Positions 1 to 36,675 of a stretch of DNA of 36,675 nucleotides are shown piece by piece. This stretch comes from Lachnospiraceae bacterium (GTDB lineage: Bacteria > Bacillota > Clostridia > Lachnospirales > Lachnospiraceae). Position 1 is the stretch's first letter. Each line of letters starts with the position of its first letter. Below the pieces are notes generated by a model. The model was not told the origin of the DNA. It was given only the letters and a program-made list of their open reading frames with translations, and did no database searches. A program made the translations under genes and the position numbers. The DNA lies in contig JAAWOG010000035.1 in NCBI GenBank assembly GCA_022799355.1, positions 1 to 36,675 on the forward strand, given 5' to 3'.

Positions 1-600
1 AGAATCTTTTCATTTCTTTATTCCTTCCTTTAATCAATCATACTCCATTAATAATTTACTACAAAATACCCATCCTGCCAATCCCGATTTTTTCATCCGA
101 TATACGCATATACGCGCAATAGAAAAACTGATACTACTTATGTAAGCCTTGAAGATTTGCATGAAGGTAACAAGATTTAATACTCCTATATGAGTAAAAT
201 TTTTTTCTTTTATTTTAACATTTTTCAGCTTGGTAAGCATTCATATTTCTTTTGAAATTTTGGGAATGCCTGTATATCATGTCATACCGTATCAGATCGT
301 CGCACCAAGTTCGTGAAATACCTCATTAAGTGCTTGGTGACAGCTTAGACGCTAAGCGGATTACAAACAAGGAAATAATTCATTCTGGGTGTTGAATTAG
401 ATAAGCTAATAAAAAAATAGTTGTCAATATTCCAACAATATATTATAATAACAATCGTATCATACACTGCACTAAGGAAAAATGTCCCCTTAGAACTGGT
501 TTTATAGACTTTCTCCTTTTTTGCAATTTGTTTGATATCAAAATATTCAGGTAGTCAAAGGTAGTCAAGCCCAAACCGCAGAAAGCCCTGATTTTATTGG
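1..600. other. AT-rich gene-poor segment, no supported gene
   Basis: This stretch is clearly more AT-rich than the rest of the window. I see no reading frame with a convincing start, ribosome binding site and recognisable protein. A 68-codon minus-strand frame at 34-240 has no clear ribosome binding site and matches nothing I know. The segment holds a promoter-like pair at 421-449 and a short direct repeat (gtagtcaa twice, near 551-570). With the tRNA-like remnant just downstream, it could be the end of an integrated element whose body lies left of the window; that is inference. Confidence 0.45.
421..449 (+). promoter_or_regulatory. Sigma-A-type promoter candidate
   Basis: TTGTCA at 421-426 and a perfect TATAAT at 444-449 are separated by 17 bases. 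Transcription would start near 456 and run toward the tRNA-like remnant, the terminator-like hairpin at 650-671 and queT. It either makes a roughly 215-nt untranslated RNA or provides a long leader for queT. No protein start with a ribosome binding site follows closely; the ATG at 481 opens a frame that stops after three codons. Confidence 0.55.
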
Positions 601-617
601 ATTTTTTATGCTTTTAG

Positions 618-644
618 CATGGGTTCGATTCCCCCCGTCTGCTC
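618..644 (+). other. tRNA/tmRNA 3'-end-like remnant (possible att scar)
   Basis: The segment contains GGGTTCGATTCCC at 621-633, the hallmark T-arm and T-loop of a tRNA or tmRNA, followed by an acceptor-like stretch. A hairpin with a T-run follows at 650-671, as after a genuine tRNA gene. Only three T-stem pairs form, and no D-arm, anticodon arm or 5' acceptor strand is found upstream, so this is not a complete tRNA. Site-specific recombinases commonly insert into tRNA 3' ends and leave such a fragment plus the original terminator. No integrase is visible in the window. Confidence 0.45.
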
Positions 645-647
645 TGA

Positions 648-673
648 GAAAGAAATCTTTATGGTTTCTTTTT
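648..673 (+). terminator. AT-rich intrinsic terminator candidate
   Basis: A short stem (aagaaa at 650-655 with tttctt at 665-670) runs straight into a T-rich tract. It sits where the terminator of a tRNA gene would be, immediately after the tRNA-like remnant. The stem has no G-C pairs, so it is probably weak. Confidence 0.45.
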
Positions 674-701
674 TTACGTCAGTTCGAGACCTTCCTGACG
701 A

Positions 702-743
702 ACGGAACCCCAGACGATTCCGTTAAACAAAACTAAAGGAGAC
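702..743 (+). promoter_or_regulatory. preQ1-I-like riboswitch candidate upstream of queT
   Basis: A 6-bp stem (702-707 with 718-723) encloses a 10-nt loop containing CCCCAG. An A-rich tail, TTAAACAAAACTAAAGG (723-739), follows and runs into the Shine-Dalgarno sequence. This order of stem, C/A/G loop, A-rich linker and GG that can pair back to loop cytosines is the H-type pseudoknot plan of class I preQ1 riboswitches. The tail closely resembles known examples, while the loop departs from consensus. Folding would hide the AGGAG of queT, giving translational control. The gene downstream is a queuosine-precursor transporter, which supports the call. Another hairpin (677-682 with 695-700) lies just upstream. 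Confidence 0.5.
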
Positions 744-745
744 AA

Positions 746-1345
746 ATGCATATGAAAAAACAACTTATCAGCGAAGCTGCCCCTACAAGGGTTGCTCCGT
801 CCATTTCACTCGCAACTCTGGTCCAGGCTGCCATGATCGCAGCGATCTATGTTGTACTCACATTACTCGCCAACGCCTTTGGGCTGGCAAATTACGCTAT
901 TCAGGTCCGATTTTCCGAAGCGCTGACCATTTTACCGTTTTTTACTCCGGCGGCTGTGCCCGGACTGTTCGTGGGCTGCATTCTCAGCAATATTCTGACC
1001 GGCTGCCTGCCCCTGGATACGGTTTTCGGCAGCCTCGCAACGCTGATCGGTGCATTGGGCACATACGCCATCGGCAGAATAAGCCGTAAAGCCATCGGTG
1101 CCGCCAGGAGCGCTTTGGAACCTCAGAAAAAAAGTGCCATATATAAATTCCTGGTACCTCTGCCCCCCATTATTTCCAATACGCTGATCGTTCCCTTTGT
1201 TCTTGCCTATGTCTATCAGTTTGAGGGTTCTATACCTTATTTTATGCTGACCGTGGGAACCGGAGAGGTAATCTCCTGCGGCGTTCTCGGCCTGATACTG
1301 CTCTTTTCGCTGGATCGGTACAAAAATATTCTGTTTCGCTCTTGA
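746..1345 (+). CDS. queT: QueT-family queuosine precursor transporter
   Basis: A 199-residue membrane protein of the QueT family, the presumed substrate-binding (S) component of an energy-coupling-factor importer for queuosine precursors such as preQ1. It has about five to six hydrophobic segments. After a short polar N-terminus (about residues 1-20) comes the first segment, then a family-typical region reading QVRFSEALTILPFFTP, then GLFVGCILSNIL. The length is normal. AGGAG lies 4 nt before the first ATG (746) and 10 nt before a second ATG (752), so either could be used. The stop codon overlaps the -35 box of the next transcription unit. A preQ1-I-like leader sits directly upstream. The ECF ATPases and T component are not in the window, as is usual for shared-module ECF systems. 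Confidence 0.88.
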   Translation: MHMKKQLISEAAPTRVAPSISLATLVQAAMIAAIYVVLTLLANAFGLANYAIQVRFSEALTILPFFTPAAVPGLFVGCILSNILTGCLPLDTVFGSLATLIGALGTYAIGRISRKAIGAARSALEPQKKSAIYKFLVPLPPIISNTLIVPFVLAYVYQFEGSIPYFMLTVGTGEVISCGVLGLILLFSLDRYKNILFRS

Positions 1346-1370
1346 CAGTTTATGCTGTGTGTGATATAAA
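1342..1370 (+). promoter_or_regulatory. Sigma-A promoter of the Mn2+ riboswitch transcript
   Basis: A perfect TTGACA at 1342-1347 and TATAAA at 1365-1370 are separated by 17 bases. The -35 box contains the stop codon of queT. Transcription from about 1377 would begin immediately before the yybP-ykoY aptamer, so the riboswitch and exchanger gene form their own unit. Confidence 0.8.
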
Positions 1371-1404
1371 TATTTACCAAGCCGTAAGGCGACAACTGAA
1401 GATA

Positions 1405-1556
1405 CCCAAATGAGGGAGTAGTAGCGCAATCTGCGTGTCCTGCCAACATACGCGGCCTTTATGGTCTGGCTTGACTTAAATAACGAGACTCATGTGCAAC
1501 GATGATGCTTCATAGAATTTATGATGTCGGTATTGTTGCACCTGGGTTTTTCTTTT
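1405..1556 (+). ncRNA. yybP-ykoY manganese riboswitch with terminator platform
   Basis: Conserved yybP-ykoY landmarks appear in order: GAGGGAGTAG near 1412, a variable stem, GCCAACATACGCGGC near 1442, GGTCTGGC near 1463, and AACGAGACTCAT near 1482. The basal helix pairs ATGAG (1410-1414) with CTCAT (1489-1493). Directly after it, GTGCAAC (1494-1500) pairs with GTTGCAC (1535-1541), followed by a T-rich tract, giving a terminator-type expression platform. This family senses Mn2+ and turns on genes for Mn2+ efflux or homeostasis. Here metal binding should favour read-through into the exchanger gene at 1603. Confidence 0.88.
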
Positions 1557-1602
1557 TACCAAATTCAATCAAGCCTGTAGAGTCAAGAAAGGAAGGTCAA
1601 AC

Positions 1603-2610
1603 ATGGAACTTACAATTACGATCCTGCTGTTTCTCATTGGTATTGTGCTTATCGTCAAAGGGGGAGACTACTTTGTAGACGCCGCCACCTGGATGGCGGA
1701 AGTCAGCGGTATTCCCAAGGTCATTATTGGCGCCACCGTTGTCAGCCTTGCCACCACTTTACCCGAAATGCTTGTATCCGTCATCGCCGCAATGGACGGC
1801 AAAGTAGATATGGCAGTGGGAAATGCCGTCGGCAGCGTTACCGCCAATATTGGTCTGATCATGGCCATTTCTCTGGTTTTTATGCCCGGTGTCATCAACC
1901 GGAAAGATTATGTCCCGAAATCCATTTTAATGTTCTGCGCATCTCTGGTAATCGTAGCCTCCGGAAGGACAGGACATATAGATCTTTTTCTCTCTGCCGT
2001 ACTGATGATACTTTTCGTACTTTTCCTGATGGAAAACATTCGTTCCACCCGGCAGTCCATGCATCATAACACCGCCGCTCTGCGGGCTGCGGAATGTGCT
2101 GCCGCAGAAGGAGGCGCAGTTTCACTCTCTTTGCCGAAAGCAGCACGGGAACGTTCCGTGGTTCTTATTAATGTGGCTAAATTTATAGGGGGAGCCATCA
2201 GCATTGTTGTCGGGGCAAATCTGCTCGTTAACAACGGCAGTGAACTGGCAAGATACATCGGTATCTCCGAGCGTATCATCGGCGTTACGCTGGTGGCCAT
2301 CGGAACCTCCTTGCCGGAGCTTGTCACCACCATAACCGCAATTATTAAAAAACAATCTTCTCTTTCCATCGGCAATATCCTCGGCGCAAATATCATTGAT
2401 CTTACATTGATTCTTCCCGTCAGCATGGTATGCGCCGGTAAACCGCTTCCCATCGCATCCTCATCTGCCGCTTTGGATTTTCCCGCCTGCCTTTTGGTTG
2501 GCTGCATCGCCATTATACCGATGATGATTTCCTCAAAGTTTAAACGCTGGCAAGGACTCGCACTTCTGGCGGTCTATGCGGTGTATCTTGTATTGACATG
2601 TACTTCATAA
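1603..2610 (+). CDS. Ca2+/cation antiporter (CaCA/YrbG family), putative Mn2+ exporter
   Basis: A 335-residue inner-membrane exchanger with about ten transmembrane segments. It has two inverted alpha repeats: the first includes GATVVSLATTLPE and GNAVGSVTANIG, the second GVTLVAIGTSLPE and GNILGANIIDL. The acidic residues in the two TxPE motifs form the ion-binding centre in this superfamily. A polar cytoplasmic loop (about residues 150-190) separates the halves. The length is typical of YrbG-like K+-independent Na+/Ca2+ exchangers. AAGGAAGG lies upstream of the ATG. The Mn2+-sensing leader argues that the physiological cargo is Mn2+, exported when cytoplasmic levels are high; that is an inference from regulation. 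Confidence 0.9.
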   Translation: MELTITILLFLIGIVLIVKGGDYFVDAATWMAEVSGIPKVIIGATVVSLATTLPEMLVSVIAAMDGKVDMAVGNAVGSVTANIGLIMAISLVFMPGVINRKDYVPKSILMFCASLVIVASGRTGHIDLFLSAVLMILFVLFLMENIRSTRQSMHHNTAALRAAECAAAEGGAVSLSLPKAARERSVVLINVAKFIGGAISIVVGANLLVNNGSELARYIGISERIIGVTLVAIGTSLPELVTTITAIIKKQSSLSIGNILGANIIDLTLILPVSMVCAGKPLPIASSSAALDFPACLLVGCIAIIPMMISSKFKRWQGLALLAVYAVYLVLTCTS

Positions 2611-2670
2611 GATAAGCTGCGTTGGCAAAACCATACCGGCAATGACTTTGCTCCGATGTAATATAATAAA

Positions 2671-2716
2671 GAGGCGATACTCTGATTCATCTGTCAGAAT
2701 ATCGCCTCCCTTTTAT
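2671..2716. terminator. Bidirectional intrinsic terminator
   Basis: A long inverted repeat (2671-2685 with 2694-2708, GAGGCGAT arms) is followed by CCTTTTAT on the plus strand. T-rich sequence also follows on the minus strand. It separates the convergent exchanger gene and the minus-strand wall hydrolase. Confidence 0.85.
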
Positions 2717-2747
2717 CCCAATAAAACCTTCGCTTTCTGTTTACCGC

Positions 2748-3911
2748 TCAATAGAATATATGTCCTCCGATGGATATCCCTGTGAGCCCCTCTATCGGCG
2801 TCCTGAAATATACGCAGTCGCCCACATTGGAAACCCCCGCCATCGCCTCATCTGCCGCCTGATAACATGCCGGTGTCGCCCTGTCCTCGGCAAGCGCAAT
2901 GGCAAGCCTTCCGCTTCCCACCGGTGAAAATTGTGACCTTTGATAAATAACGCCAGTTATTGTATCCGGATATACGGAACTGAGCAGCCGGTTAATTACC
3001 ACAGCTCCAACCGCAAGCTGTCCTGCGTAGGGTTCTCCCCCCGCCTCACAGTAAATCAGATTGGCCAGAAGATACCTGTCTCCCTCGGCAAAAGAAACCG
3101 AAGAAATATCACGCTTTGCCGACTGAGAGGCCAGTTTGGACATGGCGATCTCTTCCGCCAGTTTCTTTTTCAGCGCCGCTATATCCGCGTCCTGCTGCTT
3201 AATCTTTGCCTCATAAGCCTCAGCTTCAGCCTGAGCATTGGATAACTGCCCCGCATTCTGGGCAATATCACCGGATGTGGAGCTGATATACCCGCTTACC
3301 TTGGACTGTTCCGCCTCCACCTGCACCTTATAATCCGCAAGTTCTTCCTGCTCCTTTTGAAGCTGCTGTTCCCTCAGGTCTATTTCATCTCTGATATGCC
3401 GAAAATCCTCAAGCTTCTGCTGGTCATAATCGGAAATGGCATCTACGTAATCATAATAATTCAGCATATCCGAAATAGTATCCGCCCCCAGCATCCCCTC
3501 CAAAAGCGCATAATCGTTTCTCTCATACATGTACTGAATGCGGCTTTTCATCGCCGCATATTGATTGTCCGCATCAGCCCTCGCCTCTTCCAGCGCCTCC
3601 TGAGTTTCCAAAATCTCCTGCTCCTTGTCGGAAATCTGCTGTTCCAGTTCCGCCAGCCGGTCACTGACATCGCTGAGCTGATCATTCAGATGATCCAGTT
3701 TTCCCTGCAGCGTATCCAGTTCACTTTTAAGTCCAGAAATATCATCCTGTGTCTGGGAAAGCTGCCCCTTGGTCTGCTCCTGCTCCCGCTGCGCCTGGTC
3801 CAACTTTTCCTTCGTTGTGAGAGCATAAGCGGAGAGAGACAATCCTGCTGCCATAGCCGCCACAAGCAGGCTTGCCATCAGGCGTTTCCCTGCCTTTACA
3901 ATTCCTCTCAT
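2748..3911 (-). CDS. Secreted cell-wall hydrolase: PcsB/CwlO-like coiled coil plus SleB/CwlJ domain
   Basis: A 387-residue exported protein. Residues 1-30 form a signal peptide (Lys/Arg, a hydrophobic Ala/Leu core, then SAYA). Residues about 33-255 are an almost uninterrupted Gln/Glu/Leu-rich coiled coil with a break in the middle (NDYALLEGMLGADTISDML), the pattern of PcsB/CwlO-type division hydrolases. Residues about 278-387 form a Hydrolase_2 domain (SleB/CwlJ family) with the hallmark LIYCEAGGEPYAGQLAVGAV and the ending GGHIFY; the Glu of CEAGGE is the expected catalytic acid. The usual C-terminal partner of such coiled coils is NlpC/P60 or CHAP, so the SleB fusion suggests a vegetative, division-linked hydrolase held inactive by its coiled coil. 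A GGGGAGGTG site precedes the ATG. Confidence 0.9.
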   Translation of the reverse strand: MRGIVKAGKRLMASLLVAAMAAGLSLSAYALTTKEKLDQAQREQEQTKGQLSQTQDDISGLKSELDTLQGKLDHLNDQLSDVSDRLAELEQQISDKEQEILETQEALEEARADADNQYAAMKSRIQYMYERNDYALLEGMLGADTISDMLNYYDYVDAISDYDQQKLEDFRHIRDEIDLREQQLQKEQEELADYKVQVEAEQSKVSGYISSTSGDIAQNAGQLSNAQAEAEAYEAKIKQQDADIAALKKKLAEEIAMSKLASQSAKRDISSVSFAEGDRYLLANLIYCEAGGEPYAGQLAVGAVVINRLLSSVYPDTITGVIYQRSQFSPVGSGRLAIALAEDRATPACYQAADEAMAGVSNVGDCVYFRTPIEGLTGISIGGHIFY

Positions 3912-4011
3912 ATGCCCTCACCTCCCCTCATTTCAATTCTTATTCCCGTAAAATAACTCTTCTCTATCCTGATATTCACTATTTCTGACCGGCCGCATCA
4001 GACTCTTTCCG

Positions 4012-4491
4012 CTACAATTCCAGTTCTACTTTCCTGCCGGTCGCCTCATACTGCCGGTATACCACTCCGGCCGCATCGAACAGCTTTTTGGATGCAACAT
4101 TCCCAGGCGTACCATCATATTTATCACTCCCATAAATTACCTTCCTGATTCCCGCCTGAATGATTGCCTTCGCACACTCATTGCAGGGAAACAGGGAAAC
4201 ATAAAGCGTCGTTCCCTCCAAGGAACCGCCCCGGAAATTCAGAATAGCGTTCAGTTCACTGTGTGTCACGTAAGCATATTTTGTGGAAAGCATATCGCCT
4301 TCCCTCTCCCACGGGAAATCATCATCCGAGCATCCCATAGGCAGCCCGTTATAACCCATGGAGAGAATCTTATGGTCACTGCTGACAATACAGCATCCCA
4401 CCTGGGTTCCGGGATCTTTCGAGCGCATGCCCGCCAGTCTGGAAACTCCCATAAAGTACTCATCCCAGCTTATATAATCCGTCCGTTTCAT
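4012..4491 (-). CDS. comEB: Deoxycytidylate (dCMP) deaminase
   Basis: A zinc-dependent deaminase converting dCMP to dUMP for thymidylate synthesis. The zinc and catalytic signature is visible as THSELNAIL (His ligand and catalytic Glu) and, further on, PCNECAKAI (two Cys ligands). N-terminal residues of the form YISWDEYFMGVSRLAGMRSK and the insert after GYNGLP (PMGCSDDDFPW) are typical of the ComEB/dCMP deaminase branch. About 159 residues, normal length. The start at 4491 is preferred because GGGGGT lies just upstream; an in-frame ATG at 4503 has no ribosome binding site. It is last in a run with upp, rpiB and a Sua5-type gene, which suggests a nucleotide-metabolism operon. Confidence 0.93.
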   Translation of the reverse strand: MKRTDYISWDEYFMGVSRLAGMRSKDPGTQVGCCIVSSDHKILSMGYNGLPMGCSDDDFPWEREGDMLSTKYAYVTHSELNAILNFRGGSLEGTTLYVSLFPCNECAKAIIQAGIRKVIYGSDKYDGTPGNVASKKLFDAAGVVYRQYEATGRKVELEL

Positions 4492-4576
4492 TTGTACCCC
4501 CATACAAAATATTGTTACTCTTCTCCGGAATTACTTTATCCCCTTAAAATTACTTCTTATAGTACCAATTCATCTT

Positions 4577-5206
4577 CTACTTAGTCCCGAAAATCCGGTC
4601 TCCCGCATCCCCAAGCCCCGGTACGATATAAGCATGTTCATCCAGCTTTTCATCCAGCGCCCCAATATACAGATCCACATCAGGATGTTCATCCTGCATC
4701 CTCTTTACCCCTTCCGGCGCCGCTATGATACACATAAAATGTATTTTTTTGCACCCCTTATCCTTCAGCATCCGAATCGCCGCCGTTGCGGAACCGCCGG
4801 TTGCCAGCATGGGATCAACCACAAATACTTCCCTCTCTCCGCAGTCCGCAGGCAGTTTGCAGTAATATTCCACCGGCTCATGCGTCTCAGGATCTCGGTA
4901 AAGCCCGATATGCCCAACCTTTGCCACCGGAATCATTGCCAGCACCCCGTCCACCATGCCGAGCCCCGCCCTGAGAATCGGAACGATAGCCATTTTCTTC
5001 CCTTTCATTTCCTTCACTACGGCTCTGCAGATCGGTGTCTCTATCTCCACATCCGTCAGCTTCAGATTCCTTGTAGCCTCATAGGTCATCAGCATCGCAA
5101 TCTCGCTGATGGTCTCTCTGAAATCTTTTGTGCCTGTTTCTTTTCTTCGTATCCTGCCGATTTTATGCCGAATCAGCGGATGTTCCATTATGATCGTCTT
5201 CGCCAT
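4577..5206 (-). CDS. upp: Uracil phosphoribosyltransferase
   Basis: Salvages uracil to UMP using PRPP. The 209-residue product has the family start [14 protein letters not shown] and the PRPP-binding loop [12 protein letters not shown]. It also has the C-terminal uracil-binding region [16 protein letters not shown]. The start is set at ATG 5206, which has AGGAGG 4 nt upstream; an upstream TTG would add five residues over the ribosome binding site. The gene follows rpiB after 17 nt, so the two are co-transcribed. Confidence 0.97.
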
Positions 5207-5223
5207 GTTTCCTCCTGCCAAAA

Positions 5224-5655
5224 TCAGTCTGCCTCAATTTTTCCAACTCTTCTTTTATGCCGCTCATCCTCCGAAAACGGGGTGTCCAGAAATTTCTCCA
5301 CAATATCCAGCGCCAGAAACTCCCCTGTTACACCGGCTCCGATGGACAGCATATTGGCATCGTTGTGAAGCCTTGTCAGTTTTGCCGTCACCGGATCAGA
5401 GCACAAAGCGCATCGGATACCGGGCACTTTATTTGCACAGATAGAAACACCGATACCAGTGGTGCACAGCACAATCCCCCGGTCACAGCTTCCCTCCGCC
5501 ACGGCTTTTGCCGCCGGTCTGATAAAATCCGGATAGTCGCAGGAATTTTTGTTCTCACATCCAAAATCCTTATACTCCAGCCCTCTTTCTTCCAGATACT
5601 TTTTAACTCTCTCCTTGAGATCATATCCGCCATGATCTGATGCTATTGCTATCAT
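5224..5655 (-). CDS. rpiB: Ribose-5-phosphate isomerase B
   Basis: Interconverts ribose-5-phosphate and ribulose-5-phosphate (LacAB/RpiB family). The family start [14 protein letters not shown] is present, followed by the active-site stretch [22 protein letters not shown] with the catalytic Cys in LCTTG. The motif [14 protein letters not shown] follows. About 143 residues, full length. ATG 5655 is chosen because GGAAAGGGG lies directly upstream; the frame also extends seven codons further to an ATG without a ribosome binding site. Ribose-5-phosphate feeds PRPP, the cosubstrate of the upp product encoded next. Confidence 0.96.
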
Positions 5656-5705
5656 AACTTTCCCCTTTCCGTTCATATTTTTATTGTGATATACAGATCA
5701 GCGCT

Positions 5706-6779
5706 TTATACCGCACCGCCTGCCATTTCCATACGATGCCCCGCCGCTTTTAAAAGCCGGTTCATAACAGCCTGCCCGATACCGCTTTCCTCGAAAGCCT
5801 CCGAGTAGATTACATCTACCGCCTCATCATCAAACTCCCGCAGAATCCGGTACAATTCTCTCGCCGTCTCCTCCTCCCGCTCCCTGCTGCCGGCACTCTT
5901 TACAAAAGTGGCTCCGTAACGCCCCGCCGTTGCATCGGTAGCGATCACTCCACTGCGAAGCCCTTTTTTCTCCGCCTCCTTCAGCAATGCATTGATGCGC
6001 TTCACCACCGCCTCTTCCTCCCCGGAAATAATTGTCAGCTCCGCTTTCGGCGCATAATGCCTGTACTTCATCCCCGGTGCCTTCGGAGCAGTTTTACAGC
6101 CTTCCGGCAGGATTGCTCCGTCAATTTCCACTTTTCCAAGAACTTCCTCCAGCATTTCCTTTGTAATATATCCCGGTCTTAAAATAGTCGGTATCTCCTC
6201 GGTCAGATCCACGATCGTGGACTCCAGCCCGATACATGCCTGTCCGCCATCCAGAATCATTTCGATTCTGCCCCCCAAATCCTCCTCCACATGCTTTGCC
6301 AGCGTAGGACTCGGCCGCCCGGAGGCATTAGCACTCGGTGCCGCCACATAACCGCCCGCCGCCCGGATCAGAGAAAGCGCTGTCGGATCAGAAGGCATAC
6401 GCACCGCAACGGTGGATAACCCGCCGGTCGTCTCCCTCGGCACCCTATCCGACTTTTCCAGTATCATCGTTATAGGCCCAGGCCAGAATGCCTTTCCCAG
6501 CTTTTTTGCCGTTTCCGGTATTTCTCTTACGATGAGACTCATATCTTCCCATCTGCAGATATGCACGATCAGCGGGTTATCGGAAGGCCTTCCCTTTGCG
6601 GCATAGATCTTCCGGGAAGATTCCGGATTCAGTGCATCTCCCCCAAGTCCGTATACCGTCTCCGTGGGAAAAGCCACCAGGCCGCCATCCTGCAGAATTT
6701 TTCCCGCTTCCTCCACAGCCTCCCTGGCTGCTGCCATATTCCTGTTTTCATCCGTTACTCTGAATATTCTTGTGTCCAA
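5706..6779 (-). CDS. L-threonylcarbamoyladenylate synthase (Sua5 type)
   Basis: Makes threonylcarbamoyl-AMP from threonine, bicarbonate and ATP for the t6A37 modification of ANN-decoding tRNAs. Residues about 20-215 form the YrdC/Sua5 catalytic domain (FPTETVYGLGGDA, KGRPSDNPLIVH, SANASGRPSPT). After the connector APGMKYRHYAPKA comes a C-terminal Sua5 domain (about 250-345), so this is the two-domain Sua5 form rather than the short TsaC form. Total 357 residues, normal. The start appears to be TTG at 6779; an internal ATG at codon 15 is possible but would trim the first helix. It leads the minus-strand run rpiB, upp, comEB. Confidence 0.94.
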   Translation of the reverse strand: MDTRIFRVTDENRNMAAAREAVEEAGKILQDGGLVAFPTETVYGLGGDALNPESSRKIYAAKGRPSDNPLIVHICRWEDMSLIVREIPETAKKLGKAFWPGPITMILEKSDRVPRETTGGLSTVAVRMPSDPTALSLIRAAGGYVAAPSANASGRPSPTLAKHVEEDLGGRIEMILDGGQACIGLESTIVDLTEEIPTILRPGYITKEMLEEVLGKVEIDGAILPEGCKTAPKAPGMKYRHYAPKAELTIISGEEEAVVKRINALLKEAEKKGLRSGVIATDATAGRYGATFVKSAGSREREEETARELYRILREFDDEAVDVIYSEAFEESGIGQAVMNRLLKAAGHRMEMAGGAV

Positions 6780-6899
6780 TATTATGCACCTGACAGCCTT
6801 TTATGCGTATTATAAATAGCATATCCCTCAAACTGTCCTGAAAAAATATGCAATTACATCTGTCGATATTATACCTTAATACAATATATTTGGCAAACG

Positions 6900-6925
6900 A
6901 AAAAGGCGGAAACACCGCCTTTTCC
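6900..6925 (-). terminator. Intrinsic terminator after the ribokinase gene
   Basis: A GGCGG/CCGCC hairpin flanked by A- and T-runs. On the minus strand the stem is followed by TTTTTCGTTT. It lies about 25 nt past the stop of the gene at 6951 and separates that unit from the Sua5 gene. Confidence 0.85.
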
Positions 6926-6950
6926 TGAATATAACACTTTTTCTCTCTTA

Positions 6951-7844
6951 TCACGCCTCTTCAAGCACTGCCTCTTCCACTTCACTCACCGTAGGAATGG
7001 AATTTGCCGCTCCCATGCGGGATACTGCTATGGCGGATGCCTTTGCGCAGATCTTAAGCGCCTCCGACACCGGCAGTTCTTTCATCATGGACGCGATAAA
7101 GTACCCTGTAAAGGTATCCCCTGCCGCTGTGGTATCCACCGGTTTCACTTTGAAGATACCCTGTCTGTATGTGCTATTCTTATCCCGATAAACCACGCCT
7201 TCCGAGCCCAGCGTGAGGACAACCTGCGCCTCCGGGAATTTTTCCATCATCTTATCCAGTATCTTTTCCGGCTCTTTTTCTCCGGAAATCTGCCAGCCTT
7301 CTATCTCATTTAAAAGAAAGACCGATATTTTATGCATATCACAGGCAAGAAGCGCCTCATTAAACGGAGAAGGATTCAGCACAATGCGCATTCCCTTTTC
7401 ATATGCCGTATCTATGATATACGGCATTTCGTTTACTTCATTCTGCAAAAGGACGATATCACCCTTCCCAAACCCGGAAAAGACCTCATCAACATACTCT
7501 CTTGTGATCATACGGTTGCTGCCGCCGTACAGAAGAATACAATTCTGGGCATTTTTATCAAGCTGGATAATGGTATGTCCCGATTTACCTGCCACCATTT
7601 TAATCAGCGTCGTATCCACACCGCTTTTCTCACACAGATCCAGAAAACCCTGTCCGTCTTCTCCCACCATGCCCGCATGCCGCACCGGCACGCCTGCCCT
7701 TGAAAGCGCAATGGACTGATTTAATCCTTTTCCGCCGAAATGCGTCTCCAGCCCGAAAGAATCCATTGTCTCTCCCGGTGTGATCACATGATCCACCTTG
7801 TACACATAGTCGTAATTTAAAGATCCGAAATTTAATACCTTCAT
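6951..7844 (-). CDS. rbsK: Ribokinase-like PfkB carbohydrate kinase
   Basis: A 297-residue cytoplasmic PfkB-family kinase. The N-terminal signature reads HFGGKGLNQSIALSRAG, with the sugar-contacting NFGSLNYDY before it. The C-terminal PfkB signature DTTAAGDTFTGYF carries the catalytic Asp and anion hole. Ribokinase (ribose to ribose-5-phosphate) is the best fit for these motifs and would link to rpiB nearby, but relatives phosphorylate other sugars and nucleosides. No ribose transporter accompanies it. AAGGAGAAGAGG precedes the ATG. It lies 54 nt behind the UDP-sugar dehydrogenase gene, so it may be the last gene of that unit. Confidence 0.85.
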   Translation of the reverse strand: MKVLNFGSLNYDYVYKVDHVITPGETMDSFGLETHFGGKGLNQSIALSRAGVPVRHAGMVGEDGQGFLDLCEKSGVDTTLIKMVAGKSGHTIIQLDKNAQNCILLYGGSNRMITREYVDEVFSGFGKGDIVLLQNEVNEMPYIIDTAYEKGMRIVLNPSPFNEALLACDMHKISVFLLNEIEGWQISGEKEPEKILDKMMEKFPEAQVVLTLGSEGVVYRDKNSTYRQGIFKVKPVDTTAAGDTFTGYFIASMMKELPVSEALKICAKASAIAVSRMGAANSIPTVSEVEEAVLEEA

Positions 7845-7897
7845 GCCTCTCTTCTCCTTTTCCTTTGCTATGATAACCCTCTTGTCAACGGGTAATT

Positions 7898-9157
7898 TCA
7901 GTCATTTCCAAAAATATCCCTTGTATATACCTTCTCCTTTACGTCATCCAGACATTTATCATATCTGTTGGCAATGATTGCATCACACTGTTCCTTGAAA
8001 TCATCAATATCATGCAGTACCCTGCTTCCGAAAAATGTGCTTCCGTCTTCCAGTGTGGGTTCGTATATCACCACCGTTGCTCCCTTTGCCTTAACCCGCT
8101 TCATTACCCCCTGAATAGAACTCTGCCGGAAATTATCGCTGCCCGCTTTCATCGTCAGCCTGAATACGCCAATGACTACATTCTTCTCTTTGCTGCTGTC
8201 ATAATCATTGTCCTCACCATAATCATAATAGCCGGCCATCGACAATACCCTGTCCGCAATAAAATCCTTCCTGGTTCTGTTGCTCTCCACAATCGCAGAC
8301 ATCATGTTCTGCGGAACATCCTCATAATTTGCCAGAAGCTGCTTGGTATCCTTTGGCAGGCAGTAACCGCCATAGCCAAAAGAAGGGTTATTATAGTGCA
8401 TACCGATCCGCGGATCAAGGCATACGCCGTTAATGATCTCCTGTGTATTTAGCCCTTTCGTCTCCGCATAAGTATCCAACTCATTAAAATAACTTACCCG
8501 CAGCGCCAGATAAGTATTGGCAAACAATTTTACCGCTTCCGCTTCCGTAAAGCCCATGATCAGCGTATCGATATCCTCTTTCAGTGCTCCTTCCTGCAAA
8601 AGCGCCGCAAACGTATTTGCCGCCTTCATCAGCCTTGCATTCTTCGTATCCGTCCCCACAATAATACGACTCGGATATAAATTGTCATACAAAGCCTTAC
8701 TTTCCCTTAGAAATTCCGGGCTGAAAATAATATTATCACAATGGTACTTTTCCCTTATGAAAGCCGTATATCCTACCGGAATCGTTGACTTGATCACCAT
8801 CACCGCATCCGGATTACAGGAAATGACCTGCTTTATCACGCTCTCTACCGCCGAAGTATCAAAATGATTTTTTTTGGAATCATAGTTTGTGGGAGCCGCA
8901 ATAACCACAAAATCTGCTTCCGTGTAAGCCTCTTCCGCATCCAGCGTAGCCGTCAGGAAAAGTTCCTTCTCCGCCAGATACTTTTCAATATATTCATCAC
9001 GGATCGGAGATTTTTTCCGATTGATCAGTTCTATCTTTTCCGGTACGATATCCACCGCAAATACCCTGTGATTCTGACTTAATAAAGTGGCGATAGACAG
9101 CCCCACATATCCCGTCCCCGCCACGGCTATCTTTAAGTCCTTTGTATCTCTCATCAT
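7898..9157 (-). CDS. ugd: UDP-glucose/nucleotide-sugar 6-dehydrogenase
   Basis: NAD+-dependent four-electron oxidation of a UDP-hexose to the uronic acid, a precursor for acidic surface polysaccharides. The Rossmann motif [12 protein letters not shown] lies close to the N-terminus. The central part has [14 protein letters not shown], and the catalytic Cys is in [15 protein letters not shown]-glucose dehydrogenase is the likeliest activity from these motifs. ATG 9157 (an ATG-ATG pair) is preferred because AGGAG lies 9 nt upstream; the frame runs 27 codons further without support. That gives about 419 residues and a 50-nt gap to the amidase gene upstream. Confidence 0.92.
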
Positions 9158-9206
9158 AATTATTGTCTCCTGTTTTAAATCTGTCAATACTCCTTTATCG
9201 CAGTTT

Positions 9207-9983
9207 TCAGCCTGCGGCCGCATACCGGAGAATCCCAAGATGGATTGCCCACGCCACCCTGTCCTGATAAGCTTCCTGCGTCAAAAGTTTTGCTTCCGTG
9301 CTGTTTGACAAAAAACCGCACTCCGCAATAATAATCGGTGTCTGTGTCTTTTTCAGCAAATAGTAACTGTCATTCGCTTTCGCCTCCCGGCGGTTTTCCT
9401 TATCCAGCGTCTCCGCCATGGTCCCCTGCATCACTTCGGCCATCGCCTTTCCCTGCAGGCTGGTTGCATAGTAAAACACCTGAGCCCCCTTCACATATTC
9501 TTCGGAGTAAGAATTCTGATGTATGCTTACCGCCAGATCCGCTCCGGAGGAATCGATCATGGCTACCCTGTTTTTCATATCCTGGACTTTCTTGTTGGAA
9601 TCTTCCGGCCGGTAGAGCCCTTCTTCCCCCTCCCTGGTCATGATCACTTCCACATCCGAAAGTTCAAGATACCGTTTTACTTTTTTGGCAATCGCCAGAT
9701 TAATATCCTTTTCCAGGGCCTGATTGATCCCTACTTTGCCCGGATCAATCCCGCCGTGTCCCGCATCGATCACAACGACCAGTTTATGATTTCCGCTCCC
9801 TTTGTCCTCTTTTTCCTCCGAAAGCCCGATCGTATCCCGATGGATCACCACATCGCCACTGCCCGTTGTCACATATTCCGCCGTCCGATGGGAAAGAAGC
9901 AGCATTGCCGCCACAAGCACCGCTCCCATACCGACCTTAATTTTACCAAACTGTTCCTCTGTCATAAAAATCCCTTCCCGCAT
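9207..9983 (-). CDS. cwlD: N-acetylmuramoyl-L-alanine amidase, CwlD-like
   Basis: A 258-residue amidase_3 protein with an N-terminal membrane anchor (about residues 13-32). The zinc and catalytic motifs are visible: [13 protein letters not shown], the second-ligand region around NLAIAKK, SIHQNSY and the catalytic-Glu segment [10 protein letters not shown]. CwlD trims peptide side chains in spore cortex so that muramic lactam can form. Length and architecture fit CwlD better than large autolysins, which supports a spore-forming lineage, but a vegetative role cannot be excluded. AAGGAG lies 5 nt before ATG 9983. Confidence 0.88.
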
Positions 9984-10050
9984 TCTTTCTCCTTGCTCTA
10001 TTTTATGAGAAAAAACCGGGGCTTATGTTAGAGGAACATAACTACCCTGA

Positions 10051-11751
10051 TCAGCTCGCGCAGTACTCTGCGATCAGATCCCAGACATCCGTCGACTCCA
10101 GCCCGAGCTTCCACTCAGCCACACCCGCCAGATCGTACGTTTTCATCACATCCAGTTTTACTTTCACGGAATCATAGTTCTCCAACCACACCTGATACAG
10201 AGTATCGTCCTTTTGAATCTCCCCGTAATGCTGGCACTCCGCTTCCAGCCACTGTGTCTGTATTCCGTTTTCAGCTATAAACTCCGCCGCGGCACGCATC
10301 CCTACGGATTCCCCCACCACCTCCGTACCGGTGGTTTTCCATATCCTTGTATAGAACGGGATTCCGTTGATCAGTTTTTCCGCCGGCACATATTCCAATG
10401 TATCAGCTATCCCGCTCTCCACATAGTCAATACTGGAAACGGAGCCTGCCTTTCCTCCGCTCCCCCAGTGCTCATCATACCCCATAACGATCACATAGTC
10501 CGCATAAACGCTCTGCTCTCTGCGGTTGTACCAGATGGCACCGCCGGAGATCGGATAGTTGTCCACGGAAAGAACAATACCGTTTTTCCTGCATTCGACG
10601 GAAAGCTCACGGATAAACTCCACAAAATGTTTCCCGGTGGCTTCGTCAATTTTTTCAAAGTCTATATTCAGCCCGTCAATACCATAATTCAGCACTTCCC
10701 CCATCAAATTCCGGATCAGGTTTGCCCTGGCTGCGGAAGATGAAAAGATTGCAAACCTGTCCACCTCCTCCGTAAAATCATCCGCCAGCGCCCACACTTC
10801 CAGCCCCATGGCATGGGCATTATTTACATAGTCCGAAGACGCATAGCTGACAATATTCCCTTCATTTCCTGTCAGGTGAAACCATGTCGGAGATATGACA
10901 TTCAGGCCTTTGGTGTTTGCCGTCACCTCAGCCAGTGTACCGTTTCCTGCGTTGCCCGATACCTGATGCCAGCCCATATTGATCTTAAATTCCTTTGAAG
11001 TACCCGTAAATTCCAGTTCCCCGTACATGGAAGCGTTATTCACAAAGGAAGGCGTCATCACTTCCGTTTCGCCCAGTTTCTTATTTTCCACATAGCCGAT
11101 AATACCGTCAGTAGTCTTTACTTTCGACCAGGTTTCCATCTGATCTAAAATAATAAGCTGCTCTCCTGCCGCAACTTCTTTCAGTATTTCGCTCTTCACT
11201 CCACCCTGGTATCTGACCTGCGTATCTTTTTCTACCGATGCAACCTGTCTTTCCCCATAGGAAGTATAGATCTGAATACGATTCGGTTCCCTGAACGTCT
11301 CAAAGTCAAAGATCGTAAACAGTCGTATAAAATCTATCGCAATATACAATGTATCCCCTTCATAAAACGCAATCTGATACTCACATATATTTTCGTCCTC
11401 TCCGTCCATATAGCTGCTCTCTCCTATGTTATAGGAAAGTATCCTGTCCGGCAGTACATAGCGGATCGTATTTTCCACTTCATTCACATAAAGCCTTGTA
11501 TAGATAAAATAATCGCTTACCGTATCATAGGTAATATAAAAGGTCCCGTCTGCCCCAACACGGGCTCTGTCCTCTATCACTTCATCCTGCATGATAATGG
11601 CTGCTTCATCACCTGTAATACCATAATACTCATTCAGATCAGTCTGCTCTTTGGAATATGAATATTTCTCCATAATCATTGAGCCGAAACTCACGCCCAC
11701 AACAATAAAAATAAGGACGATCGCAATTAATACCGGAATTATTTTTTTCAT
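10051..11751 (-). CDS. Membrane-anchored GH18 glycosidase with SH3 domain
   Basis: A 566-residue exported protein. Residues about 4-25 are a single hydrophobic anchor. Residues about 40-165 resemble the copper-amine-oxidase-like/stalk region often found in clostridial wall proteins. Residues about 172-228 form a bacterial SH3 domain. Residues about 255-560 form a GH18 barrel with the catalytic motif DGLNIDFE, Glu366 being the acid/base. GH18 proteins with wall-binding domains in this lineage are usually peptidoglycan or cortex glucosaminidases related to YaaH/YdhD rather than chitinases. GAAAGGAG precedes the ATG, and a promoter lies about 25 nt further upstream. Confidence 0.88.
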   Translation of the reverse strand: MKKIIPVLIAIVLIFIVVGVSFGSMIMEKYSYSKEQTDLNEYYGITGDEAAIIMQDEVIEDRARVGADGTFYITYDTVSDYFIYTRLYVNEVENTIRYVLPDRILSYNIGESSYMDGEDENICEYQIAFYEGDTLYIAIDFIRLFTIFDFETFREPNRIQIYTSYGERQVASVEKDTQVRYQGGVKSEILKEVAAGEQLIILDQMETWSKVKTTDGIIGYVENKKLGETEVMTPSFVNNASMYGELEFTGTSKEFKINMGWHQVSGNAGNGTLAEVTANTKGLNVISPTWFHLTGNEGNIVSYASSDYVNNAHAMGLEVWALADDFTEEVDRFAIFSSSAARANLIRNLMGEVLNYGIDGLNIDFEKIDEATGKHFVEFIRELSVECRKNGIVLSVDNYPISGGAIWYNRREQSVYADYVIVMGYDEHWGSGGKAGSVSSIDYVESGIADTLEYVPAEKLINGIPFYTRIWKTTGTEVVGESVGMRAAAEFIAENGIQTQWLEAECQHYGEIQKDDTLYQVWLENYDSVKVKLDVMKTYDLAGVAEWKLGLESTDVWDLIAEYCAS

Positions 11752-11776
11752 GCCCGTACTCCTTTCAACCGCCCCT

Positions 11777-11805
11777 ATTATACCAGACTATTTCCATATC
11801 GTCAT
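11777..11805 (-). promoter_or_regulatory. Sigma-A promoter of the GH18 gene
   Basis: On the minus strand a perfect TATAAT occupies 11782-11777. A 17-nt spacer separates it from ATGACG at 11805-11800, a 4-of-6 match to TTGACA. Transcription would start about 15-20 nt before the start codon at 11751. Confidence 0.6.
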
Positions 11806-11925
11806 TATGTATTTCCGTGAAAGAACCAATTTTCTTTTCTGACATATAATATCACCATAAGGGGCTTCTTTTTCGCAATATTTTTTTCGTCAGTTATTAT
11901 GACATTCAAATGGCTTCTTAAATAA

Positions 11926-12141
11926 TCAGTTTTCCATGATTTTATCGTAGCGGACCTGAGTCAGGGCACCTTCATCATCGATAACAAAATCGGGCATATA
12001 CACAGCGTCCTCTCTGACAAACCGCTCTACGATCCCCGCAGGTGAAGACGGTTTTCCATCCAGGTACAGTTCTATTCCCTGACTGAGAATACTTTCCAGT
12101 CTGCTTCTCATGGTCATCATTTCAATTTTATCATTCCGCAT
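11926..12141 (-). CDS. Small hypothetical protein (71 residues)
   Basis: Not recognised. The frame starts at ATG 12141 with AAGGAGG about 5 nt upstream, a strong site that argues for real translation. The N-terminal half is a basic/Met-rich helix (MRNDKIEMMTMRSRLESIL). The second half is acidic, with AVYMPDFVIDDEGALTQVRYDKI resembling a small beta-rich module. No Cys, no signal peptide and no membrane segment. It sits alone between the GH18 gene and a gap of about 540 nt. The function is unknown. Confidence 0.65.
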   Translation of the reverse strand: MRNDKIEMMTMRSRLESILSQGIELYLDGKPSSPAGIVERFVREDAVYMPDFVIDDEGALTQVRYDKIMEN

Positions 12142-12678
12142 AATTCCTCCTTTCTTCTTCTGCTCTTTCAAAAGGAGGTCGGATATATTCGTGATATATG
12201 GAACCAGAGAATTTTCAGAATTTAATTTTTTGAAACAGCAGATTATTATTTTTTTTGTTGACGATACTAAGTAAAGAAACTTTTACCGATACAGCTTTTT
12301 ACTATTAGAAACAGTGTGCAGAGTACCCGAACGCGTAACATTTTTAAAATACATTTAAGAAAATCAAGTTGTCAGTTTTGGATTATTAATTGGGAAATCA
12401 TTTGGAAAATTTTAAACTCTGAATCGGCACATAAGCCTATAAGACATCTCTGATACTAATTTGGGAAATTTTAGTGCTAACTGAGATGAAGTCATTGTTT
12501 AGAAAATTCTAGATTACGCATGGCAGATTACTTAAGATTTCTGCCCTAAAAAAGATAAAATTGTTCTGCCTCCTTCCGTTACAGATTGTCCAAAGGCACT
12601 CTGGAGTTATATAATACCAGAAAAATTGGCAAATTTCAACTATTTTATTAATTTTTTTTAAACAGTTTTCCGAAACCC
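12142..12678. other. AT-rich intergenic gap, no gene seen
   Basis: About 540 nt without a plausible coding frame. It contains the ribosome binding site and presumably the promoter of the small minus-strand gene, and on the right the upstream region of mecA. A motif resembling TTGGGAAAT with flanking A/T recurs near 12390 and 12462, with a related TTTGGAAAATTTTA near 12401. These may be binding sites or chance in AT-rich DNA. No stable RNA structure was recognised by eye. Confidence 0.5.
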
Positions 12679-12707
12679 TTGACTTGTCCGCTGTCTGAGT
12701 ATAAAAT
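12679..12707 (+). promoter_or_regulatory. Promoter of mecA
   Basis: TTGACT at 12679-12684 and TAAAAT at 12702-12707 are 17 nt apart. The predicted start lies about 15 nt before the AAAGGA ribosome binding site of the gene at 12729. Confidence 0.7.
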
Positions 12708-12728
12708 TCCCTAAAGGATGTGATGATA

Positions 12729-13469
12729 ATGAAAATAGAAAAAGTAAATGAACACCAAATACGTTGTACACTGACCAGGGAAGACCTGCTCAGCAGAGAA
12801 CTTAAAATAAGTGAACTTGCCTACGGCACAGACAAAGCAAAAGATCTGTTTCGGGATATGATGCAGCAGGCGGCCTGTGAATTTGGCTTTGAGGCGGAGG
12901 ATATTCCTCTTATGATAGAAGCGATCCCTTTAAATGCGGAATGCATCGTGCTGATCGTTACAAAGGTGGAAGATCCCGAAGAACTCGATACCCGTTTTGC
13001 CCGTTTCGCCCCTTCCGTCAGCGAAGATAACGAGGAAGGCGAACATGACTATTCGGAAATCACCGATGAAGTGATGGATCTCTTTGAACGGATTCATAAA
13101 AACGCTTCTTCACAGGATAAAGCGGTTATTCCGGAAAAAGAGACTTCTGCCGGCGCCAAACCCGAAAAAGAGGAGGAGGTCTATCGTATTTTTACGTTTT
13201 CCTCCATCAGCGAACTGACGGCACTTGCCCATATTTTCGGCACCGGCCTTATCTGTGAGAACAGGCTTTATAAAAATGAGCAGAAAGGACAGTACCTTCT
13301 GGTCGTAAATCAGCGTACACTCTCTGCGGAGGCTTTTGGCAAAGTCTGCAATACTATTTCGGAATATGGTGTTACCACAAAGGCAATGCAGGCAGGTATT
13401 GCTTATATGGATGAGCACTTTGACTGCATCATCCCTCAGGATGCCCTCCAGAGGCTTGCGAAAATATAA
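12729..13469 (+). CDS. mecA: Adaptor protein MecA
   Basis: MecA-family adaptor that delivers substrates to the ClpC unfoldase/ClpP protease. The N-terminal domain begins MKIEKVNEHQIRCTLTREDL, the typical MecA start, and binds targets. An acidic, Glu-rich low-complexity linker (about residues 90-145) leads to the C-terminal ClpC-binding domain (about 150-240; YRIFTFSSISEL, VVNQRTLSAEAF). About 246 residues, normal. ATG 12729 fits the family N-terminus; GTG 12720 and ATG 12723 lie too close to the ribosome binding site. No comK is seen here, so its targets in this organism are unknown. Confidence 0.88.
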   Translation: MKIEKVNEHQIRCTLTREDLLSRELKISELAYGTDKAKDLFRDMMQQAACEFGFEAEDIPLMIEAIPLNAECIVLIVTKVEDPEELDTRFARFAPSVSEDNEEGEHDYSEITDEVMDLFERIHKNASSQDKAVIPEKETSAGAKPEKEEEVYRIFTFSSISELTALAHIFGTGLICENRLYKNEQKGQYLLVVNQRTLSAEAFGKVCNTISEYGVTTKAMQAGIAYMDEHFDCIIPQDALQRLAKI

Positions 13470-13506
13470 TGGTAACATGACCGTAATCCGCAGATTCCTG
13501 AAATTC

Positions 13507-13544
13507 AAAAAGAGCCGTAAGAAATTGACCGGCTCTTTTTCTTT
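13507..13544. terminator. Bidirectional terminator between mecA and the DUF1858 gene
   Basis: The inverted repeat AGAGCCG/CGGCTCT (13511-13517 with 13530-13536) has an A-run on its left and a T-run on its right. It therefore works as an intrinsic terminator for both convergent genes. Confidence 0.85.
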
Positions 13545-13570
13545 GCTGTCTCTGTTTCCCTTACGGCCTG

Positions 13571-13762
13571 TTATGCCTGCTCTATCCTCGCCATCAGGTC
13601 ATCAATATTGATGCCGTGAACCATGGCAGCCTCCTCCAAGGATTCCCCCTGCGCCGAAGGACAGCCAAGACAGTGCATACCCGCCTCCATCAGAACCGGA
13701 GCCACATCAGGGTTTGTCCGTAAAATTTCTCCGATCGTCATTTCTTTCGTAATACCACTCAT
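13571..13762 (-). CDS. DUF1858 small redox-disulfide-type protein
   Basis: A 63-residue protein of the DUF1858 family (annotated elsewhere as a hybrid-cluster-protein-associated redox disulfide domain). It begins [24 protein letters not shown] and carries the paired cysteines in [19 protein letters not shown]. The CxxC-type pair suggests thiol redox chemistry or metal binding; the true role is not established. ATG 13762 is supported by AGGAGG 10 nt upstream; the open frame extends further without support. It is divergent from the PFL locus across a short intergenic region, which may place it in the same anaerobic metabolism context. Confidence 0.85.
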
Positions 13763-13919
13763 ATTTTTTAATCCTCCTGTATCTTTAAAATGAAAACATA
13801 TACAGTATAATACTTTCCACTTTTGCCTGTAAATACCCGACCTTCTTTTAATTTGTAAAAATTCCATAAAAAGTCTGTAAATAAGCACTGTTTGTATAGA
13901 AAAAAGTACATCTCCATCC

Positions 13920-13949
13920 TTGACTTTGTCATATTCTTTACACTATAAT
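13920..13949 (+). promoter_or_regulatory. Strong promoter of the PFL locus
   Basis: TTGACT at 13920-13925 and a perfect TATAAT at 13944-13949 are 18 nt apart. The start would be near 13956, giving a leader of about 63 nt before the pflB ATG with its AGGAGG site. Near-consensus boxes fit a highly expressed fermentation gene. Confidence 0.8.
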
Positions 13950-14018
13950 AGCCCTATAGAATCTTTGATATCTATTAATTTTTCAATTCAAAATACTATT
14001 AAACAGGAGGCACACAAA

Positions 14019-16055
14019 ATGAGACCAGAATGGACAGGTTTTGTAGGCAACAAATGGGATCACGAAGTTAACGTACGTGATTTTATCCAGAAGAACTATA
14101 CCCCTTACGAGGGCGATGATTCTTTCTTGGCTGAGCCTACACAGAACACAAAAGACTTATGGGAAATGGTACTGGATCTTTCCAAAAAAGAACGTGAAGC
14201 AGGCGGTGTACTGGATATGGACACCAAAGTTGTTTCCACCATTACTTCCCACGGCCCCGGCTATCTTGACAAGAACAAAGAAACTATCGTAGGTTTCCAG
14301 ACAGACGCTCCTTTCAAGAGATCCCTGCAGCCTTACGGCGGTATCCGTATGGCTGAAAAGGCTTGTGCGGATAACGGTTATGAAGTAGATCCCGAGATTT
14401 CCGAGTTCTTCTCCACCCACAGGAAAACACATAACGCAGGCTGTTTCGATGCTTACAACGCTGAAATGAGAGCCTGCCGTTCTTCCCATATCATTACAGG
14501 GCTTCCCGATGCTTACGGCAGAGGCCGTATCATTGGCGACTACAGACGTGTTGCTCTGTACGGTATTGACAGACTGATCGAAGACAAACAGGATCAGAAA
14601 AATTCCACAGGACGTGTTATGACCGATGAAGTGATCCGTCTTCGTGAAGAGATCTCCGAGCAGATCGTTGCTCTGAAGATGATGAAGGAAATGGCTGCTT
14701 CCTATGGCTGTGATATTTCCAAACCTTCCACCAACGTACAGGAAGCTATCCAGGCTACTTACTTTGGTTATCTGTGTGCCGTAAAGGAACAGAACGGTGC
14801 TGCAATGTCCCTTGGCCGTACTTCTACCTTCCTTGACTGCTACGCTGAGAGAGACTTAAAGAACGGCGTATTTACGGAAGAACAGATCCAGGAATTTGTT
14901 GACCACTTTATTATGAAGCTGCGCTGCATCAAATTTGCGCGTACACCTGAGTACAACCAGATCTTCGCAGGCGATCCGGTATGGGTAACCGAATCCCTCG
15001 GCGGTATGGGCGTTGACGGCCGTTCTCTTGTAACAAAGATGAGCTTCCGTTTCCTGCACACACTGACAAACCTGGGCGCTTCTCCGGAACCCAACCTGAC
15101 AGTTCTCTGGTCCACAAGACTGCCTGAGAACTGGAAGAGATACTGTGCGAAAATGTCTATCCAGACTTCTTCCATCCAGTATGAGAACGACGATCTGATG
15201 AGAGTGACTCATGGCGATGACTACGGTATCGCATGCTGTGTATCCTCCATGGTTATCGGTAAGGAAATGCAGTTCTTCGGCGCTCGTGCGAACGTTGCAA
15301 AATGTCTGCTGTACGCATTGAACGGCGGTGTTGACGAAGTTACCAAGAAACAGGTTGGTCCTAAATATCGTCCTGTAACCGGCGATGTTCTGGATTACGA
15401 TGATGTTATGGATAAATTCATGGATATGCTGGAATGGCAGGCAGATGTTTATGTAAACACTCTGAACATCATTCACTATATGCATGACAAATACTGCTAT
15501 GAGAGAGCTGAGATGGCTCTGCATGACAGAGATGTAAAACGTTACTTTGCAACAGGTGTTGCAGGTTTGTCTATCGTAGCTGACTCCCTTTCCGCTATCA
15601 AATACGCAAAGGTAGAAGTAGTTCGTGATGACGACGGCGTGATCGTAGACTTCAAGACAACCGGCGATTTCCCGAAATACGGCAACGATGATGATCGTGT
15701 TGACAGCATCGCTCAGGATGTTGTTCACAGATTTATGACAGCGATCAGAAGACACCACACCTACAGAAACGGTGTTCCTACAACTTCCATCCTTACCATC
15801 ACTTCCAATGTAACATATGGTAAGGCTACGGGTAACACACCTGACGGACGTAAGAAAGGTCAGCCGTTTGCTCCTGGTGCTAACCCGATGCACGGCCGTG
15901 ATACCCACGGTGCGGTTGCTTCTCTGGCTTCCGTATCCAAGCTGCCGTTCAAAGATGCTCAGGATGGTATTTCCAATACCTTCACGATCATCCCCGGCGC
16001 ACTTGGCAAAGAAGATCAGGTATTCTCAGGCGATATTGAACTTGAATTAAAGTAA
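14019..16055 (+). CDS. pflB: Pyruvate formate-lyase catalytic chain lacking the glycyl-radical domain
   Basis: Formate C-acetyltransferase core (pyruvate + CoA to acetyl-CoA + formate). The 678-residue chain matches PFL from its usual N-terminus ([20 protein letters not shown]) through the active-site Cys406-Cys407 in GIACCVSSM. It continues through [22 protein letters not shown] to [17 protein letters not shown], then stops. One-piece PFLs continue for about 80 residues with a linker and the RVSGYA radical loop; here that part is the separate gene at 16408. Sum of both chains: 759 residues, equal to a normal PFL. The start is ATG 14019 with AGGAGG upstream; an open extension to 13920 overlaps the promoter and is not real. 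The last codons lie in a tandem duplication that continues past the stop. Confidence 0.95.
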
Positions 16056-16085
16056 TCTGAACTTGAATTAAAGTAATCTGAACTT
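16038..16085 (+). repeat. Tandem 21-bp duplication across the pflB stop codon
   Basis: A 21-bp unit (16038-16058) is repeated perfectly at 16059-16079, with the first six bases of a third copy at 16080-16085. The first copy encodes the last residues ELELK and the stop codon; the second lies after the stop. It marks the exact point where the chain ends before the missing radical domain. Confidence 0.95.
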
Positions 16086-16114
16086 AACGAACTTTCTATT
16101 ATCATGAATAATCA

Positions 16115-16137
16115 GCGGCTGCCGGTCAGGCAGTCGC
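16115..16137 (+). other. Stable intercistronic hairpin, no T-run
   Basis: GCGGCTGCC (16115-16123) pairs with GGCAGTCGC (16129-16137) over nine pairs, one of them G-U, with a 5-nt loop. No T-tract follows, so it is not a standard terminator. It ends 6 nt before the GGAG of the next small ORF. It may protect the pflB mRNA 3' end after cleavage or tune translation of the downstream genes. Confidence 0.7.
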
Positions 16138-16155
16138 GGAACTGGAGTAAAATAA

Positions 16156-16365
16156 ATGGATGATAAAGCTTTGATCGACGATCTTGTTAAAATGCTGGAT
16201 TCCGGTATGGCGGGCGGCGTTGGCCATGTGAACATCGATTACGATGAAAAAAACGAACAGGATAAATCAGTTCAGACGATGGGCTGTACGGACTGTTCGA
16301 GAACACCGCTTGCATGCAGTGTTCCGACTCTGGAACAGGGTTTGGACGATTACTCGGGTTCCTGA
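16156..16365 (+). CDS. Small PFL-locus protein, radical-domain-like start with Cys-rich tail
   Basis: A 69-residue ORF of unknown function, with GGAG 8 nt before its ATG. Residues 8-30 (DDLVKMLDSGMAGGVGHVN onward) align without gaps to residues 10-32 of the radical-domain protein encoded next ([19 protein letters not shown] onward): 8 of 23 identical plus several conservative changes, keeping D-LV--LD, G, H and N. The parts then diverge. Instead of the NRDMLLDA helix and RVSGYA loop it has a short acidic stretch and a tail with Cys44-x2-Cys47-x6-Cys54 (GCTDCSRTPLAC). It cannot carry a glycyl radical. It could be a paralogous docking or protective subunit, or a metal/thiol module for repair or activation. 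Its position in the operon ties it to PFL; the function is inference. Confidence 0.8.
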   Translation: MDDKALIDDLVKMLDSGMAGGVGHVNIDYDEKNEQDKSVQTMGCTDCSRTPLACSVPTLEQGLDDYSGS

Positions 16366-16407
16366 ATATAATTTTAAAAAAAGTAAATACTATGGAGGTA
16401 AAAAACA

Positions 16408-16653
16408 ATGGCAGCATCAAATTCAGGACAGGTTGATAACCTGGTATCCTTACTGGATGGCTATGCAACAAAAGGCGGTCATCATTTAAATGTTAACGTA
16501 TTAAACAGAGATATGTTACTGGACGCTCAGAAGCATCCTGAGAACTATCCTCAGCTTACAATCCGTGTTTCCGGTTACGCTGTGAACTTCATTAAGCTGA
16601 CACCCGAACAGCAGGCTGACGTTATCTCCCGTACATTCCATGAAGCTATCTAA
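16408..16653 (+). CDS. Stand-alone glycyl-radical domain of PFL (GrcA/YfiD-like)
   Basis: An 81-residue protein corresponding to the C-terminal domain of PFL. After a short Asn/Ser/Gln-rich start come the linker helix (LVSLLDGY), [18 protein letters not shown], and the radical loop TIRVSGYA with Gly56, 25 residues before the C-terminus as in one-piece PFL. It ends [18 protein letters not shown]. The PFL activase would abstract hydrogen from Gly56. GrcA (YfiD) in enteric bacteria is a spare radical domain that rescues oxygen-cleaved PFL; here the catalytic chain has no radical domain of its own, so this protein must be an obligatory subunit. A strong GGAGG precedes the ATG. Confidence 0.95.
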
Positions 16654-16681
16654 GTAGACATTCTTCAGGAAATACATGCAT

Positions 16682-16720
16682 AAAATTCCCCTGAGGCAAA
16701 AGCATCAGGGGAATTTTAAA
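16682..16720 (+). terminator. Strong intrinsic terminator after the radical-domain gene
   Basis: A perfect 13-bp inverted repeat (16682-16694 with 16705-16717; AAAATTCCCCTGA and its complement) around a 10-nt loop, with the T-run inside the 3' arm. It lies between the PFL subunits and the activase gene and should lower activase expression relative to its substrates. A second small hairpin (16732-16737 with 16743-16748) sits just before the activase ribosome binding site. Confidence 0.9.
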
Positions 16721-16767
16721 AAGCGAAAAAGGGCGAACAGCATTCGCCGAAAAGGAGTTTTCTCTCT

Positions 16768-17532
16768 ATGAAAGGACGTATTCATTCACTTGAAAGTTTT
16801 GGCACCGTAGATGGTCCCGGCACCAGATTTGTCGTATTTGTGCAGGGCTGCCCGATGCGTTGTGCCTATTGCCATAATCCCGACACCTGGGATATGGACG
16901 GCGGTACGATGATGGAACCGGAGGAGATCATCGAGCAGTATGAAAAAAACCGCCCCTTCTATAAGGACGGCGGTCTGACCGTCACCGGCGGGGAGCCTTT
17001 GATGCAGGTCGATTTCCTGATCGATCTGTTTACACTGGCAAAGGAGCATGATATCCATACCTGTATTGACAGTTCCGGTATTGCTTATAAGGAAAACAAC
17101 ACCGCTTTTATACAAAAGCTGGACAAACTTATGCCGCTGACCGATCTTGTTATGCTGGATATCAAGCATATTGATCCGGAAAAACACAAAGAACTGACGA
17201 GCCAGCCCAACGACGGTATTCTCGCTTTTGCAAAGTACTTAGATCAAAAACAGGTCCCCGTCTGGATTCGCCATGTCATTGTACCCGGACTTACCGATGA
17301 TGAAAAATACCTGTATCAGCTTGGGTATTTTATCGGTCATCTTTCCAATTTAAAGGCGCTTGACGCCCTGCCCTACCATACAATGGGTGAGAAGAAATAT
17401 GAAAGCATTGGCATGGAATATAAGCTTCATGGTGTTCCCGCCATGGATCAGAAAACTCTTCTTGTCAAAAAACAGGCTATTCTGGACGGTATAAAAGCCG
17501 CAAGAAAGGAATCCGAAGGCTCCGGAAACTGA
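16768..17532 (+). CDS. pflA: Pyruvate formate-lyase activating enzyme (radical SAM)
   Basis: A 254-residue radical SAM enzyme that uses S-adenosylmethionine and a [4Fe-4S] cluster to make the glycyl radical. It begins MKGRIHSLESFGTVDGPGTRFVVF, with the cluster motif CPMRCAYC (CxxxCxxC) around residues 29-36. The SAM-binding TVTGGEPLMQ and the late motif DALPYHTMGEKKYESIG are present, as in PFL activases. Length is normal, and there is no extra ferredoxin insert of the kind seen in activases for other glycyl radical enzymes. AAGGAG precedes the ATG. No separate promoter is obvious, so expression may depend on read-through of the preceding terminator. Its natural target here would be the 81-residue stand-alone domain. 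Confidence 0.97.
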   Translation: MKGRIHSLESFGTVDGPGTRFVVFVQGCPMRCAYCHNPDTWDMDGGTMMEPEEIIEQYEKNRPFYKDGGLTVTGGEPLMQVDFLIDLFTLAKEHDIHTCIDSSGIAYKENNTAFIQKLDKLMPLTDLVMLDIKHIDPEKHKELTSQPNDGILAFAKYLDQKQVPVWIRHVIVPGLTDDEKYLYQLGYFIGHLSNLKALDALPYHTMGEKKYESIGMEYKLHGVPAMDQKTLLVKKQAILDGIKAARKESEGSGN

Positions 17533-17558
17533 AAATTTTTCCTGCTGTTTTCATGCTT

Positions 17559-17588
17559 TTGGACTTGTATATCTTATCATATTATATT
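17559..17588 (+). promoter_or_regulatory. Promoter candidate of the ferredoxin gene
   Basis: TTGGAC at 17559-17564 and TATATT at 17583-17588 are 18 nt apart in an AT-rich spacer after pflA. The leader to the ferredoxin ATG at 17666 would be about 70 nt. Confidence 0.5.
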
Positions 17589-17665
17589 AAAATAAAAAAG
17601 GCTGATGGATGCGGCCGTTATCGCCGCATTCTGATACATATTTCATATATAAGGAGGATTATCTC

Positions 17666-17836
17666 ATGGCATTTGTAATTAACGATGGTTGTATCGGCTG
17701 TGGTGCTTGTGCTGGTACCTGCCCTGTTGGCGCTATCTCTGAAGGTGACGGAAAGTTCGTCATTGACGAGAGCGTTTGCATCTCCTGTGGTGCCTGTGCA
17801 GGCGGTTGTCCCGTTGGCGTTATTTCCGAGGCTTAA
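17666..17836 (+). CDS. 2[4Fe-4S] clostridial-type ferredoxin
   Basis: A 56-residue low-potential electron carrier. Two cluster motifs, CIGCGACAGTCP and CISCGACAGGCP, give the classic paired CxxCxxCxxxCP pattern at about residues 9-20 and 37-48. The start MAFVINDGCIGCG is typical, and AAGGAGG precedes ATG 17666. Clostridial ferredoxins serve pyruvate:ferredoxin oxidoreductase, hydrogenase and Rnf. The position directly after pflA suggests it may also reduce the activase cluster, which is inference from context. A terminator follows at once. Confidence 0.96.
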   Translation: MAFVINDGCIGCGACAGTCPVGAISEGDGKFVIDESVCISCGACAGGCPVGVISEA

Positions 17837-17857
17837 AAACTAACCTGAGAAATTCAG

Positions 17858-17890
17858 CAGGTGCCGTATGAAAGCGGCACCTGTTTTATT
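17858..17890 (+). terminator. Intrinsic terminator after the ferredoxin gene
   Basis: CAGGTGCCG (17858-17866) pairs perfectly with CGGCACCTG (17875-17883) and is followed by TTTTATTT. It ends the PFL-ferredoxin region and faces the end of the minus-strand MerR gene. Confidence 0.9.
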
Positions 17891-17903
17891 TATACCATCT
17901 GTC

Positions 17904-18593
17904 CTATGCTTTTTTCGCCTTCCCAAACAGTTTTTTGCGTTCCTTTTTTTCCGTCGGCTTTTTTTCCGGCTTTCTTTTTGCCGTTCTGCCGCGCAGCAAT
18001 GCATCAAGTTGTTTATAGTGTTCTTCCTCCAGCATTAACTGTCTGTTTTCCCGTTGTTCTTCTCGCTCTTCCTGCATTCTGAACTGATAATCCAGTTCCT
18101 TTGTCAATTTTTCGGAAAGTTCTTCATAAAACCTCTCATTGCTCTCCTGTACCGCCTCCGCTATCAGCCTCTTCATCAGATATTCCAGACGCTTTACTTT
18201 CTCATCTGTCTCTCTCGCCGGATGTACATCGATTCTCGACGCAGACACTGTTTTTATGTCCGATTTCTCTTCGGTGCTGAAAAACGTTCCCTGTTCAATA
18301 CGCTGCATGTCCTCCCCGGTAAGCCCCTCCGCATCGGGCAGTCTGGTCAGCTTCCCATTTCTCAGAATCATCCTGATGGCTTTCAATTGAAATCCCTGCT
18401 CCTTAAGTTTTTTGATTTCCTTAAATTCCGTAATATCCTCTTCCGTATAATACCTGTGCCCTAACTCATTCCGTTTTACAGGCAGCTTCAGTTCATCTTC
18501 CCAGTAGCGCAGTACATGGCTCTCCACTTCCACTTTCCTTGACGCATCCGAAATAAGGTAAATTTTTTCTTTCTCCATCTTTACATTCTCCAT
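17904..18593 (-). CDS. MerR-type HTH protein with coiled coil and basic tail
   Basis: About 229 residues. Residues about 10-80 form a MerR winged helix (IYLISDASRKVEVESHVLRYWEDEL, then LGHRYYTEEDITEFKEIKKLKEQGFQLKAIRMIL). The YLISDAS start and extended length resemble RacA/MerR-like proteins of clostridia rather than metal sensors, and no effector-binding Cys set is seen. Residues about 130-205 are a charged coiled coil for dimerisation. The last 25 residues are strongly basic (KRKPEKKPTEKKERKKL), able to contact DNA or membrane. ATG 18593 has GCAGGAG 7 nt upstream. It could be a regulator or a chromosome-anchoring protein; the function is not determined. Confidence 0.82.
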   Translation of the reverse strand: MENVKMEKEKIYLISDASRKVEVESHVLRYWEDELKLPVKRNELGHRYYTEEDITEFKEIKKLKEQGFQLKAIRMILRNGKLTRLPDAEGLTGEDMQRIEQGTFFSTEEKSDIKTVSASRIDVHPARETDEKVKRLEYLMKRLIAEAVQESNERFYEELSEKLTKELDYQFRMQEEREEQRENRQLMLEEEHYKQLDALLRGRTAKRKPEKKPTEKKERKKLFGKAKKA

Positions 18594-18622
18594 AGAAGTC
18601 CTCCTGCTTGAATACTGTACAT

Positions 18623-18668
18623 AAAAAAACAAAAGAAAACTGACTGTTTTGGTCAATCTTCTTTTGTA
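18623..18668 (-). terminator. Intrinsic terminator after dnaB
   Basis: On the minus strand an imperfect stem (CAAAAGAA...ATTGAC with GTCAGTTTTCTTTTG) is followed by seven T residues. It lies between the dnaB stop and the MerR gene, so the MerR gene is probably transcribed mainly from its own promoter. Confidence 0.8.
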
Positions 18669-18695
18669 AAAGTTAATAATTATTATTTTGCTATG

Positions 18696-20030
18696 CTACT
18701 TCTGTATATTGGCAAACTTGGTGTAATCCGGCAGCCATGCCAGTTCTACCGTTCCGATCGGACCATTTCTCTGCTTTGCGATAATGATCTCCGCAATTCC
18801 CTTTTTCTCACTGTCCTTATTATAATAATCGTCCCTGTAAATGAACATCACCACGTCCGCGTCCTGCTCTATGGCTCCGGATTCACGCAAATCGGATAGC
18901 ATGGGACGATGGTCCGGCCTCTGCTCCACCGCACGGCTGAGCTGCGATAAGGCGATCACAGGGACACTTAATTCCCTTGCTAAGGCCTTCAGGGACCTGG
19001 ATATCTCCGAAATCTCCTGCTGCCTGGACTCTGACCTGCCGCCGCCCGTCATAAGCTGCAGATAGTCGATGATAACCATCTGAATATCATGCTCCATTTT
19101 GAATTTCCGGCATTTCGACCGCAGCTCCGATATACTGATGCCAGGCGTATCGTCGATGATCAGCCCCGATCTCCCCACAATACCGGCCCCGTCTATCAGA
19201 TCTTCCCATTCCCTGTCCGATAAGTTACCGGTTCTGATATGCTGGGAGTCCACCCTGGATTCCAACGAAAACAACCTGTTTACAAGCTGTTCCCGGGACA
19301 TCTCCAAACTGAATACCGCCAGCGGCAACTCACTTTTAAAGGCGACATACTGGGCAATGTTCAGCACCAGCGCCGTCTTTCCCATGGAGGGCCTTGCTGC
19401 CACTAAAATAAGATCTGCCGGCTGCATTCCCGCCGTCTTATAATCCAAATCCAGAAATCCCGTTGCCACACCTGTCACATTTCCCTTTGTCCTGGAGGCT
19501 TTCTCGATCCTCTCCATAGCACTTAAAACAACCTGCCTGATAGGTACATAATCTCCGGTATTTCTGCGCTGGACAATATGAAATATCTTTTTTTCCGCGT
19601 CCTCCAAAATGGTATTTAAACCATCTTTGCCTACATAACAGACATTTGCGATCTCCTCACAGGCTTTGATCAGCCTGCGCTGCGTGGCTTTTTCGGAAAC
19701 AATCTGCACATAATCCGCAATATGAGTTGTGGTCTGTACCATCAACATCATATCTTTGACAAATTCCAGACTGCTCACTTCCGGCGGCACATCCTTTTCA
19801 CGCAGCTTGTTTTGAAGCGTTACCAGATCCACCGACTGTCCGGCGTCATACAGTTCCACAATTGCCTCAAACACCACCCCATACTGCCTGCTATAAAAAT
19901 CCTCTTCCTTCAGCGAATCAGACGCTACGGTAATGGCTTCCCGGGACAGAAGCATACAGCCGATGACTGATTGCTCCGCTTCCATATTGTAGGGCATTAC
20001 CCTTTTTAAGAGCGCTTCCTCTGCTGCCAT
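18696..20030 (-). CDS. dnaB: Replicative DNA helicase DnaB
   Basis: A 444-residue hexameric 5'-3' replication-fork helicase. The N-terminal helical domain (about 10-110; PYNMEAEQSVIGCML) binds primase. The RecA-like C-terminal domain contains Walker A (ARPSMGKTAL), Walker B (MVIIDYLQLM), DnaB motif H4 (SRSLKALARELSVPVIALSQLSR) and the arginine-finger region (RDDYYNKDSEKKG). No intein interrupts it. Its ATG directly abuts the rplI stop codon, with GAGGAAG inside the end of rplI, so the two are translationally linked. Confidence 0.98.
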   Translation of the reverse strand: MAAEEALLKRVMPYNMEAEQSVIGCMLLSREAITVASDSLKEEDFYSRQYGVVFEAIVELYDAGQSVDLVTLQNKLREKDVPPEVSSLEFVKDMMLMVQTTTHIADYVQIVSEKATQRRLIKACEEIANVCYVGKDGLNTILEDAEKKIFHIVQRRNTGDYVPIRQVVLSAMERIEKASRTKGNVTGVATGFLDLDYKTAGMQPADLILVAARPSMGKTALVLNIAQYVAFKSELPLAVFSLEMSREQLVNRLFSLESRVDSQHIRTGNLSDREWEDLIDGAGIVGRSGLIIDDTPGISISELRSKCRKFKMEHDIQMVIIDYLQLMTGGGRSESRQQEISEISRSLKALARELSVPVIALSQLSRAVEQRPDHRPMLSDLRESGAIEQDADVVMFIYRDDYYNKDSEKKGIAEIIIAKQRNGPIGTVELAWLPDYTKFANIQK

Positions 20031-20477
20031 TTACGCTTCCTCTACTTTTACCCTCAATGTCGCCGTTACCTGTGGATGAAGCTTTACCCCTACCTCATGG
20101 GTGCCAAAGCTTCTGATCGGCTCGTTAAGCTGAATCTTCTTTTTATCGATATCCTGACCGTTCTGCGCTTTCATTGCCGCCGCAATCTCCTTTGAAGAAA
20201 CGGAACCGAATACTTTGCCGCCCTCTCCGGCTTTCATGCTGACCACAACCGGCTTCTTTCCAATCTCTTCCGCCAGCGCCTCAGCTTCCTCCAAAAGCTG
20301 TCTGGCTATCTTCTCCTCGTTTTTCTTCTGAAGTTTCAGATCGTTTAAGTTTTTATTGTTAGCCTCCACACCCAGCTTCTGCGGTAAAATATAATTTCTT
20401 GCATAGCCGTCGCTTGCCTCTATGATTTCTCCTTTTTTTCCAAGCTTTTTTACATCCTGTAATAAAATTATCTTCAT
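20031..20477 (-). CDS. rplI: Ribosomal protein bL9
   Basis: A 148-residue 50S subunit protein. The N-terminal rRNA-binding domain starts MKIILLQDVKKLGKKGEIIEAS and includes GYARNYILPQKLG. A long helix (about 40-75) connects to the C-terminal domain with GKVFGSVSSKEIA. Its start overlaps the gdpP stop by 4 nt (ATGA) and its stop touches the dnaB start, giving the gdpP-rplI-dnaB order common in Firmicutes. Confidence 0.98.
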   Translation of the reverse strand: MKIILLQDVKKLGKKGEIIEASDGYARNYILPQKLGVEANNKNLNDLKLQKKNEEKIARQLLEEAEALAEEIGKKPVVVSMKAGEGGKVFGSVSSKEIAAAMKAQNGQDIDKKKIQLNEPIRSFGTHEVGVKLHPQVTATLRVKVEEA

Positions 20478-22528
20478 GAAATTGCCCCTTCCTGTATCAT
20501 CGTATCCAGCGTGTTCTTTATAATTGAAATCGCCTCCATCAAAGAAACGTCTTCCATCTGACAGCCGGCAATATTCATATGCCCGCCGCCGCCAAGTCTC
20601 TCCATGACAATCTGTACATTAAGTTCATCTATCGACCTTGCGCTGACATATACCTGATTATGATAATCCGTCAATACAAAACTTGCCTTCACGCCCTTGA
20701 TATTCAGCAGTTCATTTGCCGCCTGTGCCCCAACAACGGTAGGGCTCTGCAGATCCTCGCTGGTGCAGATGGAGATCGCATAAGCGTTTCTGTAGATCTC
20801 CGCCTGACTGACGGTATCCGCCCTGGCTTTATATTCGTTGGCATCCTCCCGGAACAGCTTCCTGACTCTGGTTACATCCGCACCGTTTCTGCGCAGGAAA
20901 GCCGCCGCTTCAAAGGTACGCACACCTGTCTTTGTCATAAAATTATTGGTATCTATCATAATGCCGGAATACATGCAGTCCGCCTCATCCGGTTTGATCC
21001 TGATATTATCACCGATATACTGCAAAATCTCCGACACCATCTCGCAGGCGGAAGAGGCATAGGCCTCCACATAGGAGAGCGTTGCGTTTTCTATCGTCTC
21101 GGAACCCCTTCTGTGATGGTCCAATACCACAATGGATTTGCAGGCTTTCAGCAGTTCCGGACATTCCGTGATACTCGGCTTGTCCACATCTACCACTACC
21201 AGCACGGAATTACTGCCTGCCAGCTCCAGCGCCGTTGTGCTGTTGACAATCATATCCGGCTCATAATCCGGATTGTCTCTGAAAAGCTGCACAAAAGGCT
21301 GAATGGACGTTGTCACATCATCGATTACGATATGGGCTTTCTTTTCTAACGTCAGCGCGATCCTGCAGATTCCCACCGCCGAACCAAAGCTGTCTATATC
21401 CGCCACACGATGTCCCATGATGATAACATGATCTTTCCCGGTGATAATCTCCCTGAGCGCCTGCGCCTTGACTCTTGCTTTCACCCTTGTATTTTTCTCT
21501 ACCTGCTGGCTCTTTCCGCCGTAATATGCCACGTTCTCCGGCGTCTTAACCACCGCCTGATCTCCGCCTCTGCCAAGCGCAAGATCGATGGCATTTCTCG
21601 CAAACTCATAATTCTGCGCATAGGTCAGCCCGTCAAGTCCCATACCAATACTCAGCGTCACCGCCATCTCATTGCCGATATTGACCGTCTTCACATCCTC
21701 CAGCACATCAAACCGGTCTTCTTTAAGCTGTGCCACCGCTTTCTTCCGCAGAATCACCAGATACTTATCCTTCTCCAGCTTTTTCGATATTCCGTCCAGC
21801 GCGGAAATATACTTATTCACTTTTCTGTCAATCAGTGCGATCAGGAGAGAACGCCGTACCTCCTCCACGCTCTCGAGCGCCTCATCATAGTTATCAAGAT
21901 AAATCAGCCCCACCGCAAGACTCTGGTCATCAATCTCCCGCAGCGCAATCTTAAGTGCCGTCTCATCAAAGAGATAGATGGCTATCAGATAACCGTCATA
22001 GTCCTCCGCCTCTACGATATCGCTGTTCATCACCATCTCTTTCAGCGATATTCTCCGCGCCTTTACATGGAAATCCCTGCCCTCGAAGTCCACATCCATC
22101 TCCGTAAAGGCTTCTCCGCTGCGTCCCGGCAGCCTGTCCTTTGTCATAGCCGGAAACAATGTGGTGACGGACTTCTTATAGCCTTTCTCCTTATGTACCA
22201 GCTTTTCAAACTCTTTATTGGTCCATATTACTTTTCCCTGATCATCAAGCAGCGCATGAGGCAGATCCAGGTCCCTGAGAAGCCTTCTCTGTATCTGTCC
22301 GTACTGCGTGGCAAAACTGACCATCTCATTCATAATCACAGGCTTTATATGGAAATACAGCAATGCATAAGATATAAAATAAACAAAAATAAATGCCGTC
22401 AGCAGCACGCCCGCCTTTATATTAAATGTGAATACTCCGACATCAATCAGCAATAAAAGACATCCCATATAAAGCATAAAGTGAAACTGGAACTTCAATT
22501 TGCCTTTTAATTTAACTTTACTCTTCAT
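20474..22528 (-). CDS. gdpP: GdpP/YybT-type cyclic-di-AMP phosphodiesterase
   Basis: A 684-residue membrane protein that hydrolyses c-di-AMP to pApA. Two transmembrane helices occupy about residues 16-58. A PAS-like sensor follows (about 70-170; LLDDQGKVIWTNKEFEKL), then a degenerate GGDEF domain (about 180-310) without a GGDEF signature. Residues about 340-500 are the DHH domain with GHRVADIDSFGSAVGI, VVVDVDKP and VLDHHRRG. A DHHA1 domain ends in GGGGHMNIAG. The metal-binding Asp/His set looks intact. ATG 22528 is supported by CAGGAG 7 nt upstream. First gene of the gdpP-rplI-dnaB unit; c-di-AMP controls wall and K+ homeostasis. Confidence 0.95.
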   Translation of the reverse strand: MKSKVKLKGKLKFQFHFMLYMGCLLLLIDVGVFTFNIKAGVLLTAFIFVYFISYALLYFHIKPVIMNEMVSFATQYGQIQRRLLRDLDLPHALLDDQGKVIWTNKEFEKLVHKEKGYKKSVTTLFPAMTKDRLPGRSGEAFTEMDVDFEGRDFHVKARRISLKEMVMNSDIVEAEDYDGYLIAIYLFDETALKIALREIDDQSLAVGLIYLDNYDEALESVEEVRRSLLIALIDRKVNKYISALDGISKKLEKDKYLVILRKKAVAQLKEDRFDVLEDVKTVNIGNEMAVTLSIGMGLDGLTYAQNYEFARNAIDLALGRGGDQAVVKTPENVAYYGGKSQQVEKNTRVKARVKAQALREIITGKDHVIIMGHRVADIDSFGSAVGICRIALTLEKKAHIVIDDVTTSIQPFVQLFRDNPDYEPDMIVNSTTALELAGSNSVLVVVDVDKPSITECPELLKACKSIVVLDHHRRGSETIENATLSYVEAYASSACEMVSEILQYIGDNIRIKPDEADCMYSGIMIDTNNFMTKTGVRTFEAAAFLRRNGADVTRVRKLFREDANEYKARADTVSQAEIYRNAYAISICTSEDLQSPTVVGAQAANELLNIKGVKASFVLTDYHNQVYVSARSIDELNVQIVMERLGGGGHMNIAGCQMEDVSLMEAISIIKNTLDTMIQEGAIS

Positions 22529-22684
22529 AGTGATACTCCTGCACATCCCCTAAACTCATATAAAGTAAGTATACCATTTTTCTCCAAAAGATGCCATCAC
22601 ATTTTATAGGCTGTTTTCGTCAAAAAAGGCTATATTTTGTATAAAACACCTCTATTCTGTTCAAAAATGCGGTAAAAATTCGTT

Positions 22685-22718
22685 AAAAAAGCCGGCTCCT
22701 CTCAAGGCAGCCGGCTTT
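22685..22718 (-). terminator. Intrinsic terminator after rpsR
   Basis: AAAGCCGGCTGCC pairs with a complementary GAGGAGCCGGCTTT-type arm around a small loop. On the minus strand the stem is followed by TTTTTTAACG. It ends the rpsF-ssb-rpsR operon. Confidence 0.88.
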
Positions 22719-22748
22719 ATGCTCATTATCTTTGCATATTTTACTCGT

Positions 22749-23012
22749 TTAATCCTGCACATAGGGCATAAGCGCCAAATGTCTTGCTCTCTTGATAGCA
22801 GTTGTCAGCGCTCTCTGATGTCTTGCACAGTTTCCGGTAATCCTTCTGGGAAGGATCTTACCTCTTTCAGACACGTATCTTTTCAGTTTTGCCGTGTCCT
22901 TATAATCGATCACATTGTCTTTTCCACAAAAAACACAAACTTTTTTTCTTCTGCGAATGCCGCCTCTTCTCTTCATCGGAGAATCAGCTCTGTCTGTTTT
23001 ATTATAAGCCAT
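22749..23012 (-). CDS. rpsR: Ribosomal protein bS18
   Basis: An 87-residue 30S protein with [36 protein letters not shown] and the conserved C-terminal helix [20 protein letters not shown]. The CxxC near residue 26 plus a later Cys/His pattern suggests the zinc-binding (C+) version. AGGAGGC precedes the ATG. Last gene of rpsF-ssb-rpsR. Confidence 0.98.
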
Positions 23013-23049
23013 TTGAATGCCTCCTATCTAAATCATAATAAGCAATTTG

Positions 23050-23499
23050 CTAGTTAAACGGCAGTTCCTCATCAATACCGTCAGGGATATTCATAAAACC
23101 GTCCCCTGCTCCTGACGGTGCGGGCCTGCTGCTTCCGGTATAGCCCCCATCCGAACCGGAATTACTGTTTTTGCTCTCCGCAAACTCCTGATCCTCCACC
23201 ACTACCTCCGTGGTATAGACAGTCTGTCCATCCCTGTTGGTATAGCTTCCGGTCTGAATCCTTCCGGATACGGCTATCTTTGTCCCCTTCCGCAGATATT
23301 TCTCCGCAAACTCTCCGCTTCTTCCAAACGCCACACAACTGATAAAGTCAGCGCTCTGCTGGTTATCACCGCCATTATTACGGTTAAACCTGCGGTCTAC
23401 CGCAAGGGTATATCTCGCGATTGCAAGGGGGCTTTCTCCCTGAGAATATCTCACTTCGGGATCTCTTGTCAGGCGTCCCATAAGTATTACTTTATTCAT
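23050..23499 (-). CDS. ssb: Single-stranded DNA-binding protein
   Basis: A 149-residue SSB with one OB fold (about 1-105): MNKVILMGRLTRDPEVRYS, DFISCVAFGR, GTKIAVSGRIQTGSYTNRDG. The Gly/Ser-rich flexible linker leads to an acidic tip, PDGIDEELPFN, which binds partner proteins. AGGAGAACGT precedes the ATG. It lies between rpsF and rpsR, as in most Firmicutes. Confidence 0.97.
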   Translation of the reverse strand: MNKVILMGRLTRDPEVRYSQGESPLAIARYTLAVDRRFNRNNGGDNQQSADFISCVAFGRSGEFAEKYLRKGTKIAVSGRIQTGSYTNRDGQTVYTTEVVVEDQEFAESKNSNSGSDGGYTGSSRPAPSGAGDGFMNIPDGIDEELPFN

Positions 23500-23512
23500 A
23501 CGTTCTCCTATT

Positions 23513-23803
23513 CTATTTCTCGTCCTGTTTCACGCACAAATACCTGATCACTCCGTCCATAATGCGCATACGGCTCTCAATCTCTGCCGGCGCGGATGTC
23601 TCAGCGTCAAACTGAATGAAGTAATAGAAGCCCTCTTTCATCTTCTGGATCTCGTAGGCAAGCCTCTTCTTACCCCAGTCATCCACATTTGTGATCTGGC
23701 CGCCGAATCTCTCGATCAGGGCTTTCGCTTTTTCTACGACTGCTGCCCTGTCTTCTTCTTCGAGTTTTGCGCTAACAACAACGGCTAATTCATACTTTGT
23801 CAT
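23513..23803 (-). CDS. rpsF: Ribosomal protein bS6
   Basis: A 96-residue 30S protein starting MTKYELAVVVSAKLEEEDRA, with GKKRLAYEIQKMKEGFYYFIQFD and ending VIRYLCVKQDEK. ATG 23803 has AGGAGGT upstream; the frame extends 16 codons further without support. First gene of rpsF-ssb-rpsR, 13 nt before ssb. S6 and S18 bind each other and in many bacteria also the rpsF leader to repress the operon; I could not identify that leader structure with confidence. Confidence 0.97.
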   Translation of the reverse strand: MTKYELAVVVSAKLEEEDRAAVVEKAKALIERFGGQITNVDDWGKKRLAYEIQKMKEGFYYFIQFDAETSAPAEIESRMRIMDGVIRYLCVKQDEK

Positions 23804-23875
23804 GTTAGTTACCTCCTTCTGGTCTCTGGCCCCCGTCTGAATCGGGAGCAAGGAATATATATATCACGAGCCTGT

Positions 23876-23904
23876 ATTTTATCATATCTTTCCGCATAAT
23901 TCAA
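23876..23904 (-). promoter_or_regulatory. Promoter of the rpsF-ssb-rpsR operon
   Basis: On the minus strand TTGAAT (23904-23899) and TAAAAT (23881-23876) are 17 nt apart. The leader to rpsF would be about 65 nt and contains a short CCCG/CGGG hairpin near 23832-23845. Confidence 0.7.
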
Positions 23905-23949
23905 GGGGTTTCGCGGATTATTTTTACTTTTTAACCGCTGCCCATTCTC

Positions 23950-23982
23950 AATGTCATTTAGCCGAACCGTTCATCCGGCCGG
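23950..23982. repeat. Left copy of a 33-bp imperfect direct repeat
   Basis: Begins AATGTCATTT and ends ATCCGGCCGG. It matches 29841-29873 in the same orientation and without gaps at about 26 of 33 positions, identical in both end blocks. It lies about 20 nt beyond the stop codon of the SGNH gene, at one boundary of the Dlt-like cassette. Confidence 0.75.
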
Positions 23983-24002
23983 GAGAAAATACTCCATACA
24001 TT

Positions 24003-25553
24003 CTACTCGTCCAGCACCGTCGTCCTGTACTCAATAGAAGAAACCACTTCGTCCGTTATAATAAAACACAGTTTCATGTCATCCTTCCGATACACGATCA
24101 TCCCGTTTTCTGTCAGGAAATCCTCACCGTAAACCTCAAACACGTCTCCCTGGGAGTCGCCGATCCCTATCCCCTCCTCCGTCGTGACGGAATCATCCCG
24201 AAACAGTACCGCCGATATATGGTCCGTATCCTCTCCGGGATAAGTATCCAGTTCAAAACTTTCGTAGGTATACTTTTTATCAAGTCCGTCAAAAGCGCAG
24301 CTTGCCGCCTCAAAATAGGAATCTGCCTCTCCGAGCCGTTTCAGCACCGACTGTGCCTCCATATCCATGGCAATCCTTATCCCCTGATACGTAAAGGTAT
24401 ATCCTTTATAATTAACCGGCTTTTTGTCCGTATACTCCATCCCTTCCGGCTCCCCGGGCAGTACCGCTTCCTGCGGCGTTTCGCTCTCTCCGGTATCCTC
24501 CGGCTGTGCTCCCTTTTCCGCCATCGCCAAAAGCTGCTCCCTCCGGTCCTTCTCATACCACGCCCGCTTTTCATCCCAGGACGCCGACAGTCCGCTCTCT
24601 CCCCGCCGATCCGGAACCCCCGCCTCTTCTGATAAGAACTCTCCCAGATACCTGCTTATCTTTTCCGCCCCGGAGAGGTTCATATGAAGCCCGCCGTCAT
24701 AGGTATCGGTCTGAAAATCCACCCCCGTCTCCTGCGTCAGTTCCAGAAAGTTGATATACACAAGATCATTCTCTTTCGCGTATGCCTCTATCTGTTCCTC
24801 CCACTCATCATACCAGTAAGGATAAAGGGACGGCGCTTTCACAAGGATCAGCTCAATATTGTTGACTTTGCAGAGTTTTGTCAGTTTATCCAGATACAGA
24901 TAAGCATTTTCTCCGAATCCGTAATCCGCCAGCGGCTTCCCCTCCGGTATATGTTCCGCCGCTTTCACGTCCACGCGCATATAATAACCGTTATGAGACA
25001 CCTTCGGCGTATCAAACATGTAATCGATATCCGCGCCGGAAAGTTCGCTCCATCTCGAATGATAGCGCAGAATCGGAAATACATAGTCCGTATAGTTTTC
25101 TTTTTCCGTCATGGACGCAAGAATCGCCTCATGCTTTGACTTCGACCACTCCATCCCTTCCAGCGTCATACGGTTATATGCCTCTTTCTGGGGCGTATCG
25201 TATTCCATGGAGAGGACGTTAAACACGACGACCTGCGGCGTCTCGTACCGCAATGTATCCTCCAGAAGATAATAGGACTGCCAGATCAACTGCTGGGCAC
25301 TTCCCCTGATATAACTGTTGATGCCGTACTCATCCCAGAGAAGCTGAGGTGAGAAATTCTCATACACCTCACAATCCCCGATAAAAATAACATCGTGATC
25401 CTTTTCTTCCCGGTAATATTCCGCGATCAGCGCTCCCTCCACCACATCGGCGGCATATTTCGGCACAAGGAGCTTTTGCAGAAAAAACAGCCCCGCTGCT
25501 ACAAGCGCCCCGCTCACCGTCCATTTTATCATGCTCTTTATACGCCGTTTCAA
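24003..25553 (-). CDS. Membrane-anchored SGNH-fold protein of the Dlt-like cassette (DltD/AlgX-like role)
   Basis: A 516-residue protein with a basic N-terminus and one membrane helix (about 10-30). Residues about 50-315 form an SGNH-hydrolase-like domain: block I reads FIGDCEVYENFS with Cys61 where Ser is expected, then RGSAQQL, VVVFNVLSM, and the final block DGGLHMNLSG (Asp286, His290). A Glu/Pro-rich linker (about 350-380) leads to a separate C-terminal domain (about 385-516; YKGYTFTYQGI, GIGIGDSQGDVFEVYG) that I do not recognise. It is last in the cassette, in the place of DltD or AlgX/AlgJ, the proteins that accept or transfer acyl groups outside the membrane. The start is TTG 25553 with GGAG 7 nt upstream; ATG 25532 is an alternative. 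Confidence 0.82.
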   Translation of the reverse strand: MKRRIKSMIKWTVSGALVAAGLFFLQKLLVPKYAADVVEGALIAEYYREEKDHDVIFIGDCEVYENFSPQLLWDEYGINSYIRGSAQQLIWQSYYLLEDTLRYETPQVVVFNVLSMEYDTPQKEAYNRMTLEGMEWSKSKHEAILASMTEKENYTDYVFPILRYHSRWSELSGADIDYMFDTPKVSHNGYYMRVDVKAAEHIPEGKPLADYGFGENAYLYLDKLTKLCKVNNIELILVKAPSLYPYWYDEWEEQIEAYAKENDLVYINFLELTQETGVDFQTDTYDGGLHMNLSGAEKISRYLGEFLSEEAGVPDRRGESGLSASWDEKRAWYEKDRREQLLAMAEKGAQPEDTGESETPQEAVLPGEPEGMEYTDKKPVNYKGYTFTYQGIRIAMDMEAQSVLKRLGEADSYFEAASCAFDGLDKKYTYESFELDTYPGEDTDHISAVLFRDDSVTTEEGIGIGDSQGDVFEVYGEDFLTENGMIVYRKDDMKLCFIITDEVVSSIEYRTTVLDE

Positions 25554-25564
25554 TTCCTGTCTCC

Positions 25565-27157
25565 TTAAAACTGATTGTAAATAAACTGGCTTGCATCATA
25601 GCCTGCGCCATAAGCCCCCAACAGCAGCACCGCAAGAAACAGCCCGTACCAGATAACAAACCGGACAGGGTACGGTTTCTCCGCGATCATCTCCCTGACC
25701 TTCCCCTTCCTCTGAATACAGCTCACCGCAATCATAAGAACCGTGCCCGCCAGAAGAACCATATAATCCGGACCGCTCAGCCCAAGCCCGTACATGGAGC
25801 CGTCCCGGAATATCGACATATCCCACCTTGTAAACATACTGCCGAACATACGAAATGTCAGCGGCACATCCCGGTAACAGTCAAACATCCGAAGGCAGCT
25901 CATCAGAAGGATTGTCCTGAGAATCTGAAACATTTTCCAGGGCGTCTTTCCCTCCACGCGGAACCTTCCGTGAAACTTCTCATAAAGAGGCTCAAATTCC
26001 TGAGAGATCATGATAATGATCCAGTTTCCAAGTCCCCATGCCACAAAATTCCAGCCCGCTCCGTGCCAGATACCTGTTGCCAGCCATACCGCAAAAGAAG
26101 AAAGATAGACCGGTACCCGCTTCCCTATCTGCTCTCCGAAATGCGCCCTTGCGAACTTTGACACCTTCAGCATGGGCCTGCACACGGATATCGGATAAAA
26201 AATATAGTCCGTAAACCAGGTTCCCATCGTGATATGCCATCTCCGCCAGTATTCCTTGATGGATTTCGAGAAAAAGGGACGGTTGAAATTCTCCGTCACC
26301 CGGATTCCCATAGCCTCCGCCACGCCGATCGTAATGTCGATTCCTCCCGTGAAATCCGCATACAGCTCCAGCGCATAAAACATCATGCCCACAAATACAT
26401 AGGCGCCCCTGTAAGTATCCGTATCACCGATGATTGTATTGACGCCGACCAGCATCCGGTCCGCGATCACCAGCTTTTTAAAGTATCCCCAGAGCACCCT
26501 CTCCAAACCGAAGCACACGGTCCTTGCCTGAAAAGGATGGCTCTTAAACAGCGTGGCGGAGAGATCGCCAAACCTGCTGATCGGTCCCTGTACAAGCTGC
26601 GGAAAAAAGGACACAAACAGTGCAAACCGAAACAGATTTTTCTCCGCCTTCACCGTCCCCCGGTAGACATCAATCAGATATCCCAGCGCCTGAAACGTAT
26701 AAAAGGATATTCCCATGGGCAGCACGAGATTCCGGAGAGACAGCGTCCTCTCCCCGCCTGCGGCGCTGATTATCCTGTTGATATTGACAATGGCAAAATT
26801 ACTGTATTTCACCACCGCCAGAATGCCAAGATTAAACAGCAGCATAAGAAGAAGCCAACGCCACAGTTTTGATTTCATTTTGGCCTTATAGCTTTTTTTC
26901 TCCTCTTTGCCGAGCTTGTCCTTATGTTCCTTCAGATACTCCGTCTGCCGCTCTCTGACTTTCTCCATCCGGCATGCCGCGAACCAGACAGTGACGGTTG
27001 TTGTGAGGATATAAAGCAGATAAGTCGGTCCCGCCGCAAAATAAAAAAGATATCCCGCAAACAGCAGAAACTGCCACTGAAACTTTCCCGGCAGCACATA
27101 ATACAGCACCAGCACCAGAAATAAAAATGCCACAAACTCATATGAAGTAAACAGCAT
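25565..27157 (-). CDS. MBOAT-family O-acyltransferase (DltB/AlgI-like)
   Basis: A 530-residue polytopic membrane protein with about eleven to twelve hydrophobic segments. It has the MBOAT hallmarks of the DltB/AlgI/PatA group: GISFYTFQALGYLIDVYRG, FPQLVQGPISRF, a DFTGGIDI segment, RRWHITMGTWF, and the catalytic-His block GIWHGAGWNFVAWG. DltB moves a D-alanyl group from the carrier protein DltC across the membrane; AlgI does the same with acetyl. The adjacent carrier-protein gene (5 nt away) points to a DltB-like job. The SGNH gene follows after 11 nt, so the genes are tightly coupled. Confidence 0.92.
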   Translation of the reverse strand: MLFTSYEFVAFLFLVLVLYYVLPGKFQWQFLLFAGYLFYFAAGPTYLLYILTTTVTVWFAACRMEKVRERQTEYLKEHKDKLGKEEKKSYKAKMKSKLWRWLLLMLLFNLGILAVVKYSNFAIVNINRIISAAGGERTLSLRNLVLPMGISFYTFQALGYLIDVYRGTVKAEKNLFRFALFVSFFPQLVQGPISRFGDLSATLFKSHPFQARTVCFGLERVLWGYFKKLVIADRMLVGVNTIIGDTDTYRGAYVFVGMMFYALELYADFTGGIDITIGVAEAMGIRVTENFNRPFFSKSIKEYWRRWHITMGTWFTDYIFYPISVCRPMLKVSKFARAHFGEQIGKRVPVYLSSFAVWLATGIWHGAGWNFVAWGLGNWIIIMISQEFEPLYEKFHGRFRVEGKTPWKMFQILRTILLMSCLRMFDCYRDVPLTFRMFGSMFTRWDMSIFRDGSMYGLGLSGPDYMVLLAGTVLMIAVSCIQRKGKVREMIAEKPYPVRFVIWYGLFLAVLLLGAYGAGYDASQFIYNQF

Positions 27158-27162
27158 AATGG

Positions 27163-27393
27163 CTATTCCTCATCTTCCAGTTTTCTGATCAGATCATACA
27201 GCGCTTCCGCGGAATTAAAATTTTCCGGTTTGATGTATTCCGCCGAGATCGTCACATCAAACTCCTCGTATACTTCGGACACGATCGATATGATATCAAA
27301 AGAATCCAGTATCTTATCATCGATCAGCGTCTTACAGTTCTCAAAATCCACATCCGGGTGCAACCCTTTTAAAATTTCCAGTAATTCCTGCAT
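27163..27393 (-). CDS. Acyl/aminoacyl carrier protein (DltC-like)
   Basis: A 76-residue acidic four-helix carrier. The phosphopantetheine attachment site is the Ser of DSFDIISI (residue about 35), preceded by LIDDKILDS as in DltC/ACP families. It would carry the amino acid activated by the enzyme encoded next upstream and present it to the MBOAT protein. ATG 27393 (MQELLEIL) is preferred because GAGGA lies directly before it; an ATG four codons upstream has no ribosome binding site. The typical fatty-acid ACP motif DSLD is changed to DSFD. Confidence 0.9.
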   Translation of the reverse strand: MQELLEILKGLHPDVDFENCKTLIDDKILDSFDIISIVSEVYEEFDVTISAEYIKPENFNSAEALYDLIRKLEDEE

Positions 27394-27468
27394 GTTTTTC
27401 CTCATTTCTGCGTTGCTTTATAGCTCAAACGAGTTTGTGGCAAGCAACGCGCAGACACAAATCCCGCG

Positions 27469-27490
27469 ATTGAAAATTTATTTTTCAATC
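27469..27490 (-). other. Intercistronic hairpin between adenylase and carrier genes
   Basis: GATTGAAAA (27469-27477) pairs with TTTTCAATC (27482-27490) around a 4-nt loop. It lies between the adenylation gene and the carrier gene. The spacing here (110 nt) is the longest inside the four-gene core, so the hairpin may act as an mRNA processing or partial termination site. Confidence 0.6.
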
Positions 27491-27503
27491 TTCACACCGC
27501 CCT

Positions 27504-29015
27504 CTATTTTCCCTGCACCTTCTCTTTCAGCGCCCCACGGTCAATTTTTCCGTTTGCCGTAAGCGGCATCTGATCGAGCCTGATGATCCGGTTCGGCATC
27601 ATATAGCGGGGAAGTTTTTCTTTCAGCGATACCGCCATATCCTTCTCTTCTTCCCCTCCCACATAGCAGAGTACTATCCTGCTTTTTTTCTGATCATAGA
27701 TACAGCAGGACATCTTTACACTGTCCAGCATATTCACATTTACCTCGATCTCCCCGAGTTCGATCCGATGCCCCATATGCTTGATCTGATAGTCCTTCCT
27801 TGAGACAAACATCAGCTCTCCTTTGTCATTATATCTCCCGATATCCCCTGTCCTGTAAATCGTTTCGGGATACGCCTTATTCAAAGGATTCCGGACAAAT
27901 ACGGCTTTTGTCCGCTCAGGATCATTGTAATACCCCGGGGAGAGGGACGTTCCTCTGATGCAGATCTCTCCCTCTTCTCCCCTCCCGGCGCGCTCATTAT
28001 TCTCATTCAGCAGAAGGATTTCCGTATTCTTAAAAGGCCTTCCCACAGGCATTGCCTCCCCGGACTCAAGTTTTTCCCGCACTCTGTAGTAGCAGCATAC
28101 CCCGGTCCCCTCCGTCGGGCCATATAGATTCACAAAATCCGCCTCCGGCAGCGCGTCCTTCCACCTGTTAAACTGTTTGATCGGAAAAACTTCTCCCATA
28201 AACGCTACCGTCTTTAAATATGCCGGCCGTATGGTCTTAAACGTATCAAAAGCCGATATCATCGCAAGCGCGGAAACTACCCAGCATATCGTATTGATCC
28301 GATGCTCATTCAAAAATTCAACCAGTTTCACCGGAAACAGAAAAAGGGATTTGGGAATCAGATAAGCGGTCACCCCGAATTTCAGCGCCGGATAAATCTC
28401 TTTCATACTCGCGTCAAAATAAAGCGGCGTCTGGTTTCCGAATACCGAATCCTCCCCAAAGCCCAGGATTTCCGACAACTGCTCGATATAATTGATCACC
28501 GAGCGGTGGCATCCTGTGACTCCCTTGGGAATCCCCGTGGAACCGGACGTAAATACGACATATACCGGATCTGTGTCAATCGCGGCGTCATAAATCCTGC
28601 CAAGCGCCTCCTCATCAATCCCGGTATGGCATATGTCATCATAAAGAACGATCTTTCCGCCGAAGGGCAGCTTCTTTGCCATCTCCAGCGTACTTTCATC
28701 ACACACGATCACTCCGGCGCTGACATTTTCCAGGATCAGATTGATTCTCGCCGCAGGCATTTCCGCATCCACCGGCACGTAAAAACACCCGCCCGCCACC
28801 GCGCCCAGAAACGCCGCCACGGTCTTCGGATGCTTTTCCATAAAAATAACGACCGGCTCCCTGTATATCCCTTCTTCGTGCAGCCAGGTTCCTATCGACC
28901 GGCTCTGATCCGAAAGCTCCTGAAAGCTCAAAGCGTTCGTCCCGTCCGAAAATGCCGTTTTATCCGGTTTCCGGCTCACTGTTTCCGTTAAATAGTCCAA
29001 AATATGATTCTGCAT
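27504..29015 (-). CDS. Amino-acid adenylating enzyme (DltA-like, non-D-Ala pocket)
   Basis: A 503-residue ANL-family enzyme that activates an amino acid with ATP and loads it on a carrier protein. Visible core motifs: TSGSTGIPKG (156-165), NLYGPTEG (296-303), YRTGDIGRY (387-395), and the C-terminal catalytic Lys490 in TANGKIDRG. Asp201 in YFDASMKEI is the expected ligand of the alpha-amino group. By alignment to NRPS/DltA pockets the lining is D201, A202, K205, C244, A271, M273, L297, G305, V306, K490. DltA enzymes for D-Ala usually have FDLSVMDI and a Cys in FCGEVLP; here these read FDASMKEI and FMGEVFP. The substrate is therefore probably not D-Ala; Lys205 suggests an acidic side chain. Confidence 0.88.
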   Translation of the reverse strand: MQNHILDYLTETVSRKPDKTAFSDGTNALSFQELSDQSRSIGTWLHEEGIYREPVVIFMEKHPKTVAAFLGAVAGGCFYVPVDAEMPAARINLILENVSAGVIVCDESTLEMAKKLPFGGKIVLYDDICHTGIDEEALGRIYDAAIDTDPVYVVFTSGSTGIPKGVTGCHRSVINYIEQLSEILGFGEDSVFGNQTPLYFDASMKEIYPALKFGVTAYLIPKSLFLFPVKLVEFLNEHRINTICWVVSALAMISAFDTFKTIRPAYLKTVAFMGEVFPIKQFNRWKDALPEADFVNLYGPTEGTGVCCYYRVREKLESGEAMPVGRPFKNTEILLLNENNERAGRGEEGEICIRGTSLSPGYYNDPERTKAVFVRNPLNKAYPETIYRTGDIGRYNDKGELMFVSRKDYQIKHMGHRIELGEIEVNVNMLDSVKMSCCIYDQKKSRIVLCYVGGEEEKDMAVSLKEKLPRYMMPNRIIRLDQMPLTANGKIDRGALKEKVQGK

Positions 29016-29058
29016 GATCTTTCCTTCTTTATCTTATTTGCCTGACGTTCAGCAGTTA

Positions 29059-29772
29059 TCAGGTAATCAACTCCCGGTACTTTGGACGCAGGCTGCCGCA
29101 CTCCTCCACCGCTTTTGCTGCCAGTACCTCCATCACATCCAGATATCCCGCTCCGGTGAGGCGCTCTTTTTTGATCAGGGATAATTCCGTACATGCCAGC
29201 AGAATCACGCTGCTCCCTCTGCTCCGCAGGTTTTCGGCCGTTTCCGCGAATCCTCCGGCATCCGGCGTCTTCCCTGCCTTGATGTCCAGATATATGATAT
29301 CCATCAGTTTCCGCTGAGATGCTTTATCCGGTATAACGCTCTCTATCCCCTTCCGCTCCAGCGCCCTTTGAAACAGCCCGCTCTTTATCGTCCCGTCCGT
29401 TGCCATGATACCCGCGCTCCGAATCTCTCTTTCCCGCAGATAACATGCCGTCTCCTCCACCGCGTTTAAAACCTTAAGCCCTGTTCTTTCCTCCAGTTCC
29501 CCATGAAAATAATGCGCCGTGATACAGGGGATTGCAAGGAGCTGAGCCCCCATATCCTTTAATGTTCTTCCCGCCTCCGCCATTTGCGGCAGCGGAGAAT
29601 CGGTGCTCTCTCCCAGTATAAACTTTGTTCTGTCCGGTGTAGCCGGGTTGCTTATCATGCGGATCTCCATATGCTCCTGATCCGTTTCCGCATCGCTCAT
29701 CTGCGTCAGAAGCTGCAGAAAATACGCCGTAGCCATAGGTCCGAGCCCACCGATGATTCCTAATCTCTTCAT
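29059..29772 (-). CDS. Aspartate/glutamate racemase family protein
   Basis: A 237-residue cofactor-independent racemase-type enzyme. It starts MKRLGIIGGLGPMATAYF, the family hallmark. The two catalytic cysteines are present: Cys83 in IPCITAHYF and Cys194 in LLACTELSLI. In most relatives Cys83 is followed by Asn (PCNTAH); here it is Ile84, so substrate binding may be altered. The broad family includes Asp, Glu and broad-spectrum racemases (RacX, YgeA). It ends 43 nt before the adenylating enzyme gene and is likely to supply that enzyme with a D-amino acid. The ribosome binding site is poor (AAAAGG about 14 nt away). Confidence 0.88.
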   Translation of the reverse strand: MKRLGIIGGLGPMATAYFLQLLTQMSDAETDQEHMEIRMISNPATPDRTKFILGESTDSPLPQMAEAGRTLKDMGAQLLAIPCITAHYFHGELEERTGLKVLNAVEETACYLREREIRSAGIMATDGTIKSGLFQRALERKGIESVIPDKASQRKLMDIIYLDIKAGKTPDAGGFAETAENLRSRGSSVILLACTELSLIKKERLTGAGYLDVMEVLAAKAVEECGSLRPKYRELIT

Positions 29773-29840
29773 AAAAACCGATTGCCTTTTACTTTCCTGT
29801 CACTGTTTACGGATGCCGGAATGAAACTATTTCGGCCGGC

Positions 29841-29873
29841 AATGTCATTTCGTTAAGCCATTTATCCGGCCGG
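29841..29873. repeat. Right copy of the 33-bp imperfect direct repeat
   Basis: Begins AATGTCATTT and ends ATCCGGCCGG, like 23950-23982. It lies just past the stop of the Ig/transglutaminase-like gene and before the racemase gene. Locally it is also bounded by CGGCCGG/CCGGCCG arms (about 29833-29840 and 29866-29873), which could form a hairpin in RNA. Confidence 0.75.
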
Positions 29874-29898
29874 TTATGATTTTATTTCGGAAAATATT

Positions 29899-31521
29899 TC
29901 AGTTCACTTCCGGATACAGGCTGTGGTCATAATTGTGAGGGTAAAAGTGCTGGGCAGTGTATGCCATCAGTTGTTCTTCCGTCCACATGAATATATCCGG
30001 GTGATCGCTCCTTGGTGTGGTGTCGAGATGATACCATCCCTCCCCCAGATTGACAAGATTCCAGTAATGATGGGTTCTTGTGGGGATCTTCTCGATATCC
30101 ATATTCTGAATGCCCGCCCTGGTCAGCAGCACCTTGGTCGTGCAGGCATAGACATAGCAGTCGCCCCGCTTCTCGATCAGTCCCTCGTAAGCAGCTCTCA
30201 CATAATCGCCCTTTTCCGAATGTTCGATATAATAAACATGTGTTTTGACATAATTATAGATTGCTCTTACTCTCTCAACGGGCTCCATCTCCGGCTTAAG
30301 AATCTCTGCCAGGATCTCATCCGCCGCAGCGTTCACCTGATCGATATCATATTTTCTCTCCTGAACCGTCAGATTCACCGTAACGCTCGCACTGTTTCCT
30401 GCATAATCCGTCGCCGTATAGACAACCGGATATACTCCCGCCTGATTTAAGTTTGCCGCACTGCTGTCAACCATAAAGTCAAGTCCCTCCGGGCAGTTGT
30501 CCGTAACGGTCACATATTTCCTGTAAGCTGCTGCCTGTCCCTCCATAATACTCAGATCCTTTGCCCCGGTTATAACAGGCGCCTCGGTATCTTCCGTAAG
30601 GATAAGCTCGGCAGTCCTGATCGCCTCGTTTCCGCCCTCATCCACAAACCTGATTTCCACGCTCTGGCTCCCCGGGAGCGTTAAATCCGGCGGCGCAGTG
30701 AAATACGCCTTAACCTGTGTCACATCGTTCACAGTTTCTATAAAATCCTCCGGTTTCCTCGGAAGCAGCGTAAACCCTTCTATATCATGGACGCTCACTT
30801 CCGGCGGAGTTGTATCCACAATATTCAGCCTGCTCTCATATTCGATCCCGTCTACCTTAAGCGTAACCGCCTGTGTTCCCGGCTTCGTCCCGTCAAGAGT
30901 ATCAATCCGCGTTACAAACTCCGCCTTCTCCCCATCCAGCAGAAAATCCTCCGCAGAGGGCATTTCTCCCCCCGCCTCCATATCCAGTTCCTGAACCACC
31001 TGCGATACGATCAGCTCCGAAGCTATCTCCGTACTGTTTCCCCCGGCATCCGCCAGTCTGACTTTTACTTCCTGTCTGCCGAATTTTGTAAAGTCCGGTT
31101 CCATGGCAAAAGATACCTGCACATCCGTCTCATCCTCGATATCCGCCACCAGTTCCTTTGCCTCACAGGTTCCGCCGTATGCCACGCAGACGGTTTTCGG
31201 CACTGCCGCAGGCGGAACCGTATCCGTTACGATCACCCTGCAGTCCTGAGTAGACAATCCCGTCCACAGCTTCAAGTGGTATTCTCCCGGTTTTGCCGAA
31301 TCAATAATCTCGCTTTCCGTTGTAAAATATCCTCTGTCCTCCGGGTTTTTCAAAAAGTCCTGGGCATGGACTACAGCCCCCGCCTCCACATGACGTTCCC
31401 GGTACACCCTGTCCCGCTCTCTTAACCCAAGGCCGATAAGAGCCAGCATGATCGTACCCGCCAGAATTGCTGCGGTAACCATGATACCCGTATGATTCAC
31501 TTTTTTTGTCTTATCCGCCAT
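29899..31521 (-). CDS. Cell-surface protein with Ig-like repeats and transglutaminase-like domain
   Basis: A 540-residue membrane-anchored extracellular protein. One hydrophobic segment (about 11-33) follows a basic start. Residues about 40-390 contain four or so beta-sandwich repeats of the bacterial Ig-like/HYR type, recognisable by DT-PP or DTEAPVI joints and ADAGGNSTE, VDEGGNEAI, ATDYAGNSASV motifs. Residues about 405-540 form a transglutaminase-like (cysteine protease fold) domain with a complete triad: Cys455 in RGDCYVYA, His485 in THHYWNLV and Asp500 in YHLDTTP. Such proteins are thought to process or crosslink wall components; the exact activity is unknown. It lies directly upstream of the Dlt-like cassette and 79 nt after a sirtuin gene. 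Confidence 0.88.
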   Translation of the reverse strand: MADKTKKVNHTGIMVTAAILAGTIMLALIGLGLRERDRVYRERHVEAGAVVHAQDFLKNPEDRGYFTTESEIIDSAKPGEYHLKLWTGLSTQDCRVIVTDTVPPAAVPKTVCVAYGGTCEAKELVADIEDETDVQVSFAMEPDFTKFGRQEVKVRLADAGGNSTEIASELIVSQVVQELDMEAGGEMPSAEDFLLDGEKAEFVTRIDTLDGTKPGTQAVTLKVDGIEYESRLNIVDTTPPEVSVHDIEGFTLLPRKPEDFIETVNDVTQVKAYFTAPPDLTLPGSQSVEIRFVDEGGNEAIRTAELILTEDTEAPVITGAKDLSIMEGQAAAYRKYVTVTDNCPEGLDFMVDSSAANLNQAGVYPVVYTATDYAGNSASVTVNLTVQERKYDIDQVNAAADEILAEILKPEMEPVERVRAIYNYVKTHVYYIEHSEKGDYVRAAYEGLIEKRGDCYVYACTTKVLLTRAGIQNMDIEKIPTRTHHYWNLVNLGEGWYHLDTTPRSDHPDIFMWTEEQLMAYTAQHFYPHNYDHSLYPEVN

Positions 31522-31599
31522 AATTTTCTGCCTTCAGGTTCCTTTATCTCTTATCTTCTCTATCCTGATCCTTTTACTGCCGATCTTTCCCCGTACCTT

Positions 31600-32313
31600 T
31601 TACAGCCTCCCAAATATCTCGCCTATACTGCCCTGCAGAATAAGGTCTGCCATGTTATCTTTCGGCGTTGGTGTCTTATTAACCAGTACCAGTTTATTCC
31701 CCCGATAATAATCGATCAGCCCCGCCGCCGGATAAACCGCAAGGGAAGTCCCGCCGATAATCAGTACATCCGCTTCCTGGATAGCATGCATCGCCGCAGA
31801 AAGTGTCTTATTATCAAGCCCCTCCTCGTAGAGCACCACATCAGGTTTTATAATACCGCCGCATGTACACCTGGGAACTCCCTCCGAATTTTTAACAGCC
31901 TCCACACTGTAAAATTCGCCGCAGCCTTCACAGTAATTCCTGAGTACACTGCCATGCAGTTCCAATACGTTCTTACTGCCTGCCTTTTGATGCAGCCCGT
32001 CTATGTTCTGGGTAATGACAGCCTTAAGCTTTCCTTCCGCCTCCCACTTCGCAAGCTTCTTATGCGCCTCATTCGGTTCCGCATCAAGATACAGCATCTT
32101 ATCTCTGTAAAATTTATAAAATTCTTCCGTTTTTGACCGGAAAAACGTATGGCTCAATATGGTCTCCGGCGGATATGCATACTTCTGGTGATACAGCCCG
32201 TCCGTACTTCTGAAATCGGGAATGCCGCTTTCCGTAGAAACCCCGGCACCGCCAAAAAACACGATATTATCACTTTCATTGATCCATTTTTTCAAAGTTT
32301 CCAGTTCTGTCAT
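31600..32313 (-). CDS. cobB: NAD-dependent protein deacylase (sirtuin)
   Basis: A 237-residue Sir2-family deacylase that removes acyl groups from lysines using NAD+. Motifs: GGAGVSTESGIPDFRS (NAD binding), TQNIDGLHQKAG, the catalytic His in ELHGSV, the zinc site CEGCGEFY with a second CTCG, and IIGGTSLAVYPAAGL. The full set of zinc cysteines is present. GGAGGCGG precedes the ATG. Symbol given by family; a single Sir2 is common in this lineage. Confidence 0.95.
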   Translation of the reverse strand: MTELETLKKWINESDNIVFFGGAGVSTESGIPDFRSTDGLYHQKYAYPPETILSHTFFRSKTEEFYKFYRDKMLYLDAEPNEAHKKLAKWEAEGKLKAVITQNIDGLHQKAGSKNVLELHGSVLRNYCEGCGEFYSVEAVKNSEGVPRCTCGGIIKPDVVLYEEGLDNKTLSAAMHAIQEADVLIIGGTSLAVYPAAGLIDYYRGNKLVLVNKTPTPKDNMADLILQGSIGEIFGRL

Positions 32314-32455
32314 GATACCGCCTCCCCTGACTGATATTTATATCTGCCCGTACTGAATATTCGGAAAGCATTCCGCCTTCCTTATCTCAGGATATTATAC
32401 CACTTTTATTTTTAAAGGTCCATATTTCCGTTCGTCTCCTTTGTATAGGCAATGC

Positions 32456-32496
32456 AAAAAAGCTTTGAAAACTTATCATTAAGTTTCAAAGCTTTT
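32456..32496 (-). terminator. Intrinsic terminator of the tRNA-Glu/Cys unit
   Basis: A long AAGCTTTGAAA-type inverted repeat (about 32460-32474 with 32481-32494) lies just after tRNA-Cys on the minus strand. It is followed there by TTTTTTGC. Confidence 0.85.
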
Positions 32497-32500
32497 AAAG

Positions 32501-32571
32501 AGGCGTGAGCCGGATTTGAACCGGCGATAACGGTGTTGCAGACCGGGGCCTTACCACTTGGCTATCACGCC
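32501..32571 (-). tRNA. tRNA-Cys (anticodon GCA)
   Basis: A 71-nt cloverleaf on the minus strand. The acceptor GGCGTGA pairs with TCACGCC and carries discriminator T, as expected for Cys. The anticodon loop CTGCAAC gives GCA, and the T-loop is GGTTCAAATCC. CCA is not encoded. Confidence 0.96.
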
Positions 32572-32595
32572 ATATTATTCAGTATCTCACCTGAC

Positions 32596-32667
32596 TGACT
32601 CCGACGGGAATCGAACCCGTGTTACCGCCGTGAAAGGGCGATGTCTTAACCTCTTGACCACGGAGCC
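32596..32667 (-). tRNA. tRNA-Glu (anticodon TTC)
   Basis: A 72-nt cloverleaf on the minus strand. The acceptor GGCTCCG pairs with CGGAGTC (one G-U) with discriminator A. The anticodon loop CTTTCAC gives TTC, and the T-loop is GGTTCGATTCC. It lies 24 nt before tRNA-Cys in the same transcript. Confidence 0.96.
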
Positions 32668-32871
32668 TCTTTCCATTTCTTTTCCCTGATGCATATCTCA
32701 CAGACAGTCTCAGCAGAAATTATGATAACACATCTCACTTCGTTTTGCAAGAAAAATTTTAATTTTATCCGGATTTTTTCAGAGGCACCATTTATTATGG
32801 CGCCCCTTCTCCGATACCTGATCTGATCCGGTATCGCCTGATCAGATCATCTCACTAAAACTCTGCTGCTT

Positions 32872-33981
32872 CTACAGGTACTTTTCTACAATTTCCTGCA
32901 TCTTCTCCCATTTATCTTCCATATCTTTCACCATACAAAACTGCGTCCTGCACCGGTCCAGATTATGTTTCGGGCGGTGGATCTTAAAGTAATGGTCCCC
33001 TTCCAGATAATCCGTCAGAAACCGCATTCCGCATTCCAGTGTCATCATTTTTGCCCCCATAGGAAGCATTTTTATCTCCTTCTGCGTCAGAGAACCGCCG
33101 CAGCCCTCAATAAACCCTTTTGTATACAGGGCAAACAGTTCCAGGTCACAGGATATCTTCGACAGATCTTTCTCATCCTCGGCACCCGTATTTGCTCCGA
33201 AGCGGATAGAATCGCCATAATCATACAATGCCGAACCCGGCATTACGGTATCTAAATCTATAACACAGATTCCCTTACCGGTCTTATGATCCAACAGGAT
33301 ATTGTTCAGTTTTGTATCATTATGCGTTACTCTGAGAGGAATTTCTCCCGATACCAACATATCACAGAGTACATGACAGTCATCTTCCCGATCCAGTACA
33401 AACCGAATTTCATCTGCTACTTCCGCGGCACGTTTCATCGTATCTGCTTCTACCGCCTTTTTGAATTTTTCCAGACGATCAACGGTATTATGGAAATTCG
33501 GGATTGTTTCATGAAGGCTCTTAGCCGGATACTTTGCAAGAAGTTTCTGGAAATTGCCGAATGCTACGGCACTTTCATAGAAATCTTCCGGCTTTTCCAC
33601 CGCATCATAGCTGTCCGCCCCTTCCACAAACCGGTACATCCTCCAAAAGGTGCCATCTTCTTCCTCACTGTAAGAGGCGCCGTCCTTAAGCATTATCACG
33701 CCCAGCGCTTCTCTGTCAGGATCTCCGCCTCTCTCCGCTATCTCTTTCTGCAAAAATGTCGTTACGCCTGTTATATTCTCCATCAGTCCTTTCGGATCTC
33801 TGAACACTTCATGATTCATCCTCTGCAAAATATATCTGCAGGTTTTCTCCGGCGCCACCCTGCAGGTCAGAAGATAAGTATCATTGATATGCCCATTGCC
33901 ATGAGGCACCACATTTTCAGGTTCTCCTGCCACTTCAAATTTTCCGGAAATACATAATAATTCCGACTTTTCTCTGCTCAT
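32872..33981 (-). CDS. N-acetylhexosamine 1-kinase-like (NahK/APH fold)
   Basis: An aminoglycoside-phosphotransferase-fold small-molecule kinase, about 369 residues. The N-lobe has PHGNGHINDTYLL and the C-lobe the catalytic loop RVTHNDTKLNNILLD, with the metal-binding VIDLDTVMPGS and YDYGDSIRFGAN. The HINDTY and THNDTKLNN motifs are typical of NahK (LnpB), which makes GlcNAc/GalNAc-1-phosphate from the free sugar. ATG 33981 has GGAGGT upstream; the longer frame to 34101 lacks support. Divergent from an AraC regulator and followed across it by a sugar-1-phosphate nucleotidyltransferase, which suggests a salvage route from amino sugar to UDP-sugar. No GNB/LNB phosphorylase is in the window. Confidence 0.82.
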   Translation of the reverse strand: MSREKSELLCISGKFEVAGEPENVVPHGNGHINDTYLLTCRVAPEKTCRYILQRMNHEVFRDPKGLMENITGVTTFLQKEIAERGGDPDREALGVIMLKDGASYSEEEDGTFWRMYRFVEGADSYDAVEKPEDFYESAVAFGNFQKLLAKYPAKSLHETIPNFHNTVDRLEKFKKAVEADTMKRAAEVADEIRFVLDREDDCHVLCDMLVSGEIPLRVTHNDTKLNNILLDHKTGKGICVIDLDTVMPGSALYDYGDSIRFGANTGAEDEKDLSKISCDLELFALYTKGFIEGCGGSLTQKEIKMLPMGAKMMTLECGMRFLTDYLEGDHYFKIHRPKHNLDRCRTQFCMVKDMEDKWEKMQEIVEKYL

Positions 33982-34124
33982 ATAGATACCTCCGCCATTA
34001 ATTTCTATCATTATAGTAAGATGCAGCCAAAAAGTCTTTATCTTATTTTTCCGCCTTTTTATACTATCGGCTTTTATTTCAGGCAGTTTACTCATTTTCA
34101 CCTTTACCTTCTCTGCATTTCCGT

Positions 34125-34153
34125 ATTATAATAATCTCAAAACGATAATGAAT
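34125..34153 (-). promoter_or_regulatory. Promoter candidate of the hexosamine kinase gene
   Basis: On the minus strand TATAAT at 34130-34125 is preceded, after 17 nt, by TTCATT at 34153-34148, a weak -35. The region lies between the divergent kinase and AraC genes, so it is a natural place for regulator binding. The leader would be about 140 nt. Confidence 0.4.
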
Positions 34154-34190
34154 TTTCATAATGGATGTTTCAGCTACGGGAGCAGGGAAC

Positions 34191-35093
34191 ATGAATTACA
34201 AAAGTGTAAAGTTGCAGGATACTATCACTATACAAAATATCTATTCGATCCACTATTTTGAATATATGTGTGATTTTTCTTTTCCTGGGGAATCTCATGA
34301 TTTCTGGGAGTTTTTATGTGTTGATAAAGGTGAGGTAAATGTCCTCGCTGACAAAAAACCGCATGTTTTGAAAAAAGGAGAAATTATTTTCCATAAACCC
34401 AATGAATTTCACAATGTAAACTCCAATGGACTGATCGCGCCGAATCTGGTTGTGATATCTTTTTCCTGCGCCTCTCCCTCCATGTCCTTTTTTGAGGAAA
34501 AAGTATTGCAAATCAGCGAGTCCGAACGGCTTCTCCTTGCACAGATCATTCAGGAGGCTAAACATGTCTTTGACGGGCGTCTGGATGATCCTTATCAGGA
34601 GGAACTGATCAAAGCCAAGCAGCCCGCGTTTGCCGGAGAACAATTGATCCGGCTCTATCTCGAGCAGCTCTTGATTCAGCTTATACGCCGTTATACGATC
34701 GGAATACCTTCTCAAAATACGCTTCTTGTCAAATCCATCAAACAAAAAGCGGATGGAGAACTTTTTGAACAGATTCAGAAGTACATGGAAACCCATATCC
34801 GTGAAACACTGACTATTGAACAAATATGCAAAAATAACTCCATAGGGCGCTCTCAGCTCCAGAAATTATTCCGAAGCAAAAGCGGCTATGGAGCCATTGA
34901 ATATTTTTCAAGGCTGAAAGTAGACCTTGCCAAACAGATGATACGTGAAAATCATTATAATTTTACCCAGATAGCCGATGCCCTTGGTTTTTCTTCCATC
35001 CATTATTTCTCGAGACAGTTTAAACAGATTACTGGCATGACTCCTTCGGAATATGCTTCTTCCATCAAAGCACTGTCGGATCATCCTGTCTGA
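34191..35093 (+). CDS. AraC-family transcriptional regulator
   Basis: About 300 residues. The N-terminal cupin-type sensor domain (about 15-110; HDFWEFLCVDKGEVNVLADKK, LKKGEIIFHKPNEFHNV) binds an effector, probably a sugar. The C-terminal AraC HTH (about 200-295) has two helix-turn-helix motifs (LTIEQICKNNSIGRSQLQKLF and NFTQIADALGFSSIHYFSRQFK) and the ending TGMTPSEYASS. ATG 34191 is preferred because GGGAG lies 8 nt upstream; ATG 34161 has none. Divergent from the kinase gene, so it most likely controls that gene in response to its sugar. Confidence 0.9.
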   Translation: MNYKSVKLQDTITIQNIYSIHYFEYMCDFSFPGESHDFWEFLCVDKGEVNVLADKKPHVLKKGEIIFHKPNEFHNVNSNGLIAPNLVVISFSCASPSMSFFEEKVLQISESERLLLAQIIQEAKHVFDGRLDDPYQEELIKAKQPAFAGEQLIRLYLEQLLIQLIRRYTIGIPSQNTLLVKSIKQKADGELFEQIQKYMETHIRETLTIEQICKNNSIGRSQLQKLFRSKSGYGAIEYFSRLKVDLAKQMIRENHYNFTQIADALGFSSIHYFSRQFKQITGMTPSEYASSIKALSDHPV

Positions 35094-35141
35094 ACATAAC
35101 CAAATACTCCGCACAGTCTATCTTATATCCCAAAATATTTT

Positions 35142-36062
35142 CTATTCCCACAGATTCTGCGGATACAACCCTTGGTCCTTCATTTCCTGAATTGCTCTGA
35201 CCACTACCGGCTTATCTTCTCTGTATGTCACACCATACCAACGGTCTTTAGATTCCAAGACCGTTACCTCCGCCTTTCCTTCCCGGATCAGTTCATCTAC
35301 CACAAAAGGAAGGAAATATTCACATTTCAGCGGATTTTCCCGTAGATTTTCCGTCAGAAAAGCGGCAAATCTGTCCCGAATCTCCGACATCATGCTCTCT
35401 GTGAATCCCCACATATTCATTGATACTATTGTATTTCCGGAAAGAGACGTCCAGGATGCCCCTTCGTCCTCCGTATAAGCAGGCCCGTCCTCATGCTTTT
35501 CAATCCGAACCCTCTCTGTGATCTCCGTCAGCTTTCCCTGCTCGTCCTTCACACAGACGCCGCGGGCAACATGCCCGTTCTCCGTCAATGTATTTTCCAA
35601 CAGGTATCCTACCATTGTATACTGAAATTTATCCCCATCTTTATGGGAGGCAAGAAAATCATATATCATCCGAAAGGCCTGCTGTCCATAGTAATCATCC
35701 GCGTTGATAACCGCAAACGGTCCGTCCACCGCAGCCAGACAGGAAAGAACCGCGTGCGCAGTACCCCATGGTTTCACCCTGCCCTCCGGCACTGCAAATC
35801 CCTCCGGCAGATCAGCGATATCCTGAAACACATATTCCACTTCGATCCTCTGTTCCAGCCTGTCCCCTATCTTCTCTTTGAAATCCTGTTCATTTTCTTT
35901 CTTAATGATAAATATCACTTTTTCAAATCCGGCTTTTACCGCATCGTATATGGAAAAATCCATAATAATATGCCCTTCTTTATCCACCGGATCAATCTGC
36001 TTCAAGCCTCCGTAACGGCTCCCCATACCTGCCGCCATAATAATAAGTACCGGTTTTTTCAT
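35142..36062 (-). CDS. Sugar-1-phosphate nucleotidyltransferase
   Basis: About 306 residues with an NTP_transferase Rossmann-like fold. The nucleotide-binding loop is MAAGMGSRYGGLKQIDPVD near the N-terminus; INADDYYG supplies the metal-binding Asp, and VKPWGTAHAVL lies between. It lacks the left-handed helix domain of GlmU. Such enzymes near NahK convert hexose/hexosamine-1-phosphate to a UDP- or other NDP-sugar. ATG 36062 has GGAGAAC upstream; the longer frame is not supported. It converges on the AraC gene and would act after the kinase at 32872. Confidence 0.85.
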   Translation of the reverse strand: MKKPVLIIMAAGMGSRYGGLKQIDPVDKEGHIIMDFSIYDAVKAGFEKVIFIIKKENEQDFKEKIGDRLEQRIEVEYVFQDIADLPEGFAVPEGRVKPWGTAHAVLSCLAAVDGPFAVINADDYYGQQAFRMIYDFLASHKDGDKFQYTMVGYLLENTLTENGHVARGVCVKDEQGKLTEITERVRIEKHEDGPAYTEDEGASWTSLSGNTIVSMNMWGFTESMMSEIRDRFAAFLTENLRENPLKCEYFLPFVVDELIREGKAEVTVLESKDRWYGVTYREDKPVVVRAIQEMKDQGLYPQNLWE

Positions 36063-36279
36063 GTTCTCCTGTCCTCCTTTTTCATGATCCCACCTGTCTG
36101 CCATCATCCGTCAAAAATTATGTTTTAAGTATATACGGCTTTCCTGCTTCCGGCAATACCACAACAAACACTTTTTTTATACAAAAAGCCATACAATCGA
36201 GCAGGGGAAATCTTTCCCCCTTCTCCGCGCGCCGGGCACCCGTCAACTCTGCTGACATCCTTCCTTTTGGTACCCGTGT

Positions 36280-36316
36280 GCATAAAAAATTCCCATAAAC
36301 ACTATTGTCTATGGGT
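36280..36316 (-). terminator. Intrinsic terminator after tRNA-Asn
   Basis: CCCATA (36292-36297) pairs with TATGGG (36310-36315). On the minus strand the stem is followed by AATTTTTTATG. It ends the rRNA/tRNA transcript. Confidence 0.8.
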
Positions 36317-36339
36317 TCTCCTTCATCAGCCGTATTTAC

Positions 36340-36412
36340 CTCCCCCAGTTGGACTCGAACCAACGACACTGCGGTTAACAGCCGCATGCTCTACCGACTG
36401 AGCTATGGAGGA
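36340..36412 (-). tRNA. tRNA-Asn (anticodon GTT)
   Basis: A 73-nt cloverleaf on the minus strand. The acceptor TCCTCCA pairs with TGGGGGA (one T-G) with discriminator G. The anticodon loop TGTTAAC gives GTT, and the T-loop is GGTTCGAGTCC. It follows the 23S rRNA gene by about 190 nt, so it is probably part of the rRNA operon. CCA is not encoded. Confidence 0.96.
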
Positions 36413-36600
36413 AAATATGAAACTTCGTTTCATATACGAGATTTGCTTCGCAAACTCAAAAATGCCCTACACGTCCGCAAGACCTGCCCTGCAAACCCGG
36501 ATACATCCCCTGCCACACAAATCTCTTCATATGCCTGCGCCCTCAAAACCGAACACTGAAACTCTGCTCCATCCTTTACTTCTTTCCCTGAACCTCTTCT
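36413..36600 (-). other. 23S-tRNA spacer without 5S rRNA
   Basis: This spacer between the 23S 3' end and tRNA-Asn contains no recognisable 5S rRNA. It holds two small hairpins next to the tRNA: GAAACTTCGTTTC at about 36419-36431 and a GAGATTTGC/GCAAACTC arm pair at about 36440-36459. These could be RNase processing sites. Confidence 0.6.
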
Positions 36601-36675
36601 CCTGGTCAAGCCTCCGGCCTATTAGTACGGGTCAGCACATGCATCACTGCACTTACACCTCCCGCCTATCCACCT
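36601..36675 (-). rRNA. 23S rRNA, 3' end (partial)
   Basis: On the minus strand the sequence reads through GTGCTGACCCGTACTAATAG and GAGGCTTGACC, the conserved 3' end of bacterial 23S rRNA. The rest of the gene lies beyond the right edge of the window. The exact mature end is estimated at about 36603. Confidence 0.93.

Follow-up and report, generated by a model that had tools for sequence, protein, structure and literature searches.

Pyruvate formate-lyase (PFL) is a textbook single-chain enzyme. The E. coli PFL (PflB, TIGR01255; PDB 1h16) has its barrel, cysteine pair, radical domain sequence, and PFL activase in common with the locus described here; however, it is one chain, whereas the split PFL of this locus has a separate radical-domain gene and a third, Cys-bearing element. 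A 2025 paper still describes PFL as a homodimer built from one polypeptide, while noting that glycyl radical enzymes (GREs) may have further accessory subunits that are as yet unannotated (PMC12590467).

A radical domain that acts in trans to a PFL without its own is likewise seen in GrcA/YfiD. In E. coli, this protein serves the repair of damaged enzyme, whereas the small chain here, a GrcA3 protein, belongs to a standing architecture. The two also differ in build, with GrcA/YfiD comprising 127 a.a with a disordered N-terminal half and the small chain 81 a.a without that half. A family model for GrcA3 already exists in NCBIfam (NF038360, 'autonomous glycyl radical cofactor GrcA3'), which the small chain matches just over the cut-off. 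The model line names an autonomous glycyl radical cofactor only, and a split PFL and a third element are unmentioned. Given this model, the separate domain is less unprecedented than the original prediction had claimed, while the obligatory split that it proposed is well supported at the genomic level. Within the open-access literature (subscription journals and most preprints lay outside the scope of the search), we found no paper with GrcA3, a split form of PFL, or the third element as a subject of its title or abstract. What is already known is the radical domain as a separate repair part and the name GrcA3; the standing split PFL with its third element appears to be new.

Among solved structures, the chains closest to the large chain are PDB 38lb and 38la (both 'Formate acetyltransferase'). 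The 38lb chain (739 a.a) was not matched by the radical domain, and its C-terminal extension contains two Cys, like the large-chain tails described below; judged by its sequence, it looks like a split-type large chain that has already been solved. The 38la chain stops at the domain boundary, which may be natural or a property of the construct. A split PFL that is spread through a gut-bacterial family comes naturally in two or three parts, so that the loading of the radical, docking, and repair after oxygen damage become separable for study.

Layout of the split locus

The window, i.e., the whole stretch of DNA that was analyzed (36,675 nt from a Lachnospiraceae bacterium), carries the split locus on the + strand, with the genes in the order large, intervening, small, and activase. 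The features of the locus are as follows:

14005..14010, + strand: ribosome-binding site AGGAGG of the large gene, read off the sequence
14019..16055, + strand: catalytic PFL chain, 678 a.a, without radical domain (TIGR01255 and Pfam profiles)
15234..15239, + strand: Cys406-Cys407 codons, aligned to the E. coli Cys pair
16037..16085, no strand: 21-bp tandem repeat, 2.3 copies, spanning the stop codon of the large gene
16156..16365, + strand: intervening gene, 69 a.a, with a radical-domain-like front (GVGHVN) and the tail GCTDCSRTPLACSVPTL; unnamed family
16394..16398, + strand: ribosome-binding site GGAGG of the small gene, read off the sequence
16408..16653, + strand: radical-domain subunit, 81 a.a, GrcA3 (NF038360)
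16573..16575, + strand: Gly56 codon, aligned to E. coli Gly734 (radical site)
16681..16718, + strand: strong hairpin separating the small gene from the activase gene (-25 kcal/mol, z -6.0)
16768..17532, + strand: PFL activase, 254 a.a (TIGR02493, 295.1 bits; cut-off 231.75)
17666..17833 of the window: small two-cluster ferredoxin gene downstream of the activase, with Fer4 matches (Pfam)

The large chain scores 1094.2 bits against the PFL model TIGR01255 (cut-off 994.2) and covers positions 2–665 of the 744-position profile, with the small chain covering positions 663–743. The Pfam Gly_radical family (PF01228) divides in the same manner, as the large chain stops at profile position 50 and the small chain spans positions 50–106 of 106. 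The glycyl radical domain, which members of the PFL family carry in the same chain, is thus encoded here by a separate gene. Residues 10–80 of the small chain align with residues 683–758 of E. coli PFL, which places Gly56, located 25 residues before the small-chain end, at the position of Gly734. The Cys406-Cys407 pair of the large chain is invariant in 20 aligned sequences (the window and 19 relatives). The original prediction of a 678-residue catalytic chain with Cys406-Cys407, ending at the radical-domain boundary, therefore agrees with both the TIGR01255 and Gly_radical profiles, and its assignment of the 81-residue gene at 16408 as the radical domain, with Gly56 as the radical site, is borne out by the alignment to E. 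coli PFL. Against GrcA3, the small chain scores a marginal 159.2 bits (cut-off 158; 158.0 bits in the genome search, still over), and against GrcA/YfiD (TIGR04365), it scores 99.3 bits, which is below the cut-off of 170. A predicted fold of the large chain, based on a 20-row alignment with rows at least 91% identical to that of the window, was unusable (mean pLDDT 32.5).

Given that the 21-bp tandem repeat spans the stop codon of the large gene, the split could be read as a sequencing or assembly error, or as a programmed frameshift that yields one chain. However, the large chain ends without the radical domain in 80 of 80 loci (the best 80 of 585 relatives, 91–97% identical), all of which also contain the intervening gene. 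The small gene follows downstream in 78 of these loci, and the contig ends first in the other two (L040 and L067). In the window, the large and small frames lie in different registers, each with its own ribosome-binding site, and the downstream genes have their own starts. Gene order also varies elsewhere, with the small gene located behind the activase in one genome (G154; L155) and the order large, small, intervening in another (G371). Both the error and the frameshift readings were rejected on these grounds, and we give them practically no credence; the separate genes of the original prediction, not joined by any single frameshift, stand.

The strong hairpin ahead of the activase gene may perhaps lower activase expression. 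It was absent from the output of the terminator consensus scan.

The radical subunit in its own genome and across the family

The genome that contains the window (G000, 97.9% complete) has one TIGR01255 match over the cut-off, the split chain itself, and all others reach at most 118.9 bits. With Pfam, six Gly_radical matches and five PFL-like ones were found in it. Three other PFL-like genes were typed, with PFL2-3 as their best family (one over its cut-off, two below), and one weak PFL-like match sits on contig C84. One of the Gly_radical matches (L003) resembles NrdD. A check of the genome for a full-length PFL, as had been proposed, hence returned no second match over the cut-off at this level of completeness, and what marks GrcA/YfiD, the repair of a PFL that is otherwise complete within its cell, was not found for the small chain. 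As the genome offers no second PFL that passes the family cut-off, the enzyme should depend on the small chain.

A second free-standing GrcA3 gene (81 a.a) is located on contig C42 (1159–1404, - strand; L002/L193), apart from any PFL gene and adjoining a regulator-like gene (278 a.a). Such an orphan gene is also present in the four genus mates examined, with partly different neighbors. The presence of the orphan in the same genome fits an exchange of the radical subunit after damage, which is plausible.

The split occurs in nine of the nine genus genomes searched (the own genome and eight others). In a sample of 200 genomes of the family, 173 had a TIGR01255 match, and 142 of these were classed from the matches listed, giving 70 split genomes (three of which also have a fused form) and 72 with fused forms only. 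Among the matches listed, a free-standing GrcA3 gene is present in 70/70 split genomes vs 0/72 fused-only genomes, counts in which the genomes are related to one another and lower-scoring free radical domains of the fused-only genomes could be unlisted. Beyond the family, the matches listed for a class sample of 291 genomes are nearly all fused, with split forms in G414, G371, and G504; G034, which belongs to the same order, is also split. The original prediction had called for a survey of relatives for the same gene split, and it is this split that recurs at all of the best 80 of 585 loci, throughout the genus genomes searched, and in 70 family genomes.

Since oxygen-cleaved PFL is known to use GrcA/YfiD as a spare part (PMC8683613), GrcA3 might be taken as a mere spare part for another full-length PFL, with the split gene being a decaying copy. 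This we consider very improbable. In the own genome, no second match exceeds the PFL cut-off; the large chain is intact, sharing 91–97% identity with those of the relatives (best 80 of 585); and GrcA3 accompanies the split in the counts of listed matches given above; the spare-part reading was rejected for these reasons. We infer instead that the large chain and GrcA3 form an obligatory partnership. The predicted natural split of PFL with an obligatory separate radical domain thereby gains genomic support, namely the single match over the PFL cut-off in the genome and the link of GrcA3 with the split.

A tree was computed from 80 large chains (644 columns, radical domain excluded, quick method), with rows that include the window and six of the 80 named loci; the whole large chain was unreadable in L157, L175, L177, L179, L213, L214, and L216. 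The split forms, including those of other families, make up one starred clade, inside which six fused forms are nested in two places. Transitions between fused and split forms number at least three, all of which are forced by starred branches. One split followed by two re-fusions is the simplest reading, with the direction not fixed by the count. A single clade of all fused forms is rejected modestly (p-AU 0.033), which makes the count of re-fusions less certain than the switching between gene and tail described below. The six nested fused proteins (L174, L176, L201, L203, L204, and L202) score 147–162 bits against GrcA3, compared to at most 141 bits for the other fused forms among those listed, and one of them (L202) has kept a Cys stretch as a linker. 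With their GrcA3-like domains, these proteins show from nature that barrel and small chain belong together.

The intervening gene and the cysteine tail

The original prediction placed the parts of the locus at the correct coordinates but treated the intervening gene as a mere separation between them, which is incomplete, as either this gene or an equivalent Cys tail accompanies the split. Across 50 aligned intervening proteins, the invariant residues include G23, H24, N26, C44, C47, C54, P57, T58, and L59, and the cysteines are spaced C-x2-C-x6-C, with other spacings in more distant proteins. The dN/dS ratio is 0.011 between the window and L012 and has a median of 0.12 over 400 pairs, by which measure the gene is under purifying selection.

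The intervening protein of the window matched no Pfam family and no NCBIfam family over its cut-off, and Gly_radical was not found among the 50 members at E up to 10. GrcA3 was matched weakly by 38 of the 50 (best E 0.0014). Using hhalign, residues 3–30 of the intervening protein aligned with residues 5–32 of the small chain (probability 50.5%, E 1.6e-4, 28 columns), which is a weak likeness, and the RVSGYA glycine loop is absent from the intervening protein sequence. A profile search of solved structures gave no match, a single-sequence search gave one at chance level (E 1.9), and phage records gave none. The predicted fold (50-row alignment) was unusable, with a mean pLDDT of 53.9. We did note a longer intervening protein of 85 a.a at two loci (L073, 3510–3764; L091, 7146–7400), where an insert precedes the Cys tail.

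Matches to the intervening gene were found in 53 of the 200 family genomes and 10 of the 291 class genomes (the samples overlap), with one of the latter ten lying inside the own domain of a fused PFL. Among the matches listed, the gene is present in 42/70 split vs 0/72 fused-only genomes. The intervening-type gene of G010 is on a different contig from the PFL (L200, 1129–1401) and has as its neighbor what is presumably a MoxR-type ATPase gene.

Where split genomes have no intervening gene, the large chain itself ends in a Cys tail (e.g., ECGNQACNIPNI and DGCGDMACKVPTLHKGIDDD; compare CTDCSRTPLACSVPTL in the gene product). At least two Cys are present in the large-chain tail of 27 of the 28 split family genomes without the gene, the exception being G154, which has a split PFL with neither intervening gene nor Cys tail. 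Two further Cys-tailed large chains come from other families, making 29 in all. Conversely, Cys was found in none of the 47 readable large-chain tails from 48 genomes chosen for having the intervening gene and is also absent from the large-chain tails of the 80 named relatives. The motif [ASP]C.[IV]P[NTI] is shared by 80/80 intervening proteins and 16/29 large-chain tails, with the form CAC.EP in its place in seven of the 29; the Cys patterns of the tails vary (CACC, CC, C-x3-C, and others). Within the window, translated in all six frames, the motif occurs once, in the intervening gene itself. The radical-domain-like front of the intervening protein is missing from the large-chain tails.

Among its split rows, the tree requires 10 changes between gene and tail, and a topology that keeps one form as a single group is rejected (p-AU 2e-50). 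This repeated exchange in a split background, together with the absence of the gene from all 72 fused-only genomes (among the matches listed), argues for one function shared by the intervening gene and the large-chain Cys tail. Split PFLs, as far as their sequences tell, seem to need a third element, as gene or tail, and it is the interchange of the two that points to such a required element.

Being small, Cys-bearing, and next to a GRE, the third element might be a metal- or Fe-S-binding accessory subunit of the benzylsuccinate synthase (BSS) or 4-hydroxyphenylacetate decarboxylase type, which would steer radical transfer to the active-site Cys without a docking role. PMC12590467 describes BSS-beta/gamma as small, Cys-bearing partners of a GRE, as the intervening protein would be, and BSS-beta, a [4Fe-4S] binder, as promoting thiyl radical formation. 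However, BSS-beta/gamma have a HiPIP-like fold and a [4Fe-4S] cluster, whereas the intervening protein has no family match, and the number and spacing of the cysteines in the third element vary, unlike a fixed cluster site. None of the 50 intervening members matched the accessory-subunit families of Pfam, and we regard an accessory subunit of this type as unlikely.

Another explanation, which we rate as quite unlikely, is that the Cys tail mimics the cysteine finger of the enzyme (IACCVSSM) and acts as a decoy. It would touch the glycine loop of a radical subunit that is free or undocked, thereby parking, protecting, or quenching the radical. For 17 distinct tail octamers, the Cys406/407 loop was the best large-chain match in 11 and among the top 5 in 16. 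However, this rank is driven by the Cys itself, as only 7/17 fell under 0.05 when the first three letters were fixed and the rest shuffled, and the octamers were chosen by the motif that 16 of the 29 tails contain, seven of the 29 being of the CAC.EP form. The likeness of the tail to the cysteine finger is only suggestive.

Proposed docking of the radical subunit

Our preferred reading, which we consider probable, is a natural split PFL of a Lachnospiraceae type that comprises three gene products and, in addition, the activase, in which GrcA3 would be obligatory and exchangeable and the third element may aid docking. The large chain would provide the barrel with Cys406/Cys407, and the GrcA3 chain, as the sole radical domain, would be activated at Gly56 by the adjacent activase. 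It would then dock in trans into the slot that is filled by the C-terminal domain in an ordinary PFL. Following oxygen cleavage at Gly56, a fresh GrcA3 copy could be supplied from the operon or the orphan gene.

The split deprives the large chain of its own C-terminal stump, and the Cys-bearing third element (intervening protein or large-chain tail) may take over the job of this stump, marking and shielding the empty slot and assisting the docking of the radical subunit; its cysteines may also guard the radical. The importance of such a stump is known from E. coli, where PFL residues 696–733 serve as the recognition element for YfiD binding and activation (PMC8683613). With PFL lacking residues 696–759, YfiD binding was undetectable and 32-fold less radical was formed than with oxygen-cleaved PFL plus YfiD; once activated, the YfiD complexes of this shortened PFL matched wild-type activity (PMC8683613). 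Given that residues 696–733 are needed in E. coli and that the large chain found in nature is even shorter, replacing this recognition and covering the slot would be the most likely tasks for the third element, and we tentatively assign it the role of a docking aid in place of the E. coli-type stump, with somewhat less than even confidence. The front of the intervening protein overlaps approximately the first 15 residues only of the 696–733 element, and as this front is missing from the large-chain tails, the docking idea must there be carried by the Cys tail by itself.

A bolder reading, which we find doubtful, is that these enzymes would be the first GREs with a dedicated Cys-bearing radical keeper, a protein or tail that replaces the missing domain, imitates the Cys finger, holds the slot and the glycine loop, and lets the radical subunit load, park, and swap. 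Such a keeper, if true, would suit a strict anaerobe that meets traces of oxygen.

Outside the PFL family proper, we observed that a PFL2-3-type GRE subfamily is also split at this boundary (L194, L195, L196, and L197; also L198 and L199). No intervening gene was seen in the split loci of this type that were examined. The two large chains typed, those of L194 and L197, score 586 and 579 bits, respectively, against a cut-off of 678. From this second case, it seems that a detachable radical domain is a design that has arisen repeatedly. The large chains of the subfamily are 746–779 a.a long, the radical-domain genes encode 78–96 a.a and adjoin them in most cases, and transporter-like genes lie beside them.
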